Translations under genes and position numbers: made by a program
The notes under the pieces: generated by a model
What the model was told of the DNA's origin: nothing
What the model saw: the letters and a program-made list of their open reading frames with translations, nothing else
Database searches by the model: none
Shown: piece after piece, positions 1 to 64,000 of the stretch
Layout of the letters: every line of letters begins with the position of its first letter
How positions within the stretch are numbered: the stretch's first letter is position 1
From: Variovorax paradoxus
Lineage (GTDB): Bacteria > Pseudomonadota > Gammaproteobacteria > Burkholderiales > Burkholderiaceae_C
Assembly (NCBI RefSeq): GCF_024734665.1
Contig: NZ_CP102931.1
Coordinates: 2,416,001 to 2,480,000, forward strand
Direction of reading: 5' to 3'
DNA: 64,000 bases

Positions 1-28
1 TTCGGGCTGGAGTGGGTGAATCGGCCAT
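1..28 (-). CDS. 5' end of a divergent regulator, probably TetR family (cut by window edge)
   Basis: Only the first nine codons are present, reading MADSPTPAR leftwards off the window. An ATG at 26-28 on the minus strand faces the VOC gene, and the spacer between them carries two palindromic 17-bp sites. That arrangement is typical of a TetR-type repressor that controls itself and a divergent neighbour. The family call rests on context alone; the DNA-binding domain lies outside the window, so another regulator class is possible. Confidence 0.4.
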
Positions 29-30
29 TT

Positions 31-82
31 ACATACAGTCTGTCTGTAAGTTATATTCAAAATTTACATGCAGCCTGTATGT
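31..82. promoter_or_regulatory. Twin palindromic operator in a divergent promoter
   Basis: Two imperfect 17-bp palindromes lie at 31-47 and 66-82, each close to ACATRCAG-N-CTGTNTGT. Their centres are 35 bp apart, just over three helical turns, so two repressor dimers could sit on nearly the same face. The spacer is AT-rich against a GC-rich background. The sites abut the minus-strand start at 28 and end 18 bp before the GTG of the VOC gene, so they could control both genes. The binding protein is inferred. Confidence 0.55.
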
Positions 83-100
83 TAAATGAAAGGATCCATC

Positions 101-529
101 GTGAAAGTGACGAGCTACTACCCCGTTCTCATGACCAACGACGTCGCGGGAACGGCGAACTTCTACCAGGCGCACTTCGGCTTCACGCCACTGTTCACGA
201 GCGACTGGTATGTGCACCTGCAACTGGCGGACGAGCCCTCGGTGAATCTCGCCGTGCTCGACGGCCGGCATGAAACCATTCCGGCCGCCGCGCGCGGGCA
301 GGTGGCTGGCGGCACGCTCTTGAACTTCGAGGTGGACGACCCCGACGCGGTGCACGACCGGCTGAAGGCCGCCGGCCTGCCGATCCTTCTGCCGCTGCGC
401 GACGAGGCGTTCGGCCAGCGCCACTTCATCACGCGCGACCCGAACGGCGTGCTGATCGACATCATCAAGCCGATCCCGCCGAGCGGGGAGTTCGTTGCGC
501 AGTACGAGGCCGGCGCGCTGCCGACCTGA
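101..529 (+). CDS. VOC family (glyoxalase/bleomycin-resistance fold) protein
   Basis: A single-domain vicinal oxygen chelate protein of about 142 residues, the usual size for the family. It opens with a beta-strand and then a segment ending in NFYQAHFGF, characteristic of this fold, and closes with [10 protein letters not shown], which supplies a late acidic metal-ligand position. I prefer the GTG at 101 because AAAGGA lies six bases upstream. The in-frame ATG at 86 lacks a ribosome-binding site and sits against the operator. Members act as lyases, dioxygenases or drug-binding proteins; the substrate cannot be read here. The divergent repressor-like gene and twin operator suggest ligand-induced expression. 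It ends convergently with the ABC exporter. Confidence 0.8.
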
Positions 530-536
530 TGGTGGA

Positions 537-2393
537 TCAGGCGCGCAGGGCTTCGTCTTCTTCCAGGCTGTCGCCCAGGAAGCCGCCGCTCTGGTGTGCC
601 CACAGCCGCGCATACAGGCCGCCTTGCGCCATCAGCGTGCGGTGGTCGCCTTCTTCCACCACGCGGCCTTCGTCGAGCACGATGAGCCGGTCCATCGCGG
701 CGATGGTCGACAGCCGGTGCGCGATCGCGATCACGGTCTTGCCTTCCATCAGCGTGTAAAGGCTTTGCTGGATGGCCGCTTCGACTTCCGAGTCGAGCGC
801 GCTGGTGGCTTCGTCGAGCAGCAGGATCGGCGCGTCCTTCAGCATCACGCGCGCGATGGCCACGCGCTGACGTTGGCCACCCGAGAGCTTCACGCCGCGC
901 TCGCCTACATGCGCCTCGTAGCCGCGACGCCCGCTCGCGTCGCCCAGCGTCTGGATGAAATCGTGTGCTTCCGCACGCCCGGCCGCCGCCTCGATCTGCT
1001 CGTGCGTGGCGTCGGGCCGGCCGTAGGCGATGTTGTCGGCCACGGAGCGGTGCATCAGAGAGGTGTCTTGCGTGACCATGCCGATGTGGCTGCGCAGCGA
1101 GTCCTGAGTGACGTGTGCGATATCTTGTCCGTCGATCAGGATGCGGCCGCTCTCCAGGTCGTGGAAGCGCAGCAGCAGGTTCACCAGCGTCGACTTGCCC
1201 GCGCCCGAACGGCCGACAAGACCGATCTTCTCGCCGGGCTTCACCGTCAGGTTCAGGTCGTCGATCACGCGGCGGCCGGCATCGGCGTAGCGGAAGCTCG
1301 CATGCTCGAAGCGCACCTCGCCGCGCGGCACGTCGAGCACCGTGGCATCGGCCGCGTCGAGCACGGTGCGTGGGCGCGACAGCGTCTTCATGCCGTCCTG
1401 CACGGTGCCGATGTTTTCGAACAGGCTGGTCATTTCCCACATGATCCAGTGCGACATGCCCTGCAGCCGCAGCGCCATCGCCGTGGCCGCAGCCACCGCA
1501 CCCACGCCGACCGTGCCGTGCGACCACAGCCACAGCGCCACGCCCGCCATGCCGGCCGTGAGACCCATGCTCAGCGTGTGGTTGACGATTTCGAAGGCGC
1601 TCACCAGGCGCATCTGGCCGTAGCCGGTCTTCATGAACTCGCGCATCGCGTCGCGCGCGAAGCCGGCCTCGCGCTGCGTGTGCGAGAACAGCTTGACGGT
1701 CGCGATGTTGGTGTAGGCGTCGGTCACGCGGCCGGTCATCATCGCGCGGGCGTCGGCCTGTGCCTTGCCGACCTTGCCCAGGCGCGGCACGAAGTACACC
1801 AGCGAGCCGATGTACAGCGCCAGCCAGATGATGAAGGGCCACACCAGCTGCGCGTCGAGCACGCCCACCAGGATGATCATGGTGGCCACGTACACGCCCA
1901 TGGCCACCAGCACGTCGGCCAGCACGAACACCGTGTCGCGCACCGCGAGCGCGGTCTGCATCACCTTGGCCGTGATGCGGCCGGCGAACTCGTCCTGGTA
2001 GAAGGCCATGCTCTGGCCCAGCATCAGCCGGTGGAAGTTCCAGCGCAGGCGCATCGGCAGGTTCACCGCGAGCGTCTGGTGCTTCACGATGGTCTGCAGC
2101 GCGACCACGCCGATGCTGATCACCAGGAACGCGGCCAGCCACATGAGCGTGGTGCCGCGGTCTGCCCACAGGCGCGCGGGCACCTGTGGGCCGAGCCAGT
2201 CGACGATGCGCCCGAGGATCGCGAACAGCGCCGCCTCGAAGATCGACATGACGGCGGTGAGCGCCGCCATCGCCCCGATCTTGCCGCGCACGCCATGCGT
2301 GCAGGCCCAGAGAAAGGCGAGAAAGCCCTGCGGCGGCAACGTGGGTTCGGCGGCGGGGTACGGGTGGAGTAGTTTTTCGAAGAAGCGGAACAA
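537..2393 (-). CDS. ABC-type exporter, fused membrane and ATPase domains
   Basis: A 618-residue half-transporter expected to work as an inner-membrane homodimer driving ATP-dependent export. Residues about 30-325 form a six-helix transmembrane domain and residues 355-600 the nucleotide-binding domain. Walker A is GRSGAGKST at 394-402, the signature LSGGQRQR begins at 503, Walker B is ILLLDE at 523-528, and the H-loop histidine is near 559. All catalytic motifs are intact. The family includes lipid, peptide and drug exporters; nothing nearby fixes the cargo. The ATG at 2393 overlaps no other gene, and the LysR gene ends 21 bp upstream on the same strand, so read-through is possible. Confidence 0.9.
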   Translation of the reverse strand: MFRFFEKLLHPYPAAEPTLPPQGFLAFLWACTHGVRGKIGAMAALTAVMSIFEAALFAILGRIVDWLGPQVPARLWADRGTTLMWLAAFLVISIGVVALQTIVKHQTLAVNLPMRLRWNFHRLMLGQSMAFYQDEFAGRITAKVMQTALAVRDTVFVLADVLVAMGVYVATMIILVGVLDAQLVWPFIIWLALYIGSLVYFVPRLGKVGKAQADARAMMTGRVTDAYTNIATVKLFSHTQREAGFARDAMREFMKTGYGQMRLVSAFEIVNHTLSMGLTAGMAGVALWLWSHGTVGVGAVAAATAMALRLQGMSHWIMWEMTSLFENIGTVQDGMKTLSRPRTVLDAADATVLDVPRGEVRFEHASFRYADAGRRVIDDLNLTVKPGEKIGLVGRSGAGKSTLVNLLLRFHDLESGRILIDGQDIAHVTQDSLRSHIGMVTQDTSLMHRSVADNIAYGRPDATHEQIEAAAGRAEAHDFIQTLGDASGRRGYEAHVGERGVKLSGGQRQRVAIARVMLKDAPILLLDEATSALDSEVEAAIQQSLYTLMEGKTVIAIAHRLSTIAAMDRLIVLDEGRVVEEGDHRTLMAQGGLYARLWAHQSGGFLGDSLEEDEALRA

Positions 2394-2414
2394 GGACTGA
2401 GTCTCCCGGAGAGC

Positions 2415-3359
2415 TCAGGACTTTAGCCGCGCCTGCATGACCTTGCCCCGAAAAGGTGCGTTCGGTGGCGCATCCAGGCCCAGCCGCTCGCCCATGAAGT
2501 CGATGAAAGTACGCAGCTTGGGCGACATGTACTGCCTGCTGGTGTACACCGCGAAGAGTGTGACGGGCGCGGCTTCGAACTCCGGCAGCAGCCGCACCAG
2601 CCGGCCCTGCGCGATGTCGTCGTCGATCAGCCACAGCGGCATGAAGGCAATGCCCATGTCCGCGTGCACCGCATGCAGCGTGAGCGTGGTGTCGTCGGAG
2701 CGCATGGCCGGTGCCAGCCGCAGCGGAAACATCCGCCCGCCCGGGCCCTTGAGCGCGAGGTTGTCCAGGTTCACGTAGCTCGGCACGATGGCGCCCAGCT
2801 TCGCGAGGTCGGCCGGCACGGCTGGCACGCCACCCATGCGCTTCAGGTAGGCCGGCGTGCCCGCCAGGAAGAAGGGCACGCGGCACAGCGGCCGGGCGAT
2901 CAATGCGGGCGAGGGTTCCTGCGTGGCGCGCAAGGCCAGGTCGTAGCCGTCGGCCGCGAGATCGACCTTGCGGTTTTCCAGGTGCATGTCGACCAGCACC
3001 TCCGGGTACTTCTCGCGATAGTCGGCCAGCACCCGCGCGAAACGCGGTGTGGCGCACCACACGGGCGCGCTCACCTTGAGCTGGCCGCGCGGTGTGTCGT
3101 GCGTCTGGCCGATGGCGGCCTCGGCCGCGTCGAGCAGGTCGAGCGCGCGGCGGCTCTGCTCGTACCAGGCGGTGCCGGCCTCGGTCAGGCTCAGGTGGCG
3201 GCTGGAGCGGTGCAGCAGCCGCGCGCCGAGCGACTTCTCGAGCTGCGCCACATGCTTGCTGGCCATTGGCGGCGACATGTTCAGCCGCTCGGCCGCAGCC
3301 ACGAAACTGCCCGCCTCCACGACTTCGCGGAACACCCGCAGGCTGGTCATCCGGTCCAT
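2415..3359 (-). CDS. LysR-type transcriptional regulator
   Basis: A 314-residue LysR regulator with an N-terminal winged helix-turn-helix (about residues 1-60, including SFVAAAERLNMSPPMASKHV) and a C-terminal effector-binding domain. Start chosen at the ATG encoding MDRMTSLRVF because a GAAGG element lies nine bases upstream; an in-frame extension would run into the divergent promoter. It is divergent from the class III extradiol dioxygenase, with a 111-bp spacer holding two near-identical palindromes. That is the classic LysR arrangement, so it probably controls that gene and itself. The inducer is unknown. Confidence 0.9.
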   Translation of the reverse strand: MDRMTSLRVFREVVEAGSFVAAAERLNMSPPMASKHVAQLEKSLGARLLHRSSRHLSLTEAGTAWYEQSRRALDLLDAAEAAIGQTHDTPRGQLKVSAPVWCATPRFARVLADYREKYPEVLVDMHLENRKVDLAADGYDLALRATQEPSPALIARPLCRVPFFLAGTPAYLKRMGGVPAVPADLAKLGAIVPSYVNLDNLALKGPGGRMFPLRLAPAMRSDDTTLTLHAVHADMGIAFMPLWLIDDDIAQGRLVRLLPEFEAAPVTLFAVYTSRQYMSPKLRTFIDFMGERLGLDAPPNAPFRGKVMQARLKS

Positions 3360-3376
3360 GTGAACACCCTTCAAGC

Positions 3377-3432
3377 TTTCCTGTGAGGAACTGATTCGAT
3401 GCATCGTAGCTTGTCGATTTCCCGGCAGGAAA
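3377..3432. promoter_or_regulatory. Paired LysR-type binding sites TTTCC-N5-GGAA
   Basis: Two copies of the same palindrome occur in the divergent spacer: TTTCCTGTGAGGAAC at 3377-3391 and TTTCCCGGCAGGAAA at 3418-3432. They start 41 bp apart, about four helical turns, so they lie on one DNA face. Both fit the T-N11-A geometry of LysR boxes. One site lies next to the LysR start and the other 38 bp before the dioxygenase start, as expected for recognition and activation sites. Binding is inferred from sequence. Confidence 0.65.
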
Positions 3433-3470
3433 TGTCTACAGTCGATGCAACGCTTTCAAGGAGCATCGGC

Positions 3471-4304
3471 TTGACCCACGACAACACCATCGCGAACGAC
3501 ACTTCGCGCCTGCCCACGTACTTCATCTCGCACGGCGGCGGCCCCTGGCCCTGGATGAAGAAGGGAATGGGCCCGACCTACGACCAGCTCGCCGCTTCGC
3601 TGGCCGACATGCCGCGCCAGATCGGCCGCACGCCCAGTGCCATCCTCATGGTGTCGGCGCATTGGGAGGCGCCCGCCTTCACGGTGCAGGGCAACCCCAA
3701 GCCGCCGATGATCTACGACTACGGCGGCTTCCCGGCCCATACCTACGAGGTGCACTACGACTCGCCCGGCTCGCCCGAACTCGCGCAGCGCGTGCAGTCG
3801 CTGATCGCTGCCGCCGGCCTGCCGGTGCAGATCGACCCCGAGCGCGGCTACGACCACGGCATGTTCGCGCCGATGGCCGCGATGTACCCGAACGCCGACG
3901 TGCCCGTGGTGCAACTGTCGCTGCGGCGCGGGCTCGACCCGGCCGAGCATCTTGCGCTGGGCCGCGCGATTGCGCCGCTGCGCGATGAGAACGTGCTGAT
4001 CGTCGGCAGCGGGCTGAGCTATCACAACCTGCGCAACTTCGGTCCGCAGGCACATGGTGTGTCGAAGGCTTTCGACGACTGGCTCGATGCGGCGGTGGTG
4101 AAGAGCTCCGCTGGCGAGCGCAGCGCGCAGTTGCTCGACTGGGACTCAGCTCCCGCGGCGCGCATGGCGCATCCGCGTGAAGAGCATCTGATTCCGTTGA
4201 TGGTGGCCGTCGGGGCGGCCGAGGCAGATGCTGGCGAGCGTGTGTATCACGAAGACGCTTTCATGGGCGGCTTGGTGGTCTCCAGCTTCCGCTTCGGCAC
4301 GTAG
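3471..4304 (+). CDS. Class III extradiol dioxygenase, DODA/LigB type
   Basis: A 277-residue member of the 4,5-DOPA dioxygenase extradiol family. Four histidines that serve as metal ligand or catalytic bases in the family are visible: H21 in ISHGGG, H64 in SAHWEAP, H129 in GYDHG and H185 in GLSYHNL. Such enzymes cleave catechol rings next to the hydroxyls using a non-heme metal. Start chosen at TTG 3471, since AAGGAG lies seven bases upstream and the protein then begins as its relatives do; the longer ATG reading at 3399 would overlap the regulatory palindrome. It is probably activated by the divergent LysR protein. Physiological substrate unknown. Confidence 0.85.
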   Translation: MTHDNTIANDTSRLPTYFISHGGGPWPWMKKGMGPTYDQLAASLADMPRQIGRTPSAILMVSAHWEAPAFTVQGNPKPPMIYDYGGFPAHTYEVHYDSPGSPELAQRVQSLIAAAGLPVQIDPERGYDHGMFAPMAAMYPNADVPVVQLSLRRGLDPAEHLALGRAIAPLRDENVLIVGSGLSYHNLRNFGPQAHGVSKAFDDWLDAAVVKSSAGERSAQLLDWDSAPAARMAHPREEHLIPLMVAVGAAEADAGERVYHEDAFMGGLVVSSFRFGT

Positions 4305-4306
4305 AG

Positions 4307-5866
4307 CTAACCGCGCCGCACGCCATCGGCATCGACAAGCCCCACGCGCGTCTGCCGCCCCCACGTGCCGCGTCCCGTCAGGAATGTCCACCACCCCCAC
4401 GCCGCACCCGTGTGGCGCAGGATCTGGAAGGTGAAGGGCTCGATCAGCGCGGCCATGAAGGCTTGCGCCATGTTCGCTTCGCTGCTGTGGCCGATCCAGC
4501 GCCGGTACAGGTACACCGACCACAGGTGAAAGGCCAGGTCGAGCACGATCTTCGCGCCGATCACGCCGGCCACTGGCGCGAGCACGCCGAAGTTGCCGCG
4601 CACCAGATACATCAGCAGCAATCCGAATGCGGCCAGCCCGTAGAGCGGTTGCAGCGTGTCGATGGCCTTCACCGGCAGCATCGCGACGCCGAGCCAGCCG
4701 TAGCGCCGGTCGCCGACCATTGCGCGATACCAGAACTGCGTTTGCAGGAAACCGCCGAACCAGCGGCGGCGCTGGCGCAAGAAGGCACCGGTGCTGCTTG
4801 GCGCATCGGTGTGCGCCTGTGCGTCGCCCAGCACGCGCACCGTCCACGGCAGGCCGTGCGCCTGCGCATGGCGGTGCAGGCGGTGGATGAGTTCGTAGTC
4901 TTCCACCAGGCAGTCGGTGTCGAAGCCGCCCACGGCGCGCACCGCGTCGGTACGGAAGCCGGCGAAGGCGCCGGAGATCAGCAGCAGGCCGTTGACCCGC
5001 ATCCACGCATAGCGCGAGAGGAAGTTGCGGATGTACTCGTAGGTCTGGAACCACTGGAAGCAGCGCCCCGCCAGCGAGCGGCTGCACACCGGGGTGATGA
5101 CGCCGGTGGCGGCGACGAGGTTCGGCTCTTCCGAGAAGGCTCGGCGGACGGCGCCGATGGCATGGCTGTCGAGCAGCGTGTCGCCGTCGACCGTGAGCAC
5201 GGTGTCCGTGTCGATGCACAGGACGGCCGCGTTCAGCGCCACTGCCTTGCCGCCGTGCGGCAGGCGCAGCCAGTAAAGAGAAGAGTGCGTCGAGCTGGCG
5301 GCGCTCAACTCGCCCAGCGCCGGAGCGACGAGCCCGTATCGCGTGGTCAGCAACTCGGCCGTGCCATCGGTCGAACCGTCGTCCGCGATCACGATGCGAT
5401 CGGGTGCGTCGGTCTGGCCGAGCAGGGCGGCCAGCGTCACGGGCAGAACGGCTGCTTCGTTGTGCGAGGCGACGATCACGCCCAGCGTGTTGCGCCTCAT
5501 CGCGGCCGCAGGGGAAGGCGAGGGCCGGGGTCGCAGGATCGGCAGCGTCATCCAGGCGACGAACAGCAGCAGCACGGTGTCGTACAGCACGTAGGCCACC
5601 CCCACCGACCAGGCCCCGACATTGCCGACCTTGAATGCCATGGCAAAGAGCAGTGCCCACAGCACGAGCACGCTCCCATGAATGAGCCAGCTACGCAGCG
5701 GCGTGCTGGGTGGAGACAGGCGCGGCGATGCGGCCACGAAGGCGCTTTGGAGAGGATCGTTCAAGAGAAGGTGCCCGGGCGGCTGTCGGTCGGTGGTTCG
5801 TTGTCGATACGCAAAAACTCGGTCTGCGGTTTCGAAAGTCCCAAGGCAAAGCCGGGACAATCGCAC
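4307..5866 (-). CDS. Membrane-anchored family 2 glycosyltransferase
   Basis: A processive-type GT2 enzyme. With the longest reading, ADDGS is at 161-165, the DGD metal motif at 227-229, an ED pair at 322-323 and QRRRW at 365-369, the set found in cellulose- and hyaluronan-synthase relatives. Two helices precede the catalytic domain (about 60-110) and several follow it (about 385-480), so the active site is cytoplasmic and the product may cross the inner membrane. The true start is unclear: GTG 5866 gives a leader with no homology-like character, and TTG 5765 is an alternative; neither has a good ribosome-binding site. It ends two bases from the dioxygenase stop. No partner polysaccharide genes are nearby. 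Confidence 0.82.
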   Translation of the reverse strand: MRLSRLCLGTFETADRVFAYRQRTTDRQPPGHLLLNDPLQSAFVAASPRLSPPSTPLRSWLIHGSVLVLWALLFAMAFKVGNVGAWSVGVAYVLYDTVLLLFVAWMTLPILRPRPSPSPAAAMRRNTLGVIVASHNEAAVLPVTLAALLGQTDAPDRIVIADDGSTDGTAELLTTRYGLVAPALGELSAASSTHSSLYWLRLPHGGKAVALNAAVLCIDTDTVLTVDGDTLLDSHAIGAVRRAFSEEPNLVAATGVITPVCSRSLAGRCFQWFQTYEYIRNFLSRYAWMRVNGLLLISGAFAGFRTDAVRAVGGFDTDCLVEDYELIHRLHRHAQAHGLPWTVRVLGDAQAHTDAPSSTGAFLRQRRRWFGGFLQTQFWYRAMVGDRRYGWLGVAMLPVKAIDTLQPLYGLAAFGLLLMYLVRGNFGVLAPVAGVIGAKIVLDLAFHLWSVYLYRRWIGHSSEANMAQAFMAALIEPFTFQILRHTGAAWGWWTFLTGRGTWGRQTRVGLVDADGVRRG

Positions 5867-5907
5867 GCGTCATCGACTGAGTCGCCCCACGCCCGAAAAT
5901 TCCCCGC

Positions 5908-6468
5908 ATGCTCGCACAAACCCGCTACACCCGAACCGCCATAGCGCTGCACTGGCTGATAGCCCTGCTCATGGTCGTCAACATCGCCCTGATCCTGCTG
6001 GTCGACCACTACCCCGACGACTGGGTGCGCCCGGCCGTCGACACCCACAAGTCGATAGGCATCACTGTGCTGGGCCTGGTGATTTTGCGGCTCCTGTGGC
6101 GCGCCACGCACAAGCCGCCGGCCATGCCGGGCTCGTATGGCGCACTCGAACGATTCGCGGCGCATGCCGCCCACGGCGCTCTTTATCTGCTGATGATCCT
6201 GCTGCCGCTGTCGGGCTGGATGCACGACTCGGCCTGGAAAGATGCGGACACCCACCCGATGCAGCTTTTCGGCCTGTTCGAATGGCCGCGCATCGGCTGG
6301 ATCATGGCTATCGAGCCCGCCATGAAGGAAACCTGGCACACCGTGCTGGGCGGCGTGCATGTCTGGGCGGGCTATGTGCTTTACGTGCTCTTCGCGCTAC
6401 ACGTGCTGGGCGCGCTCAAGCACCAGTTTTTCGACGGCGAGGCCGAACTCCAGCGGATGCTGCCATGA
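5908..6468 (+). CDS. Cytochrome b561 family di-heme membrane protein
   Basis: A 186-residue four-helix membrane protein. Candidate heme-ligand histidines are H15 (ALHWL), H47 (DTHKS), H86/H89 (AHAAHG), H144/H151 and H164 (FALHVLGALKH), placed in or at the ends of the hydrophobic segments as in bacterial cytochrome b561. Members transfer electrons from the quinone pool to soluble acceptors or oxygen species. It overlaps the next gene by an ATGA stop-start, so the two are translationally coupled. No clear ribosome-binding site precedes the ATG. Confidence 0.88.
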   Translation: MLAQTRYTRTAIALHWLIALLMVVNIALILLVDHYPDDWVRPAVDTHKSIGITVLGLVILRLLWRATHKPPAMPGSYGALERFAAHAAHGALYLLMILLPLSGWMHDSAWKDADTHPMQLFGLFEWPRIGWIMAIEPAMKETWHTVLGGVHVWAGYVLYVLFALHVLGALKHQFFDGEAELQRMLP

Positions 6469-7325
6469 CCACACAAGAAGAGACCAAGGCCCGCGAGGCC
6501 ATCGCCCGCATCGACGCGCTGTCGACCCACTACGACCCGGTGCACGAGGGCGTGCGCGTGCGCTGGCGCCGCTTCGGCACCGATACCGCCCGGCCCCCGC
6601 TGGTGCTACTGCACGGCGGCCACGGCAGCTGGATGCACTGGCTGCGCAATGCCGAGGCGCTGTCGGCAGGCCGCACGCTGTGGCTGCCCGACATGCCGGG
6701 CTTCAACGAGTCCGATGCGCCGCCCCGCGTGGCGCCCGGCGAAGACTCGCTGCCACCACTGCTTGATGCGCTCGGCGGCACGCTCGACCAGCTCATCGGC
6801 GCGGGCACGCCCGTCGACCTGGGCGGCTTCTCCTTCGGCGGCTTGACGGCTGCGCGCTTTGCCGTGCGGCGCGGCGCCATCCGCCGCTTCGCGCTCGTAG
6901 GCAGCGGCGGCCACGGCACGCTGCGGCGCATGACGGCTCAGATGATCAACTGGCGCGCCGCCCCAGACCGCGAGGCAGAGCGCGCCGCATTGCTGAACAA
7001 CCTTGCCGCGCTGATGCTGCACGACCCGGCGGCCATCGACGCGCTGGCCTTCGAGATTCATGACATCTCGTGCCATGGCACGCGCTTTCGCAGCAAGGAG
7101 GTGTCGCAGTCGGGTGGGCTGCAGCAGGCACTGAATGCGCTGGGCTTGCCCACGCTGCTGCTGTGGGGCGAGTACGACGTCACCGCCGACCCGCGCCCGC
7201 TGGTCGCTCGGCTGGTGGCCGAAGGGCCGGGGCGCGAAGGCGTGGTGATCGACGGCGCCGGGCACTGGGCGCAGTACGAGCGCGCCGACGAAGTCAACGC
7301 GCGGCTGCTGGAGTTCTTTCGCTGA
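6465..7325 (+). CDS. Alpha/beta-fold hydrolase
   Basis: A 286-residue serine hydrolase with an oxyanion HGGH motif at 50-53, nucleophile S123 in GFSFGG, an acid in GEYD and the catalytic histidine in GAGHW. There is no signal peptide, so it is cytoplasmic. The start overlaps the cytochrome b561 stop (ATGA). Family members cleave esters, amides or C-C bonds; the cap region gives no clue to substrate. It ends three bases from the convergent Bug gene. Confidence 0.85.
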   Translation: MTTQEETKAREAIARIDALSTHYDPVHEGVRVRWRRFGTDTARPPLVLLHGGHGSWMHWLRNAEALSAGRTLWLPDMPGFNESDAPPRVAPGEDSLPPLLDALGGTLDQLIGAGTPVDLGGFSFGGLTAARFAVRRGAIRRFALVGSGGHGTLRRMTAQMINWRAAPDREAERAALLNNLAALMLHDPAAIDALAFEIHDISCHGTRFRSKEVSQSGGLQQALNALGLPTLLLWGEYDVTADPRPLVARLVAEGPGREGVVIDGAGHWAQYERADEVNARLLEFFR

Positions 7326-7328
7326 ACC

Positions 7329-8339
7329 TTATTGCTGCTGCTTCACCAGCCCCAGCTTGCGGATGATGTCGCCCCACTGCTCGTAGGTCGCGCGCGTCAG
7401 CGCGGCCAATTCTGCGGGGCTCGACGACTCGGCCTCGTACGCGCCCTGGCGGAAGAAGTCGCGCGTGGCCGGCATCGCCAGCACCTGCGCCAGCGCGGCA
7501 TGCAGCTTCTCGACCACCGGCGCCGGCATGCGCGCCGGTCCGTAGAAACCCAGCCAGCTCGGCATGTCCACGCCGCTCACGCCCTGTTCGCCCATGGTGG
7601 GCACGTCGGGCAGCATCGGGCTGCGCTTCGGCGCCGCCACGGCCAGCATGCGCACCTTGCCGGTGGCAGTGTTCTGTATGGCGTTGGGCGCCGCATCGAA
7701 GTAGTACTGCACGCGGCCCGCAAGAAAGTCTTTTGCGGCGTCGGCGCCGCCCTTGTACGGCACGTGCACCACGTCCAATCCCGCCTGCCGCGCGAAGGCC
7801 TCGCCGTAGATGTGCGACGAGGTGCCGGTGCCGAAGGAGGCGTAGCTCATCTTCCCCGGGTTGGCCTTGATGTAGGCCACCAGCTCCTGCACTGTGCGTG
7901 CCGGCACGCTCGCGTGCACGGTCAGCACCAGCGGCCCGCGCGCGCCGAGCGAGATCGGCGTCAGGTCCTTGAACGGGTCGTAGCGCACCTGCGCCAGCGT
8001 CTGCGGGTTCTGCGCCACCACGGAGGAGGGCGCGTACATGAAGGTGTAGCCGTCGGGCGCGGCGCGGATCACTTCTTCCGTCGCGAGGATGAAGCTCGCG
8101 CCCGGCCGGTTCTCCACGATCACCGGCGTCTGCAGCACCTCGCCGAGCTTGTTGGCGACGAAGCGTGCCTGCGAGTCCGATGCACCACCAGCTGCCAGCC
8201 CCAGCACGATGCGGATGGTGCGGCCCTTGTCCGGAAAAGGTGGGGCGGCATGGGCTGCCAGCAGCGGCATGGCCGCGCCGAGCGCAAGCCAGGCGGCAAA
8301 ACGGCGACGATGAAGAGAAGAAGAGCGCATGCCGCTCAT
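7329..8339 (-). CDS. Bug/TctC-type periplasmic solute-binding protein (second of a tandem pair)
   Basis: A 336-residue Bug (Bordetella uptake gene) protein of the tripartite tricarboxylate transporter binding-protein family. A signal sequence (residues about 10-31, ending AAHAA) is followed by IRIVLGLAAGG, the ENRPGA motif and VPYKGG, all standard for the family. Start ATG overlaps the stop of the preceding paralogue (ATGA), so the pair is co-translated. The two share long identical stretches such as WLGFYGPARMPAPVVEKL and are a tandem duplication. No TctA/TctB membrane partners lie in the window. The ligand is presumably a carboxylate. Confidence 0.92.
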   Translation of the reverse strand: MSGMRSSSLHRRRFAAWLALGAAMPLLAAHAAPPFPDKGRTIRIVLGLAAGGASDSQARFVANKLGEVLQTPVIVENRPGASFILATEEVIRAAPDGYTFMYAPSSVVAQNPQTLAQVRYDPFKDLTPISLGARGPLVLTVHASVPARTVQELVAYIKANPGKMSYASFGTGTSSHIYGEAFARQAGLDVVHVPYKGGADAAKDFLAGRVQYYFDAAPNAIQNTATGKVRMLAVAAPKRSPMLPDVPTMGEQGVSGVDMPSWLGFYGPARMPAPVVEKLHAALAQVLAMPATRDFFRQGAYEAESSSPAELAALTRATYEQWGDIIRKLGLVKQQQ

Positions 8340-9331
8340 TGTTTGGCCAACCCGACCTGCTGCACCATCGCGCCCCAGCTGTCGTAGGTCGAGCGCGTGA
8401 TGCCGGCGAATTCTTCCGGTGTGGTGCCTCCGGCCTCGTAGCCGCCGCTGCGATAGAAATCGCGCACCTGCGGCATCGCCAGCACCTTCGCGAGCGCCGT
8501 GTTGAGCTTCTCGACTACTGGCGCCGGCATGCGCGCCGGCCCGTAGAAGCCCAGCCAGCTCGGCAGATCGAGCCCCGCGTAGCCTTGCTCGGCGAAGGTG
8601 GGCACGTCGGGCAGCGCGGCAATGCGCGCGTTGGCAGCCACCGCGAGGATCTTCACCTTGCCCGTGGCCGAGGTGATGATGGCCGACGAGGCCGAGTCGA
8701 ACATGTACTGCACGCGCCCGCCGATGAGGTCTTTCGCCGCGTCGGAGCCGCCCTTGTACGGGATGTGCACCGCGTCGATGCCGGTCTTCTTCACGAAGGC
8801 CTCGCCGTAGATGTGCGACGAGGTGCCTGCGCCGAACGAGGCGTAGCTCACCTTGCCGGGGTGCGCCTTCACGTAGGCCACCAGCTCCTTCACGTTGTTC
8901 ACCGGCACGCTGGTGCTCAGCGACAGCACCAGCGGCCCGCGCCCGCCCATCGAGATGGCGGTGAAATCCTTGAACGGGTCGTAGGGCACCTGGGCGAATG
9001 TGTGCGGGTTCTGCGCCATGGTGGACGAGGGCGCGTACAGCAGCGTGTAGCCGTCGGGCAGGGCGCGCGACACCTCGTTGGCCGCCAGCATGGTGCTGGC
9101 TCCGGGCTTGTTGTCGACGATCACGCTGGTGCCCAGCACCTCGCCGAGCTTCTGCGCCACGATGCGCGCCTGCGCGTCGGTGCCGCCGCCGGCGGTGAAG
9201 CCCACGACGATGCGAATGGGCTTGCCGCGCGCCGGAAAGTCCTGCGCCACGGCAAGTGATGCAAGGCCCAGGAAGGCTGCGGCGCCGAGGGCCGAGCCGA
9301 AGGCACGGCGGGTGCCGTGAAGTTTCTTCAT
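8336..9331 (-). CDS. Bug/TctC-type periplasmic solute-binding protein (first of a tandem pair)
   Basis: A 331-residue Bug protein with an N-terminal signal (MKKLHGTRRAF, cleaved near AVAQD), an IRIVVGFTAGGG strand-turn, DNKPGA and the HIPYKGG ligand-loop motif. Start chosen at the ATG 7 bases after GGAG; upstream in-frame codons lie in the AT-rich promoter. It leads the leftward tandem pair and is divergent from the FAD oxidoreductase of the AcnX locus, so the same compound is probably bound by this protein and degraded by the rightward genes. No membrane permease is seen. Confidence 0.92.
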   Translation of the reverse strand: MKKLHGTRRAFGSALGAAAFLGLASLAVAQDFPARGKPIRIVVGFTAGGGTDAQARIVAQKLGEVLGTSVIVDNKPGASTMLAANEVSRALPDGYTLLYAPSSTMAQNPHTFAQVPYDPFKDFTAISMGGRGPLVLSLSTSVPVNNVKELVAYVKAHPGKVSYASFGAGTSSHIYGEAFVKKTGIDAVHIPYKGGSDAAKDLIGGRVQYMFDSASSAIITSATGKVKILAVAANARIAALPDVPTFAEQGYAGLDLPSWLGFYGPARMPAPVVEKLNTALAKVLAMPQVRDFYRSGGYEAGGTTPEEFAGITRSTYDSWGAMVQQVGLAKQ

Positions 9332-9384
9332 CGATGTCTCCGTTGGATTTCTCTTTCTATATTGATCTTGAAAACCATAAAAAT

Positions 9385-9455
9385 CCATATTCACTAGGGA
9401 ATACCCCAGAGATATGGCTTTTGAGTTTGACAAAATGGAAAGTGAAATCAAAATA
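9385..9455. promoter_or_regulatory. Divergent promoter region of the AcnX locus
   Basis: The 155-bp gap between the divergent Bug and FAD-oxidoreductase genes is strikingly AT-rich. It contains an inverted repeat CCATAT (9385-9390) and ATATGG (9412-9417), then a perfect -35 TTGACA at 9427-9432 with AAAATA 17 bp later at 9450-9455 pointing right. The repeat sits just upstream of the -35, where an activator such as the local IclR protein could bind. The -10 is weak, and regulator assignment is inference. Confidence 0.4.
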
Positions 9456-9486
9456 CGACGAAACAAGCCAAGCCGAGAACGCATTC

Positions 9487-10947
9487 ATGAAAACTGTCGT
9501 CCGTACCGACGAGCGCATCCTGTCTTCCGACATCTTCGACCGCGACAGCCGCGTCAAGCGGCCTGATCACGGCAGCTGGGCCGAGCCCGGCAAGAGCATT
9601 CCTGTCTATCACCGCTGCGGCGTGCTGGTGGTCGGAGGCGGCCCCTCGGGCACGGCGGCCGCAGCAGCAGCGGCCCGCGCGGGCGCCGATGTGGCGCTGC
9701 TGGAGCGCTACAACCACCTGGGAGGCCTGTCGACCGGCGGCCTCGTCATCTGGATCGACCGCATGACCGACTGGGAAGGCAAGCTGGTGATCCGCGGTTT
9801 CGCCGAAGAGCTGTTCGACCGCTTGCCGGCCGACGCCATCGCCGGCCCCTCGCCTGCAGATTGGGGCTCGCAAGACACCGCCAAGGCCGCGCACTGGTCG
9901 CAGCGCACGGCCGCTTATCACGGCGTCGTCACCTGGTCGCCCACCATCGACCCCGAGCGCCTGAAGCTGCTCTCTCAAGAGATCGTGCTGGAGCGCAAGG
10001 TCAAGCTCATCTACCACTCGTGGGCCGCCATTCCCATCGTGCAGGACGGCGCCGTCAAGGGCGTGGTGTTCGAGAGCAAGGAAGGCCGCATGGCCATCAT
10101 GGCCGACGTGGTGGTCGACGCCACCGGCGATGGCGACCTGTTCGCCCGCGCCGGTGCCGACTACGTGAACGACATCGAAGAGGCCGACGTGCACCACTGC
10201 ATGAACACCTCGTGGCTGTTCGGCGGCGTGGACATGAACCGCTGGATCGAGTTCAAGGCCGGCCAGCCCGAGGCCTTCACCGCCTTCATGGCGGGCGGCC
10301 GCGAGCAATGCGGCCTGTTCGAGCGGCCTTTCGTCTCGTGGCGCAACGACGTGGCCCTCTTCATGGGGCCGCGCCAGTCGGGCTACTCGGCGCTCGACGT
10401 GGACGACCTCACTGCCGTGGAAGTGCGCTCGCACCGCGCCATGGCCGCACATCTGGACTACTTCCGCGCCCATGCGCCAGGCTTCGAGGATGCCTACCTG
10501 ATGCTGAGCGCGCCGCAGATCGGCGTGCGCCATGCGCGGCGCCTGAGCGGCGTAGGCTCGGTGCTGCGCAGCCAGTGGCCCGATGGCGTGCCGCTGGCGG
10601 ACGAGATCGGCGTGTCGCCCGCGGTGTCGCCGAAGTTTCCGAACATCTCCATTCCCTACGGCGCGCTGGTGCCGCAGAAGCTCGACGGCCTGCTGGCCTG
10701 CGGGCGCCACATCTCGTGCGACCGCAACTCGCACGGCTTCATGCGCGAGATTCCGCAGTGCTGGATCACCGGCCAGGCCGCGGGCGTGGCGGCGGCGCTG
10801 GCATCGCGCGGCGGCATTGAGCCGCGCTTCATCGACGTGGGTGCGCTGCAGTCTGAGCTACTGGCCCAGGGCGTGTACCTGCGAGCCGGGGCACCCGGAG
10901 TTGGGCAGGACGCGGTGTCGCCTGCAACGGCCGAAGCCGGCGCCTGA
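9487..10947 (+). CDS. FAD-dependent oxidoreductase (FAD_oxidored type)
   Basis: A 486-residue flavoprotein with the dinucleotide-binding motif VVGGGPSGTAAA at about residues 48-59, a second FAD-contact segment VVDATGDGDLFARAGA, and a C-terminal CGRHISCD...GFMREIPQC region typical of the PF12831-type family. There is no signal peptide. It heads the rightward arm containing IclR, aconitase X and an IlvD-type dehydratase and faces the Bug tandem, so it probably oxidises an early intermediate of that pathway. Start ATG 9487 is preceded by no strong ribosome-binding site; upstream in-frame codons belong to the promoter region. Specific substrate unknown. Confidence 0.82.
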   Translation: MKTVVRTDERILSSDIFDRDSRVKRPDHGSWAEPGKSIPVYHRCGVLVVGGGPSGTAAAAAAARAGADVALLERYNHLGGLSTGGLVIWIDRMTDWEGKLVIRGFAEELFDRLPADAIAGPSPADWGSQDTAKAAHWSQRTAAYHGVVTWSPTIDPERLKLLSQEIVLERKVKLIYHSWAAIPIVQDGAVKGVVFESKEGRMAIMADVVVDATGDGDLFARAGADYVNDIEEADVHHCMNTSWLFGGVDMNRWIEFKAGQPEAFTAFMAGGREQCGLFERPFVSWRNDVALFMGPRQSGYSALDVDDLTAVEVRSHRAMAAHLDYFRAHAPGFEDAYLMLSAPQIGVRHARRLSGVGSVLRSQWPDGVPLADEIGVSPAVSPKFPNISIPYGALVPQKLDGLLACGRHISCDRNSHGFMREIPQCWITGQAAGVAAALASRGGIEPRFIDVGALQSELLAQGVYLRAGAPGVGQDAVSPATAEAGA

Positions 10948-11032
10948 GCCATTGACCATGGCCCCGGACGCCCTCTCTTCGCAAGCCTCTACATTGGAGA
11001 GTCCTGAGAAGAGTCTTGCAAAGGGTCCCTCC

Positions 11033-11884
11033 ATGTCCACTGAAAAAAACGACACCTCCTTTTCCGCGGCCGAGCCGGCCGAACCGGCGGAAGTGCGCGG
11101 CGAGCGCTCCGACACCGTGAGCGCGCTGGAGCGCGGCATCTCGGTGCTGCGCTGCTTCAGCGAAGAACGCCCGGTGCTGGGCCATGCCGACATTGCGCGC
11201 ATCACCGGCATTCCGCGCCCCACCGTCAACCGGCTGGTCGCCACGCTGCTTTCGCTGGGCATGCTCAAGCCCGCACAGGCGGCCGACCGCTTCATGCTCG
11301 GGCCGGGCGTGGTGTCGCTGTCGCGCGTGTTCCTCGGCAGCCTCGACGTGCGCGCCGCAGCTCGGCCCAGCATGCAGGCGATGGCGGAGGAGGTGGGGGC
11401 ATCGGTCTACCTCGCGATCCGCGACGGCATGGAGATGGTGCTCATCGAAGCCTGCCGCCCGCGCTCGTCGATGCTCTCGGCGCGGCTCGACGTGGGCTCG
11501 CGCGCGCCGCTGGCCAACTCTGCCCTCGGCCGCTCATACCTTTCGGCATTGCCCGAGGTGCAGCGCAACCAGCTGATCGACTCGATGCGCCTGCTGCGTG
11601 GCCCTGAGTGGGACAGCATCGCGCCGAACATGAACCGCGCCATCGGCGAATCGAAGCGGCTGGGCTACTGCCTGTCGCTCGGCGAATTCCACCGCGAGAT
11701 CAACTCGGTGTCGGTGCCCCTCATCGGGCCGGACGGCGAAGTGATGGCGCTCAACGGAGGCGGCGCTGCCTTCGTCTTCACCGAGGAGCGCCTGCGCAAC
11801 GAACTCGCACCGCGCCTGCACGACATCGCGCTCACCATCGCGCGCGACATCGGCGGCCACGTACCGACACCCTCGCCGGGCTAG
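11033..11884 (+). CDS. IclR family transcriptional regulator
   Basis: A 283-residue IclR-type regulator: N-terminal winged helix-turn-helix around residues 25-90 (ALERGISVLRCF, then IPRPTVNRLVATL) and a C-terminal effector-binding domain. Start at ATG 11033, which has an AAGGG element eight bases upstream; the protein then begins MSTEKNDTSF. It is embedded between the FAD oxidoreductase and the aconitase X genes, all in one direction, so it most likely senses an intermediate of this pathway and controls the divergent promoter near 9.4 kb. Confidence 0.9.
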   Translation: MSTEKNDTSFSAAEPAEPAEVRGERSDTVSALERGISVLRCFSEERPVLGHADIARITGIPRPTVNRLVATLLSLGMLKPAQAADRFMLGPGVVSLSRVFLGSLDVRAAARPSMQAMAEEVGASVYLAIRDGMEMVLIEACRPRSSMLSARLDVGSRAPLANSALGRSYLSALPEVQRNQLIDSMRLLRGPEWDSIAPNMNRAIGESKRLGYCLSLGEFHREINSVSVPLIGPDGEVMALNGGGAAFVFTEERLRNELAPRLHDIALTIARDIGGHVPTPSPG

Positions 11885-11936
11885 CAGGTCCGGCCGGGGT
11901 TGATTCCCCACGATAGAAGAAACGGAGACACAGGCC

Positions 11937-13232
11937 ATGCACCTGAGCGATGAAGAAAAAGCCATGTACGACGGCCGCGATGGCCCGGCCGTGCAGAAGG
12001 CGATGGACCTGCTGATGCGCTACGGCGAGGCATTGGGCGCCGAGCGGCTGGTCGAGACGCGCAACGTCTGCGCCACCATCACCTCGACCACGCCCTTCCA
12101 GCGCGACTTCGCACTTGCCAAGGGCGGCGGCATGGACGCGGTGTTTTCCGAGTTCAGCCTCGATAGCCAGGAAACAGTCGAGATCCCCAAGTTCAAGGTC
12201 TTCACCAGCCACCTGCAGCTGGGCTTCGACCCCGGCCAGCCCGAGCGCATGGGCGTGAGCGAGGAGATCGTCCAGTTCTACAACAAGAGCGAGCGGCATG
12301 CAGCCGGCCTGGGCGCGCAGATCATGAACACCTGCACGCCGTACCAGGTCGGCAATATCCCGACGCGCGGCGAGCACTGCGCGTGGATGGAATCGTCGGC
12401 GGTGGTGTATTGCAATTCGGTGTTGGGCGCGCGCACCAACACCGAAGGCCGCGAGAGCACAGGCGCCGCCATGCTCACAGGCCGCATTCCCTACTGGGGC
12501 TACCACCTCGACGAGAACCGCCGTGCCACGCACGTGGTCGAGTTAGACATCGAGGTCGAGTCGGTGCAGGACTGGGGCCTGCTCGGCTACTACATCGGTG
12601 AGCACGTGCAGGAGCGTGTGCCGGTGGTGCACAGCAAGCGCGGCATTGGCCGCGTACCGAATCTGCCGCGGCTCAAGCACTTTGGCGCGGCTGCGTCTTC
12701 CTCGGGCGGCGTGGAGATGTATCACATCGCTGGCATCACGCCCGAGGCGCTGACGCTCGAACAGGCACTCGGCGGCCGTGCGCCGGTCGAGGTGCTGCGC
12801 TACGGCGAAGCAGAACGCCGCGCCACCTACGAGAAGATCAACGTCACGGGCAAGGACTCGGAAATCCAGTACGTGATGCTGGGTTGCCCGCACTACACCA
12901 TCGAGCAGATCTGGGAAGCCGCGCAGCTCATCGAAGGGCGCAAGGTGCATCCGAACTGCGAGCTGTGGATCTTCACGCCGCGCGCCATCAAGTCGCTGGC
13001 CGACCGCAACGGCTACACGAAGATCATCGAAGACGCGGGCGGAATCATCATGAGCGACAGCTGCTCCGCCATGAGCCGCGCCGTGCCCAAGGGCACGAAG
13101 ACCGTGGCGCTCGATTCGGCCAAGCAGGCCCACTACCTGCCCGCCATCCTCGGCGTGCAGGCCTGGTTCGGCAGCACTGCCGAATGCATCGATGCCGCTT
13201 GCACCGGCCGCTGGAACGGAGGCTACGCATGA
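11937..13232 (+). CDS. Aconitase X large (catalytic) subunit
   Basis: A 431-residue DUF521/AcnX protein. Bacterial and archaeal AcnX enzymes are iron-sulfur dehydratases; characterised members act on cis-3-hydroxy-L-proline or on mevalonate 5-phosphate. Cysteine-containing segments typical of the family are visible (NTCTPYQ, EHCAWMESSAVVYCNS, MLGCPHYT, MSDSCSAM). GGAG lies upstream of the ATG. The stop overlaps the start of the small subunit (ATGA), so the split large-small form is used. The company of IlvD/Edd, FAD oxidoreductase and Bug genes differs from a plain hydroxyproline operon, so the substrate is left open. Confidence 0.88.
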   Translation: MHLSDEEKAMYDGRDGPAVQKAMDLLMRYGEALGAERLVETRNVCATITSTTPFQRDFALAKGGGMDAVFSEFSLDSQETVEIPKFKVFTSHLQLGFDPGQPERMGVSEEIVQFYNKSERHAAGLGAQIMNTCTPYQVGNIPTRGEHCAWMESSAVVYCNSVLGARTNTEGRESTGAAMLTGRIPYWGYHLDENRRATHVVELDIEVESVQDWGLLGYYIGEHVQERVPVVHSKRGIGRVPNLPRLKHFGAAASSSGGVEMYHIAGITPEALTLEQALGGRAPVEVLRYGEAERRATYEKINVTGKDSEIQYVMLGCPHYTIEQIWEAAQLIEGRKVHPNCELWIFTPRAIKSLADRNGYTKIIEDAGGIIMSDSCSAMSRAVPKGTKTVALDSAKQAHYLPAILGVQAWFGSTAECIDAACTGRWNGGYA

Positions 13233-13684
13233 GCGACGCAGTCATCACGGAGAAAACCATCGTCATCCGCGGCCGCAAGGTGGTGGGCGGCGTGGCCGAA
13301 GGCGAAGCGCTGGTCACGCGCGACCGCATCTCGGGCTGGGGCGGCATCGACCCGCGCACCGGCACCGTCATCGAGACGCGGCACGAGCTGCGCGGCCAGA
13401 GCTTCGCGGGCAAGGTGCTGGTGTTTCCGGGGGCCAAGGGCTCGTCGGGCTGGTCGGCGATGTTCCACATGACGCGGCTCATGAACTCGGCGCCGGCAGC
13501 GTTCCTCTTCAACGAGATGACGACCAAGATGGCGCTGGGCGCCGTGGTCACGCATTCGCCTTCGATGACCGACTTCGAGCGCGATCCGCTCGAATGCATA
13601 GCGACCGGCGATTGGGTGCGCGTGGACGCCGACCGTGGCGTGATCGAGATCACCAAGAAGAACAAATCCGGAGACCGCCCATGA
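13229..13684 (+). CDS. Aconitase X small subunit (swivel domain, DUF126)
   Basis: A 151-residue DUF126 protein, the swivelling domain partner of AcnX. The loop PGAKGSSGWS matches the position of the catalytic serine segment in the family. It starts inside the large-subunit stop codon and ends inside the start of the next gene, so three consecutive genes are joined by ATGA overlaps, implying fixed stoichiometry. It completes the AcnX enzyme; on its own it has no known activity. Confidence 0.88.
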   Translation: MSDAVITEKTIVIRGRKVVGGVAEGEALVTRDRISGWGGIDPRTGTVIETRHELRGQSFAGKVLVFPGAKGSSGWSAMFHMTRLMNSAPAAFLFNEMTTKMALGAVVTHSPSMTDFERDPLECIATGDWVRVDADRGVIEITKKNKSGDRP

Positions 13685-15381
13685 CCCGCCCCCTGCGCAG
13701 CAACTTCCCGCGCGGCTCCTACCTGTGGTCGGTGCGCAATGCGCACTGGCGCGCGCTCGGCATTCCGGAAGAGGACTGCGAGAAGCCCAAAATCGCCGTC
13801 GTCAACAGTTCGTCGGAGCTGGCCGCCTGCTTCAGCCATCTCGACCGCGTGGCGGGAGAGATAAAGGCCGCGATCCGCGCCGCGGGCGGCATTCCCTTCG
13901 AGATCCGCACGGCAGCGCCTAGTGACTTCATCACCGGCGCCGGTGCGCGCGGCGCCTACATGCTCGGCGCGCGTGACCTGGTCACCAACGACATCGAGGT
14001 GGCAGTCGAAGGCGCGCAGCTCGACGGCATGGTGTGCCTCACCTCCTGCGACAAGACGGTGCCGGGCCAGCTCATGGCTGCCGCGCGGCTGAACATTCCG
14101 ACACTGCTGGTGCCCTGCGGCTACCAGCCCAGCGGCGAGTACCGCGGCAAGCACATGGACATCGAGGAGGTGTTCATCGGTGCGATGCATGCCGTCACTG
14201 GGAACCTGCCGATTGAGGAACTCGTGGGCATGAGCCGGGAGGCGATCCGCGGGCCGGGCGTGTGCTCCGGTCTGGGCACGGCCAACTCGATGCACATCGT
14301 CTGCGAAGCGCTCGGCATGGCATTGCCGGGCAGTGCACCGGTGGCCGCGCTGAGCCAGAAGATGATGGCCGACGTGCGCGCGGCCGGCACACGCATCGTG
14401 CAGATGGTGTGGGACGACCTGAAGCCGCGCGACATCCTCTCGCCCGGCGCCTTTGCCAACGCGGTGCGCGCAGTGCTTTCCGTTGGCGGCTCGCTCAACA
14501 CCGCCAAGCACCTGCAGGCGATAGCGACCGAAGGGGAGTGCGGCGTCGACGTGTACGGTCTCTTCGAAAGCCTCGGCCCCACGACGCCGGTGCTGGCCGG
14601 CGTGCGGCCCATCGGCGAGCATTCGATCGAAGCCTTCGAGGCGGCAGGTGGTTGCCGCGCGCTGATGAAGCAGCTCGAGCCCTTGCTCGATACCAGCGCG
14701 CTGACGGTCACCGGCGGCACCGTGGCCGAGAACCTGCGCAATGCCGAAGTGGCCGATGCCGAAGTGATCCGCCCCATCGACCGCCCCGTCGCACCGCTGC
14801 CGGCCATCGTGCTGCTGCGCGGCAACCTCGCGCCTGAGTCCGGGCTCATCAAGACCGGCATCGCCGAGCGCAAGGTGCGGCGCTTCACCGGGCCGGCCGT
14901 GTGCTTCTGGACTTCGGACGCGGCCATCGCCGCGCTGAAGAAGGGCGAGATCGTGCCCGGCCAGGTGGTCGTGATGCGCGGCGCCGGCGCCTGCGGCGGC
15001 CCGGCCATGGGTGGCGGCGCATCGCGCGTGGTCTTCGCTGTGGATGGAGCGGGCCTCGGCGACCAGGTCGCATTGCTGACCGACGGGCATCTCTCGGGCC
15101 TCGTCTGCAAGGGGCTCGTGGTGGCCGAGGTGTCGCCCGAAGCCGCGCTAGGCGGGCCGCTCGGGCTGGTGCGCGACGGCGACGTGATCACCATCGACCT
15201 CGACGCGCGCCGCCTCGACATCGCGCTGACCGACGCCGAGCTCCAGGCCCGCCGCGCCGACTGGCAGGCGCCGCCGCCGGCCTTCGACACCGGCTGGCTG
15301 CAGCAGTACCGGCGCAACGTGAGTCCGCTCTCCAAGGGCGCAGTGCTCGTGCGCACCGAACGCCCCGAGCCCTCGAGCTAG
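13681..15381 (+). CDS. IlvD/Edd family dehydratase
   Basis: A 566-residue iron-sulfur dehydratase of the dihydroxyacid / phosphogluconate / sugar-acid dehydratase family. Visible family features are NSSSELAACF near the N-terminus, the cluster-ligand segment LTSCDKTVPG, GVCSGLGTANSM, and the C-terminal DGHLSG with GPAMGGGAS. It converts a 2,3-dihydroxy acid to a 2-oxo acid. The start overlaps the AcnX small-subunit stop (ATGA). Two dehydratases in direct succession suggest a pathway with two water-elimination steps or parallel handling of two stereoisomers. It is unlikely to be the biosynthetic IlvD, given its catabolic context and divergent N-terminus. Confidence 0.85.
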   Translation: MTRPLRSNFPRGSYLWSVRNAHWRALGIPEEDCEKPKIAVVNSSSELAACFSHLDRVAGEIKAAIRAAGGIPFEIRTAAPSDFITGAGARGAYMLGARDLVTNDIEVAVEGAQLDGMVCLTSCDKTVPGQLMAAARLNIPTLLVPCGYQPSGEYRGKHMDIEEVFIGAMHAVTGNLPIEELVGMSREAIRGPGVCSGLGTANSMHIVCEALGMALPGSAPVAALSQKMMADVRAAGTRIVQMVWDDLKPRDILSPGAFANAVRAVLSVGGSLNTAKHLQAIATEGECGVDVYGLFESLGPTTPVLAGVRPIGEHSIEAFEAAGGCRALMKQLEPLLDTSALTVTGGTVAENLRNAEVADAEVIRPIDRPVAPLPAIVLLRGNLAPESGLIKTGIAERKVRRFTGPAVCFWTSDAAIAALKKGEIVPGQVVVMRGAGACGGPAMGGGASRVVFAVDGAGLGDQVALLTDGHLSGLVCKGLVVAEVSPEAALGGPLGLVRDGDVITIDLDARRLDIALTDAELQARRADWQAPPPAFDTGWLQQYRRNVSPLSKGAVLVRTERPEPSS

Positions 15382-15402
15382 ACCTTTTTCACCCCGGCCT
15401 TC

Positions 15403-15438
15403 GCCAACCGGTGCGAACCCCCGTTCGCACCCGGTGGC
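15403..15438 (+). other. Long hairpin between the dehydratase and porin genes
   Basis: A perfect 9-bp stem GGTGCGAAC / GTTCGCACC with a CCCC loop spans 15410-15431 and is extended after a short internal mismatch by GCCA / TGGC (15403-15406 with 15435-15438). No T-run follows, so it is not a standard intrinsic terminator. It may protect or process the mRNA between the enzyme and porin segments, giving them different levels. The role is inferred from position. Confidence 0.45.
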
Positions 15439-15500
15439 GCAGCCCTGCGCGCGATTCCAGAGTTTTTCAACCGAAGAGAAGAAGCAGGAGACAAAAAACC

Positions 15501-16628
15501 ATGAAGAGATTTTTGATGTGGTCGGCGTTGGGGCTGGCAAGCAGCGGCGCGGCGCATGCGCAATCCAGCGTCACCGTGTTCGGCGTGGTGGACCTCGGCA
15601 TCCAGTACACGAGCGGCGCCGGTGGCGGCTCGGTCAAGGCACTGTCGAACGGCGGGCTCTCGACCAGCCGGCTCGGATTTCGCGGCACCGAAGACCTGGG
15701 CGGCGGCCTGCGCGCGGGCTTCTGGCTCGAAGGCAGCCTGAACCCCGACAACGGCACCGGCCGGCCGAGCAACAGCAACAACCAGACGAGTGGCGCGGGC
15801 GCGGCGGGGCCCATAACCTTCGACCGCATGTCCTTCGTGAGTCTGTCGTCGGACACGCTGGGCGAAGTGCGGCTGGGCCACGACTTCATTCCCACGCACT
15901 ACAACAGCATCTACTTCGACCCCTTCAACGCTAATGGCGTGGCGCGCGCGGGCAACCTCACCTTCGCGGGCGCGGGCACGGGGCCGCTGCCCACGGCCAT
16001 CACCGGCAGCAACACGGTGAGCTACTGGCTGCCGCCCAACATCGGCGGCTTCTACGGCATGGCGATGGTCGGCACCGGCGAGAACGACTCCACCGTGGCG
16101 AACCGCGACGACGGCAACTTCGCCGGCGCGCGCTTCGGCTTCGCCTCGGGCGCGTTCGACATCGCGGCGGCCGTCACGCGCTCGCACTTCGACGCCACCA
16201 CAACCATCGGCAACTACACGCACGCCAACATCGGCGGCTCGTGGGATGCGGGCTTTGCGAAGTTCTTCGCGCTCTACAACAAGGTGACGGTGAAGCTCGC
16301 GGGCGGCACGGTGCGCAAGAACACCACGGAGATCGGCGCGCACATTCCGGCCTTCGAGGTCGGCCGCATCCGCATCAGCTACGCCTACCTCGACGACCGC
16401 AGCGACGAGAGCCTGCGCAACGCCAACGGCATGCCGCGCAACCGCGACGACGCGCGGCAGTTCGGCATCGGCTACGTGCACAACCTCTCGAAGCGCACCG
16501 CGCTCTATGGCACCTATGCGCGGCTGATGAACAGCGGACAGGCGCGCTATGTGGTCAGCGGCGGCGTTGCACCCGGGGCCGGGCAGCGCTCGTCGGGGTG
16601 GGAATTCGGTGTGCGGCATCTCTTCTGA
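15501..16628 (+). CDS. Outer-membrane porin (general porin, Burkholderiales type)
   Basis: A 375-residue porin with a signal peptide cleaved after AAHA, a mature start QSSVTVFGVVD, the conserved segment SRLGFRGTEDLGGGL, and a terminal aromatic residue in GVRHLF. These are hallmarks of trimeric 16-strand OmpC-like porins in betaproteobacteria. The late strand YVHNLSKRTALYG is also typical. CAGGAG precedes the ATG. It sits between the AcnX/IlvD enzymes and a Bug protein, so it probably admits the same substrate through the outer membrane. Confidence 0.92.
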   Translation: MKRFLMWSALGLASSGAAHAQSSVTVFGVVDLGIQYTSGAGGGSVKALSNGGLSTSRLGFRGTEDLGGGLRAGFWLEGSLNPDNGTGRPSNSNNQTSGAGAAGPITFDRMSFVSLSSDTLGEVRLGHDFIPTHYNSIYFDPFNANGVARAGNLTFAGAGTGPLPTAITGSNTVSYWLPPNIGGFYGMAMVGTGENDSTVANRDDGNFAGARFGFASGAFDIAAAVTRSHFDATTTIGNYTHANIGGSWDAGFAKFFALYNKVTVKLAGGTVRKNTTEIGAHIPAFEVGRIRISYAYLDDRSDESLRNANGMPRNRDDARQFGIGYVHNLSKRTALYGTYARLMNSGQARYVVSGGVAPGAGQRSSGWEFGVRHLF

Positions 16629-16643
16629 ACCAAGGAGCCTTTC

Positions 16644-17615
16644 ATGCGACGCAGAACCCTGACCATGGCGGTGCTCCCGGCTCTTGCGGCCGCGATGCTG
16701 CCCGGCGCGGCGGCCTGGAGCGCCGATGCGTATCCGAACAAGCCGCTGCGGCTGATCGTGGGCTTCGCGCCCGGCGGCGGCGCCGACGTGCTCACGCGCA
16801 TCATCGCGGAGGGGCTGTCGAAGCAACTCGGCCAGCAGGTGATCGTGGAGAACCGACCCGGCGCCGACGGCGTGCTCGCGGCGCAAGCCACATCGTCGGC
16901 CAAACCCGACGGCTACACGCTGCTGATGGGCACCAATACCGCGATGGTGGCGGCGCCCACGCTGCGGCCGACGCCGCCCTACGACCCGTTCAAGGCTTTC
17001 ACGCCGATCAGCTCGGCCGGGCAGTTCTCTATGTTCCTCGTGGTGCCGACGAGCCTGCCGGTGAAGAGCGTGAATGAACTGCTGGCAATGGTCTCGGCCA
17101 AGCCGGGCGCATACAACTCGGCATCGAGCAACAGTGCTTCGGAGCTCGCGATGCTGCAGCTGCTGGGCGACCGCAAGGTGGTCAACGCGCGCTACAAGGG
17201 CGACATGCAGGCCATGACCGACCTGCTGGGCGGGCAGATCCAGATGATGTTCACCACCGGCACGCTGGCGCCGGGCTTCGTGAAGGAAGGGCGCATCCGC
17301 GCGCTGGTGACGCTGCTGCCGCAGCGCAGCGGTTTGTTGCCCGATGTGCCGACCGGCGGCGAACTGGGGCTGGGCAAGCTCACCATCACGCCATGGGCCG
17401 GCTTCTTCGGGCCGCCGGGCCTGCCGCAGGCGATTACCGACAGGCTCTCGCTGGAGCTGCAGAACACGCTCAAGCGGCCCGACGTGCATGCCCAGCTGGT
17501 GCAGCAGGGCTTCGAGGGCTACGGCATGAGTCCCGCGAAGTTCGCCGAGTTCTTCCGCACGCAGTACGACGCCTTCGGCGCCACCGTGCGGGAGCACAAC
17601 GTCAAGTTCGAATAG
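16644..17615 (+). CDS. Bug/TctC-type periplasmic solute-binding protein
   Basis: A 323-residue Bug protein with a signal peptide ending near WSADA, LIVGFAPGGGADV, ENRPGAD and ARYKGD in place of the more usual PYKG. It follows the porin by 15 bp with an AAGGAG site, so it is the last gene of the AcnX locus. It is only distantly similar to the tandem pair at the other end of the locus. Its 3' end overlaps the convergent aldo/keto reductase by 14 bp. Confidence 0.92.
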   Translation: MRRRTLTMAVLPALAAAMLPGAAAWSADAYPNKPLRLIVGFAPGGGADVLTRIIAEGLSKQLGQQVIVENRPGADGVLAAQATSSAKPDGYTLLMGTNTAMVAAPTLRPTPPYDPFKAFTPISSAGQFSMFLVVPTSLPVKSVNELLAMVSAKPGAYNSASSNSASELAMLQLLGDRKVVNARYKGDMQAMTDLLGGQIQMMFTTGTLAPGFVKEGRIRALVTLLPQRSGLLPDVPTGGELGLGKLTITPWAGFFGPPGLPQAITDRLSLELQNTLKRPDVHAQLVQQGFEGYGMSPAKFAEFFRTQYDAFGATVREHNVKFE

Positions 17616-18537
17616 CGGCGGCCTCGCGGCGCCAGAAGGCCGCATCGGGAAAAGTGCCCGCGCCGGCCGCGGCGTTGTCCGCCATGTGCTCGCCGCGGCT
17701 GGTGCCGGGAATCGTGCAGGTCACGGCCGGGTGGCTCAGCACGAACTTCAGCAGCACTTGCGCCCAGCTCGTGCAGCCGATCTCGCCAGCCCACGCGGGC
17801 AGCGGCTTGTCGCGCAGACGGCGCAGCAGGCCACCGCCGCCGAAAGGCATGTTGACGATCACCGCCACGCCGCGTTCGGCCGCCAGCGGCAGCAGGCGCT
17901 GCTCGGCGTCGCGCGCGTCGAGCGAATAGTTGATCTGCAGAAAGTCGAGCTTCTCGGCGCGCAGCACGGCCTCGACCTCGTCGTAGGCCGAGGCCGTGTA
18001 GTGCGTGATGCCGATGTAGCGCACGCGGCCTTTTTCTTTCCAGCCGCGCAGCGTGGCGAGGTGCGTGCGCCAGTCGAGGAGGTTGTGCACCTGCATCAAG
18101 TCCATGCGCTGCGTGCGCAGCCGCGCGAACGATTGCTCCATCTGCTCGATGCCGGCCTCGCGGCCCGAGGTCCAGACCTTGGTAGCGAGGAAGACCTTGC
18201 CGCGCTGCTTCGCTGCGGCCAGCAGTTCGCCGGTGGTTTCTTCGGAGCGGCCGTACATCGGCGAGCTGTCGATCACCGTGCCGCCGGCTGTGAACAGGGC
18301 GTCGAGCACGCCGGGCAGGCGCTTGTATTCCTCGCTGCCGGGGCGCTGGTCGAAGCCGATCCAGGTGCCGCAGCCGATCACGGGCAGGGCTTCCTGGGTG
18401 GAGGGGATGGGGCGGGTGTTCATGGCGGACTTGCTCTGCGGTTGTGCGGAGGCGGGGAGCGCGGCGCTTGCGCACAGCGCGGCGCCCAGGCGCAGCAGTT
18501 CGGCGCGGGTGAGAGGGAAATCCTTCGAGGGCGGCAT
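17602..18537 (-). CDS. Aldo/keto reductase with an exported-type N-terminus
   Basis: A 311-residue AKR barrel enzyme. The catalytic tetrad is recognisable: Asp in VIDSS, Tyr in SPMYGRS, Lys in LATKVW and His in QVHNL. It should reduce a carbonyl with NADPH. The N-terminus has a hydrophobic stretch (LRLGAALCASAALPASAQ) resembling a signal peptide, which would place it in the periplasm; a shorter start at MNTRPIPS (18423) would make it cytoplasmic. Neither start has a clear ribosome-binding site. It is adjacent but divergent to imuA and not LexA-linked on its own side. Confidence 0.85.
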   Translation of the reverse strand: MPPSKDFPLTRAELLRLGAALCASAALPASAQPQSKSAMNTRPIPSTQEALPVIGCGTWIGFDQRPGSEEYKRLPGVLDALFTAGGTVIDSSPMYGRSEETTGELLAAAKQRGKVFLATKVWTSGREAGIEQMEQSFARLRTQRMDLMQVHNLLDWRTHLATLRGWKEKGRVRYIGITHYTASAYDEVEAVLRAEKLDFLQINYSLDARDAEQRLLPLAAERGVAVIVNMPFGGGGLLRRLRDKPLPAWAGEIGCTSWAQVLLKFVLSHPAVTCTIPGTSRGEHMADNAAAGAGTFPDAAFWRREAAAIRT

Positions 18538-18585
18538 CGGCGGCCAGTATCCGACGATGGGGGCAAAAAGAGAAAAACGGCTTTC

Positions 18586-18621
18586 TTGTTGTGGCCCATG
18601 AAATACTGTATAAAAATACAG
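18586..18621 (+). promoter_or_regulatory. LexA-controlled promoter of imuA-imuB-dnaE2
   Basis: The 16-bp SOS box CTGTATAAAAATACAG (18606-18621) fits CTGT-N8-ACAG exactly. It covers a -10 element TATAAA at 18609-18614, which lies 17 bp from TTGTTG at 18586-18591. LexA bound here would block RNA polymerase directly. The imuA ATG begins 15 bp after the box, so the leader must be very short, and no ribosome-binding site is visible. Confidence 0.88.
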
Positions 18622-18636
18622 TTAACAGTCTTCACC

Positions 18637-19443
18637 ATGGGCCTTCCTTTCCTCGACTCCTTTTCCGCTGCCGCAGGCCGTGGCGTCTGGCATGCCGACG
18701 AACTCGGCTTGGCCGACGCACAGGTCGTCGCCACCGGCCACGCTGCGCTCGATGCGCAGTTGCCGGGCGGCGGCTGGCCGGTCGGGGCGATGACGGAATT
18801 GCTGCAGGCCGCGCCCGAGGCCCATGTCTGGCGGCTGCTGCTGCCCGCACTGGGGCAGGCGGTGCAGGCGCGGGGCGGGCCGGTGGTGCTGGTCGGCGCG
18901 CCTTATGAGCCTTGCGGACCGTCGCTCGCGGCGCAGGGGCTGCCGGTGGAGGCCCTGATGTGGGTCAGGAGCGAGGCCCCGGCCGCGCGGCTGTGGGCCT
19001 GCGAGCAGGCACTGCGCTGCGCGGACATCGCCGCCGTCGTGGCCTGGCTGCCGCAGGCGCGGGTGGGTGAGCTGCGGCGGCTGCAGTTGGCGGCTGCGCA
19101 GCACGAGGTGCTGCTGTTCGTGTGCCGGCCCGAATCGGTCGCGCTGTCGGCCTCGCCCGCGCGGCTGCGCATTCGCGCCGGGCGCTGCGAAGTGGATGCG
19201 TCGCAGATCGAGCTGCACATCCTCAAGCGCCGTGGCCCGCCGCTGGCTACGCCGGTGATGCTCCCGGCGCGCAACGAACGCGTGACCGCATTGCTGGCCG
19301 CTGCCCGCCTTCGCCGCAAGCTGCGTCTGCAGCAACTGGGCACGGTGCCGGCCGGGGATTCGGCAACCTCGGCGACCGTGGTGCGCATCGACGCGTGGAA
19401 AGGAGGCCCGGATGCACTGGATCGCCTTGCGGTGGTCGCTTGA
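18637..19443 (+). CDS. imuA: ImuA, translesion-synthesis accessory protein
   Basis: A 268-residue RecA/SulA-like protein that supports ImuB and DnaE2 in mutagenic DNA damage tolerance. The early segment GHAALDAQLPGGGWPVGAMTEL is typical of ImuA/SulA-type proteins, where RecA has its core; no complete Walker A is present. Start ATG 18637 lies just after the LexA box. It overlaps imuB by 32 bp. Identity is strongly supported by gene order (imuA-imuB-dnaE2) and by the SOS promoter. Confidence 0.9.
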   Translation: MGLPFLDSFSAAAGRGVWHADELGLADAQVVATGHAALDAQLPGGGWPVGAMTELLQAAPEAHVWRLLLPALGQAVQARGGPVVLVGAPYEPCGPSLAAQGLPVEALMWVRSEAPAARLWACEQALRCADIAAVVAWLPQARVGELRRLQLAAAQHEVLLFVCRPESVALSASPARLRIRAGRCEVDASQIELHILKRRGPPLATPVMLPARNERVTALLAAARLRRKLRLQQLGTVPAGDSATSATVVRIDAWKGGPDALDRLAVVA

Positions 19444-20776
19444 CGCCGACACGCCCGACGCTCCTGTCTTGCCCACGCCCGAAGCACTGGGCTGGTGGGC
19501 GCTGCGGTACACGCCCCACGTTGCCTGGCAAGACGAGGCATTGATGCTCGAAGTCTCCGCCTGCGAGCGCCTGTGGGGCGGGCGGTTGCAACTGATGCGC
19601 CAGCTGCTGGCCGACAACCCCGCGCCCGACGTTCGCATGCAGGGTGCGCAGGGCGCAACGAGCCTGATCGCGCTGGCCCGGCTGCGCCTGTTCGTACGAC
19701 AGGAAAAGCGGCCGCAGGACGTGCCGGCCGGGCTACCGCTCGACACGCTGAGCGCCGCGCGCGAACACCTCGACCTGCTCGCGCGCCTGGGTTGCCGCAC
19801 CTGGGGCGAGGTGGCGGCACTGCCGCGCGGTGGCCTCACGCGGCGCTTCGGCGCGGGGTTGCGCGAGGCACTCGACGCCGCATGGGGCCTGCGCCCCGAA
19901 AGCCATGCCTGGCTCACGCTGCCCGATGTGTTCGAGCAGAAGCTGGAGCTGCCCGCGCTGGCCGAGACCGCGCCCGAACTCATGTGGTCGGCCAACCGGC
20001 TGCTGTCGGCCCTGCAGATCTGGCTGCGTGCCCGCCAGCGTGGCGCACGCGCGCTCGAACTGCAATGGACGCTCGACCTCAAGCGCTTCAACGGCGTGAA
20101 CCTGCCGCCGCACCAGCAGGTCACCGTGCGCACGGCCGAGCCCACGCAGGACATGGCGCACCTGCGCCGCCTGCTGTCCGAAAAACTGGCCCTCACCACG
20201 CTGGCCGCGCCCGCGAGCTGGCTCAGGCTGCGCACGCTCGAAACCGATCCGTGGACCGGCGCCAGCACCAGCTTTCTGCCGGAAGACAACCGCAGGGGCG
20301 ACAGGCTGCACGAGATGGTCGAGCGGCTCAGCGTGCGGCTCGGAGCGCAGCAGGTGGTGGTGCCGTCGGCACAGGCCGACCACCGGCCCGAACGCAAGCA
20401 GGCATGGCGGCCCGCGCTGCAGAAAGAAAAGGAGAAGGCGCCCGGCGACAAGGTTCGCAAGGAGGCAAAGGCTGCCAGGGCCGCGGCTTCGCAGCCCGAT
20501 GCCATCTACCCGCCATGGCTGCTGCCCGAACCGCTGCTGCTCGAAATGGACGGTGAGCGCCCGTGCTATCGCGGCCCGCTGAGCAGGCTGATCGGGCCGC
20601 AGCGTGTCGAGACGGGCTGGTGGGGCGACAAGGAAGACGGCGGCCAGCCCGCGATGCGCGACTACTACGTCGCGGAAAGCCCCGAGGCCGGGCTGGTTTG
20701 GATCTTTCGCGAGCGGCCTGCCGCGCGCTTTTCTTCCGGCGAGGTGCGCTGGTATCTGCAGGGGTTCTATGCCTGA
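19412..20776 (+). CDS. imuB: ImuB, catalytically inactive Y-family polymerase homologue
   Basis: A 454-residue ImuB protein. In known mutasomes it is a non-catalytic Y-family paralogue that links DnaE2 to the beta clamp. It lacks the DxD and SxDE-type acidic active site of DinB: the early segment runs ALMLEVSACERLWGG with an E in place of catalytic residues. A little-finger-like region follows, then a charged Lys/Glu-rich stretch (about residues 335-375) that may be a flexible linker before the C-terminal RxFSSGEVRWYLQGFYA-like end. It overlaps imuA by 32 bp and dnaE2 by 8 bp. Confidence 0.9.
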   Translation: MHWIALRWSLDADTPDAPVLPTPEALGWWALRYTPHVAWQDEALMLEVSACERLWGGRLQLMRQLLADNPAPDVRMQGAQGATSLIALARLRLFVRQEKRPQDVPAGLPLDTLSAAREHLDLLARLGCRTWGEVAALPRGGLTRRFGAGLREALDAAWGLRPESHAWLTLPDVFEQKLELPALAETAPELMWSANRLLSALQIWLRARQRGARALELQWTLDLKRFNGVNLPPHQQVTVRTAEPTQDMAHLRRLLSEKLALTTLAAPASWLRLRTLETDPWTGASTSFLPEDNRRGDRLHEMVERLSVRLGAQQVVVPSAQADHRPERKQAWRPALQKEKEKAPGDKVRKEAKAARAAASQPDAIYPPWLLPEPLLLEMDGERPCYRGPLSRLIGPQRVETGWWGDKEDGGQPAMRDYYVAESPEAGLVWIFRERPAARFSSGEVRWYLQGFYA

Positions 20777-23700
20777 CCTGAGCGGCAAGCAACTGCGCGG
20801 GCGCAACTCGGCCAAGGTGCATGCGCTGCCGTTGCCGCTGCGCAAAAAAGCCGCGCCGACGCTGCCGGACTATGCCGAACTGCATTGCCTGACCAACTTC
20901 AGTTTCCAGCGGGGAGCCTCGACGCCGGAGCAGATGGTGGAGCGGGCCTACCAGCTCGGCTATACCGCGCTCGCCATTACCGACGAATGCTCGGTGGCGG
21001 GCATCGTGCGGGCCCATGTGGCTTTGCGCGACCTGCCGGCGAAGCTGGCCGAGCATGAGCGCGAGCATCCCGACGAGCCGGAGATTCCGCGCAATTCTGC
21101 TTTTCGCCTGCTGTTCGGCAGCGAGTTCCGGTTCGAGCGCTTCAAGCTCGTGGTGATCGCGAACGACACCGAGGGTTGGGGCAACCTGTGCGAGTTCATC
21201 ACCGCCGCGCGCAACACCGAGCTGCCCAAGGGCGAGTACCGCGTGAGCTGGGAAGACAGCGACGTGGCTTCGCTGCAGCGCTGCCAGATTCTTTTCGTGC
21301 CGCAGCGAAACCCCGGCGGCGCAATGGATGTCGCAACGCTGCACGAAGACCTGATGGCCGCCAAGGCGCTGTACGGCGAAAACCTCTGGCTGGCCGTGGA
21401 GCTGTTCAACGAACTCGACGATGACCTCTGGTTCGTCACGCTGATGCAGGCGGGCGAGGAGGCAGGCGTGCCGCTCGTGGCCGCCGGTGACGTGCGCATG
21501 GACGTGCGCTCGCAGAAACCATTGCACGACGTGCTGACGGCCGTGCGCGAAGGCAAGACGGTGGCCGAATGCGGCTTTGCGCTGCAGTCGAATGCCGAGC
21601 GGCATCTGAGGCCGCGTATGCGGCTGGCGGAACTTTATTTTCAGGAGATGCTGACGAACACGCTGGTGGTGGCCGGGCGATGCAGGTTCGACCCTGAAGT
21701 GATCCGCGAGAACTACAAGTACCCGTTGGAAAGCGTGGGCAGCCATGAGACGCCAGCGCAGACGCTGGTGCGCAAAACGTGGGAGGGGGCGCAGGTTCGT
21801 TATCCGCAGGGCGTGCCCGACGTGGTGCGGGCTCAAGTGCAGAAAGAGCTCGATCTCATCCTCGAACTCGAATACGAGATGTTCTTCCTCACGGTGGAAG
21901 ACATCGTGCGTTTCGCCCGTTCGCAGAGCATCCTTTGCCAGGGGCGCGGGTCGTCGGCCAATTCGGCGGTCTGCTACTGCCTGGGCATCACTGCGATCAA
22001 CCCTGAAAAGGCCCATCTGCTGTTCGAGCGCTTCCTTAGCCGCCATCGCCGCGAGCCGCCCGACATCGACGTTGACTTCGAGCACCAGCGGCGCGAGGAA
22101 GTCATTCAGTACATCTACGACAAATACGGCCGCGACCGTGCCGCTATCGCCGCTGTCGTCATCTGCTATCGCGCACGCAGCGCATTGCGCGACGTGGGCA
22201 AGGCCATCGGCATCGACGAGCGGCTGATCGATGAATTTGCGAAAGACCATTACTGGTTCGACGAGACAGTGCTCGGTGAGCAACTGCGCCAGGCGTCGGC
22301 GCGCGTCGGTGTCGAGGAGGACGAACTCAAGCTGATGCACTGGATCGAGATGACGCAGCGGCTCAAGGGCTTTCCGCGCCACCTGAGCCAGCACGTGGGA
22401 GGCTTCGTGCTCACGCACACGAAGCTCACGCGGCTGGTGCCGGTCGAGAAGGCGTCGATGAAAGACCGCTCCGTCATCCAGTGGGAAAAAGACGATCTCG
22501 AAGCGATGGGCATGCTCAAGGTCGACGTGCTGGCGCTCGGCATGCTCAGTGCCATCCGCCGCGGGCTCGATCACATGAATCGCTGGCGCAACTCGACGAT
22601 GGAAATGCACCAGATACCGAACAACGACCAGAAGGTGTTCGACATGATCTGCGACGCCGACACCATCGGTGTGTTCCAGATCGAGAGCCGGGCGCAGATG
22701 TCGATGCTGCCGCGCCTGAAGCCGCGCACCTACGAAGACCTGGTGATCGAGGTTGCCATCGTGCGGCCCGGGCCGATACAGGGGGGCATGGTGCATCCGT
22801 ATCTCAAGCAGCGGGAGCGCAAGCGCAACAACCTGCCTATCCACTATGAGAAAGAAGAGCTGCGCCCTGCGTTGGAGCGAACGCTGGGCATTCCGATCTT
22901 CCAGGAGCAGGTGATGCAGATCGCCATGATCGCGGCCAAGTTCACGGCCGACGAGGCCGATCAACTGCGGCGTGCCATGGCTGCATGGAAGCGCAAAGGG
23001 GGGCTCGACAAATTCCACGACAAGCTCGTGAAGGGCATGGTCCACAACAAATACCCCGAAGCATTCGCCGAAGCCATCTTCAAGCAGGTCATGGGCTTCG
23101 GCGACTACGGCTTCCCCGAAAGCCACGCCGCCAGCTTTGCGCTGCTGGTAACGGTGAGCAGCTGGCTCAAGAACTACGAGCCCGCCTGCTTTCTCGCCGC
23201 GCTGCTCGATTCGCAACCGATGGGTTTCTACAGCCCGTCGCAGCTCGTTCAGGACGCACGCCGCCATGGCGTCGAGGTGCGTCCGGTCGACGTCACGCGC
23301 AGCGAACTCGACACCACGCTCGAAGCTCGCGCTCCCGATGCGCTGCATTCTCCAGGCATCGATCCACGCTACATCGACCGCCTCGGCAACGAGAACCAGC
23401 CAGCGGTGCGGCTGGGCCTGAATCGCATCTCGAGCCTCAGCAAGGGAGGCGCTGAGCGCCTGCTCAAAGCACGCGACCAATCGCCCTTCACGAGCACCGA
23501 AGACCTCGCCCTGCGCGCCGAGCTCGACGGCAAGGACATGGCCGCGCTGGCCGCGGCCGATGCGCTGATGTCACTCTCGGGCCATCGGCGCCAGCAGGTG
23601 TGGGACGCCACCGCGCAGCACCGGTCGCCGGCCCTGCTGCGGGGCGTGCCGATCAACGAACAGGCGCTGCTGCTGCCGGCCGCGCCCGAGGGCGAGGAGA

Positions 23701-24122
23701 TCGTCGGCGACTACGCGGCGCTTGGCCTCACGCTGCGCCGCCATCCGCTCGCGCTGCTGCGCCCGCGCCTTGTGCGCATGAAGCTCATGAGCGCGGCCGA
23801 ACTGCGTTCGCTGCCCAGCGGCCAGACCGCGCGCGCCTGCGGCATCGTCAAGGGACGGCAGCGCCCACAGACCGCCAACGGCACCATCTTCGTCACGCTG
23901 GAGGACGAGACGGGCAACGTCAACGTCATCGTCTGGAGCCATGTCATCGAGGCATGGCGCGAGCCGCTGCTCAAGTCGCACCTGCTCGCGGTGCAGGGCA
24001 CATGGCAGCGCGACGACGACAGCGGCGGCAAGGTGCAGCACCTGATCGCCACGGGCTTCAAAGACCTGACGCCGCTCATGGGCCGGCTCGCGCAGAGCAA
24101 CACCAGCCGCGACTTTCATTGA
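20769..24122 (+). CDS. dnaE2: DnaE2, error-prone DNA polymerase III alpha subunit
   Basis: A 1117-residue C-family polymerase for SOS mutagenesis. The catalytic aspartates are D432 and D434 in PDIDVDFEH and D586 in LKVDVLALG, matching the DnaE triad. The N-terminal PHP domain is degenerate: the metal-binding HxHS is HCLTNFSF and the TDH position is TDECS, so no proofreading metal site is expected. A helix-hairpin-helix region precedes a C-terminal OB fold (about 1005-1080, including GTIFVTLEDETGNVNVIVW). The ATG at 20769 overlaps imuB by 8 bp. Expressed from the LexA-controlled promoter near 18.6 kb. Confidence 0.95.
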   Translation: MPDLSGKQLRGRNSAKVHALPLPLRKKAAPTLPDYAELHCLTNFSFQRGASTPEQMVERAYQLGYTALAITDECSVAGIVRAHVALRDLPAKLAEHEREHPDEPEIPRNSAFRLLFGSEFRFERFKLVVIANDTEGWGNLCEFITAARNTELPKGEYRVSWEDSDVASLQRCQILFVPQRNPGGAMDVATLHEDLMAAKALYGENLWLAVELFNELDDDLWFVTLMQAGEEAGVPLVAAGDVRMDVRSQKPLHDVLTAVREGKTVAECGFALQSNAERHLRPRMRLAELYFQEMLTNTLVVAGRCRFDPEVIRENYKYPLESVGSHETPAQTLVRKTWEGAQVRYPQGVPDVVRAQVQKELDLILELEYEMFFLTVEDIVRFARSQSILCQGRGSSANSAVCYCLGITAINPEKAHLLFERFLSRHRREPPDIDVDFEHQRREEVIQYIYDKYGRDRAAIAAVVICYRARSALRDVGKAIGIDERLIDEFAKDHYWFDETVLGEQLRQASARVGVEEDELKLMHWIEMTQRLKGFPRHLSQHVGGFVLTHTKLTRLVPVEKASMKDRSVIQWEKDDLEAMGMLKVDVLALGMLSAIRRGLDHMNRWRNSTMEMHQIPNNDQKVFDMICDADTIGVFQIESRAQMSMLPRLKPRTYEDLVIEVAIVRPGPIQGGMVHPYLKQRERKRNNLPIHYEKEELRPALERTLGIPIFQEQVMQIAMIAAKFTADEADQLRRAMAAWKRKGGLDKFHDKLVKGMVHNKYPEAFAEAIFKQVMGFGDYGFPESHAASFALLVTVSSWLKNYEPACFLAALLDSQPMGFYSPSQLVQDARRHGVEVRPVDVTRSELDTTLEARAPDALHSPGIDPRYIDRLGNENQPAVRLGLNRISSLSKGGAERLLKARDQSPFTSTEDLALRAELDGKDMAALAAADALMSLSGHRRQQVWDATAQHRSPALLRGVPINEQALLLPAAPEGEEIVGDYAALGLTLRRHPLALLRPRLVRMKLMSAAELRSLPSGQTARACGIVKGRQRPQTANGTIFVTLEDETGNVNVIVWSHVIEAWREPLLKSHLLAVQGTWQRDDDSGGKVQHLIATGFKDLTPLMGRLAQSNTSRDFH

Positions 24123-24202
24123 TGCGGGAAGGGAAGGACCGAATGCAACCGATCGTTCCATGCCTCGCGCCTTCCACCGCTTTTCGCTAACCTGTTTCCG
24201 CT

Positions 24203-25120
24203 ATGTCCGCACTTGCCGTTCTCGCCCCCATCGTCGCCACGCCCATCGGGCCGCCACCACCAGCGCCCGATGTGCCCGTGCCACCACCGCCGCCACCCAT
24301 GCCACCGCCGGAGGGCGACCCGCCTCCGGTTGTGCCGCCCGTGACCGACCCCGGGTTTCCGCCACCCGTGGTGGAGCCTCCGCCAATGCAGAGGGCCGAG
24401 ACGGCGGTGCCCTTCGGCAAGCCGCATGCGCGGCGCCTGCGCGAGATCTACCGTTCGGCCGGCTGGCCATGCTGCGACACCATCGAAGTCGAATTGCTTG
24501 CCGGTGGTTATCTGGAACGCGTACGCACGGTGCACGGCCACGAGACGCTGCGCGTGACCGACACCGGCATCGCACGCATCGCCACCACGCTCACCATCAA
24601 TCGCGCCGCGCTGTCGCCGCACGAAGCCCTGGTGGAGCGCGTGGCGCGCGAGATGACGCGCGGCGGCCGCATCGCATGGCGCGGCCTGGGCCTGCGGGCC
24701 CGCCTGCCGCCGCTGGAAGAAGGCGGCAAGCCGCGCTGGTGCGTTGCGCGGCCCGATGTGTTCTCCATCCGCAATACCAGCGTGGAGGCTTACGCGCACC
24801 CCATCGTGCACGAGGTGAAGGTGAGCCGCGCCGACCTGCTGGGCGACCTGCGCAAGCCCGACAAGCGCGCGGCGTACCTCGACCTGGGCGGCGAGTGCTG
24901 GTACGTGCTGGGCAACGACGCCAAAGGCCGCTGCATCGCCAAGCCCGAAGAGGTGCCAGCCGAATGCGGTGTGATGGTGCTGGAGGGCGAACGCCTCGTG
25001 GTCGCGCGTGCGGCCGTGCATCGCGCGTTCGATCGCATTCCGTTTGCTGTGTGGCTCGCGCTGGCCAAGGCGCAGCCGATTGCCGGATTCGAGGACGACG
25101 TGCAGGACATGCTGATCTGA
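24203..25120 (+). CDS. MmcB-like putative DNA-repair nuclease with proline-rich N-terminus
   Basis: A protein of up to 305 residues. The C-terminal half shows a PD-(D/E)XK-like core: D185 in ARPDVF, E204 and K206 in HEVKVSRADL, then DKRAAYLD, a CWYV strand and PAECGVMVLEG. This order matches the MmcB family, whose Caulobacter member is SOS-induced and needed for mitomycin C resistance. Residues about 17-61 are a proline-rich tract. The start is uncertain: ATG 24203 has no ribosome-binding site, whereas ATG 24386 has GGAG nine bases upstream and would omit the tract. It lies 80 bp after dnaE2 in the same direction and ends three bases from the opposing kinase gene. MmcB assignment is by motif reading. 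Confidence 0.68.
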   Translation: MSALAVLAPIVATPIGPPPPAPDVPVPPPPPPMPPPEGDPPPVVPPVTDPGFPPPVVEPPPMQRAETAVPFGKPHARRLREIYRSAGWPCCDTIEVELLAGGYLERVRTVHGHETLRVTDTGIARIATTLTINRAALSPHEALVERVAREMTRGGRIAWRGLGLRARLPPLEEGGKPRWCVARPDVFSIRNTSVEAYAHPIVHEVKVSRADLLGDLRKPDKRAAYLDLGGECWYVLGNDAKGRCIAKPEEVPAECGVMVLEGERLVVARAAVHRAFDRIPFAVWLALAKAQPIAGFEDDVQDMLI

Positions 25121-25123
25121 CGA

Positions 25124-26134
25124 TCAGGTGATGTCGTCGTAGCCCCGGTGCGCGATGGCGACGACGTCGCCGGGCAGGAACTGGCTCTGCATCTGGCGCA
25201 GGCCTTCTTCGCGATCTTCCGCGCTGGCCGTGGCGTCGAACATCTGGTCGCAGAATTCGAGCACGTCTTTCGCGATGCGTTCGTAGCGGTAGTAGGCGAG
25301 GGCGACGAGGTCGATGTCTTTCGATCCGTAGCCTTCGTAGAACAGCGCTTCTTCCTGCGGCTGGTTCCACACGTGGCCGACACCACCGCCGATGAACATC
25401 AGGTCGCGCTCCTTCGGGGCGAGGATGAGCGTGTCCCAGTCGACGATGGAAATGCGGTCGTTGTCGCCGACGAGAACATTGCCCGCGTGCAGGTCGGAGT
25501 GGCACAGCACCAGCTGCGGCGGTCGTTCGAGCAGGATGGAGGCGAGCTGTTCGCTGCGATAGACGACAGTGTCGATCTCTTCCGCATGCTCCTCCCAGAA
25601 CGCGAAGAATCGCTTGACGATGTCGTCGCCCTTCACGCCGTTGATGAACCGGCGCTGGTAGCGGCGGACGCCTTCACGCCAGTGATGGGCGTAGTGCTCC
25701 TTGGTCAGGCTGGCTGACAGCGTTTCGGGCGGCTCGGTGCGATGGATTGCGCCCAATGCGGCGCCGAGCGCGGTCCATTGCCGGTTCGTCAATGCGCGCT
25801 CGAAACCGTTTTTGCCATCGAAGAAGGGATAGAGCGCCCAGTCGAAGCCATGACTTTGCACACTCAGTTGGTGGCTCGTTGCTGGCAACGGCGCCATCAC
25901 GGCTTCGATGCCTTTCTCGTGGTGAAGGAAGGCTGGGACTGCGACGACCGGCTGGTCGAAATCGCCTCTGCGCAGCTTGAGGAAGTACGCGGCATTGGCC
26001 GCATCGATGCGGAAGACGGCGGAGTTCATATCCGCGCCGAGGGGCAGGAATTCGACGCGGGCGTCGTGCAGGCCGTAGGCATCGGCGAGGTATTGCGCGA
26101 TGGTTTCGCGCGACAGGTCGGGGGGCGTCAGCAT
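25124..26134 (-). CDS. APH-fold small-molecule or protein kinase
   Basis: A 336-residue phosphotransferase of the aminoglycoside/choline/SrkA kinase fold. The N-lobe has AAYFLKLRRG with the ATP-binding lysine near K53. The catalytic loop is CHSDLHAGNV (D214, N219) and the metal-binding motif VDWDT (D232). It resembles genes annotated as spectinomycin phosphotransferase, but that label is often loose; SrkA-like stress kinases share the fold. It lies 33 bp after the 2H phosphoesterase on the same strand, downstream of a LexA box, and meets the MmcB-like gene stop to stop. Whether it modifies a drug, a metabolite or a protein is not known. Confidence 0.8.
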   Translation of the reverse strand: MLTPPDLSRETIAQYLADAYGLHDARVEFLPLGADMNSAVFRIDAANAAYFLKLRRGDFDQPVVAVPAFLHHEKGIEAVMAPLPATSHQLSVQSHGFDWALYPFFDGKNGFERALTNRQWTALGAALGAIHRTEPPETLSASLTKEHYAHHWREGVRRYQRRFINGVKGDDIVKRFFAFWEEHAEEIDTVVYRSEQLASILLERPPQLVLCHSDLHAGNVLVGDNDRISIVDWDTLILAPKERDLMFIGGGVGHVWNQPQEEALFYEGYGSKDIDLVALAYYRYERIAKDVLEFCDQMFDATASAEDREEGLRQMQSQFLPGDVVAIAHRGYDDIT

Positions 26135-26167
26135 GCGGGCACTTTAGCGCCGGACGAATGCCGCACC

Positions 26168-26686
26168 TCAGTGCAGAGGATAGGAGCCCAGGGGTTCGTG
26201 GCGAAACGGATACGTGAAGTGTGAGCGGACCAGGCGGAACTCCGTTGCCGTCCAGCGAATGGGTTTCAGGGAGGGGGCTGCCGCATGCTCGGCCTTTCGT
26301 GCGATCGTGACGTGCGGCGTCCATCCGCGGATGCCGACACGAAGGGGAAAGCCGGCTCGGAGCAACGCGCGGCTGATGTCGTGCTGAAGGCACCGCAATC
26401 CTTCGTGCTCCGACGGCTGCACCACCGAGGCGTCGTTGGACCATGTGCAGGAGCGGTCGAGCGTGAGTTGCATTGGCTGCATCGACACTTCGGCGAGTGC
26501 GGCGCGCAGGCGTTGCTCGGCATTCCCCTGTTGATCGTCGAGGTACTGGAGCGTCAGGTGCAGGCGCTCTTCGGGTGGAAAGGAGCAGCCGCTGGGCCAC
26601 CACCAGTCTTTGCGGTGCGCTTCGATTTCAGCCTGCACTTCGCTGGCAGGAAAAAGCCCGATCAGAAGCTTTCGGCGCGCGGCCAT
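26168..26686 (-). CDS. 2H phosphoesterase / 2'-5' RNA ligase family protein (LigT/ThpR-like)
   Basis: A 172-residue protein with both signature motifs of the 2H superfamily: H43-L-T45 (RLHLTLQYL) and H125-V-T127 (PHVTIARK). Characterised relatives open 2',3'-cyclic phosphates or ligate 2'-5' RNA ends. No signal peptide. It begins 15 bp after the stop of the 65-residue protein and is followed by the kinase, so the three probably form one LexA-controlled transcript. A GAAG-type ribosome-binding site is visible 13-16 bases upstream. Confidence 0.85.
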   Translation of the reverse strand: MAARRKLLIGLFPASEVQAEIEAHRKDWWWPSGCSFPPEERLHLTLQYLDDQQGNAEQRLRAALAEVSMQPMQLTLDRSCTWSNDASVVQPSEHEGLRCLQHDISRALLRAGFPLRVGIRGWTPHVTIARKAEHAAAPSLKPIRWTATEFRLVRSHFTYPFRHEPLGSYPLH

Positions 26687-26701
26687 GGGGTGCTCGCTTC
26701 T

Positions 26702-26899
26702 TCAGGATTCAGACGGCCACCAGCTCTCGGCCGTCGTGCGGATGACGCGCGCTGCCTGGACGCGAATGTCGTCCTTGTCGCGGGTCACCTTGAAGGGCCA
26801 GGTCGAGATTCGGCCCGTACGGGAGGGGGGCTGAAACTGGTGCAGCCTGGAGAAAAAAAGAGCCTGCGCAGTGGGCGCAGGCGGATTGGCGGTGGTCAT
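26702..26899 (-). CDS. Small unrecognised protein, first gene behind a LexA box
   Basis: A 65-residue reading frame beginning MTTANPPAPT with GAGG eight bases upstream, the best ribosome-binding site in this stretch. The C-terminal half is charged and aromatic (STWPFKVTRDKDDIRV, ending AESWWPSES). There is no signal peptide or membrane segment. I do not recognise a family. Its promoter contains a perfect SOS box ending 50 bp upstream of the start, and a 2H phosphoesterase follows after 15 bp. It could be a small SOS effector like the unrelated SulA/TisB-type products, or simply a leader peptide; function is unknown. Confidence 0.6.
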   Translation of the reverse strand: MTTANPPAPTAQALFFSRLHQFQPPSRTGRISTWPFKVTRDKDDIRVQAARVIRTTAESWWPSES

Positions 26900-26934
26900 C
26901 GTCGTCGCCTCGATTGTGTTCTTGGAGACGACGA

Positions 26935-26964
26935 ATTTTAGAGAAATACTGTATTTATGTACAG
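26935..26964 (-). promoter_or_regulatory. Second LexA box and promoter, leftward
   Basis: CTGTATTTATGTACAG at 26949-26964 is a perfect CTGT-N8-ACAG SOS box. On the minus strand TGTACA (26958-26963), inside the box, serves as a -35-like element with TAAAAT 17 bp away at 26935-26940. The box lies just past the stop of the SGNH hydrolase gene and 50 bp upstream of the 65-residue protein, so it can only sensibly drive the leftward genes. LexA control is inferred from the exact consensus. Confidence 0.82.
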
Positions 26965-26969
26965 TATTT

Positions 26970-28247
26970 TCAGGGCTGAGAAGGCGTGCCCAGCAGGGCA
27001 CCCAGATCGACGGCCGCCGCCATGGCCTTGTAACCCGCATCGCCCGGATGCAGGTGGTCGCCCGAGTCCATCGCCGCCTTCAGCCGCGAGGGCCGGGCCG
27101 GGTCGCGCAGCACGGCGTCGAAGTCGACCACGGCGTCGAATGCACCGCCTTCGCGTATCCAACGGTTCACGGCCTGGCGTACCTTGTCCTTCTCTGGCGA
27201 ATAGTGGCCTTCGAGCGGTGTGCCCTCCAGCGCGCGTTCGGTCGGTGCGATGGTGCCGGCCATGATGCGCACGTTGTGGGCGCGAGCCATCTCCGCCAGC
27301 TGCCGCAAGCCCTGGATGACGGCCTCCGCGCGCACGGCGGGTTCGTTCGGTGCGAACGGGCCGCCGGGCCAGCCGATGTCGTTGGTGCCCAGCAGCACGA
27401 TCATGGCGCGCACGCCCGGCTGGGCGAACACGTCGCGGCCCGCGCGCTCCAGGCCGGCGCGGCCCATGCCGTCCTTCAGCAGGCGGCCGCCGGAGATGCC
27501 GGCGTTCAGCACCGCGACATTGCGCCCCACCAGCCGCTCGGCCAGTGCGTCGGGCCAGCGGGTGTTGGCGCCGGGCGTGGAACCGTTGCCGTCGGTCAGC
27601 GAATCGCCGAGGGTGACGACAGTGACCGGTGGACGGGGTGTCTCGACGATCAGGCCGCTGACGTAGACGCGAGTGCTCCATTGCGTTGCCGCTGCCGGCA
27701 GGCGCGCGGCGCCGATCAGGTCGCCATCGGCCACGTAGGCGATCTGCCGCGCATCGAAGTGAAAGCCTGCGGGCTGGCTGGGTCGCGGCAGATAGAGAGA
27801 CACAGCAACTTCGCCGAGAGCGGGCATGGCGATGTCCACCGGGTCGCTGACCAACCGCGCGCTGGGCGGGATGGTGACGTCGGCCTGCCCGCCGAAGCGC
27901 AGCGGCCGGTCGCTGCCCTCGATGACCGCAGAGCCTTCGGCATGCCGGGCCACGCGCGCTGCGCCGATGTACAGCGGCGCCGCCCCGTCTTCGTTACTGA
28001 TCACCACGCGCAGCCGCGAACCGCCGATGCTCAGCCGCGCCACCTGGCGCACGGTCTGCCGGTTGAACTGGAAGGGCAGGCCGGTGGGCAGCACGAAGTC
28101 GCCGCTCCAGATGGGTTGCGTGCTGGCCATCCAGCTGGGGCTCCAGTGGGCGGTGGCGGGTTCGGCTGTCGAAGTTGCAGCCAAGCCGGTCAGGGTGAGC
28201 GCGAGGGCGCCGTGGCGCAGGATCGATGCGAGTGTCGATGTGGTCAT
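26970..28247 (-). CDS. Secreted SGNH/GDSL hydrolase
   Basis: A 425-residue esterase-type enzyme with a signal peptide (cleavage near STAEP). The N-terminal half is a beta-rich domain common in this subfamily; the catalytic half has block I GDSLTDG, block III LGTNDIGWPGG and the final DHLHPGDAGY with the catalytic Asp-His pair. It should hydrolyse ester groups on an extracellular or envelope polymer or glycoside. Start ATG 28247 has AAGGA nine bases upstream. It is divergent from a LysR gene with a 111-bp spacer, so it is a likely target of that regulator. Confidence 0.88.
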   Translation of the reverse strand: MTTSTLASILRHGALALTLTGLAATSTAEPATAHWSPSWMASTQPIWSGDFVLPTGLPFQFNRQTVRQVARLSIGGSRLRVVISNEDGAAPLYIGAARVARHAEGSAVIEGSDRPLRFGGQADVTIPPSARLVSDPVDIAMPALGEVAVSLYLPRPSQPAGFHFDARQIAYVADGDLIGAARLPAAATQWSTRVYVSGLIVETPRPPVTVVTLGDSLTDGNGSTPGANTRWPDALAERLVGRNVAVLNAGISGGRLLKDGMGRAGLERAGRDVFAQPGVRAMIVLLGTNDIGWPGGPFAPNEPAVRAEAVIQGLRQLAEMARAHNVRIMAGTIAPTERALEGTPLEGHYSPEKDKVRQAVNRWIREGGAFDAVVDFDAVLRDPARPSRLKAAMDSGDHLHPGDAGYKAMAAAVDLGALLGTPSQP

Positions 28248-28322
28248 GAGAAGAGGTCCTTGGATGAAAGCTGAAGCAAGGCCCTGACTTTCTTCCATGC
28301 GCATTCAGATGGGTAGACGGCA

Positions 28323-28342
28323 GAATGGCATCCAGACCATTC
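28323..28342. promoter_or_regulatory. Inverted repeat GAATGG-N8-CCATTC, likely LysR operator
   Basis: A perfect 6-bp inverted repeat with an 8-bp spacer lies 16 bp before the LysR start and in the spacer shared with the SGNH hydrolase. The position suits an autoregulatory LysR site that also governs the divergent gene. No second copy is evident. Confidence 0.5.
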
Positions 28343-28358
28343 CAATATCGAATAAACC

Positions 28359-29267
28359 ATGGATACCCTGCGCGCCCTCGAAGCCTTCGTGCACAGCGTG
28401 GAGCTGGGCAGCCTGTCAGGCGCGGCCCGCGCGCTCGACACCACGCAGCCCACCATCAGCAAGCTGGTCGCGGGGCTGGAGCGTTCGCTCGGCGTGCGCC
28501 TGCTGCGGCGCACCGCGGCAGGCCTGAGCCTGACCGAGGAAGGCCAGCGCTTTCACGAGCGCGCACGGCGAGTGCTGGAGGACTACGGCGACGCAGTGTC
28601 CGATGTGCGCGAAGGCATCCAGCAGCCGCGCGGCCTGCTGCGCATGAGCGCGCCGGTGACCATGGGCCAGCGGCATCTCAACGCGATGGCGGTGGAGTTT
28701 CTGGGCCTGTACCCGGACATCGAACTGGAGCTGGTGCTCGACGACCGCTTCGTCGATCCGCTGGAGGAGCGCATCGACGTCTCACTGCGCGTCGGCGGCG
28801 CCTTGCCGCCCGACCTCGTCGCCCGCCACCTGGGCACGTGGCCGCGCGTGCTGGTCGCCTCGCCGGACTACATCGCGGCACGCGGCAAGCCGCGCAAGCC
28901 ACAGGACCTGCTGGCGCACGATTACCTGCGCTATGCGGCGGGCGACGACGGCGTGCTGCTTCAAGGCTCCGATGGCCCCGTCACCGTGCCGGTGCGCAGC
29001 CGCTATCGGGTGAACAACGCGGTGGCTCTGCTCGACAGCGTGCTCGGCGGCGCCGGCATCTCGCTGCAGCCCACCTGGATGGTGGCCGACCTGCTCGCAC
29101 AAGGCCGGCTGGTGCGGGTGCTCAGTCGCCACACTGGCCCGGCGCAGGAGGTGCACCTGCTGTATGCCCCGCGCCGCCACCAGCCGCTGCGCGTGCGCGT
29201 GCTGGTGGACTTCCTGGCCGAGCGGGTGGCGAAGCTGCCGGGCGCCTCCCGCCCGGTTACGCGCTAG
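28359..29267 (+). CDS. LysR-type transcriptional regulator
   Basis: A 302-residue LysR protein with an N-terminal winged helix-turn-helix (SLSGAARALDTTQPTISKLV within residues 1-60) and a periplasmic-binding-protein-like sensor domain. It is divergent from the SGNH hydrolase and probably controls it. Its TAG stop shares the palindrome CTAG with the stop of the convergent DUF6351-like gene, so the two coding regions overlap by four bases. Confidence 0.9.
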   Translation: MDTLRALEAFVHSVELGSLSGAARALDTTQPTISKLVAGLERSLGVRLLRRTAAGLSLTEEGQRFHERARRVLEDYGDAVSDVREGIQQPRGLLRMSAPVTMGQRHLNAMAVEFLGLYPDIELELVLDDRFVDPLEERIDVSLRVGGALPPDLVARHLGTWPRVLVASPDYIAARGKPRKPQDLLAHDYLRYAAGDDGVLLQGSDGPVTVPVRSRYRVNNAVALLDSVLGGAGISLQPTWMVADLLAQGRLVRVLSRHTGPAQEVHLLYAPRRHQPLRVRVLVDFLAERVAKLPGASRPVTR

Positions 29268-31510
29268 TTCAGCGGCAGCCGCAAGAAGGTGCCCCGCAGC
29301 GCCTCCTGGCCCGCGCCCGGCTTGCTCCAGTCGCACACGCCGCTCGGGAAGATGGTCTGCAGGCGCGCCAGGTCGGCGCCGGCAATGGTCACCGAGTAGT
29401 CGGCCGCATTCACCGGCTTCAGCTGGCACTTGAGCACGTCGTTGACCAGCGGCGTGCCGGCAACGAGGCGCGGCGTGCTGAAGCGCGGGTACACCACGTT
29501 GCAACTGGCCGCCGGATTGGTTGACGCGGCTTCGTCGATGCGCGTGCCGCTCGCGTCCCAGCAGGCATCGTTCGCGCCTGCGGGCTTGTTGCGCACCACC
29601 TTGTCGATGGACGGTGCAGCCGTGTCGGCGGCCATGTTGTCCAGCCACTTGTTGATGAGGTCGAGCGAGGCAGACATGTAGTCGACGGGCGACTTCGATC
29701 CCAGCGTCCAGATGATCTGGTTGTCGCTGCGGCCGTTGGCGCGCTGCAGGCGGGCCCGGATGATCAGGTCCTGCATCGTGTCGTGGATGTCGCCCACCGC
29801 ATCGGCGTTACCGCGCTGCGTAATGATCGGAATGTTCGCAAGGCCCGGCCCCTTGAAGCTGTTCTTGAAGCCGCCCGCGTAGGTGAGCTTCAGCGCGTCG
29901 GGGTCTGCCACGGAGCGCGCGGCCTGCACGTTGCCGTCGCCGTCGTAGCCGCCGACCTTCTCGTTCAGGTCGAGAAACTCCGTCACCGAGATCGCGCCGC
30001 TGTTCAGCGCGGCCAGGCCGTACTGCACGCCGATGTTGTCGAGAGGGCGACGCGCCTCCTGCGTGCCGGCGCGCTTGCCGAGCAGGTTCACGTTGGTCTG
30101 GAACAGGTCGCAGCGGATGCCGGTGGGGTTGGTCGTGCGGTTGAACACGTTCGACACGTTGGCCGGTTCGAGAAAGCCGCAGCCCACCGTGTTGTCGGAC
30201 TTGATGATGCTCGCGAAGGACAGGTCCCAGCTCGTGCAGGTGTTGGTGTTGAAGCCGTTCACCGCGTTCTGCTTGGCCGTGCTCCACGTGGCGGTGTCGA
30301 GCTTGTAGACGTTGTTGAGCAGCCGGCACTCCATCACCTCGGGCATCAGCGTCTCGGGGAAGGACACGATGGGCTGGATGCCGTCGAGCAGGCCCGGGTA
30401 GAGCTGCGCGATCAGGTACTGCTGGATGGCGCCGCCCGAGCCGCCGAAGCCGACCGTCCACTTGGGCACGGCGCCGAATTCTTCGATGACGTGCTCCTTC
30501 AGCATCATCAGCGTTTCGCCCTGCAGGTGCGGGTTGGCGTGCTGGTTGTTCCAGAGCTCGGTCGAGTTCATGAAGGCGAAGCCGCGCGACAGCTGGATGT
30601 GGCCCACATCGCCGAGGATCGTCTCGACGGGGTGCACGCCCTGGTTGTACTGGGCGGAGCCGCAGCAGTCGAAGTACACGACGAGCTTCTTGTTCCAGCC
30701 CGCGCCGGGCTTCCAGGTGGTGGGCGCGTCCTTGGTGGGGTTGTCGAGCACCGCGAGCCGGTACACGCCGCGGTTGATGGTGCCCGACTCCACACGCACG
30801 ATGTAGGGCACCGTGGCGCCGTCGTTGGTGGTGGTCGTCACCAGGTCGGCCGGGCGCGGGCCCGTGGGGTCAGTCAGCGGCAGGAAGATGTTGGCCTTGG
30901 TGCGGTAGTACCAGAGCACCTGCGTTGCGGCCGAGCAGTCGGCGTCGAGCGGCGAGCCCAGGCCGTTCTGCACCGTGCGGCATTCATAGGGCGAGATGTG
31001 CGGGCCCGACAGGATGGGCCCGGTGATGGGGTAGTTGACCAGCTTCGTCTCGGTGCGCTGCGCGGCGTTGTCGGCGTTGCTGACCACCAGCGTGTTGCTG
31101 CTGCCCGTGGTGCTGGAAGCATCCGTCGTGAGCCCGGTGACGAGGCCGCGCAGCACGCGGGCCGTGCTGTCGGCCACCGGCACCTGCGAGCTCACGTCCT
31201 TGCCGTTCAGACTCACGCGCACCTTGTCGAGCGCCACGCCAACGGGCGTGGTGATCTCGATCAGCGAGTCGCCGCCGCTGACCATGTCGGGCGACGACGA
31301 AAGCGTCTTCACCTGGAACGCGGCGGGCGTCTGCGTCGCTGGAGGCGGGCTGGCGCCGGGAATGAACGAAAACCCCGATCCGCCGTCGGAGCCTCCGCCG
31401 CATCCCGCGACGAGCAGAGCTCCTGCCATTGCAAGACCCGCGGTAAGGGCGCGGGGCCGGCGCGGCCACGGAAAAACCCGCTTGTGCGGGCGACGGGGTG
31501 TAGCGAACAT
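29264..31510 (-). CDS. Large DUF6351-like lipoprotein, probable serine hydrolase
   Basis: A 748-residue protein with a lipoprotein signal (lipobox LVAGC followed by a Gly/Ser/Asp-rich linker), so it is anchored at the cell envelope or secreted. After an immunoglobulin-like region (about residues 60-150), the core has GFGGSGGAIQQY near residue 357, a nucleophile-elbow-like motif, and FDCCGSAQY earlier. It resembles the DUF6351 family, which has alpha/beta-hydrolase character but no firmly known substrate to my knowledge. Start ATG 31510 has AGGAG nine to thirteen bases upstream. It is divergent from a Crp/Fnr-type regulator with a 72-bp spacer, suggesting dedicated control. Confidence 0.78.
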   Translation of the reverse strand: MFATPRRPHKRVFPWPRRPRALTAGLAMAGALLVAGCGGGSDGGSGFSFIPGASPPPATQTPAAFQVKTLSSSPDMVSGGDSLIEITTPVGVALDKVRVSLNGKDVSSQVPVADSTARVLRGLVTGLTTDASSTTGSSNTLVVSNADNAAQRTETKLVNYPITGPILSGPHISPYECRTVQNGLGSPLDADCSAATQVLWYYRTKANIFLPLTDPTGPRPADLVTTTTNDGATVPYIVRVESGTINRGVYRLAVLDNPTKDAPTTWKPGAGWNKKLVVYFDCCGSAQYNQGVHPVETILGDVGHIQLSRGFAFMNSTELWNNQHANPHLQGETLMMLKEHVIEEFGAVPKWTVGFGGSGGAIQQYLIAQLYPGLLDGIQPIVSFPETLMPEVMECRLLNNVYKLDTATWSTAKQNAVNGFNTNTCTSWDLSFASIIKSDNTVGCGFLEPANVSNVFNRTTNPTGIRCDLFQTNVNLLGKRAGTQEARRPLDNIGVQYGLAALNSGAISVTEFLDLNEKVGGYDGDGNVQAARSVADPDALKLTYAGGFKNSFKGPGLANIPIITQRGNADAVGDIHDTMQDLIIRARLQRANGRSDNQIIWTLGSKSPVDYMSASLDLINKWLDNMAADTAAPSIDKVVRNKPAGANDACWDASGTRIDEAASTNPAASCNVVYPRFSTPRLVAGTPLVNDVLKCQLKPVNAADYSVTIAGADLARLQTIFPSGVCDWSKPGAGQEALRGTFLRLPLN

Positions 31511-31582
31511 GGACGTCTCCTGTGTTGTATGTCTTGAAAGAATACGAATGGACGTTCCGGGGCGCGGTCGTTGCGACGACAC

Positions 31583-32362
31583 ATGACGCGCGAATTGCTA
31601 CAGGTAATCCCTGATTCACCCAGCGAGCCTTTTTCTTCTTCGTCTTCCGCCGCGCAGGCGATGGAGGAGATGGTGCGGCGCTCGAAGTGGGCATCGGCCC
31701 TGTCGCCCGACGACCTGGAGCACGTGCTCGGCAGCATGCAGGAGCGGCAGGTTGCGCGCGGCGGCTGCATTGCGCGCGCCGGTGAGCAGGTCGAGCACTG
31801 GATGGCGCTGATCGACGGCTTCGCAAAGATGTCGGTCGCATCCGAAGACGGACGCGTTTCGACGCTCACGGGCGTGTCGGCCGGCGTGTGGTTCGGCGAA
31901 GGTTCGTTGTTCAAGCACGAGGCGCGCCGCTACGACGTGTTCGCGCTGCGACCCACGCGCGTGGCGCTGATGCCGCGCCGTACCTTCGAATGGCTGCGCG
32001 GCACCAGCGTGCCGTTCAACCACTACCTGCAGGAGCTGCTCAACGCGCGGCTCAGCCTCTTCATTGGCGCGCTGGAGCATGAGCGCCTGCTCGACACCGA
32101 CGCGCGCGTTGCGAACTGCCTGGCGAGCCTGTTCAACCCTGATCTGTATCCCGATGCACCGCGCTTCCTGGAAGTGGGGCAGACAGAGATCGGGTTGCTC
32201 GCGAACGTGTCGAGGCAGCGCGTGAATGTTGCGCTGCAGCGCTTTCAGGCGCTGGAGCTGATCCGCCTCGAAAAGCGCGGGCTGACGGTGCTCGACCTTG
32301 GTGGCTTGCGCAGCTACAAAGCAGAAGGCGTCCTGCCGCTGCGCCCGTCAGGTGCTGCGTAG
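31583..32362 (+). CDS. Crp/Fnr family transcriptional regulator
   Basis: A 259-residue regulator with an N-terminal cyclic-nucleotide-binding-type beta-barrel (about 40-160; GVWFGEGSLFKHEAR) and a C-terminal winged helix-turn-helix (about 190-240; TEIGLLANVSRQRVNVALQRF). The barrel lacks the cysteine set of Fnr, so oxygen sensing through an iron-sulfur cluster is unlikely. It is divergent from the large lipoprotein and overlaps the convergent small lipoprotein gene by 15 bp. Confidence 0.88.
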   Translation: MTRELLQVIPDSPSEPFSSSSSAAQAMEEMVRRSKWASALSPDDLEHVLGSMQERQVARGGCIARAGEQVEHWMALIDGFAKMSVASEDGRVSTLTGVSAGVWFGEGSLFKHEARRYDVFALRPTRVALMPRRTFEWLRGTSVPFNHYLQELLNARLSLFIGALEHERLLDTDARVANCLASLFNPDLYPDAPRFLEVGQTEIGLLANVSRQRVNVALQRFQALELIRLEKRGLTVLDLGGLRSYKAEGVLPLRPSGAA

Positions 32363-32968
32363 CTGGCGCGTGCCGACTGGCGTGTCGGGGCCGGTGCGCA
32401 CATTGCGTTCGATGAACTCGCGTGCAATGGCTTCCACGTTGGCCGGCGTCGGCGTGTTGAAGGACATGCGGTACTTCAGCAGCTTGCCGTTGCGCACCGC
32501 GAGGTAGGTGAACGAGTCGTAGGCCTTGGCGTCCTTTGCATGCACGAGGCGGAACGAGACGGTGCGGAAAGTCAGCCCTTCGATGCGCACGTCGCGGGTG
32601 GGGCCGATCCTGGCGCTTGCGTACATGCCCTGGGCGGTGGCTCGCTGCACCTCGGCGATGGTGCTCTTGAAGTGCTCGTCGAATTGCGGGTCGTCCACGC
32701 CTGGTTGCCAGGCGCGCTTCATGTCGTACACGTAGACATCGATCCAGCCGACGCTGCTTTCGAAGCGGTGGCTGTTGCCGAGGCCTGTATTCAGCGCCTC
32801 GTAAGACTTGGAGTTGATGTAGCGCCACTGCACGCCCGCGGGCGGCGCCGGAGCCGGTTCAGCGGCGGGCGGCGTTGCTGCCGTTGTTCCTGCGGCCGGT
32901 GCCGTGTTCGGTGCGCTCGCGCAGGCGCAGAGCAGGGCGGAGAGGAGCAGGGCGAACAGCAGTTTCAT
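32348..32968 (-). CDS. Putative lipoprotein of unknown function
   Basis: A 206-residue protein with a lipoprotein signal peptide (LLCACAS lipobox) and a Pro/Ala-rich linker (about residues 20-45) before a folded domain. I do not recognise the domain; it has alternating beta-type segments (GWIDVYVYDM, VRIEGLTFRTVSFRL). The 3' end overlaps the Crp/Fnr-type gene by 15 bp. Envelope location is a prediction from the signal; function unknown. Confidence 0.75.
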   Translation of the reverse strand: MKLLFALLLSALLCACASAPNTAPAAGTTAATPPAAEPAPAPPAGVQWRYINSKSYEALNTGLGNSHRFESSVGWIDVYVYDMKRAWQPGVDDPQFDEHFKSTIAEVQRATAQGMYASARIGPTRDVRIEGLTFRTVSFRLVHAKDAKAYDSFTYLAVRNGKLLKYRMSFNTPTPANVEAIAREFIERNVRTGPDTPVGTRQLRST

Positions 32969-33000
32969 GGGCTGGTCCTGGAGTCGGGGGAAAAGGCAGG

Positions 33001-33285
33001 TCAGTCGAGGCGGAGCTCGAAGTAAGCCTCATCGGCTTCGCCGAGTGCGCGAAAGCCGGCGGTCTTGGCGGCTTCGTAGGCCTTGGCCCAGGTGGCGGCC
33101 AGCGCAAGCTCGTCTTTGCTGAGTTCGTCAGCGCTGGACTCGCTGGCATTCTCGAAAGCCTTCAGCGCGGCTTCGACGCTGTCGCCCAGCAGCTTGTCGA
33201 GTTCGCGGCGAAAGCGCGACTCCGCGGTGGCGATGACGTCGGCCGGGGCGTCGGGGAAATCGACCAGTTTCACGGTGTAACTCAT
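33001..33285 (-). CDS. Small conserved-looking acidic protein, function unknown
   Basis: A 94-residue protein starting MSYTVKLVDFPD. It is acidic and mostly helical after a short N-terminal beta segment, with no signal peptide, membrane segment or recognisable motif. It lies 32 bp upstream of the lipoprotein gene on the same strand, so the two may be co-transcribed. The ATG at 33285 is preferred because longer readings run through the low-complexity intergenic region. Confidence 0.6.
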   Translation of the reverse strand: MSYTVKLVDFPDAPADVIATAESRFRRELDKLLGDSVEAALKAFENASESSADELSKDELALAATWAKAYEAAKTAGFRALGEADEAYFELRLD

Positions 33286-33440
33286 GGCCGGGATGCTACG
33301 TGATTGCGCATGCCGGATGGAGGCAGTTTTGCTACATCCGCCTTGGGCATCGCGTCGCATGTCATCTGAATCCGGGAGGGCGTGCGCGTAATTCGAGCGC
33401 AATTCACGCCTCGCAAAGTCGAACCCGAGACGAGCACGTG

Positions 33441-33602
33441 ATGCTTGCCGCCGCCGGTGGTGCCTCGGCACAAAGCTTGACCCGCGACGAAGTTGTGGCG
33501 CAATTGAGGGCTGCCCATTCCAGCGGACAACTCATCGCTCTGGCGGGCGAGGATTCAGGACCGGGATTTCTTGCAAGCCGTGGATTTGAAACGGCTTCTT
33601 GA
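33441..33602 (+). CDS. Short DUF4148-like fragment, possibly a remnant
   Basis: A 53-residue frame whose middle, SLTRDEVVAQLRAAHSSGQL, resembles the core of DUF4148 small exported proteins common in Burkholderiales. A normal member would have a full signal peptide; here only its end (AAAGGASAQ) is present and no hydrophobic core is encoded upstream in frame. No ribosome-binding site is clear. It may be a decayed gene or a chance match. Confidence 0.3.
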   Translation: MLAAAGGASAQSLTRDEVVAQLRAAHSSGQLIALAGEDSGPGFLASRGFETAS

Positions 33603-33632
33603 GAATTTCCAGGATCGCGTCGGACCCTGAAT

Positions 33633-33706
33633 TGGAGCGGGTGAAGGGAATCGAACCCTCGTATGAAGCTTGGGAAGCTGCCGTTCTACCATTGAACTAC
33701 ACCCGC
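33633..33706 (-). tRNA. tRNA-Gly(CCC)
   Basis: A 74-nt tRNA on the minus strand with encoded CCA. Acceptor GCGGGTG pairs with CACCCGC, the T-arm holds GGTTCGATTCC, and the D-arm GTTC/GAAC encloses AATGGTA. The anticodon loop TTCCCAA gives anticodon CCC, reading GGG. The anticodon stem GCAGC/GCTTC contains one C-U mismatch at the 28:42 position. It stands alone between the DUF4148-like fragment and a small exported-protein gene. Confidence 0.93.
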
Positions 33707-33794
33707 ATCTGGCAAGTCGCCGACTGCATGCCTGCGAGCGACGACAGGCGGGAGTATAGATGCATGTCCTTCGACCCAGGAGCCCTAACCGAGC

Positions 33795-34232
33795 ATGAAA
33801 CTCAAGCCCACCCAACTCGCCCTTCACATGTTCTTCGCCGCAGCAGCAAGCTCGGCCGCAGCCGGAACGATCGCATGCGTACCAGCTCACAACAGCGCGG
33901 GGCCGGCCCCCTGGATCCGCAGGATCTCGATCGACGAGCACTCTCGTACCGTCAACATGGACATCGTGCGCCAAAGGACGAAAGACACGGACACCATGGG
34001 CAAGATGCGGGCCGAGTTGCTGAGCATGGACGAGACCCAGGGCGGCGAGCCGGTCTACGTCTTCAATGCCATTCCCGCGGCAGGCGATGAAGTCACGAAC
34101 CTCTTCAAGCTGTTCAAGGCGGGGGAGTGGCGTCTGATAAGTGCCGGGGTGACTTTCGTGGGCAAGGTGCCGGTGCTGCGGGCGGTCGATCCGGGCACGG
34201 TCTTCAATTGCAAGCGGTCGGATATGGGGTAG
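33795..34232 (+). CDS. Small exported protein of unknown function
   Basis: A 145-residue protein with a signal-peptide-like N-terminus (hydrophobic LALHMFFAAAASSAAAGTIA). Two cysteines in the putative mature part (ACVPAH near the N-terminus and FNCKRS near the end) could form a disulfide. AGGAG lies 12 bases upstream of the ATG. No family recognised. It is an isolated gene downstream of, and divergent to, the tRNA. Confidence 0.6.
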   Translation: MKLKPTQLALHMFFAAAASSAAAGTIACVPAHNSAGPAPWIRRISIDEHSRTVNMDIVRQRTKDTDTMGKMRAELLSMDETQGGEPVYVFNAIPAAGDEVTNLFKLFKAGEWRLISAGVTFVGKVPVLRAVDPGTVFNCKRSDMG

Positions 34233-34507
34233 TCCGGCAGCGGTCGGCGGCACTCATAAATTTTTTTCGCGCACTGCCTCTTTCGCAGGCATCGCGTTGC
34301 AGGCCACGCCAGGCAAGGCTTTCGAGCGATGCGCACACAGTTTTCCACAACGTTGTCCCCGTCAAGAAGGAACAACGTGTCATGGCCGTGTGGTATGGGC
34401 AAGTCAAGAGAAAATGGGTAGCCCGAGGGTAGGCGCGTTCCGACAGACTTGAAGGCGGGCGGGGAGGAACATGGCTTGCACCGCACCCTTGCGGTAAGGA
34501 GCGTGAA

Positions 34508-34795
34508 ATGACGTTCGACTTCTTGTTTCGCCCGAATCACACCGCGTACCTCCGGCGCGCGGCGGCACTTCTGGAAGAGGCGCAAATGGCGCGCATCGAG
34601 CATCAGGCGGCGGCAGAACATCACAGCGCCCTGGCCCGGATGTACGCCGAACGCGTCAGGCGCCTCGAGAACGAGCTCTATCGCCAGCCGCAGGCGGTGG
34701 CGCATGGGCTGGTGGCAGAAGGCACAGCGGAAGACCGGCCGCAGCTGTATTCGCTGGACGGAACCCGCAAGCCGGGGCTGACCTCGGCGAACTGA
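34508..34795 (+). CDS. Small helical cytoplasmic protein of unknown function
   Basis: A 95-residue protein with an ideal AAGGAG site seven bases before its ATG. Residues about 12-60 are a long amphipathic helix rich in Ala, Glu and Arg (YLRRAAALLEEAQMARIEHQ), compatible with a coiled coil. There is no signal peptide. I do not recognise it. The 275 bp upstream hold no gene that I can support. Confidence 0.6.
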   Translation: MTFDFLFRPNHTAYLRRAAALLEEAQMARIEHQAAAEHHSALARMYAERVRRLENELYRQPQAVAHGLVAEGTAEDRPQLYSLDGTRKPGLTSAN

Positions 34796-34840
34796 AAGCA
34801 GCGGTGGCCGGGCGTGGGCTCGGTCTGTGCGGCGTCGCGC

Positions 34841-34864
34841 CAAAAAATACCCGCCGAAGCGGGT
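34841..34864 (-). terminator. Intrinsic terminator for leftward transcription
   Basis: A perfect stem ACCCGC/GCGGGT with a stable four-base loop (TTCG on the minus strand) is followed on that strand by a run of T bases (A-run at 34842-34847 on the plus strand). It would stop transcripts coming from the right, where no minus-strand gene is known until the ferritin-like gene ending at 35263. Confidence 0.75.
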
Positions 34865-35189
34865 CCGAGTGACCCTGCTGGGCCGGCTCTAAGCACTGAC
34901 AGAGAGCTCTTCTTTTATGCGGCCCTGTTGCGTGACAGCATCGGTATGGTCTGTGGTCGCCCCGGACGCCGGTGTCAGCCGGAAACAGGCAGTCGCCGTA
35001 GGACACTTATTAAAACGTGAACTATTTGGCAGTTTTGTGCGGTTGGCAGACCGCTGGCGCTCACCTGATCGGGCCCATCAATCTGAAGTGTCGGTCCTGT
35101 CCGACAAGGCGCCGGGGCATGAGGCCCTAGATTTTGCGGACTCGCTTCGAAGTGCGAGTTCTCTGTGCGTGACAGCACTCAAGAGGTTC
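34865..35189. other. Gene-free structured stretch between outward-facing terminators
   Basis: No convincing protein gene occurs here. On the plus strand there are successive hairpins: GCGGT/ACCGC (near 35039-35054), TGTCGG/CCGACA (near 35092), ACTCGC/GCGAGT (near 35141) and GTGC/GCAC just before the terminator. A 12-bp direct repeat TGCGTGACAGCA occurs at 34929-34940 and 35166-35177. An AT-rich patch near 35010-35035 could be a promoter. The combination suggests one or two noncoding RNAs; neither the family nor the ends can be fixed by eye. Confidence 0.4.
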
Positions 35190-35216
35190 AACCCAGCCCT
35201 GTGCTGGGTTTTTTTT
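35190..35216 (+). terminator. Strong intrinsic terminator for rightward transcription
   Basis: A perfect 8-bp stem AACCCAGC/GCTGGGTT with a CCTGT loop runs directly into eight T bases (35209-35216). No plus-strand gene lies between the small helical protein ending at 34795 and this point, 400 bp on, so it probably ends a noncoding transcript. Confidence 0.88.
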
Positions 35217-35262
35217 GTGCGGCGCCGGCGGCAACCCGCGTGCCTATCGATCCATCCATCCC

Positions 35263-36087
35263 TCAGCGCAGGAACACGTGCTGCATGAACTGCCTGATCG
35301 GGTACTGGATCACCGCTTGCACCTTCGCCGGCAGTTCCAGCGGCCGCATCAGCATCTTGAGCGTGTTGCCGGGGCTCAGGTTCGTGCGGATGGTGCTGTT
35401 CATGTCCGCGCTCAACCGCTCCACGTAGGCCGTGTCGCTGGCGCGGCCAGGCGAGCGCGCCTTCACCACGTGGCGAATCGCGCAGTCGGCGTCTTCGCTC
35501 TTGAGTTCGAGCGTGCGGCGGCCGATGGTGCCCATCACGCGGAAGCGGCTCAGCTTTTCCTGCTCGCGGTAGCGGCGGAAGAAGCGGTAGAAGTGCTTGT
35601 AGTGGTTGACCTCGTCGGTCGCGATGCGGGTTGCCAGGTCTTGCAGCACGGGCTCGTTGGTGCTGCGGGCCATGGCGCGGTAGTAGGTGGCGGTGCCGGT
35701 CTCGACCACGCAGCGGGCGGTCATTTCGAGGGCGCGAGTCGGCGCCAGCAGCTCTACCTTGCAGTAGGTCGCGTATTCCTCAAGGAAGCCCTGGTAGGCG
35801 GTGTCCCATTCGAACTCGGGCCACACATGGCGAACGTAGGCGCGCAGGGCCTTGCCGTGCTGCAGTTCTTCCTGTTCCCAGTGGTTCGACAGCCAGTCGG
35901 TGACTTCGTCGTCGCCCCGGAAGAAGTCAACCAGGTTCTGCGTGTAGAGGTCGGAGCCGCTTTCTATGAAGGAGGCGGACGTCACCAGGTAGAAGAGATT
36001 CTCGTCCGGGCGTACCTTGTCGAGCGCGATGCGCGAGAAATCCAGGTCTTCGATCTGCCAGTGTTGTTCCGCCTCTTGGCTTGCCAT
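35263..36087 (-). CDS. Ferritin-like diiron protein, acyl-ACP-desaturase-like
   Basis: A 274-residue helical protein with a complete diiron ligand set: E42, E74-x-x-H77 (EELQH), E129 and E159-x-x-H162 (DEVNH). This E, ExxH, E, ExxH pattern is shared by acyl-ACP desaturases and related oxidases or oxygenases. No signal peptide. Start ATG 36087 follows AAGGAG by six bases; the longer reading would cross the operator. A perfect palindrome lies 22 bp upstream of the start, so the gene is probably repressed. Substrate unknown; a fatty-acyl chain or a small aromatic is plausible. Confidence 0.82.
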   Translation of the reverse strand: MASQEAEQHWQIEDLDFSRIALDKVRPDENLFYLVTSASFIESGSDLYTQNLVDFFRGDDEVTDWLSNHWEQEELQHGKALRAYVRHVWPEFEWDTAYQGFLEEYATYCKVELLAPTRALEMTARCVVETGTATYYRAMARSTNEPVLQDLATRIATDEVNHYKHFYRFFRRYREQEKLSRFRVMGTIGRRTLELKSEDADCAIRHVVKARSPGRASDTAYVERLSADMNSTIRTNLSPGNTLKMLMRPLELPAKVQAVIQYPIRQFMQHVFLR

Positions 36088-36108
36088 GCGAACTCCTTGA
36101 TCTTTTTG

Positions 36109-36124
36109 TCCGTACAAGTACGGA
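36109..36124. promoter_or_regulatory. Perfect palindromic operator TCCGTAC-AA-GTACGGA
   Basis: A 16-bp perfect inverted repeat (7-bp arms, 2-bp spacer) sits 22 bp upstream of the diiron-protein start. Its symmetry and position suggest a TetR-type repressor site. Regulators of unsaturated fatty acid synthesis such as FabR and DesT use GTAC-rich palindromes of broadly similar type, which fits the desaturase-like gene, but the match is a resemblance only. Confidence 0.6.
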
Positions 36125-36242
36125 TGGCGCAGACCGTATTTGGTTCTCGTTTTTTGCGCCAAGTCACATATTAGCCGCGGAGTCCGGATCGTGCAGTTTT
36201 CCCGGTGCGGTCCGGTCCGGGTGCGGGCACCATGGCCAAACC

Positions 36243-36248
36243 TATAAT
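36243..36248 (+). promoter_or_regulatory. -10 element, probable alaS promoter
   Basis: An exact TATAAT is found 103 bp before the alaS start in the divergent spacer. No convincing -35 lies 16-18 bp upstream. The leader from here to alaS holds no clear hairpin or uORF that I can support. Confidence 0.5.
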
Positions 36249-36350
36249 CGTTTGTTCAAGCAAATCAAGCAGTTAGGCCGGTTCGCCGCAGTGGGTTCGA
36301 CATGAGGGTCGCCATCGCCGCGCCGCCCTCGACAGAAGACGAATCCAAAG

Positions 36351-38975
<2,625 letters not shown>

Positions 38976-39010
38976 CAGACAAACTCACACCCGGAACAAG
39001 CACGCCACCC

Positions 39011-40027
39011 ATGCCAGACGCAATCCCCGGTGAAGTGCTTGTGATGGGGGCGGGCACCATCGGGTGCTTCATAGGCGGCAGCCTTGCGGCGGCCGGAGTG
39101 CCGGTCACTTTTGTTGGCCGTCCGCGCGTGCTCGAAAAGCTCGCGAAACATGGCCTCACGCTCACCGACATGGACGGCGCAACGCGCAAGCTGCCCGCTG
39201 AAAAGCTGCGCTTGTGCGAGCAGGTTCCCGTGGGTGCGCGGCCTTCGCTGGTGCTCCTGTGCGTCAAGAGCGGCGCCACGGCCGCGGCGGCGGGCGAGCT
39301 GGCTTTCGCGTTGCCCGCGGGCACCACGGTGGTCTCGCTGCAGAACGGCATTTCCAACTGCGCGGCCGCATCGCAGACCGGCCCCTCGCTCAATGTGCGC
39401 GCCGGCATGGTGCCCTACAACGTGGCCGAGATCGGCCACGGTGCCTTCCATCGCGGCACCCCCGGCCGGCTGGCCGCGGAAGACGACGCTGCGCTGCGCC
39501 CGTGGCTGCCCCTGTTCGAGCGTGCCGGCGTGCCGCTCGACCTGCATGCCGACCTGCTGCCCGTGCAGTGGGGCAAGCTGATGCTCAACCTCAACAACCC
39601 CGTCAATGCGCTCTCGGGCCTGCCCCTGCGCGAAGAGCTGATGCTGCGCGGTTACCGCCGCTGCTTCGCATCGCTGATCGAGGAAGCGCTGGGCATTCTC
39701 AACGTTGCGGGCATTGCGCCGGCGCAGGTCGCTGCCGTTCCGGCGCATCGGCTGGTCAGCCTGCTGCGCCTGCCCGACTGGCTGTTCCGCATCATCGCGG
39801 GACGCATGCTGCGCATCGATGCCAAGGCGCGCTCGAGCATGGCCGACGACCTTGCGCTGGGCCGTCGCACCGAGATCGATTCGCTCAGCGGGGAGGTCGT
39901 GCGCCTCGCACAGGAGCACGGCCTGAGCGCACCTCGCAACGCGCGCATGGTCGCGCTGCTCGATGCCTGGCCGCAACAGCCCAAGCGCTGGACGGCACGG
40001 CAATTGCAGGATGCGCTGGGCCTGTAG
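39011..40027 (+). CDS. Ketopantoate reductase family oxidoreductase
   Basis: A 338-residue NADPH-dependent enzyme with an N-terminal GAGTIG nucleotide-binding motif (about residues 13-18), the LCVKSG segment and the catalytic lysine region [17 protein letters not shown] near residue 190. It is similar to 2-dehydropantoate 2-reductase (PanE), which makes pantoate for coenzyme A. Many genomes have several paralogues with other 2-oxo acid substrates, so the biosynthetic role is not certain. It lies 35 bp after alaS and 53 bp before dadA. Confidence 0.85.
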
Positions 40028-40080
40028 CGCTTAGCCTGTACCCTCGGCTGCGTTGCAGCAGCTTTCAAAGGGTTGTTCTC

Positions 40081-41340
40081 ATGCAGGTCTTGATTCTCGG
40101 CAGCGGTGTCATCGGCACCTCGGTGGCTTATTACCTGGCACGCGCCGGGCACGAGGTGACGGTGCTGGAGCGCCAGCCGGCGCCCGCGCTCGAAACCAGC
40201 TTCGGCAACGCGGGTGAAGTCTCGCCCGGCTACTCGGCGCCGTGGGCCGGGCCCGGCGTGCCGGTCAAGGCCATCAAGTGGATGCTCATGCAGCATAGTC
40301 CGCTGGTCATCAAGCCCATGCTCGATCCGGCCATGTGGCGCTGGGGCCTGTCGATGCTGCGCAACTGCACGCAGGCGCGCTACGAGATCAACAAGGGCCG
40401 CATGGTGCGGCTCGCCGAATACAGCCGCGATTGCCTGAAGGCCCTGCGTGCCGACACCGGCATCGCCTACGACGAGCGCATGCAGGGCACGCTGCAGCTC
40501 TTTCGTACCCAGCAGCAACTCGACGGCACCTCTAAGGACGTCGAAGTGCTCAAGGTTTCCGGCGTGCCGTACCAGGTGCTCGACCGCGAAGGCTGCGTGC
40601 AGTACGAGCCCGCACTCGCGGCGGTGAAAGACAAGTTCGTCGGCGGCCTGCGTCTGCCCGGCGACGAGACCGGCGACTGCTTCAAGTTCACGCAGGCGCT
40701 GGCCAAGCTGGCGGAGGCCGAAGGCGTGAAGTTCAGGTTCGGCATCAACATCCAGGCCATCGAACACGATGCAGCCAAGGGCGTGACGGCAGTGCGCACC
40801 GATGCCGGCAACTTCACCGCCGACCGCTACGTGGTCGCGCTCGGCAGCTACTCGCCCGCGCTGGTCAAGCCGCTGGGCATTCGGCTGCCGGTGTACCCGG
40901 TCAAGGGCTTCTCGATCACCGTGCCCATCACCGATGCCGGCGGCGCGCCCGAATCGACGGTGATGGACGAGACCTTCAAGGTGGCGGTAACGCGCCTCGG
41001 CGACCGCATCCGCGTGGGCGGCACCGCCCAGCTCTCGGGTTTCGACCTGCAACTCAACGAGCGTCGGCGCGACACGCTCGAACACGTCGTGACCGACCTG
41101 TTCCCCAAGGGCGGCAACGTGCGCGAAGCCTCCTTCTGGACCGGCCTGCGCCCCATGACGCCCGACGGCACGCCGGTGATCGGCGCCACCCGCATTCCCA
41201 ACCTGATGCTCAGCACCGGCCACGGCACCCTCGGCTGGACCATGGCGGCAGGCACCGGCCGCGTGATGGCCGACCTGATCGCGGGCAAGGCGCCCGAGAT
41301 CGACATGGAAGGCCTCACCGTGGCGCGCTACGGCGGCTGA
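40081..41340 (+). CDS. dadA: D-amino acid dehydrogenase small subunit
   Basis: A 419-residue FAD enzyme of the DadA type, oxidising D-amino acids, chiefly D-alanine, to 2-oxo acids at the inner membrane. The FAD motif [14 protein letters not shown] is at about residues 7-20, followed by TSFGNAG and ending with [14 protein letters not shown], all DadA hallmarks. Start ATG 40081 is the family start. The gene follows a ketopantoate-reductase-like gene by 53 bp and is closed by a strong terminator. Confidence 0.93.
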
Positions 41341-41364
41341 AGAGCCCGACGCTCCCACCCCCCG

Positions 41365-41394
41365 CAGGGCGGCCCGAAAAGGCCGCCCTGTTTT
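41365..41394 (+). terminator. Intrinsic terminator after dadA
   Basis: A perfect 10-bp stem CAGGGCGGCC/GGCCGCCCTG with loop CGAAAA is followed by TTTT. It separates the alaS-dadA group from the catabolic cluster beginning at 41519. Confidence 0.88.
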
Positions 41395-41477
41395 CGTTGA
41401 GACACAAAAATCAGGGTTTCTACTTAGTCACGAAGTTGTCTTCCTCGGTATTCTCACGGCGTTCCATTAATAAATCG

Positions 41478-41497
41478 TTGTTTCTTTAGTGAAACAA
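41478..41497. promoter_or_regulatory. Perfect inverted repeat TTGTTTC-N6-GAAACAA, cluster operator
   Basis: A 7-bp perfect inverted repeat with a 6-bp spacer ends 21 bp before the first gene of the catabolic cluster, in AT-rich DNA. IclR proteins commonly bind short palindromes of this size near the promoter, and the cluster encodes one, so it is the natural candidate. The assignment is inference. Confidence 0.6.
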
Positions 41498-41518
41498 AGC
41501 CACGATCACACGGACCCG

Positions 41519-42502
41519 ATGAAACAGACACGCCGCCATGCCATCGCCGCTGCCATTTCCCTGGCCGCCGCTTGCGCCACCGGACTCGCCTGGGCAGACA
41601 GCTACCCGAGCAAGCCGATCACGTTGGTCGTTGCCTATCCGGCCGGTGGCGACACCGACGCGCTGGCGCGGCTCTTCGCCGAAAAGCTCTCGACGCGCGT
41701 CGGCCAGCCCGTGGTGATCGACAACCGCCCCGGCGCCAGCGGCATCATCGGCAGCGCCTACGTGTCGAAGGCTGCGCCCGACGGCTACACGCTGCTGCTC
41801 GCGCCCAGCACCTTCTCCATCGCGCAACTGGTGCTGAAGACGAATGGCTCGTCGGGCTACGACGTGTTGAACGGCTTCACACCCATCGTGCAGACGGGCA
41901 GCCAGCCGCTGTTCCTCGTGGCCAGCGGCGGTAGCGGTTTCGCTGCGCTGAAAGACGCCGTGGCCGCAGCAAAGGGCGGCAAGTCGTTGAGCTATGCGAG
42001 CCCGGGCAGCGGCTCGCCGATGCACATCCTCGGCGAGATGTTCGCCCGCGCTTCGGGCACGAGCCTCGCGCACGTGCCGTACAAGGGCGTGGCGCCCGCC
42101 GTCAACGACGTGCTCGGCGGCCATGTGCCCGTCACCTTCATCACGCTCGGTCCGGTGTCGCCGTACTTCGCCAACGGCAAGCTGCGCCCGCTGGCCGTGG
42201 CCTCGGCCCAGCGTTCGCCGCTCGCGCCCAACGTGCCGACCCTTGCCGAGCAGGGCTACAAGGACGTCGAAGTGACGGCCTGGAACGGCCTCTGGGGTCC
42301 GCGCAACCTGCCGCCCGAGATCGTGAAGACGCTCAACGGCCACTTCAATGAGATCTTGAAGATGCCCGAGATCGTCACGCGCATGGCGGTGCTCGGCACC
42401 ACGCCCGTGGGTGGCGACGCTGACGTGCTCGGCAAGACCAACGCCGCCGACTACACGCGCTTCGGCAAGGTCATCAAGGAGCTCGGCATCCAGGCCGACT
42501 GA
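41519..42502 (+). CDS. Bug/TctC-type periplasmic solute-binding protein, first gene of catabolic cluster
   Basis: A 327-residue Bug protein starting MKQTRRHAIA with a signal peptide ending near LAWADS, then LVVAYPAGGDTD, DNRPGASG and HVPYKGV. I prefer ATG 41519; an upstream GTG at 41489 would put the start inside the operator. It leads 17 co-directional genes and probably captures the substrate of the pathway in the periplasm. No tricarboxylate-type permease is present; an MFS gene lies at the far end. Confidence 0.92.
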   Translation: MKQTRRHAIAAAISLAAACATGLAWADSYPSKPITLVVAYPAGGDTDALARLFAEKLSTRVGQPVVIDNRPGASGIIGSAYVSKAAPDGYTLLLAPSTFSIAQLVLKTNGSSGYDVLNGFTPIVQTGSQPLFLVASGGSGFAALKDAVAAAKGGKSLSYASPGSGSPMHILGEMFARASGTSLAHVPYKGVAPAVNDVLGGHVPVTFITLGPVSPYFANGKLRPLAVASAQRSPLAPNVPTLAEQGYKDVEVTAWNGLWGPRNLPPEIVKTLNGHFNEILKMPEIVTRMAVLGTTPVGGDADVLGKTNAADYTRFGKVIKELGIQAD

Positions 42503-42524
42503 ACCGACCCAAGCCCGCATCCCC

Positions 42525-43340
42525 ATGACCGAACTCAAAGCCATCCCCGATCCATCGAGCCTGCAGGCACTGCTGGCCGAACTGCCAGCCAACCTGCTGG
42601 CTGGCCGTCGCATCCTCGTGACCGGCGGCGCGCGCGGCCTGGGCCTTGCCTTCGCGCAGTGCATCGCCGCGGCGGGTGCGAGCGTGGTGCTGGCCGACAT
42701 CCTGGGCGAGCTGGCCGAGTCCGAGGCGAAGGCGCTGCGCGACGCGGGCCACGCCGCACACGCGCTGCCCGTCGACCTGGCGAACCCCGGCTCCATCGCA
42801 GCTTGCGCCGATGAAGCCATCCGCCTGCTCGGTGGCCTCGATGGCCTCGTCAACAACGCCGCCATCACCAACTCCGGCGGCCGCGATGCGCACCAGCTCG
42901 AAGTCGACATGTGGGACCGCGTGATGAACGTCAACGTGCGCGGCAGCTGGCTCATGGGCCGCGCCTGCCGCAGTGCGCTGGCCGCAAGCGGCCGCGGCGC
43001 CATCGTCAACCTCGCGTCCGACACGGCGCTATGGGGCGCGCCCAACCTGCTGGCCTATGCGTCGAGCAAGGGCGCCGTCATTTCCATGACGCGCTCGCTG
43101 GCGCGCGAGTGGGGCGGTGACAACATCACCGTCAACGCCGTGGCGCCCGGCCTCACGCTGGTCGAGGCCACTGAATACGTGCCGATGGCGCGCCACCAGA
43201 AGTACCTCGAAGGCCGCGCCATCCCGCGCGAGCAGCAAGCGGCCGACGTGTGCGGCGCGACCCTGTTCCTGCTTTCCGGCCTCGCACGCTTCGTGACGGG
43301 CCAGCTGCTGGCCGTCAACGGCGGCTTTGCGATGCACTGA
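42525..43340 (+). CDS. Short-chain dehydrogenase/reductase
   Basis: A 271-residue SDR with the cofactor motif TGGARGLGLA, structural NNAA, a serine in NLASD and catalytic YASSK. It is expected to oxidise or reduce a hydroxyl/carbonyl with NAD(P). The residue D in LADI after beta-2 suggests preference for NAD. It follows the Bug gene by 22 bp and the cupin gene follows after 25 bp. Confidence 0.88.
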   Translation: MTELKAIPDPSSLQALLAELPANLLAGRRILVTGGARGLGLAFAQCIAAAGASVVLADILGELAESEAKALRDAGHAAHALPVDLANPGSIAACADEAIRLLGGLDGLVNNAAITNSGGRDAHQLEVDMWDRVMNVNVRGSWLMGRACRSALAASGRGAIVNLASDTALWGAPNLLAYASSKGAVISMTRSLAREWGGDNITVNAVAPGLTLVEATEYVPMARHQKYLEGRAIPREQQAADVCGATLFLLSGLARFVTGQLLAVNGGFAMH

Positions 43341-43365
43341 TTTTTCCGACCAAGGAGTACACCCG

Positions 43366-43914
43366 ATGAGCGATCTGTCCGAACAGCAGAAGATCAACGA
43401 AGCCGGCACCAACAGCCTGGCGCAGCCCGAAGGCAGCAGCCTCGCGGAGTGGATGAACACCCGCATCGCGCGCTACGAAACCCGCAAGTACGACTGGGAC
43501 GCGCTGAAGTTCCAGTCCGACTTCGACCCCAAGTTCCGCCGCGCGCAGATGCGCTACGTGGGCACGGGCGGCACCGGTGTTGCGAAAGACGTCAACACCG
43601 TGCCCGCCGAGCACTTCACGTTTTCGACCATGGTCATCCCGGCCGGCCACGAAGGCCCGCCGCACCTGCACACCGACGTGGAGGAAGTGTTCTTCCTGAT
43701 CCGCGGCAAGCTCAAGGTGGTGATCGAGAAAGACGGCGAGCGCTTCGAAACCATCATGACCGACCGCGACTTGATTTCGGTGCCGCCCGGCGTGTACCGA
43801 GAAGAGATCAACATCGGCGACGAAGACGCGCTGATGTGCGTGATGCTCGGCGCGAAGAAGCCCGTGACGCCGACGTACCCGGCCGATCACCCGCTCGCCA
43901 AGATCAAGCGCTGA
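43366..43914 (+). CDS. Cupin-domain protein
   Basis: A 182-residue protein with a single cupin barrel. Motif 1 is visible as PPHLHTDVEEVFF (H100, H102 and E106 or E107). In motif 2 the usual fourth-ligand histidine position reads PPGVYREEIN, so one metal ligand appears replaced. It could be a ring-cleavage or isomerase-type cupin or a binding protein. AAGGAG precedes the start. It is in the middle of the catabolic cluster. Confidence 0.82.
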   Translation: MSDLSEQQKINEAGTNSLAQPEGSSLAEWMNTRIARYETRKYDWDALKFQSDFDPKFRRAQMRYVGTGGTGVAKDVNTVPAEHFTFSTMVIPAGHEGPPHLHTDVEEVFFLIRGKLKVVIEKDGERFETIMTDRDLISVPPGVYREEINIGDEDALMCVMLGAKKPVTPTYPADHPLAKIKR

Positions 43915-43925
43915 GCGAGCAAGCC

Positions 43926-44786
43926 ATGAACGACGCCATCGCCAGCGACGCGCTGACGCTGCCGGCCTCCGAGCTGGCGCGGCTCGACGCACGCTTTCCG
44001 GCCCGCAATGTCGCGGTCGGCAGCGGTGCAGTGGTGTCGGTGCGCGAATGCGGCCAGGGCCCTGTCGTCGTGTGCCTGCACGGCATCGGCTCGGGTGCGG
44101 CGTCGTGGATCGACACCGCCGCGCTGCTCGCGTCCCAGGCCCGCGTGATTGCGTGGGACGCACCGGGTTATGGCGAATCGACGCCGCTCGAAGCCGCCGC
44201 GCCGACAGCCGCCGACTACGCGGCACGTCTCAGCGCCTTGCTCGATGCACTCGGCATCGAGTCGTGCGTGCTGGTTGGCCATTCGCTCGGTGCGATCACC
44301 GCTGCCTCGGCTGCGCGCACAGATTCGCGCATCCGCCGCCTCGTGCTCGTCAGCCCGGCCATCGGCTACGGCGCCCCGTCTCGCGCGGAGACTCGTGCCA
44401 AAGTGCGCACCGAACGCCTTGCCACGCTCGACGAACTCGGCATCACCGGCATGGCCGCAAAGCGCGCGGGCCGGCTCGTCTCCGACAAGGCCAGCAACCA
44501 CGCCCGCCAATGGGTGCGCTGGAACATGGCCCGGCTGAACGACCGCGGCTATCGCCAGGCCGTCGAGCTGCTGTGCAACGCCGACCTGCTGGCCGACCTG
44601 CCGCCGCCCATGCCCGTACGTGTGGCCTGCGGCGCGCTCGACGTGGTCACGCCGCCGGCGGCCTGCGAAGAAGTCGCGCGCCAGTGCGGCGTGCCGCTCG
44701 AATTGGTGGACGATGCAGGCCACGCCGGCTATGTGGAGCAACCGCAGGCCGTCGCCGCACTGCTGCGCGAATCGCTCGCCGGCTGA
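43926..44786 (+). CDS. Alpha/beta-fold hydrolase (ring-fission product hydrolase-like)
   Basis: A 286-residue serine hydrolase with oxyanion HGIGS near 52-56, nucleophile S120 in GHSLG, an aspartate in GALDVVTPP and the histidine in DAGHAGY. The layout is that of meta-cleavage-product hydrolases and 3-oxoadipate enol-lactonases, which suits a cluster with an extradiol-type VOC protein. It lies 11 bp after the cupin gene. Substrate assignment is inference. Confidence 0.86.
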   Translation: MNDAIASDALTLPASELARLDARFPARNVAVGSGAVVSVRECGQGPVVVCLHGIGSGAASWIDTAALLASQARVIAWDAPGYGESTPLEAAAPTAADYAARLSALLDALGIESCVLVGHSLGAITAASAARTDSRIRRLVLVSPAIGYGAPSRAETRAKVRTERLATLDELGITGMAAKRAGRLVSDKASNHARQWVRWNMARLNDRGYRQAVELLCNADLLADLPPPMPVRVACGALDVVTPPAACEEVARQCGVPLELVDDAGHAGYVEQPQAVAALLRESLAG

Positions 44787-44828
44787 CCGCAACACAAACA
44801 CAAGACATCCAAGGAAGGAAAAAGAGGC

Positions 44829-45665
44829 ATGGCCAACAACGACAACGAGGCAATGGAAGAGGGCGCCGACCGCTACAACGTGCCCGCGCTGGAGCGTGGC
44901 CTGCGCGTGCTGTGCGAGTTCAGCCGCGAAAGCCGCACGCTCTCCGCCCCCGAACTGGCCCGCCGCTTCGACCTGCCGCGCTCCACCGTTTTCCGCCTGC
45001 TCACCACGCTGGAGAACATGGGTTTCCTCGAGCGCGCCGAGGGCGGGCGCGACTACCGCCTGGGCCTGGCCGTGCTGCGCCTGGGTTTCGAATACCTCGC
45101 CTCGCTGGAGCTCACGCAACTGGGCACACCGCTGCTCAACCGCCTGTGCGACGAACTGCGCACGCCCTGCAACCTGGTGGTACGCGATGGCCGTTCCATC
45201 GTCTACGTGGCCAAGGTCGCGCCGCCCACGCCCTTTGCCAGCTCGGTCACCGTGGGCACGCGCTTGCCGGCCCATGCCACCGTGCTCGGCCGCATCCTGC
45301 TCGAAGACCTCACGCTGCCGCAGCTGCGCGCGCTCTACCCTGAAGACAAGCTCGAAACCTTCTCGCCGAGCACGCCCAAGACCGTGAACGAACTCTTCGA
45401 CATGGTGCAGGCCGACCGCCAGCGCGGCTATGTGTTGGGCGAAGGCTTCTTCGAGTCGAACATCTCCAGCATCGCCGCGCCGGTGCGCGACCACAGCGGC
45501 CACATCGTGGCAGCGCTGGGCGCCACCATCACCTCGGACCACATCGAGGAAAGCCGCATGGACGAGATGGTGCTGCGCGTGCGCGGCACGGCCGACGAGA
45601 TCTCGGGGCTGCTCAACTACTCCCCAGCGCGCGCCGCCAAGGTGGTGCCGCTTCGCAGCGCATGA
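44829..45665 (+). CDS. IclR family transcriptional regulator of the catabolic cluster
   Basis: A 278-residue IclR regulator with a winged helix-turn-helix (about residues 20-75; LARRFDLPRSTVFRLLTTL) and an effector-binding domain (VLGEGFFESNISSIAAPV). It lies inside the cluster in the same direction, and its stop overlaps the next start (ATGA), so it is transcribed with the genes it presumably controls. The perfect palindrome before the first gene of the cluster is its likely site. Confidence 0.9.
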   Translation: MANNDNEAMEEGADRYNVPALERGLRVLCEFSRESRTLSAPELARRFDLPRSTVFRLLTTLENMGFLERAEGGRDYRLGLAVLRLGFEYLASLELTQLGTPLLNRLCDELRTPCNLVVRDGRSIVYVAKVAPPTPFASSVTVGTRLPAHATVLGRILLEDLTLPQLRALYPEDKLETFSPSTPKTVNELFDMVQADRQRGYVLGEGFFESNISSIAAPVRDHSGHIVAALGATITSDHIEESRMDEMVLRVRGTADEISGLLNYSPARAAKVVPLRSA

Positions 45666-46504
45666 CGGTCATGGCACAGCAGGCTTCCTCTTTCTTTGCA
45701 GCCAAGGCGCTGGCCGGCCGCGTGGCCGTGGTCACGGGCGGTTCGTCGGGCATTGGCCTCGCGACCGTCGAGCTGCTGCTCGGCTGCGGTGCGTCGGTCG
45801 CACTGTGCGGCCGCAATGCCGAGCGGCTCGATGACGCCGTGACCGGCCTGCACGCGCAGTACCCGAACGCCAAGCTTTTTGCCCAGCCGTGCGACGTGCT
45901 CGACGGTGCCTCGGTCCGCTCCTTCGCCGCCGCCAGCGAAGCCGCGCTAGGCCCGGCCTCGATGCTCGTCAACAACGCAGGGCAGGGCCGCGTCTCCACC
46001 TTCGCCGATACCGACGATGCGGCCTGGACCGAAGAGCTCAACCTGAAGTTCTTCTCCGTCATCAACCCCACGCGCGCCTTCCTGCCGCAGCTGGCGGCAC
46101 AGCGCGCGGTGCTGGGCGACGCCTCCATCGTCTGCGCGAATTCGCTGCTGGCGCGCCAGCCCGAGCCGCACATGGTTGCCACCTCGGCCGCGCGCGCCGG
46201 CCTGCTGAACCTCGTGCGCTCCATGGCCACCGAATTCGCTCCGCAGGGCGTGCGCGTCAACGGCATCCTGATCGGCCTGGTCGAGTCGGGCCAATGGCGC
46301 CGCCGCTTCGAGGCGCGCGAAGACAAGTCGCAAGACTGGGCCGCATGGAGCGGCCAGCTCGCGAAGAACAAACACATCCCGCTGGGTCGCCTGGGGCTTC
46401 CGACCGAAGCCGCGCGCGCGATTCTTTTTCTTGCTTCCCCGCTCGCGTCGTACACGACGGGCAGCCATATCGACATTTCCGGAGGCCTCTCGCGCCATGC
46501 ATAA
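45662..46504 (+). CDS. SDR-fold protein lacking the canonical Tyr and Lys
   Basis: A 280-residue SDR-fold protein with an intact cofactor motif TGGSSGIGLA and NNAG. At the catalytic site the usual YxxxK is replaced: the segment reads PHMVATSAARAG, with Val where Tyr and Ala where Lys are expected, while a serine is kept in CANSLL. Either another residue provides acid-base chemistry or the protein binds without classic dehydrogenase activity. It overlaps the IclR stop by four bases and the ThDP-enzyme gene by eight. Confidence 0.84.
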   Translation: MTVMAQQASSFFAAKALAGRVAVVTGGSSGIGLATVELLLGCGASVALCGRNAERLDDAVTGLHAQYPNAKLFAQPCDVLDGASVRSFAAASEAALGPASMLVNNAGQGRVSTFADTDDAAWTEELNLKFFSVINPTRAFLPQLAAQRAVLGDASIVCANSLLARQPEPHMVATSAARAGLLNLVRSMATEFAPQGVRVNGILIGLVESGQWRRRFEAREDKSQDWAAWSGQLAKNKHIPLGRLGLPTEAARAILFLASPLASYTTGSHIDISGGLSRHA

Positions 46505-48215
46505 CCCCACGAACAACAACACGGTCACCGTCGGCGCAGTCGTCGCCGCCTTTCTCGAACAGTGCGGCGTCAAGGCGGCCTTCGGCGTGATCTCGATCCA
46601 CAACATGCCGATCCTCGACGCCTTCGCGCAGCGCGGCGCGATCCGCTTCGTGCCGGCGCGCGGCGAGGCTGGTGCCGGCAACATGGCCGATGCGTACGCT
46701 CGTTCGACCGCCAGCCTCGGCGTGTGCCTTACCAGCACCGGCCCGGCCGCGGGCAACATCGCGGGCAGCATGGTCGAGGCGTTGACCGCCGGCGCGCCGC
46801 TGCTGCACATCACGGGGCAGATCGAGACGCCGTACCTCGACAAGGGCATGTCTTACATCCACGAGGCGCCCGACCAGCTCACCATGCTCAAGGCCGTGTC
46901 GAAGGCTGCGCTGCGCGTGCGCAGCGTCGAGACGGTGCTCGGCACGCTCAAGCGCGCGGTGCAGCTCGCCATGACGGCACCGACCGGCCCGGTGAGCGTG
47001 GAGATTCCGATCGACATCCAGTCCGCGCTGACGACCATGCCGGCCGACCTGTCGCCGCTGCCCATCGAACGGCCCGCGCCTTCCGCTGCTTCGCTCGATG
47101 CGCTGGCTGCACGCCTTGCTGCTGCCAAGCGCCCGATGCTGTGGGTCGGCGGTGGCGCACGCCACGCCCGCGCGGCCATCCAGCGCCTGCAGAAGCTCGG
47201 TTTCGGCGTGGTCACCACCACGCAGGGTCGCGGCACGGTGCCCGAAGACGATGCCGGCTCGCTCGGCTCGTACAACATCCACAAGCCGGTCGAGGCGCTG
47301 TACCAGCGCTGCGACGCGATGCTGGTCGTCGGCTCGCGCCTGCGCGGCAACGAAACGCTCAAGTACGAACTGAAGCTGCCGCGCCCGCTGTTGCGCATCG
47401 ATGCCGATGCGGCCGCTGAAGGCCGAGGCTACGCAACCGACCTCTTCGTTTGCGGCGACTCAGCGCTGGCCCTCGAAGGCCTGGCCGACCGCCTCGAAGC
47501 CGCGAAGTACAAGGCCGACCCCGAACTGCTCGCCGACCTGCGCGCCGCGCACGAGCAGGCCGTGGCCTCGCTCACCGACGGTCTCGGCCCATATGCCGCG
47601 CTTGTGAAGGCGCTGCAATCGGCAGCCGGCCGCAACTTCAACTGGGTGCGCGACGTGACCGTGTCGAACAGCACCTGGGGCAATCGGGAGCTGCGCATCT
47701 TCGAACCCAGCGCAGGTGTGCACGCCACGGGCGGCGGCATCGGGCAAGGCATGCCCATGGCCATCGGCGCGGCCATCGGCGCGGCCGAAACGGCCTCGGG
47801 CCGCAAGACCTTCTGCCTGGCCGGTGACGGCGGCTTCATCCTGAACCTGGGCGAGCTTGCGACCGCGGTGCAGGAGCAGGCCGACATGGTCATCGTGCTC
47901 ATGAACGACAAGGGCTACGGCGTCATCAAGAACATCCAGGACGCGCAGTACGGCGGCCGCCGCTGCTATGCGGACTTGCACACGCCCGACTACGCGCTGC
48001 TGTGCAAGTCGCTGTCGCTGCCGCACGCTCGCGTGCAACGCATGGACGAGCTGAAGGCGAAGCTGGGCGAGGCGCTGGCGAAGAAGGGCCCGTTCTTGCT
48101 GGAAATCGACATGCTCTCCATCGGCGATTTCAAGAGCGCCTTTGCCGGTCCGCCGACCAACACCGTCACGCAGATTCCGGCGCTCGGCAAGGCTGCTGCC
48201 GCTTCGGTGGAGTGA
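46497..48215 (+). CDS. Thiamine-diphosphate-dependent enzyme (acetolactate synthase / 2-oxoacid decarboxylase fold)
   Basis: A 572-residue ThDP enzyme with three domains. The cofactor-activating glutamate is E57 in ARGEAGAGN, and the ThDP/metal motif starts GDGG near residue 443 and ends with MNDKGYG. It joins or decarboxylates 2-oxo acids. With an amino-acid dehydrogenase after it and an aldehyde dehydrogenase next, a 2-oxo acid decarboxylase role (2-oxo acid to aldehyde) is attractive, but carboligation is equally possible. It overlaps its neighbours at both ends. Confidence 0.86.
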   Translation: MHNPTNNNTVTVGAVVAAFLEQCGVKAAFGVISIHNMPILDAFAQRGAIRFVPARGEAGAGNMADAYARSTASLGVCLTSTGPAAGNIAGSMVEALTAGAPLLHITGQIETPYLDKGMSYIHEAPDQLTMLKAVSKAALRVRSVETVLGTLKRAVQLAMTAPTGPVSVEIPIDIQSALTTMPADLSPLPIERPAPSAASLDALAARLAAAKRPMLWVGGGARHARAAIQRLQKLGFGVVTTTQGRGTVPEDDAGSLGSYNIHKPVEALYQRCDAMLVVGSRLRGNETLKYELKLPRPLLRIDADAAAEGRGYATDLFVCGDSALALEGLADRLEAAKYKADPELLADLRAAHEQAVASLTDGLGPYAALVKALQSAAGRNFNWVRDVTVSNSTWGNRELRIFEPSAGVHATGGGIGQGMPMAIGAAIGAAETASGRKTFCLAGDGGFILNLGELATAVQEQADMVIVLMNDKGYGVIKNIQDAQYGGRRCYADLHTPDYALLCKSLSLPHARVQRMDELKAKLGEALAKKGPFLLEIDMLSIGDFKSAFAGPPTNTVTQIPALGKAAAASVE

Positions 48216-49015
48216 AGGACGTGAGCGCATTGCGTATTGCTCTCGTAGGCTGCGGTGCCATCGGCACCTCGGTGCTCGAACTGCTCAAGGGCGATGCCGC
48301 CCTGGCTGTGGTTGCCATCGTCGTGCCCGCCGAAGGCGTGGCAGCGGCGCAGAAGGTTGCGCCTGGCGTGCAGGTTGGCAGCAGCGTGCCTGCGGATGGC
48401 ATCGATCTGGTGGTCGAGACTGCGGGCCATGCGGCCATCGAAGAGCACGTGCTGCCCGCGCTGGCACGCGGCACGCCCTGCGTCGTCGCCTCGGTCGGCG
48501 CGCTGTCGGCCGCCGGCTTTGCCGAAAAGCTCGAAGCCGCTGCCATCGCCGGCAAGACGCAGGTGCAGCTGATTCCCGGCGCTATCGGCGCCATCGATGC
48601 ACTCGCCGCGGCCCGCATTGGCGGCCTCGACAGCGTGCGCTACACCGGCCGCAAGCCGCCGCAGGCGTGGAAGGGTACGCCGGCCGAGCAGGGCCGTGAC
48701 CTCGATGCGTTGACGCAGCCCACCGTGATTTTCGAAGGCAGCGCGCGCGAAGCGGCCTTGCTCTATCCGAAGAACGCCAACGTCGCCGCCACCGTCTCGC
48801 TCGCGGGGCTCGGGCTCGACAGGACGCTGGTGCGCCTTATCGCTGACCCGACCGTCGCCGAAAACGTGCACACCGTCGAAGCCGAAGGCGCCTTCGGCAG
48901 CTTCGAGCTGACGATGCGCAACAAGCCGCTCGCGGCCAACCCCAAGACATCCGCGCTCACCGTGTACAGCGCCGTGCGCGCGCTGCGCAATCGCGTCGCC
49001 GCGCTCGCCATCTGA
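48212..49015 (+). CDS. L-aspartate dehydrogenase-like enzyme (AspDH/NadX family)
   Basis: A protein of about 267 residues with the nucleotide motif LVGCGAIGTS near the N-terminus and the family signature YPKNANVAATVSLAGLGLD that includes catalytic residues. Characterised members oxidise L-aspartate with NAD(P). Start is either GTG 48212, coupled to the previous stop by GTGA, or GTG 48221. It is followed by aldehyde dehydrogenase after 8 bp. In this catabolic context the true substrate may be another amino acid or imine. Confidence 0.88.
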   Translation: MKDVSALRIALVGCGAIGTSVLELLKGDAALAVVAIVVPAEGVAAAQKVAPGVQVGSSVPADGIDLVVETAGHAAIEEHVLPALARGTPCVVASVGALSAAGFAEKLEAAAIAGKTQVQLIPGAIGAIDALAAARIGGLDSVRYTGRKPPQAWKGTPAEQGRDLDALTQPTVIFEGSAREAALLYPKNANVAATVSLAGLGLDRTLVRLIADPTVAENVHTVEAEGAFGSFELTMRNKPLAANPKTSALTVYSAVRALRNRVAALAI

Positions 49016-49023
49016 GTTACCCC

Positions 49024-50499
49024 ATGACTTCTTCCGAACTCCTTCCGATCTGCATTGCCGGCGAATGGCGCCTGGGCGGCGGCGACGTCTACGAAAGCCT
49101 GTACCCCGCAACGGGCGAACCGATCGCGCGCCTGAAAGCGGCGAGCCTCGCCGATGTCGAGGAGGCCATCTCCCGCGCCGACCACGCATTCCGCACCAGC
49201 GGCTGGGCCCAGCGCCTGCCGCACGAGCGTGCCGCCGTGCTGCACCGCGTGGCGCAGCTGATCCGCGAAGAGAGCGAATCGCTTGCGCAGAAGCAGCGCC
49301 TGGACAACGGCAAGCCGATCACCGAAACGCGCAACCTCGTGGCTAGCGCCGCAGGCACCTTCCAGTTCTTCGCCGCCGCGCTGGAGACGCTGGAAGAAAC
49401 CATCACGCCGTCGCGTGGCGCCTTCGTCACGATGAGCGTGCACGAGCCCATGGGCGTGGTCGCGGCCATCACGCCGTGGAACTCACCCATTGCGAGCGAG
49501 GCGCAGAAGCTGGCGCCAGCACTGGCTGCGGGTAACGCGGTGGTCGTGAAGCCCGCCGAGGTGACGCCGCTGATGGCGCTGGAGCTGGCCCGCATCTGCG
49601 AGCAGGCCGGCGTGCCGAAGGGCATCGTGAGCGTGCTGCCGGGCAAGGGCTCGGTGATTGGCGACGCGATTACGAAGCATCCGCTGGTCAAGCGCGTGTC
49701 TTTCACCGGTGGCACCACCACCGGCAAGCACATCGCGCATATCGCGGCCGACAAGATGATGCCGGTGTCGCTCGAACTCGGAGGCAAGTCGCCGACCATG
49801 GTGCTCGACGACGCGGACATCGACCACGCGGTGAACGGCGTGCTGTACGGCATTTTCAGTTCGTCGGGCGAGTCGTGCATTGCGGGCTCGCGCCTCTTCG
49901 TGGCGCGCGGCATCTACGACGAGTTCCTGACGCGTCTCGCGGAAGGTGCCAATGCCTTGCGCGTGGGCGACCCGGCTTCGGAGCGCACGCAGATGGGCCC
50001 GCTCATCACGGCGAAGCATCGCGAGGGTATCGAGCGCTATGTGGACCTCGGCGTGTCCGAAGGCGGCAGGATTCGCACGGGCGGCGTACGCCCGCACGGT
50101 GATGGCTATGACCGTGGCTACTTCTACAAGCCGACCATCATCGAAGGCCTGGGCAACAGTGCCCGCATCAGCCAGGAAGAGATATTCGGCCCGGTGCTGG
50201 TCGCGATGCCTTTCGACAACGAGGAAGAGCTGATCGCGCAGGCCAACGACAGCGTCTACGCACTGGCTGCCGGCGTGTGGAGCCGCGACTTCAAGCGCGC
50301 CTGGAAGCTCGGCCGCGCAGTGCAGGCCGGCACGGTCTGGGTCAACACCTACAAGCAGTTCTCTGTGTCCACTCCCTTCGGCGGCTGGCGCGACAGCGGC
50401 CTGGGCCGCGAGAAGGGCCGCGAAGGCATCTTCCAGTACATGGAGCAGAAGAGCATGTACTGGGGCACGAACGAACAACCGCTCCCATGGGCGAACTGA
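49024..50499 (+). CDS. NAD(P)-dependent aldehyde dehydrogenase
   Basis: A 491-residue aldehyde dehydrogenase. Catalytic C285 lies in SSGESCIAGS and the general base E251 in LELGGKSP; the cofactor segments TPWNSPI and FTGGTTTGK are intact. It oxidises an aldehyde to the acid in the cytoplasm. Between an AspDH-like gene and an extradiol-type VOC gene, it is likely to act on a semialdehyde or on the aldehyde released by the ThDP enzyme. Confidence 0.92.
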   Translation: MTSSELLPICIAGEWRLGGGDVYESLYPATGEPIARLKAASLADVEEAISRADHAFRTSGWAQRLPHERAAVLHRVAQLIREESESLAQKQRLDNGKPITETRNLVASAAGTFQFFAAALETLEETITPSRGAFVTMSVHEPMGVVAAITPWNSPIASEAQKLAPALAAGNAVVVKPAEVTPLMALELARICEQAGVPKGIVSVLPGKGSVIGDAITKHPLVKRVSFTGGTTTGKHIAHIAADKMMPVSLELGGKSPTMVLDDADIDHAVNGVLYGIFSSSGESCIAGSRLFVARGIYDEFLTRLAEGANALRVGDPASERTQMGPLITAKHREGIERYVDLGVSEGGRIRTGGVRPHGDGYDRGYFYKPTIIEGLGNSARISQEEIFGPVLVAMPFDNEEELIAQANDSVYALAAGVWSRDFKRAWKLGRAVQAGTVWVNTYKQFSVSTPFGGWRDSGLGREKGREGIFQYMEQKSMYWGTNEQPLPWAN

Positions 50500-50512
50500 A
50501 GAGGACCGCACC

Positions 50513-51484
50513 ATGAGCGTACTTGGCATCGACCAGATCACCTACGGCGCGGACGACCTGCCCGCATGCCGCCAGTTCTTCGAGGACTGGGGCCTCGCGC
50601 TGAAGTCGGAAGCCGCCGACGAACTCGTCTTCGAATGCCTCAACGGCTGCAAGGTGGTCGTCGCGGCGTTGGACAAGCCGGGCTTGCCGCCCGCGATGGA
50701 AGAGGGCCCGACGCTGCGCGAAGTGGTATGGGGCGTAGAAAGCGAAGCAGACCTCGACCGCTACGCCGCCGCCATCGCGCAAGACCCGGCCTTCTTCGAC
50801 AGCACGATCGAAGGCGCACGCCGCATCGGCTGCATCGACCCCAACGGACTGGCCGTGCGCCTGCAGGTCAGCCGCAAGCGCGCGGTGGAAGTCGATTGCG
50901 CCGCCATGAACACCTGGAACGCCAAGCCGCGCATCAACCAGGCAGCACCGATCTACGAACGCGCGACACCCATCGAAGTTGGCCATGTCGTGTTCTTCGT
51001 GAGCGACGTGAAGGCCACCAGCGCGTTCTACGCGCAGCGCTTCGGCTTCGTGGCGTCCGACAGCTACCCGAACCGCGGCGCCTTCATGCGCTGCGCGGCA
51101 GAAGGCGGCCACCACGACCTGTTCCTGCTGCAGATTCCCTCGGGCAAGCGCGGGCTGAACCATGTGGCCTTCACCGTGCGCGACATCCACGAAGTGTTCG
51201 GAGGTGGCCTGCACTTCTCGCGCCGCGGCTGGGAGACGCAACTGGGCCCGGGCCGCCACCCGGTGTCGTCTGCGTACTTCTGGTACTTCAAGAACCCGGC
51301 CGGCGGCCTCATCGAGTACTACGCCGACGAAGACCAGCTCACCGCCGAATGGCAGCCGCGCGAGTTCGAGCCGGGCCCGACGGTGTTCGCCGAATGGGCG
51401 GTGGATGGCGGCCTTGACGGCAACACGCGCCGGCAGAAGAACGCGGAAGGCCCGAAGGGCGCTTTCCTGACCGAAAAGAAATGA
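50513..51484 (+). CDS. Two-domain VOC protein, type I extradiol-dioxygenase-like
   Basis: A 323-residue protein with two VOC modules (about 1-120 and 150-280). The C-terminal module keeps candidate metal ligands H158 (EVGHVVFF), H217 (GLNHVAF) and E268 (GLIEYY), the 2-His-1-carboxylate pattern of type I extradiol dioxygenases. It probably cleaves a catecholic intermediate made by the oxygenases of the same cluster. It starts 13 bp after the aldehyde dehydrogenase and overlaps the following Bug gene by four bases. Confidence 0.85.
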   Translation: MSVLGIDQITYGADDLPACRQFFEDWGLALKSEAADELVFECLNGCKVVVAALDKPGLPPAMEEGPTLREVVWGVESEADLDRYAAAIAQDPAFFDSTIEGARRIGCIDPNGLAVRLQVSRKRAVEVDCAAMNTWNAKPRINQAAPIYERATPIEVGHVVFFVSDVKATSAFYAQRFGFVASDSYPNRGAFMRCAAEGGHHDLFLLQIPSGKRGLNHVAFTVRDIHEVFGGGLHFSRRGWETQLGPGRHPVSSAYFWYFKNPAGGLIEYYADEDQLTAEWQPREFEPGPTVFAEWAVDGGLDGNTRRQKNAEGPKGAFLTEKK

Positions 51485-52503
51485 ACCCCTCGAACCCTTC
51501 GACTCTCATGCAACGACGTTTCTCCTTCTCCGTTCTGTTCGCCGCGCTGGCGGCCTTCACGCTCGCGGCACCCGTACACGCACAGCAGAGCGAGGCCCAG
51601 AAGCAACTCGCCAGCGAGCGCTTCACCATCATCTCGCCGTTCCCGCCCGGCGGCCCGGTCGACACGCTGGCTCGCGTGCTTTCCGATGGCCTTGCCAAGC
51701 GCTATGGCCAAGCGGCCGTGGTCGACAACCAGGTGGGCGCGGCCGGCAACATCGGCATGGAAAAGGTCAAGCGCGCCAAGGGCGACGGCCACACGCTGCT
51801 GGTAATTCCCGCGGGCAACGTCACCATCAACCCGACGCTGATGCCCAACTTCCCGTTCGACATGGCGAAGGACTTCGTGCCGATCACCATGCTGGCCAAG
51901 GCGCCCAACGTGCTGGTGGCGTCGCCCGCATCGGGCATCAAGAATGCGAAGGAGCTGGTGGCGCAGGCCAAGGCCAAGCCCGGCACGCTGTCATATGCCT
52001 CGCCCGGCGTGGGCAGCGGCCTGCACCTGGCGGGCGAACTCTTCAAGCAGCAGGCCGGCATCGACATGCTGCACGTGCCCTACAAGGGCACGCCGCCAGC
52101 GCTCAACGACGTGCTCGGCGGCTCGGTGCCGCTGATGTTCAGCAACCTGCCCGCGACGCTGCCTTTCCTGAAGCAGGGCAAGCTGGTTGCCATCGGCATC
52201 ACTGAGGCCAAGCGCAGCCCCGCCGCACCCGACATTCCCACGCTGGCGGAGCAGGGCATCCAGGGCGTGACCGTGACCTCGTGGTACGGCCTGATGGCGC
52301 CCAAGGGGACGCCGCCCGCCGTGGTCGAACAGCTCGCGAAGGACGCAGCCGAGATGCTGTCGCAGCCCGAGGTGCGCGAACGCCTGAAGCTGCAGGGCAT
52401 GACCGATGCGGCCATGAAGCCCGCCGAGTTTGCCGCCTACATCCGCGATGAGACGGCCACATGGGCCCGGATCATCAAGGCCCGCAACATCGTGGCCGAG
52501 TGA
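51481..52503 (+). CDS. Bug/TctC-type periplasmic solute-binding protein
   Basis: A 340-residue Bug protein with a signal peptide ending PVHAQQ, then FTIISPFPPGGPVD, VVDNQVGAAG and HVPYKGT. It is the second Bug protein of this cluster, coupled to the VOC gene by an ATGA overlap, which is unusual for an exported protein following a cytoplasmic enzyme and implies strict co-expression. A later start at MQRRFSFSVL is also possible. Confidence 0.92.
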   Translation: MNPSNPSTLMQRRFSFSVLFAALAAFTLAAPVHAQQSEAQKQLASERFTIISPFPPGGPVDTLARVLSDGLAKRYGQAAVVDNQVGAAGNIGMEKVKRAKGDGHTLLVIPAGNVTINPTLMPNFPFDMAKDFVPITMLAKAPNVLVASPASGIKNAKELVAQAKAKPGTLSYASPGVGSGLHLAGELFKQQAGIDMLHVPYKGTPPALNDVLGGSVPLMFSNLPATLPFLKQGKLVAIGITEAKRSPAAPDIPTLAEQGIQGVTVTSWYGLMAPKGTPPAVVEQLAKDAAEMLSQPEVRERLKLQGMTDAAMKPAEFAAYIRDETATWARIIKARNIVAE

Positions 52504-52530
52504 GCCGGCGCTGGAACAAGAGAGACACCC

Positions 52531-53691
52531 ATGAAGACCACAAGCGAATCCACCATCGGCATCGTCGGCGCCGGCATCGGCGGCCTCGTGGCTGCTATTG
52601 CGCTGCGGCGCGCGGGCCACGACGTGATCGTGTTCGAGCAGGCCAAGCAGTTCGCCCGCGTCGGCGCGGACATCAACCTCACGCCCAATGCCGTGCGCGC
52701 GCTCGACGGCCTCGGCGTGGGCGAGGCGGCCCGCGTGACGGCGGCGCGTCCGTCGCACCGCATCAGCCGCACCTACGACACCGGCGAAGAAACTTCGCGC
52801 CTGGAGATGGCCGACTCAGCTGAGCAGCGCTATGGCGCACCGCAGCTCACCATCCACCGCGCCGACCTGCTGGCCGCGCTGGCCGACATGTTCCCGGCGG
52901 AGCAGGTCGCGCTCGGCAAGCGCGCCGAGACCATCGCCGCCGATGAAGCCGGCGCGACCATCGCCTTCACCGACGGCACCAGCGCCCGCGTCGGCGCGCT
53001 GATCGGCGCCGACGGCATCCACTCTTGCGTGCGCACCGCGATGTTCGGCGCGGAGAGCCCGCGCTTCACCGGCATCGTCGCGTACCGCGCCGTGGTGCCC
53101 GCAGAGCGCGTGGCCGGCGTGCCCAACCTGGGAGCCTTCACCAAGTGGTGGGGCCCCAATCCGCAGAGCCAGATCGTCACGTTCCCGCTCAACCGCGGCA
53201 AGGACATCTTCATCTTCGCCACCACGCCGCAGGACACCTGGCACCTCGAGTCGTGGACCGCGCCGGGCAGCGTCGACGAGCTGCGCGAGCAATACGTGGC
53301 CTACCACCCCGAGGCGCGCGCCTTGCTCGATGCCTGCGACACGGTGCTGAAGACCGCGCTGTACGAGCGCGACCCGATGCCCGCCTGGGCGCAGGGCCGC
53401 ATGGCGCTGCTGGGCGATGCCGCACACCCGATGCTGCCCTTCATGGCGCAGGGCGCCGGCATGGCCATCGAAGACGCGGTGGTGCTGTCGCGTCACCTCG
53501 AAGGCGTGGCCATGGCCGACATTCCCGCCGCACTGCAGGGCTTCGAGAAGGCTCGCATCGAACGCGCCAGCCAGGTGCAGCTCGGCTCGCGCGGCAACAA
53601 CTGGCTGCGCGAAGGCGGCAACGCCGACTGGGTCTACGGCTACGACGCCTGGACCGCGCCGCTCGCAACCCCGGCCATGGCCGCCGCCTGA
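52531..53691 (+). CDS. FAD-dependent aromatic hydroxylase (salicylate-hydroxylase type)
   Basis: A 386-residue class A flavoprotein monooxygenase. The FAD motif GIVGAGIGGLVAA starts near residue 10, the DG motif region is ALIGADGIHSCVR, and the GD motif GDAAHPMLPFMAQGAG is near residue 295. Such enzymes hydroxylate or oxidatively decarboxylate aromatic acids using NAD(P)H and oxygen, as do salicylate 1-hydroxylase and 6-hydroxynicotinate 3-monooxygenase. It follows the Bug gene by 27 bp. Confidence 0.88.
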   Translation: MKTTSESTIGIVGAGIGGLVAAIALRRAGHDVIVFEQAKQFARVGADINLTPNAVRALDGLGVGEAARVTAARPSHRISRTYDTGEETSRLEMADSAEQRYGAPQLTIHRADLLAALADMFPAEQVALGKRAETIAADEAGATIAFTDGTSARVGALIGADGIHSCVRTAMFGAESPRFTGIVAYRAVVPAERVAGVPNLGAFTKWWGPNPQSQIVTFPLNRGKDIFIFATTPQDTWHLESWTAPGSVDELREQYVAYHPEARALLDACDTVLKTALYERDPMPAWAQGRMALLGDAAHPMLPFMAQGAGMAIEDAVVLSRHLEGVAMADIPAALQGFEKARIERASQVQLGSRGNNWLREGGNADWVYGYDAWTAPLATPAMAAA

Positions 53692-53732
53692 TTCATTTCA
53701 CCTCGCTTTACCTCGCTCCTCGGAGGCTCACG

Positions 53733-53957
53733 ATGCAACCCCAAGACCGCTACCTGCAACCGCACCAGGCGCGCCAGCGCCCCGCGACCACTTACGAAGA
53801 CCTGCTGGGCGACGTGATCGAGCGCGCCTTCGGCGATGGCATCCACGACCTGCCAGGGCTGGTGCAGCGGCTCAACGACAGCGGCCTCGCCACGCCGGGC
53901 GGCCAGCCCTGGACCGAGGCGCTGTACCGCAAGGAAATGGCCTCGCTGGCCGCCTGA
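53733..53957 (+). CDS. Stand-alone recombinase-like helix-turn-helix small protein
   Basis: A 74-residue protein with GGAG upstream of the ATG. Residues 38-70 (HDLPGLVQRLNDSGLATPGG, then QPWTEALYRKEM) match the pattern of the 'Recombinase' helix-turn-helix domain of large serine recombinases, where a short LN-x2-G-x2-TP-x-G-x2-W motif is typical, but there is no catalytic domain. It lies 12 bp before the Rieske oxygenase alpha subunit. It could be a small DNA-binding or oxygenase-accessory protein; function unknown. Confidence 0.72.
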   Translation: MQPQDRYLQPHQARQRPATTYEDLLGDVIERAFGDGIHDLPGLVQRLNDSGLATPGGQPWTEALYRKEMASLAA

Positions 53958-53969
53958 GGAGTACCCACC

Positions 53970-55007
53970 ATGACCATCGCCATTCAACCTGTTCCCGCAG
54001 ACCCGGTCGACCATTTGCTCGAGATCGGCCTGAAGGACCTCTGGTATCCGATCTGCCCCTCGCACTTCATCAAGGAGAACCCGATCTCCCTGCGCCGCCT
54101 CGGCCGCAAGATCGCGCTGTGGCGCGACGGCGAAGGCGTGCTGCATGCGCTGGAAGACCGCTGCCCGCACCGTGGCGCGCCGCTGTCGCAGGGCGTGGTG
54201 CTGGGTGACCGCCTCTCGTGCCCGTACCACGGCGTCGAAGTGCGGCATGACGGCGTGGTCACGCGTGTGCCCGGCAGCCCCGGCTGCAAGCTCGAAGGCT
54301 CGCAGGCCACGCGGCACTTTCACGTGCAGGAGCGCGCCGGCGCCGTGTTTCTCTACAACTCGAAGGAGCCGGTCGACATTCCGCCGCCGCTGGTGCTGCC
54401 CGAGCAGCTGACCGACGACGCCGAGTATTCGAGCTTCCTTTGCTACACCGAGTGGAAGGGCGACTACCGCTACGTGCTCGACAACGTGATGGACCCGATG
54501 CACGGTACGTACCTGCACAAGCAGTCGCACTCGATGGCAGAGGGCGACTCGAGCGCGAAGTTCGGCATTCGCCCGACCGACATCGGCTTCGTGTTCGAGA
54601 AGGAAGGCCAGCGCAACGTCAACTTCGACTGGACCGAGTGGGCCGACACCGGTATCCACTGGATGCGTCTCGAAATCCCGTATCCGAAGACAGGCGGCCC
54701 CGGCGGCAACTTCATCATCATTGGAGCCTTCTCGCCGATCGTGAAGGGCATGACGGCCACCTTCTTCTGGCGCGTGCGCAAGCTGCAGCCGGGCTGGCAG
54801 CGCGACACCTGGCGCTTCCTCTACAAGAATCGGCTGGAAGCGCGCCACTGGCACGTGCTGGAGCAGGACCGCGTGATGCTCGAAGAGATGGAGCCCGACG
54901 CCAACCAGCATGAGAACCTGTACCAGCACGACCTAGGCATCGTTCGCCTGCGCCGCCACATGCGCGGCCTTGCGCAGGCTCAGCTGGCAGAAGCCGCCAC
55001 GGCCTGA
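53970..55007 (+). CDS. Rieske non-heme iron oxygenase, alpha subunit
   Basis: A 345-residue ring-hydroxylating oxygenase. The Rieske [2Fe-2S] ligands are C65, H67, C84 and H87 (CPHRG and CPYHG). The mononuclear iron site is in DNVMDPMHGTYLHKQSH with H178 and H183, and a bridging aspartate D171 or D175. No beta subunit is present, as in phthalate- or vanillate-type class IA systems with a separate flavin-ferredoxin reductase, which here follows 16 bp later. Confidence 0.92.
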   Translation: MTIAIQPVPADPVDHLLEIGLKDLWYPICPSHFIKENPISLRRLGRKIALWRDGEGVLHALEDRCPHRGAPLSQGVVLGDRLSCPYHGVEVRHDGVVTRVPGSPGCKLEGSQATRHFHVQERAGAVFLYNSKEPVDIPPPLVLPEQLTDDAEYSSFLCYTEWKGDYRYVLDNVMDPMHGTYLHKQSHSMAEGDSSAKFGIRPTDIGFVFEKEGQRNVNFDWTEWADTGIHWMRLEIPYPKTGGPGGNFIIIGAFSPIVKGMTATFFWRVRKLQPGWQRDTWRFLYKNRLEARHWHVLEQDRVMLEEMEPDANQHENLYQHDLGIVRLRRHMRGLAQAQLAEAATA

Positions 55008-55023
55008 GCGGGAAGCGATCGCC

Positions 55024-55992
55024 ATGTCTTCTCCCACGCTCAACGCCCTCGTGCACACCATGCGCTACGAGGCCGACGGCATCGTGAGCGTCGAGTTCCG
55101 GCCGGCCACGCCTGCCGTGGACTTTCCTGCCTTCGAGGCCGGCTCCCACATCGACCTGCACCTGCCCAACGGGCTGGTGCGCAGCTACTCGTTGTGCAAC
55201 CCGTCGAGCGAACGCCAGCGCTATGTGGTGGGCGTGCTCAACGACCGCAAGAGCCGCGGTGGCTCGCGCTACGTGCACCAGCAGCTGCGCGTGGGCATGA
55301 CGCTGCCCATCTCGGCGCCGCGCAACAACTTCAGGCTGGAGGAGGGCGCCGAGCGCTCGGTGCTCGTGGCCGGCGGCATTGGCGTAACGCCCATCTGGTG
55401 CATGCTGCAGCGGCTGGTGGCCATTGGCAAACCAGTTGAAATTTTGTACTGCGCGCGCACTCGCAAGGAAGCTGCCTTCTGCGACGGCATCGAAGCGCTG
55501 GCCAAGGAAAAGTCGGTGCAGCTGACCTGGCACTTCGACGACGAGAAGGGCGCGCCACCCAACCTTGTCGAGCTGCTGTCGGGCAAGGGCGGCACCAGCC
55601 ACTACTACTGCTGCGGCCCCACGCCGATGCTCGATGCCTTCGAGAAGAGCTGCGAGCAACTGGGCTATGCCAACGCGCATATCGAGCGCTTCGCCGCCGT
55701 GCATGTGGAGGCGCCCAGCGCCACGCAGAGCTACGTGGTGCAGTGCGCGAAGAGCGGCAAGAGCGTCGAGGTGCCGGCGGGCAAGTCGATTCTCGACAGC
55801 CTGATCGACGCCGGCCTCAACCCCGACCACAGCTGCAAGGAAGGCGTGTGCGGCGCCTGCGAAACGGCTGTGCTCGAAGGCGAGGTCGACCATCACGACG
55901 GCATCCTCACCAAGATCGAACGTGCGTCCAACAAGACCATGATGATCTGCGTCTCCCGCTGCAAGGGCGAGAGGCTGGTGCTCGACATCTGA
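55024..55992 (+). CDS. Phthalate-dioxygenase-reductase-type (PDR/VanB) flavin-ferredoxin reductase
   Basis: A 322-residue electron-transfer partner for the Rieske oxygenase. The flavin-binding RSYS is at 53-56, the NAD motif GGIGVTP at 117-123, and a C-terminal plant-type [2Fe-2S] domain carries CKEGVCGAC and a fourth cysteine (MICVSRC). This FMN-NAD-ferredoxin order is that of phthalate dioxygenase reductase and VanB. It moves electrons from NADH to the oxygenase. Confidence 0.92.
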   Translation: MSSPTLNALVHTMRYEADGIVSVEFRPATPAVDFPAFEAGSHIDLHLPNGLVRSYSLCNPSSERQRYVVGVLNDRKSRGGSRYVHQQLRVGMTLPISAPRNNFRLEEGAERSVLVAGGIGVTPIWCMLQRLVAIGKPVEILYCARTRKEAAFCDGIEALAKEKSVQLTWHFDDEKGAPPNLVELLSGKGGTSHYYCCGPTPMLDAFEKSCEQLGYANAHIERFAAVHVEAPSATQSYVVQCAKSGKSVEVPAGKSILDSLIDAGLNPDHSCKEGVCGACETAVLEGEVDHHDGILTKIERASNKTMMICVSRCKGERLVLDI

Positions 55993-56029
55993 GGCCCGCG
56001 GCCAGAGAAAAACCACTCCCGAAAATCCC

Positions 56030-57136
56030 ATGAAAAATTACTTGATCGCGCTGGCTGCGGCCAGCACGGCTGGCGGAGCGCTGGCCCAATCTTCCCTCAC
56101 GCTCTTCGGCGTGGTCGATGCGGCCGTCACCTACACCAAGGGCAGCGGCGACGGTTCGGCCCACAAGACGCAGCTGACCAACAGCGGCAACATGTTCAGC
56201 CGCCTCGGCTTTCGCGGCACCGAAGACCTGGGTGGTGGCTACTCGGCCAACTTCTGGCTGGAGATGGGTCTGCAGAACGACAGCGGCACGGGCTTTCCGT
56301 CGAACTCCAACAATCAGGCCAGCGGCAACGGCACCGCGGGCGTGCTGAGCTTCAACCGCCGCTCCACCGTGAGCCTCGCAGGGCCGTTCGGTGAAGTGCG
56401 GCTGGGGCGCGACTACGTGCCGGCCTTCTGGAACACCGCCATCTTCGATCCCTTCGGTACGGGCGGTGGCATTGGCGCCAACCAGATCTACTTCTCGGGC
56501 CTGGGCGGCCTCGTCGCGCCCACGGGCACGCGCGCCTCGAACAGCATCGGCTACCTGTTGCCCGCCAACCTTGGAGGCTTCTACGGGCAGGTGATGTACG
56601 CGATGGGCGAGAACGACTCCAACTCGGTGCTGCCGGGCACGAGGGTGTCCAACGAGCACGACGGCGACCACACGGGCGCGCGCTTCGGCTACCAGAGCGG
56701 CGGACTCAACATCGCGCTGGCCACCGGCCGCACGCGCTATGCGAGCGGCGACCTGCGCGTGACCAATCTCGGCGCGTCCTACACCTTCGACGCCTCGCTC
56801 ATGAACCTCAAGCTCACGAGCGAGCTGTACAAGGAGTCGAAGGGCACGACCGATGCCAAGGGCGCGCTCATCGGCTTGCAGCTGCCCATCGGGCCCGGCG
56901 AGATCAAGGCTTCGTATGCGCGCTACCGGCTGGAGCCTGCCGGCGCAATGCTGAAGCCAACCTCGTCGAAGCTGGCGATCGGCTACGTGCACAACCTGTC
57001 GAAGCGCACCGCGCTGTACGCGACCATCGCGCGCATCAGCAACAGCAATGGTGCGTCGCAGGCCCTCTCGGGCGCGATCACTGCGCCGAACCGCGCCTCC
57101 AGCGGCACAGAGTTCGGCATGCGCCACATGTTCTAG
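56030..57136 (+). CDS. Outer-membrane porin of the catabolic cluster
   Basis: A 368-residue general porin with a signal peptide (cleaved after GGALA), mature start QSSLTLFGVVDA, SRLGFRGTEDLGGGY and a C-terminal GMRHMF ending in the required aromatic residue. It is related to the porin in the AcnX locus and carries the same YVHNLSKRTALY strand. It lies between the reductase and the MFS gene, completing an outer-membrane/inner-membrane uptake route. Confidence 0.92.
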   Translation: MKNYLIALAAASTAGGALAQSSLTLFGVVDAAVTYTKGSGDGSAHKTQLTNSGNMFSRLGFRGTEDLGGGYSANFWLEMGLQNDSGTGFPSNSNNQASGNGTAGVLSFNRRSTVSLAGPFGEVRLGRDYVPAFWNTAIFDPFGTGGGIGANQIYFSGLGGLVAPTGTRASNSIGYLLPANLGGFYGQVMYAMGENDSNSVLPGTRVSNEHDGDHTGARFGYQSGGLNIALATGRTRYASGDLRVTNLGASYTFDASLMNLKLTSELYKESKGTTDAKGALIGLQLPIGPGEIKASYARYRLEPAGAMLKPTSSKLAIGYVHNLSKRTALYATIARISNSNGASQALSGAITAPNRASSGTEFGMRHMF

Positions 57137-57178
57137 GCGCACGGGCGCGTCACCACTCCCACATCGGCAGGACAGGTC

Positions 57179-58513
57179 ATGCAGAGCAACAGCATCAGCA
57201 GTAGCAAGAACTTTCGTTGGTACGGTGTCATCACGCTGTTCGTGATCGTCGCGATCTCCTACGTGGACCGCATCAACATCGCGGTGCTGATCACCGATGC
57301 CGCGTTCCTGAACCATGTGGGCATCGCGGCCACCGACCGCGTGAGCCAGGGGTTCCTCGCGACGGCCTTCATGCTGGGCTACGGCGTGTCGGCTTTCGTG
57401 CTCACGCCGTTCTGCTCGGCGCTGTTCGGCGTGCGGCGCAGCCTGGTGTACGGCCTGATCCTCTGGGGCGTGGTGACGTGGGCCTCGCCGATGTTCCACA
57501 GCTACGGCATGTTGCTGGCCTCGCGCATCCTGCTGGGCGTGTCCGAGGGGCCGCTGTTCTCGCTGGCCTCGGCGTACATCAAGGCACATTTCCGCAGCGA
57601 CGAGAACGGCAAGCCGAATGCCTTCGTGAACATGGGCACGGGGCTGGGGCTGGCCATTGGCTATCCGCTGGTTGGCTATCTGCTTACGCAGTTCGCGTGG
57701 GACACATCGTTCCACGTGCTCGGCGTGCTGAACATCGTGCTCGGCATTCCGCTGGTGCTGGCCTTCGTGCGCATGCCGCCAGTGCATGCCGATGGCGTGA
57801 AGCCTTCGTCGTTCGGCGAAGCGATGGCGCGCGTTGGTGGCATCGTGAAGGGCGCGCTGCACACGCGGCACCTGTTCCTCATCACGCTGCTGACCTCGGC
57901 GGCATTGGCCTACCTCTGGGGCAGCAGCAACTGGCTGCCGACTTATCTGCGCGAGGCGCGCGGCTTCTCGATGCGCGAGATGGGCTGGCTGGCCTCGCTG
58001 CCGCAGTACGCCACGGTGCTTGCTGTGTTCGTGGGTGGCGTGCTCATCGACAAGGTCGGACGCGAGCGCGTGCCATTCATCTTCATGGGCGCGAGCGCGG
58101 GTGTGGCGCTGTCGGTGCTGATGGCCATCAACGCGCGCGATCCGTATGCGGCGGCATGCTGCCTTGTAGCGGCCAACTTCTTCTGGGGCCTTCAGAGTCC
58201 AGCCATTCCGAGCACGGTGCAGTACTGCTCGCGGCCCGAACACACGGCCAGTGCGTTCGGCGTGACCAATGGCGCGGGCAGCCTCGTGGCGGGCTTCATG
58301 CCGGCGCTGATGGGCGGCGTGATCGGCGCGGTGTCGCATGTCTCGGGCACCGCGAGCACGGCCGCTGCATCGGCGGCATCGGCCTCCGGTTTCTTCGCGG
58401 GCTTTGCGCTGCTGATCGGCACGCAGGTCGTGGTGTTCGCATGCGGCCTCTTGCTGTGGCTGCGCGACCGCACGCACGGCGCTGCAGCAGTCTCAGGTTC
58501 ACAGCTTTCCTGA
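57179..58513 (+). CDS. MFS transporter, anion:cation symporter type
   Basis: A 444-residue, 12-helix major facilitator protein. SYVDRINIAVL early in helix 1 and the loop LILWGVVTWASPM resemble the ACS family (phthalate, hexuronate and galactonate transporters). A central cytoplasmic loop separates helices 6 and 7. It is the last gene of the cluster and probably imports the organic acid that the Rieske oxygenase attacks. Confidence 0.9.
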   Translation: MQSNSISSSKNFRWYGVITLFVIVAISYVDRINIAVLITDAAFLNHVGIAATDRVSQGFLATAFMLGYGVSAFVLTPFCSALFGVRRSLVYGLILWGVVTWASPMFHSYGMLLASRILLGVSEGPLFSLASAYIKAHFRSDENGKPNAFVNMGTGLGLAIGYPLVGYLLTQFAWDTSFHVLGVLNIVLGIPLVLAFVRMPPVHADGVKPSSFGEAMARVGGIVKGALHTRHLFLITLLTSAALAYLWGSSNWLPTYLREARGFSMREMGWLASLPQYATVLAVFVGGVLIDKVGRERVPFIFMGASAGVALSVLMAINARDPYAAACCLVAANFFWGLQSPAIPSTVQYCSRPEHTASAFGVTNGAGSLVAGFMPALMGGVIGAVSHVSGTASTAAASAASASGFFAGFALLIGTQVVVFACGLLLWLRDRTHGAAAVSGSQLS

Positions 58514-59165
58514 GCTTTTCGAAGGCTTGTACCTTCGTACTGTGGCCACGCGGTCACAGTGCATGCGGCCGATTTCTGTCATCTGCGTGAGCAGGTGTTT
58601 CGACGCTAGAACCATCTACATAGCGCATGGCATGCGCTGCATGTCATGACGCCATTCGGCCTATGGCGAGCGAACATTTTGAGAGAGAAAAGTTCCGCGA
58701 TTCGTTGAGCTGACTTGTTCGTTCAGCTAAAACTGGCGCACATCAATGGACGAGGGAATGCGCGTGAAATCAACGACAAGAGCCGCAGAAAGTCTTGCCA
58801 TAACCGACATGGTTCGTGCTGCTTCCGCTTCGCGGAAACGCACCGCGCAGACGCGCCGGCACTGAGCGCGAGCCTTCGCACTACAGCCCCCGCTTGCATC
58901 CCATCACCCCGCGTCTGACGGGAATGGAACCTCTTACGCCTCGCATCCTGGGACCACCGCCTCGCACGCGGTGTGACCTTGCATGACTGTGCGGTCCTGA
59001 CGAACGAAAGCGTTCGCCGGGAGGGCAGTGTGTTGCCCGTTTTTCTTACCAGATAACCCCGTTGTTCATCTCAGCACCGCGCGCGTTACGCGCATCGCCG
59101 GCTATCCGCCGGGCGCATGCGGGACGGCGCATGTTTCTTCTTACCAAGAGTACTCAGAGGCGATC
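58514..59165. other. 652-bp gene-free region before the M1 peptidase
   Basis: No convincing gene was found. The stretch contains several inverted repeats: CGAAGG/CCTTCG near 58525-58542, AGCTGA/TCAGCT near 58710-58731, and the two hairpins near 59000-59045 listed separately. The first may help end the MFS transcript although it has no T-run. The second half probably holds the promoter and a structured leader of the M1 peptidase gene. Confidence 0.5.
59001..59045 (+). terminator. Hairpin pair with T-run, terminator- or attenuator-like
   Basis: CGAACG-AAAG-CGTTCG forms a perfect 6-bp hairpin at 59001-59016. It is followed by GGGCA/TGCCC (59023-59038) running into GTTTTTC. The second stem is short but fits an intrinsic terminator. 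It lies 120 bp before the M1 peptidase start with no gene just upstream, so it may act within that gene's leader rather than end an upstream operon. Confidence 0.45.
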
Positions 59166-61403
59166 ATGAAAAAATTCAGTACCCCGGTGGTCAATCATCT
59201 TGCCATCACCGCAGTGACCCTTGCCGTTCTGACGGCATGCGGCGGCGGCGGAGACAGTGGCGGCGCTTCGCTCGGCGGTGCCGGCACCGGCCTCAGCGCA
59301 CCGTCGGACTCCGTTGTTTCGGCACCCGTGTCCGACCCCACCTCGAAGACGCCCGACGACGGCGTGCCCAATGCGGCGAATGCCGCCGTTGCAGCGGTCG
59401 ATCGTTCGGCCAAGCCGATGGAACTGCCCGACACCGTCTGGCCCAGCAACTACAAGCTGTGGTTCCGTCCCGATGCGGCGCTCAAGACTTTCGTGGGCCG
59501 TGGCGATGTGGAGATCGAAGTGCTCAAGCCGGTCGACGCCATCGTCGTTGCCGCGCACAACCTGAACTTTGCAAAGGGCCGCACCACGCTGCGCAAGGTG
59601 TCGAGCCCTGCCGAGGCGATTCCGCTGATTCCCACGCCGCAGACGCTGGGCGACTTCGTGCAGCTGCGCCTGAACGACGGCCAGATCGCAAAGGGCAAGT
59701 ACCTGCTGCACATGGAGTGGGACGGCAAGATCCAGTTCTCCGACGCCGAGTACTGCCCGCCCGCGGAGGTGGCGCGCAACCCGTTCTGTTCGGCCGCCAC
59801 AGGCATCTTCAAGGTGGGCCTCTCCACGCCCGAGGGCGTGAGCAGCGATGCCATCGTGACGCAGGGCGAAACCAACTATGCGCGGCAATGGTTCCCGGGT
59901 TGGGACGAGCCGGCCTTCCGCCACACCTTCGAGATCTCGGCCGAGGTGCCGGGCGACTGGAAGACGGTGTCGAACGGCGCACAGACCGAGGCAACGAAGC
60001 TGCCCGACGGCTACCAGCGCGTGGCCTTCGAGAAGACGCCTTCGATGCCGATGTACCTGACCTTCTTCGGCGGCGGCAAGTTCGACATATTGGCCGACAA
60101 CTTCAAGAACCCGCTCGACGGCAGCGACATGCCGCTGCGCTGGTTCACGCCGCCAGGCCGCGCCGACTGGGCCAAGTTCGCGATGGAGTGGACCAAGGTG
60201 TCGATGGACTACTACTACAAGTACACCGGCATCCCGCTGCCCTTCAAGAAGTTCGACACCGTCGCGGCCAACGACAGCTACAACAACAAGCCCAACACCG
60301 GCTTCGGCGGCATGGAGAACTGGGGCTCGATCTTCGAGTTTGCCGATTCGGTGCTCACCAAGCCGGGCGACACGCCCACGCTGTACTCGGTGACGGTGGT
60401 CACGCACGAGGTGGCGCACCAGTGGTTCGGCGACCTGGTCACGCTCGACTGGTGGGACAACGTGTGGCTCAACGAGTCGTTCGCGCGCTGGTTCGAAAGG
60501 CGCACCACGATCAAGTTCCACCCCGAGTACTACAGCTTCTCCGACTATGTGCTGGACAAGCACAACGTGATCGTGGCCGACCTGAAGAACACGGCGGTGC
60601 CGGTGCAGCGCAACCTCAACGACGCGGGTTCGTTCGGCTTCATCAGCCCGTCGATCTTCGTCTACAACAAGGGCAGCCACGTGCTGGAGACCATCCAGAA
60701 CTACATCGGCGAAGAGGCGATGCAGAAGGGCCTGCAGATCTACCTGAAGGACTACGCGTACGGCAACGTCACGCCTTCGCGGCTGTGGAGTTCGCTGGAG
60801 AAGGCCACCGACAAGAAGGTGAGCGACATCGGCGACAGCCTCATCCGCCAGACCGGCATTCCGCTGCTCACGGTTGATGCGCAGTGCGCGGGCAACAGCA
60901 CCTACGTGAACATCACGCAGGAGTCGTTCCCCAACCAGAACGTGTACCCGGCCTCGACCTGGACCATTCCCGTCACGCTGGCATATGGCGACGCGATGGA
61001 AAAGCGCCAGACCTTCGTGATGTCGAACAACAGCACGCAGATCGAGTTGCCGGGCTGCACGGCCGTGCTGGCCGGGCCGACCGGGCAGGACTACTACGTG
61101 AGCAACTACAGCGCGCAGTCGTGGAGCGCACTGCTGGCCAAGGCGCAGAGCTTTGCGAGCAACAAGCCGCTGCTGCTGAATATCGAGCGCGATGCGTTCC
61201 GGCTGCTGAGCGTGGGGCGCATCACGCAGGCGCAGTACGACCAGATCAAGGGCGTGGTCAACCTGCCGGCGACCTTGCTGGCCAAGACGCAGGTGAGCCA
61301 GCAGAAGATGGCGGCGGTAGATGCCGGGGTCGAGAAGGAAGAGTACCCGCATGCGCTGCGCTTCCAGGGCAGCCTGAAGCTGCGCGAGAACGACAAGCGC
61401 TGA
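59166..61403 (+). CDS. M1 family zinc aminopeptidase, lipoprotein
   Basis: A 745-residue metallopeptidase anchored by a lipobox (LTACG, followed by a Gly/Ser-rich linker). The exopeptidase motif is GGMEN at 381-385 instead of GAMEN, and the zinc site is HEVAH at 414-418 with E437 in NESFARW. It has the usual beta-domain before the catalytic domain and a shortened C-terminal region. It should trim peptides in the periplasm or at the outer membrane. A relaxed-specificity G for A in GxMEN is seen in other members. Confidence 0.92.
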   Translation: MKKFSTPVVNHLAITAVTLAVLTACGGGGDSGGASLGGAGTGLSAPSDSVVSAPVSDPTSKTPDDGVPNAANAAVAAVDRSAKPMELPDTVWPSNYKLWFRPDAALKTFVGRGDVEIEVLKPVDAIVVAAHNLNFAKGRTTLRKVSSPAEAIPLIPTPQTLGDFVQLRLNDGQIAKGKYLLHMEWDGKIQFSDAEYCPPAEVARNPFCSAATGIFKVGLSTPEGVSSDAIVTQGETNYARQWFPGWDEPAFRHTFEISAEVPGDWKTVSNGAQTEATKLPDGYQRVAFEKTPSMPMYLTFFGGGKFDILADNFKNPLDGSDMPLRWFTPPGRADWAKFAMEWTKVSMDYYYKYTGIPLPFKKFDTVAANDSYNNKPNTGFGGMENWGSIFEFADSVLTKPGDTPTLYSVTVVTHEVAHQWFGDLVTLDWWDNVWLNESFARWFERRTTIKFHPEYYSFSDYVLDKHNVIVADLKNTAVPVQRNLNDAGSFGFISPSIFVYNKGSHVLETIQNYIGEEAMQKGLQIYLKDYAYGNVTPSRLWSSLEKATDKKVSDIGDSLIRQTGIPLLTVDAQCAGNSTYVNITQESFPNQNVYPASTWTIPVTLAYGDAMEKRQTFVMSNNSTQIELPGCTAVLAGPTGQDYYVSNYSAQSWSALLAKAQSFASNKPLLLNIERDAFRLLSVGRITQAQYDQIKGVVNLPATLLAKTQVSQQKMAAVDAGVEKEEYPHALRFQGSLKLRENDKR

Positions 61404-61472
61404 GCATTGTTTGAACCGGCGCGCGCCGCCCGGCATATCGGTCGGTGCGCGCCTCATCGCACGAGGATCAAC

Positions 61473-61886
61473 ATGAACACAGCATTGAAATGGCTGGCCG
61501 CCGGGGCGTCGGCATTGCTGCTTGCCGCATGCGGCGCAAGCAGCAGCAGCGGACCCGAGGCCGAACTGGTCGGCACCTACGCCGTCAAGCAGAACGGCGC
61601 GCTCAAGGAACTGATCAAGATAGAGAAGCAGGGCGACCGCTACGTGATGCGCGACAAGGTGCGCACGCCCGAGTGGAGCGAACCGAAGATGCAGATGAAG
61701 CCGGTCACGCGCGAGCAATGGGCTCGCATCACCACCGACAAGGAGAGCACCGCCTTCGTCGGCATGGCGAGCGAGCAGCTAGGCATCTTCAAAGTGCCGG
61801 CGGGCTGGAAGAAGAACGGCTTCCAGACCTCGACCGGCTACTTCCTGTTCTATTCGCGGGGGCCGGTGGAGGCGTACAAGCTCTGA
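61473..61886 (+). CDS. Small lipoprotein of unknown function
   Basis: A 137-residue protein with a lipobox (LLAACGAS) after a short signal. The mature part has a beta-rich pattern (GTYAVKQNGALKELIKIEK, GDRYVMRDKV) and no recognised motif. GAGG lies near the ATG. It follows the M1 peptidase by 69 bp on the same strand and may share its transcript. Confidence 0.7.
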   Translation: MNTALKWLAAGASALLLAACGASSSSGPEAELVGTYAVKQNGALKELIKIEKQGDRYVMRDKVRTPEWSEPKMQMKPVTREQWARITTDKESTAFVGMASEQLGIFKVPAGWKKNGFQTSTGYFLFYSRGPVEAYKL

Positions 61887-61905
61887 CGGCTGAAGTGCCG
61901 ATGGA

Positions 61906-62640
61906 TCAGGCCGCGGGTGCCACGCTCGCGCCCTCGATGCGATGGCGCTTCAGCGCATCGGCCACGAAGCCGCTGGCCTTCATCTCTTCGACGAAGGCGG
62001 CGAGCAGCGCTTGTGCTGCGGCGCCGCGGCTGGCCGGCGTGCCCATGGCCTGCTGGATCACCATGAAGCGGCCCGGCAGCACGCGCACGCCGGGTGCGCG
62101 CTGCGCTTCGCCTTCGAGCATCTGGCGGATGCCGGCTGCCACTTCGACTTCGCCGGAACGCAGCGCAGCAAGCGCCGGGCCCGCGCCCTGCAGCCGCACG
62201 ATCTCGGCTGCCTTGATCTCGCGCGTGAGGAACAGGTCGTAGGCGCTGCCTGAGCCGACCGAGATGCGATGGCCCTTTGCATCGACCTGCGCGTTGTCGG
62301 CGAGCGCCGAGGCTTCGGGCACGAGGTAGCTGCCTTCGATCAGCACATAGGGCGCGGTGAACAGCAGCCCCTCGCTGCGTGCGGGGTCGATGGCGAAGAA
62401 GCCGATGTCGGCCTTTTCATTTTTGACAGCATCGACCGAAGCTGCCGCCTTCTCGAACACCACCAGCTCGACGCCCACGCCGAGCCGCCGTGCGAACTCT
62501 CGCGCCAGATCGATCGAGACGCCTACCGGCTCGCCGCTGGTCGCGTCCTTGTTGGCGAGGATCGGGTTGCCGAGGTTGATCGAGGCGCGAAGCGTGCCGC
62601 TGGGCGCGAAAGCGGAAACGAGGGCGGGGGAGATCGTCAT
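61906..62640 (-). CDS. Amino-acid-type solute-binding protein without a signal peptide
   Basis: A 244-residue protein of the bacterial extracellular solute-binding family 3 fold: GTLRASINLGNPILA, the ligand motif GVSIDLAREFARRLG, KADIGFFAIDPARSEGL and SYLVPEAS. Related binding proteins are exported, but this one starts MTISPALVSAFAPSG with no hydrophobic signal, so it may be cytoplasmic, perhaps an enzyme-like or sensor protein such as cyclohexadienyl-dehydratase relatives, or use an unseen start. It is co-directional with the ModA-like gene upstream. Confidence 0.82.
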   Translation of the reverse strand: MTISPALVSAFAPSGTLRASINLGNPILANKDATSGEPVGVSIDLAREFARRLGVGVELVVFEKAAASVDAVKNEKADIGFFAIDPARSEGLLFTAPYVLIEGSYLVPEASALADNAQVDAKGHRISVGSGSAYDLFLTREIKAAEIVRLQGAGPALAALRSGEVEVAAGIRQMLEGEAQRAPGVRVLPGRFMVIQQAMGTPASRGAAAQALLAAFVEEMKASGFVADALKRHRIEGASVAPAA

Positions 62641-62679
62641 GGCGTGGTTCGTCGATGAGAGCGGGGGATGCGCGCCAGT

Positions 62680-63510
62680 TTACGGTGCCGTCAGCGGCTC
62701 CAGCCCCGTCTTGGCGATGGTGGGCGCGGCAGCGGGCGAGTTGAGATAGCGGATCAGCTGCCGTGCCGCATCGGGTTGTTTCGATGCGGTGGCCACGCCG
62801 GCAGAGAACACCGTCACCTGCTGCACTTCTGCCGGCAGAGGGCCGATGTAGTCGATGCCGGCGATGGGCAACAGCTCGCTCACCTGCTGCAGGCCGAGCG
62901 CCGCGTCGCCGCGCGCTACCACTGTGCCGACGCGCTCGCTCAGGATGCGCCTGCTCTTGGGCTTGACCTGGTCTTCGATGCCGAGCTTCTTGAGCAGCTC
63001 GGTCTCGTAGTAGGTGCCGCTTGCGCTGGCCGAGTAGGCGATGGACGGGGCCGCGAGCAGCGTGCGCTTCAGCGCATCGACGGAACTGATGTCGGGCTTG
63101 GGCGCGCCCTTGCGCACTGCGAAGCCGATGGCCGAGCGCACCAGGTCGACCTGGCTGCCGGGCACGACCTTGCCCTGTGCGACGAGTGCATCGAGCGCGG
63201 GGCGAGCGAGGATCACAACGTCGGCCGGCTCGTTGCGCGCGAGGCGGCTGGGGATCGAGTCGTCGGCATTGCCCATCGAGGCGCCGTATGCCGTTTTCAC
63301 GGTGCGGCCGCTGCTGCGCTCGAACTCGGGGCGCAGGTCGTTGTAGGCGGCGGTGAAGCCGCCCGAGGTCATGACGTGGATGTCGCCACCGGCGGGCTTG
63401 CTGCCGCCGCCGAGGCTGCCGCAGCCGGCGAGTGCGAGGGCCGCAATCAGCGGAAGGGCTGCGCGGCGGGTGAGGGTGCGAAAGGAAGAAAAAAGAATGG
63501 GCTTCGTCAC
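62680..63510 (-). CDS. ModA-like substrate-binding lipoprotein
   Basis: A 276-residue binding protein with a lipoprotein signal (ALALAGCGS). The mature part begins IHVMTSGGFTAAYNDL and continues with AYGASMGNADD and PADVVILARPALDALVAQGKV, the layout of molybdate/sulfate-type binding proteins. No permease or ATPase follows. It may bind an oxyanion or serve another role seen for orphan ModA relatives. Confidence 0.84.
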   Translation of the reverse strand: MTKPILFSSFRTLTRRAALPLIAALALAGCGSLGGGSKPAGGDIHVMTSGGFTAAYNDLRPEFERSSGRTVKTAYGASMGNADDSIPSRLARNEPADVVILARPALDALVAQGKVVPGSQVDLVRSAIGFAVRKGAPKPDISSVDALKRTLLAAPSIAYSASASGTYYETELLKKLGIEDQVKPKSRRILSERVGTVVARGDAALGLQQVSELLPIAGIDYIGPLPAEVQQVTVFSAGVATASKQPDAARQLIRYLNSPAAAPTIAKTGLEPLTAP

Positions 63511-63609
63511 GATGTCTCCAGAAGGAAGGAAGCGGCGGCGTGGGCGCCGCCTGCTACTGCCATCGTAGAAGCCGTGGCTGTCATTCGGCCTTCAGCGGAT
63601 TCGGGGTTA

Positions 63610-63810
63610 TCACTGAGGGGATGACGCAGGCTCGTCGGGCTTGCCCGCGTCCGCGGCGGGCAGCCTTCCTCGCCTGGCCAGCCCTTCGCGCAGCAGGAAC
63701 TCGACCTGCGCGTTCGCGCTTCGCAGCTCCTGCGCCGCCAGGCGTTCGATCTCGGCCCACAGGGCCGGATCGATGCGCAGGGGGTAGGATTTTTTTCCGG
63801 GACTGGCCAT
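63610..63810 (-). CDS. Ribbon-helix-helix (Arc/HicB-antitoxin-like) small protein
   Basis: A 66-residue basic protein. YPLRIDPALWAEIERLAA gives the beta-strand and first helix of a ribbon-helix-helix DNA-binding fold, with the second helix in SANAQVEFLLREGLA. It ends in a Pro/Ala-rich tail. No toxin partner is seen. It is 24 bp after the cut gene at the window edge, in the same direction, and probably in its operon. Confidence 0.75.
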   Translation of the reverse strand: MASPGKKSYPLRIDPALWAEIERLAAQELRSANAQVEFLLREGLARRGRLPAADAGKPDEPASSPQ

Positions 63811-63834
63811 CGGGTGCGGGTAGAGAGACGGGCT

Positions 63835-64000
63835 TCAGGTGTACAGCGTACCGGTGTTGACCACGGGCTGCGTCTCTCGGTCGGAGCACAGCACCACCAG
63901 CAGGTTCGACACCATCGAGGCCTTGCGCTCGTCGTCCAGCACCACGAGATTGCGCTCCGACAGGCCCTTGAGCGCTGCCTCGACCATGCCGACCGCGCCA
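63835..64000 (-). CDS. C-terminal end of a gene running off the window, possibly SPFH/band 7
   Basis: The last 54 codons of a leftward gene, ending [10 protein letters not shown]. The segment contains [13 protein letters not shown] and [11 protein letters not shown], helical and then beta-like. From memory, a band-7/SPFH protein sometimes precedes ribbon-helix-helix proteins of the neighbouring kind, and the tail is compatible, but the fragment is too short to be sure. Confidence 0.5.

Follow-up and report, generated by a model that had tools for sequence, protein, structure and literature searches.

A candidate SOS island of two facing LexA-box operons in Variovorax, with the small protein p65 as the constant member of the second arm

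Introduction

Does the mutasome cassette of Variovorax paradoxus share its locus with a second, opposing set of SOS genes, and if so, which gene defines that set? The imuA-imuB-dnaE2 cassette has already been described as SOS-regulated (PMC9578287, PMC3323433). In the window, a 64,000-nucleotide stretch of V. paradoxus DNA, two inward-facing perfect LexA boxes enclose imuA-imuB-dnaE2 followed by a gene for an MmcB-like protein, and a convergent row encoding a 65-residue protein (p65), a 2H phosphoesterase and an APH-fold kinase (Table 1). An earlier note had given the coordinates, orientation and gene content of both arms, two perfect CTGT-N8-ACAG boxes and a gap of three bases between the converging stop codons; re-reading of the sequence found all of these correct. 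We consider it probable that the locus is a chromosomal SOS island of two facing LexA-repressed operons, in which p65 is the core of the left-going arm and the 2H phosphoesterase and kinase are optional passengers.

Table 1. Features of the two facing arms, with positions in the window
Feature	Position	Strand	Basis or remark
LexA box, right-going arm	18606..18621	.	CTGTATAAAAATACAG; 15 bp upstream of ImuA start
imuA	18637..19443	+	NF033429, 200.4 bits vs cut-off 150
imuB (short form)	19412..20776	+	Position and homologues
dnaE2 (imuC), error-prone polymerase	20769..24122	+	NF004225, 1370 bits vs cut-off 939
MmcB-like protein	24203..25120	+	Conserved motifs; Foldseek match from low-confidence model
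Inter-stop gap of convergent arms	25121..25123	.	Exactly three bases
APH-fold kinase, APH(9)-Ia-like	25124..26134	-	Pfam APH, NCBIfam APH_9_Ia, 3i0o
2H phosphoesterase (ThpR/LigT type)	26168..26686	-	HLT and HVT motifs, Pfam
p65, 65 aa, first gene of left arm	26702..26899	-	Small SOS-linked family without database model
Terminator-like hairpin and T run within p65 start	26852..26882	-	Hairpin scan, synonymous-codon nulls
p65 5' leader, strongly conserved stretch CGTCTCCAAGAAC..GAGGCGAC	26900..26934	-	Conservation
Promoter-like pair TGTACA-17-TAAAAT	26935..26963	-	First hexamer inside LexA box
LexA box, left-going arm	26949..26964	.	CTGTATTTATGTACAG; 49 bp upstream of p65 start

Results

Both LexA boxes are conserved at the facing arms

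The bare CTGT-N8-ACAG motif is weak evidence, near chance: the two boxes are its only exact copies in the window (2 observed against 0.71 expected, with at least 2 reached in 15 of 100 shuffles), and genome-wide 24 sites were found against 13 for a backward control. More informative is the extended palindrome TACTGT-N8-ACAGTA. Allowing one mismatch, it occurs at six sites in 7.29 Mb, two of which are the boxes of this locus, and the left-arm box is one of only two perfect copies; at up to two mismatches, the control exceeds the motif (69 vs 20 matches). A scan of positions 18500-27100 for promoter-like sites found one against 0.7 expected in shuffles, and this site overlaps the left-arm box. 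The genome also carries lexA, whose own promoter has two LexA-type sites (with one and two mismatches).

Conservation was evaluated in 48 same-genus genomes that carry p65 opposite the MmcB-like gene. Of the 48 p65 boxes, 45 were perfect and 46 lay 48-51 bp from the start, and the imuA box was perfect in 44 of the 45 loci readable that far, which bears out the expectation that the two-box arrangement would be kept in relatives. As is typical of SOS regulon members, the LexA box lies in the promoter and is conserved across relatives. Furthermore, p65 relatives elsewhere in the genome, selected by profile (E at most 9.1e-5) with the boxes left out of the selection, had a perfect LexA box in 18 of 20 cases (6/6 and 12/14). 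A reading in which the boxes are chance palindromes and the left arm escapes LexA control agrees with the motif count in the window, which is inside the shuffle range, but fixed-spacing conservation in the 45 loci and perfect boxes at 18 unlinked p65 genes make it very improbable. On sequence grounds, the left arm is very likely under LexA control.

p65 is the constant component of the left arm

The left arms of the 48 loci consist of p65 alone (15), 2H and p65 (5), kinase and p65 (2) or all three genes (26, one being a remnant); the constant component is p65, and the 2H and kinase genes are optional. The earlier note had presented the left arm as a set of RNA-end and kinase genes. These genes are present in the window, but the emphasis was misplaced, because both are missing from 15 of 48 arms and it is p65 that stays with the mutasome. 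Since its clear relatives nearly always have a LexA box, whether mutasome-linked or not, we regard p65 as the core of the arm. The six weaker p65-like loci (L217-L222) had no LexA box, and nine further weak profile matches were left out of the box count. Outside the genus, a perfect box was found in 2 of the 27 matches read (L153 and L158, from two other genera), out of 54 genomes matching at E<=0.1. Two flanking genes were rejected as parts of the system: an aldo/keto reductase was missing, or away from imuA, in many stretches (reaching about 2 kb beyond imuA), and an SGNH hydrolase had no match beside p65 in L078 and L080-L096.

The median dN/dS was 0.33 for p65, 0.38 for 2H and 0.30 for the kinase, as expected for translated genes under purifying selection. 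As read from the DNA, then, the boxes, the gene order, their conservation and this selection are properties of the locus.

Ten p65 members gave no Pfam or NCBIfam match, and one of the ten had a single weak PHROG match (E 0.43); none was found in phage records at E<=0.1, and PADLOC returned nothing for four proteins of the locus. The family shares a C-terminal helix with the pattern D-I/V-R-x-x-A-A-R-V-I-x-x-T-A-x-x-W-W. Its structure model is poor (mean pLDDT 62.6) and predicts a single helix with charged residues on it. Shortness and the SOS link are what p65 has in common with the small SOS-induced proteins SidA, SosA and YneA, from which the charged helix may set it apart. Most likely, p65 would act by binding a partner protein via the conserved helix.

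The 2H phosphoesterase and the kinase are optional passengers

The 2H protein exceeded the cut-offs of PF13563 and PF02834 and has two HxT motifs (HLT and HVT), as expected of a 2H (ThpR) enzyme; against the TIGR02258 equivalog it scored 62.4 bits, narrowly under the cut-off of 65.7. Motifs and Pfam families are common to it and the ThpR/LigT 2H RNA 2',3'-cyclic phosphodiesterases, whereas the window protein differs in falling under the TIGR02258 cut-off, in being LexA-linked and in having another 2H gene in its genome (at 3419936). Immediately after dnaE2, a 2H gene follows in seven other loci (L255, L276, L287, L296, L299, L098 and G146). In a 250-genome family sample, 2H matched in 92 genomes, and by eye it lay within 10 kb of dnaE2 in at least five of them (three Variovorax, G146 and G190, the last at 7.6 kb); this is a lower bound, as dnaE2 places were those above about 1378 bits. 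The idea that 2H generally accompanies the mutasome across the family was therefore rejected; with so few genomes, the link appears recurrent but minor. The likeliest role of the enzyme would be processing of RNA ends or 2',3'-cyclic phosphates during genotoxic stress.

The kinase matched Pfam APH (PF01636) at 68.5 bits, above the cut-off of 23.2, and carries the catalytic motif. Strong matches in 100 same-genus genomes numbered 27, all in the left-arm slot. Most simply, the kinase was acquired a single time. Its motif HxDxHAGN was present in 26 of 27 copies and a DWD-type pattern in 22; an internal stop interrupts one copy. A mobile kinase was rejected: at E<=1e-10, only one plasmid record matched, from Legionella adelaidensis (37.8% identity). 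Structure comparison with 3i0o (E 2.5e-70) revealed whole-length similarity to spectinomycin phosphotransferase; together with the nearly constant HxDxHAGN motif, this could point to a drug-inactivating enzyme of the APH(9)-Ia kind that is induced by SOS. However, the score against NCBIfam APH_9_Ia (268.9 bits) is far under the cut-off of 680, placing the protein outside that family, and the patchier DWD-type pattern and the interrupted copy also argue against drug inactivation, which we consider unlikely. Phosphorylation of a small molecule during genotoxic stress would be the likeliest role.

Does the left-arm box govern all three genes? It might govern p65 alone, with 2H and kinase as neighbours inserted by chance and equipped with their own promoters. 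Consistent with this, p65 stays constant while the other two vary across the 48 loci, L087 and L095 carry unrelated insertions in this slot, the 2H gene there occurs in divergent forms, and in some genomes the matches to p65, 2H and kinase are spaced about 100 bp apart. In the window, however, the three genes lie on one strand with intergenic gaps of 15 bp (p65-2H) and 33 bp (2H-kinase), the scan found no promoter-like site between them, and the kinase has no other strong match in the 100 genomes. Control of p65 alone is therefore rather improbable, and we retain one LexA-repressed left-arm operon.

A hairpin within p65 may gate the operon in one clade

The hairpin at the start of p65 averaged -15.0 kcal/mol in the kinase-bearing clade, against -7.9 kcal/mol for synonymous-codon nulls. 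Among its 27 distinct sequences, the hairpin reached P<=0.05 in 21, and hairpin and T run jointly reached P<=0.01 in 22; a GC hairpin with a U run, both in excess of what codon use explains, is the signature of an intrinsic terminator or attenuator. In the other clade, the hairpin was at the null level (-7.7 vs -7.5 kcal/mol; 0 of 16), but the T run was rare under the null in 9 of 16 and both measures had P<=0.01 in 6 of 16, so the clade contrast is not clean.

As the hairpin is stronger than codon use predicts, p65 translation may gate the left-arm operon in the kinase-bearing clade. This opens a reading in which p65 is mainly a leader ORF, a switch and not an effector: an intrinsic terminator at its start would stop transcription unless ribosomes on p65 admit the polymerase to 2H and kinase. 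The hairpin with its T run and the difference between the clades speak for such attenuation; against it, conservation of the C-terminal helix and the occurrence of p65 genes on their own point to a role for the protein as such, terminator-like sites across the region are at chance level (5 vs 5.3 expected), and the clade comparison is one evolutionary contrast. We regard attenuation as possible, though doubtful. Equally tentative is a broader proposal, that p65 founded a new LexA-controlled small-protein family in Burkholderiaceae (in the GTDB sense) acting as a general SOS effector, and that in one Variovorax clade it was set head-on to the mutasome, gained 2H and kinase, and evolved the in-frame terminator so that the added genes need p65 translation.

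The p65 5' leader is highly conserved and foldable. RNA structure in it was nevertheless rejected: the named stem lacked covariation (85.8% of cells paired vs 85.0% in shuffles), and RNAalifold found no pairs. In Rfam, one sub-threshold microRNA match was attributed to chance.

The right arm is a probable mutasome operon with an MmcB-like gene

The cassette genes form an operon-like row behind the LexA box, and ImuA and DnaE2 are above their NCBIfam cut-offs. ImuB matched neither Pfam nor NCBIfam and is named from its position and its plasmid homologues, which are annotated 'DNA polymerase Y family protein' and mostly adjoin imuA. The MmcB-like protein has a proline-rich N-terminus, a helical middle and a PD-(D/E)XK-like core, and its low-confidence model (pLDDT 57.7) gave as best Foldseek match 3dnx (E 2.7e-4, probability 1.00), which we take to be an MmcB-family structure. 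The PF06319 profile found nothing at E<=10 in the V. paradoxus genome, which leaves the protein outside the MmcB family so defined, and none of 37 aligned members (the window protein and 36 homologues) matched any Pfam family at E<=5. The MmcB-like nuclease label given earlier has a tentative fold match and no sequence-profile support.

Discussion

We propose that RecA-promoted cleavage of LexA would release both facing operons. The right arm would then yield the ImuA-ImuB-DnaE2 translesion machine and the MmcB-like nuclease, probably for bypass and repair of bulky or cross-linked lesions, and the left arm p65 and, in one clade, also the 2H phosphoesterase and the kinase. LexA binding, induction, co-transcription and the gene functions are predictions from this arrangement. 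If they hold, the SOS regulon of Variovorax and related bacteria would gain an unnamed protein family, translesion mutagenesis would be linked to a nuclease, a kinase and a phosphoesterase of RNA type, and the locus would offer a compact, genetically tractable case of two damage-induced operons transcribing towards each other. The p65-led second gene set in this group of Variovorax soil bacteria suggests that the bacterial damage response has a component not recognised before.

Compared with the known cassette, the same three genes follow a LexA box in the same order, but here an MmcB-like gene follows, a second LexA-box operon meets it head-on and ImuB is a short form without a Pfam match. 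Caulobacter MmcB is described in PMC9578287 as an SOS-regulated PD-(D/E)XK nuclease. The MmcB-like protein shares PD-(D/E)XK-like motifs and, judging from the match of a low-confidence model, may share the fold. Its gene belongs to a putative SOS operon together with genes for translesion polymerases, in line with the role proposed for MmcB; it differs in escaping PF06319 and in its additional proline-rich and helical N-terminal parts. According to the abstract of PMC9879122, the RtcR-controlled RNA repair operon of Salmonella is active in the SOS response and likewise ties DNA damage to RNA-end chemistry, but it is switched on via RtcR and a prophage region and comprises another gene set, rsr-yrlBA-rtcBA.

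A mutasome paired with an opposing SOS arm was not described among the literature matches listed, and the claim that the pairing is new stands uncontradicted to that extent. Its qualification is that PMC3323433 included Variovorax paradoxus in its analysis and mentions 'hypA', a hypothetical gene under LexA regulation in beta-proteobacteria, which its main text leaves without further identification and which could be p65. The same paper lists splB as a predicted SOS gene of beta-proteobacteria; in the V. paradoxus genome, another such LexA-type box lies upstream of a gene recognised by eye as SplB-like radical SAM.

LexA boxes and the two convergent arms

Direct inspection of the window confirmed the two inward-facing LexA boxes, the gene order of both arms and the three-base gap between their convergent stops, all as claimed in the earlier note. 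The count of CTGT-N8-ACAG within the window was close to chance expectation, and the single-contig 7.29 Mb genome, in which the window spans G000:C1:2416001-2480000, contains 24 perfect copies. When the extended, T/A-flanked motif (TACTGT-N8-ACAGTA) was searched with at most one mismatch, only six sites were recovered genome-wide, two of which are these boxes; with as many as two mismatches allowed, more sites were recovered for the backward control than for the real motif (69 vs 20). A single lexA gene scored above the family cut-off, and its promoter carries two LexA-type sites, one with one mismatch and one with two.

Conservation was evaluated in 100 same-genus genomes, including the own genome, drawn evenly from a larger group. 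The MmcB-like gene was present in 98 of them, and in 48 of these p65, encoding the 65-residue protein, lies opposite it. All 48 loci were read, and p65 presence in 48/48 is by construction of the locus set. The two-box arrangement held across them: the p65 box was perfect in 45/48 (L093 and L147 each differ at one position, and in L116 the contig ends within the box), and the imuA box was perfect in 44 of the 45 loci long enough to include it (one mismatch in L096). The distance from the p65 box to the start codon was 48–51 bp except in the truncated L116 and in L087, where the same count gave 65 bp and an in-frame ATG exists upstream. A scan of named genomes gave the same picture, with p65 opposite in 27/80 loci (best 80 of 313) from V. 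paradoxus, V. boronicumulans, V. guangxiensis, V. beijingensis and others; these are largely the same genomes and not independent of the 48-locus set.

Features of the locus and further sites (by eye: genes recognised by eye)
Feature	Coordinates	Observation
imuA box	window 18606-18621	right arm (+)
p65 box	window 26949-26964	left arm (-)
Stops of the two arms	window 25120/25124	
N-terminus of MmcB-like protein	window 24203-24400	long, proline-rich; kept across Variovorax
L006	G000:C1:1875335	own genome; LexA-type box upstream of SplB-like radical SAM protein gene (by eye)
L010	G000:C1:3391055	own genome; near-consensus LexA-type site upstream of sensor-kinase-like ORF (by eye)
L014	G000:C1:3873745	own genome; near-consensus LexA-type site upstream of gene for 142-aa uncharacterised protein (by eye)
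L311	G000:C1:4788301	own genome; near-consensus LexA-type site upstream of 103-aa uncharacterised ORF (by eye)
Insertion in L087	8504-11450	unrelated; arginase-like and quinone-oxidoreductase-like genes (by eye) between 2H and MmcB-like genes
Insertion in L095	~9000-11009	unrelated; PAAR-type gene and two OmpA-like ORFs (by eye) between p65 and MmcB-like gene; one genome

At the sequence level, these data establish two conserved LexA-type promoters, tight convergence and genes under purifying selection (median dN/dS: ImuA, 0.16; MmcB-like, 0.11; p65, 0.33; kinase, 0.30; 2H phosphoesterase, 0.38). Both arms are likely to be SOS-induced, and their transcripts probably overlap at the 3' ends because a scan of 18500-27100 gave no terminator-like site around 25121. 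A published prediction of the beta-proteobacterial LexA regulon that includes Variovorax paradoxus lists splB, the imuA-imuB-dnaE2 cassette and hypA, a hypothetical gene given by name only in the available passages (PMC3323433). Passages of PMC3765255 deal with imuB neighbourhoods; neither 'MmcB' nor 'phosphoesterase' occurs in its main text. No paper describing a convergent SOS arm was found among the matches listed in our literature search.

p65 as the leading gene of the left arm

The composition of the left arm varied among the 48 loci: kinase, 2H phosphoesterase and p65 in 26, p65 alone in 15, 2H phosphoesterase and p65 in five, and kinase and p65 in two. Among the 26 full arms, L077 retains remnants only and the L147 kinase has an internal stop. 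In L043/L077 (G060), an internal deletion left remnants of the 2H and kinase genes, with p65 and its box intact. The earlier reading is partly supported, with the focus moving from a 2H phosphoesterase/kinase arm to a p65-led SOS operon.

Searches of Pfam, NCBIfam and PADLOC assigned p65 to no family. Our profile A2 detected it in 69/100 same-genus genomes (E<=0.01), and 26 matches outside the mutasome slot were read, nine further weak ones being left out. Boxes were not used in finding these relatives. A perfect LexA box, of which the own 7.29 Mb genome contains 24, was present at 6/6 stand-alone copies that are themselves profile members (L138-L143) and at 12/14 additional matches with E at most 9.1e-5, the other two being the boxless L206 and L216, near a contig end. 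By-eye inspection around L138-L143 showed dnaX near 5/6 of them; an FAD-type oxidoreductase gene lies nearby as well, and two have a thioredoxin or rho-like gene in the vicinity. No box was found at six weaker matches (L217-L222; E 4e-4 to 9e-3). These are a second, RAARVIAVTALHFD-type weak p65-like ORF, ~54-61 kb from the boxed copy where both share a contig, and may be either distantly paralogous or chance matches. Beyond the genus, where 54 genomes have a match at E<=0.1, 27 of the loci were read. Two of them (L153 and L158) combine a perfect box with the p65 family motif, L155 and L152 have sites with one and two mismatches, respectively, and most remaining matches look like chance. It is plausible that p65 is a new SOS protein family within the locus. 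Its structure model contains, at low confidence, a single C-terminal helix (residues 42-60), through which p65 would bind a partner protein.

Gain and loss of the kinase and 2H phosphoesterase

The kinase has an APH fold and is related over its full length to APH(9)-Ia, yet scores far under the APH(9)-Ia cut-off; it would phosphorylate a small molecule. The 100 same-genus genomes yielded 27 strong matches, all in this slot, and one fragment. In a midpoint-rooted DnaE2 tree of 47/48 loci, kinase-bearing loci grouped in one 29-member clade (SH-aLRT 96), within which the gene was later lost from some loci, so a single gain would be the simplest reading. The 2H phosphoesterase, with both HxT motifs present, was found in both clades. 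In other lineages, it directly follows dnaE2 in the same direction: in 5/80 loci (best 80 of 313; L255, L276, L287, L296 and L299), where it separates dnaE2 from the MmcB-like gene, in L098, and in G146, 13 bp past the DnaE2 match. A family sample of 250 genomes gave DnaE2 matches in 187 (E<=1e-200) and 2H matches in 92 (E<=1e-10); by eye, among the DnaE2 matches listed, the genomes with both genes less than 10 kb apart were the three Variovorax ones plus G146 and G190, and no others. The enzyme would handle RNA ends or cyclic phosphates; SOS has been linked to RNA-end signals in Salmonella, according to the part of PMC9879122 available.

Left-arm promoter and a hairpin within p65

Scanning of 18500-27100 revealed only one sigma-70-like site, whose first hexamer is overlapped by the p65 box, as repression would predict. 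Within the start of p65, a predicted hairpin with seven consecutive T behind it resembles an intrinsic terminator; across the whole region, terminator-like sites were at chance level (5 found vs 5.3 expected). The hairpin was compared with synonymous-codon recodings (400 per sequence, codon use of four window genes), initially for 11 sequences. P<=0.05 was reached by 21/27 distinct sequences of the kinase-bearing clade (mean -15.0 vs null -7.9 kcal/mol) and by 0/16 of the other clade (-7.7 vs -7.5 kcal/mol). For the T run, which recodings seldom reproduced in either clade, the counts were 16/27 and 9/16, respectively, and hairpin and T run jointly gave P<=0.01 in 22/27 and 6/16. Because the hairpin overlaps the first p65 codons, ribosomes elongating through them would be expected to unfold it. 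Judging from this one clade contrast, p65 translation could license transcription of the 2H phosphoesterase and kinase genes.

Mutasome genes and the MmcB-like gene

ImuA and DnaE2 both scored above curated cut-offs. The short-form ImuB had no family match in profile searches; its identity derives from position and from plasmid homologues annotated as DNA polymerase Y family protein, 8/12 of which, among the matches listed (12 of 252 records), also overlap an ImuA label. The MmcB-like protein contains the conserved stretches RPDVFSIRN and HEVKVSRADLLGDLRK. None of its 37 aligned members matched any Pfam model, and PF06319 had no match anywhere in the own genome. The top fold match of its low-confidence structure model was 3dnx, which we take to be an MmcB-family structure. 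This putative nuclease would act together with the mutasome, in agreement with what has been hypothesised about Caulobacter MmcB in the available part of PMC9578287.
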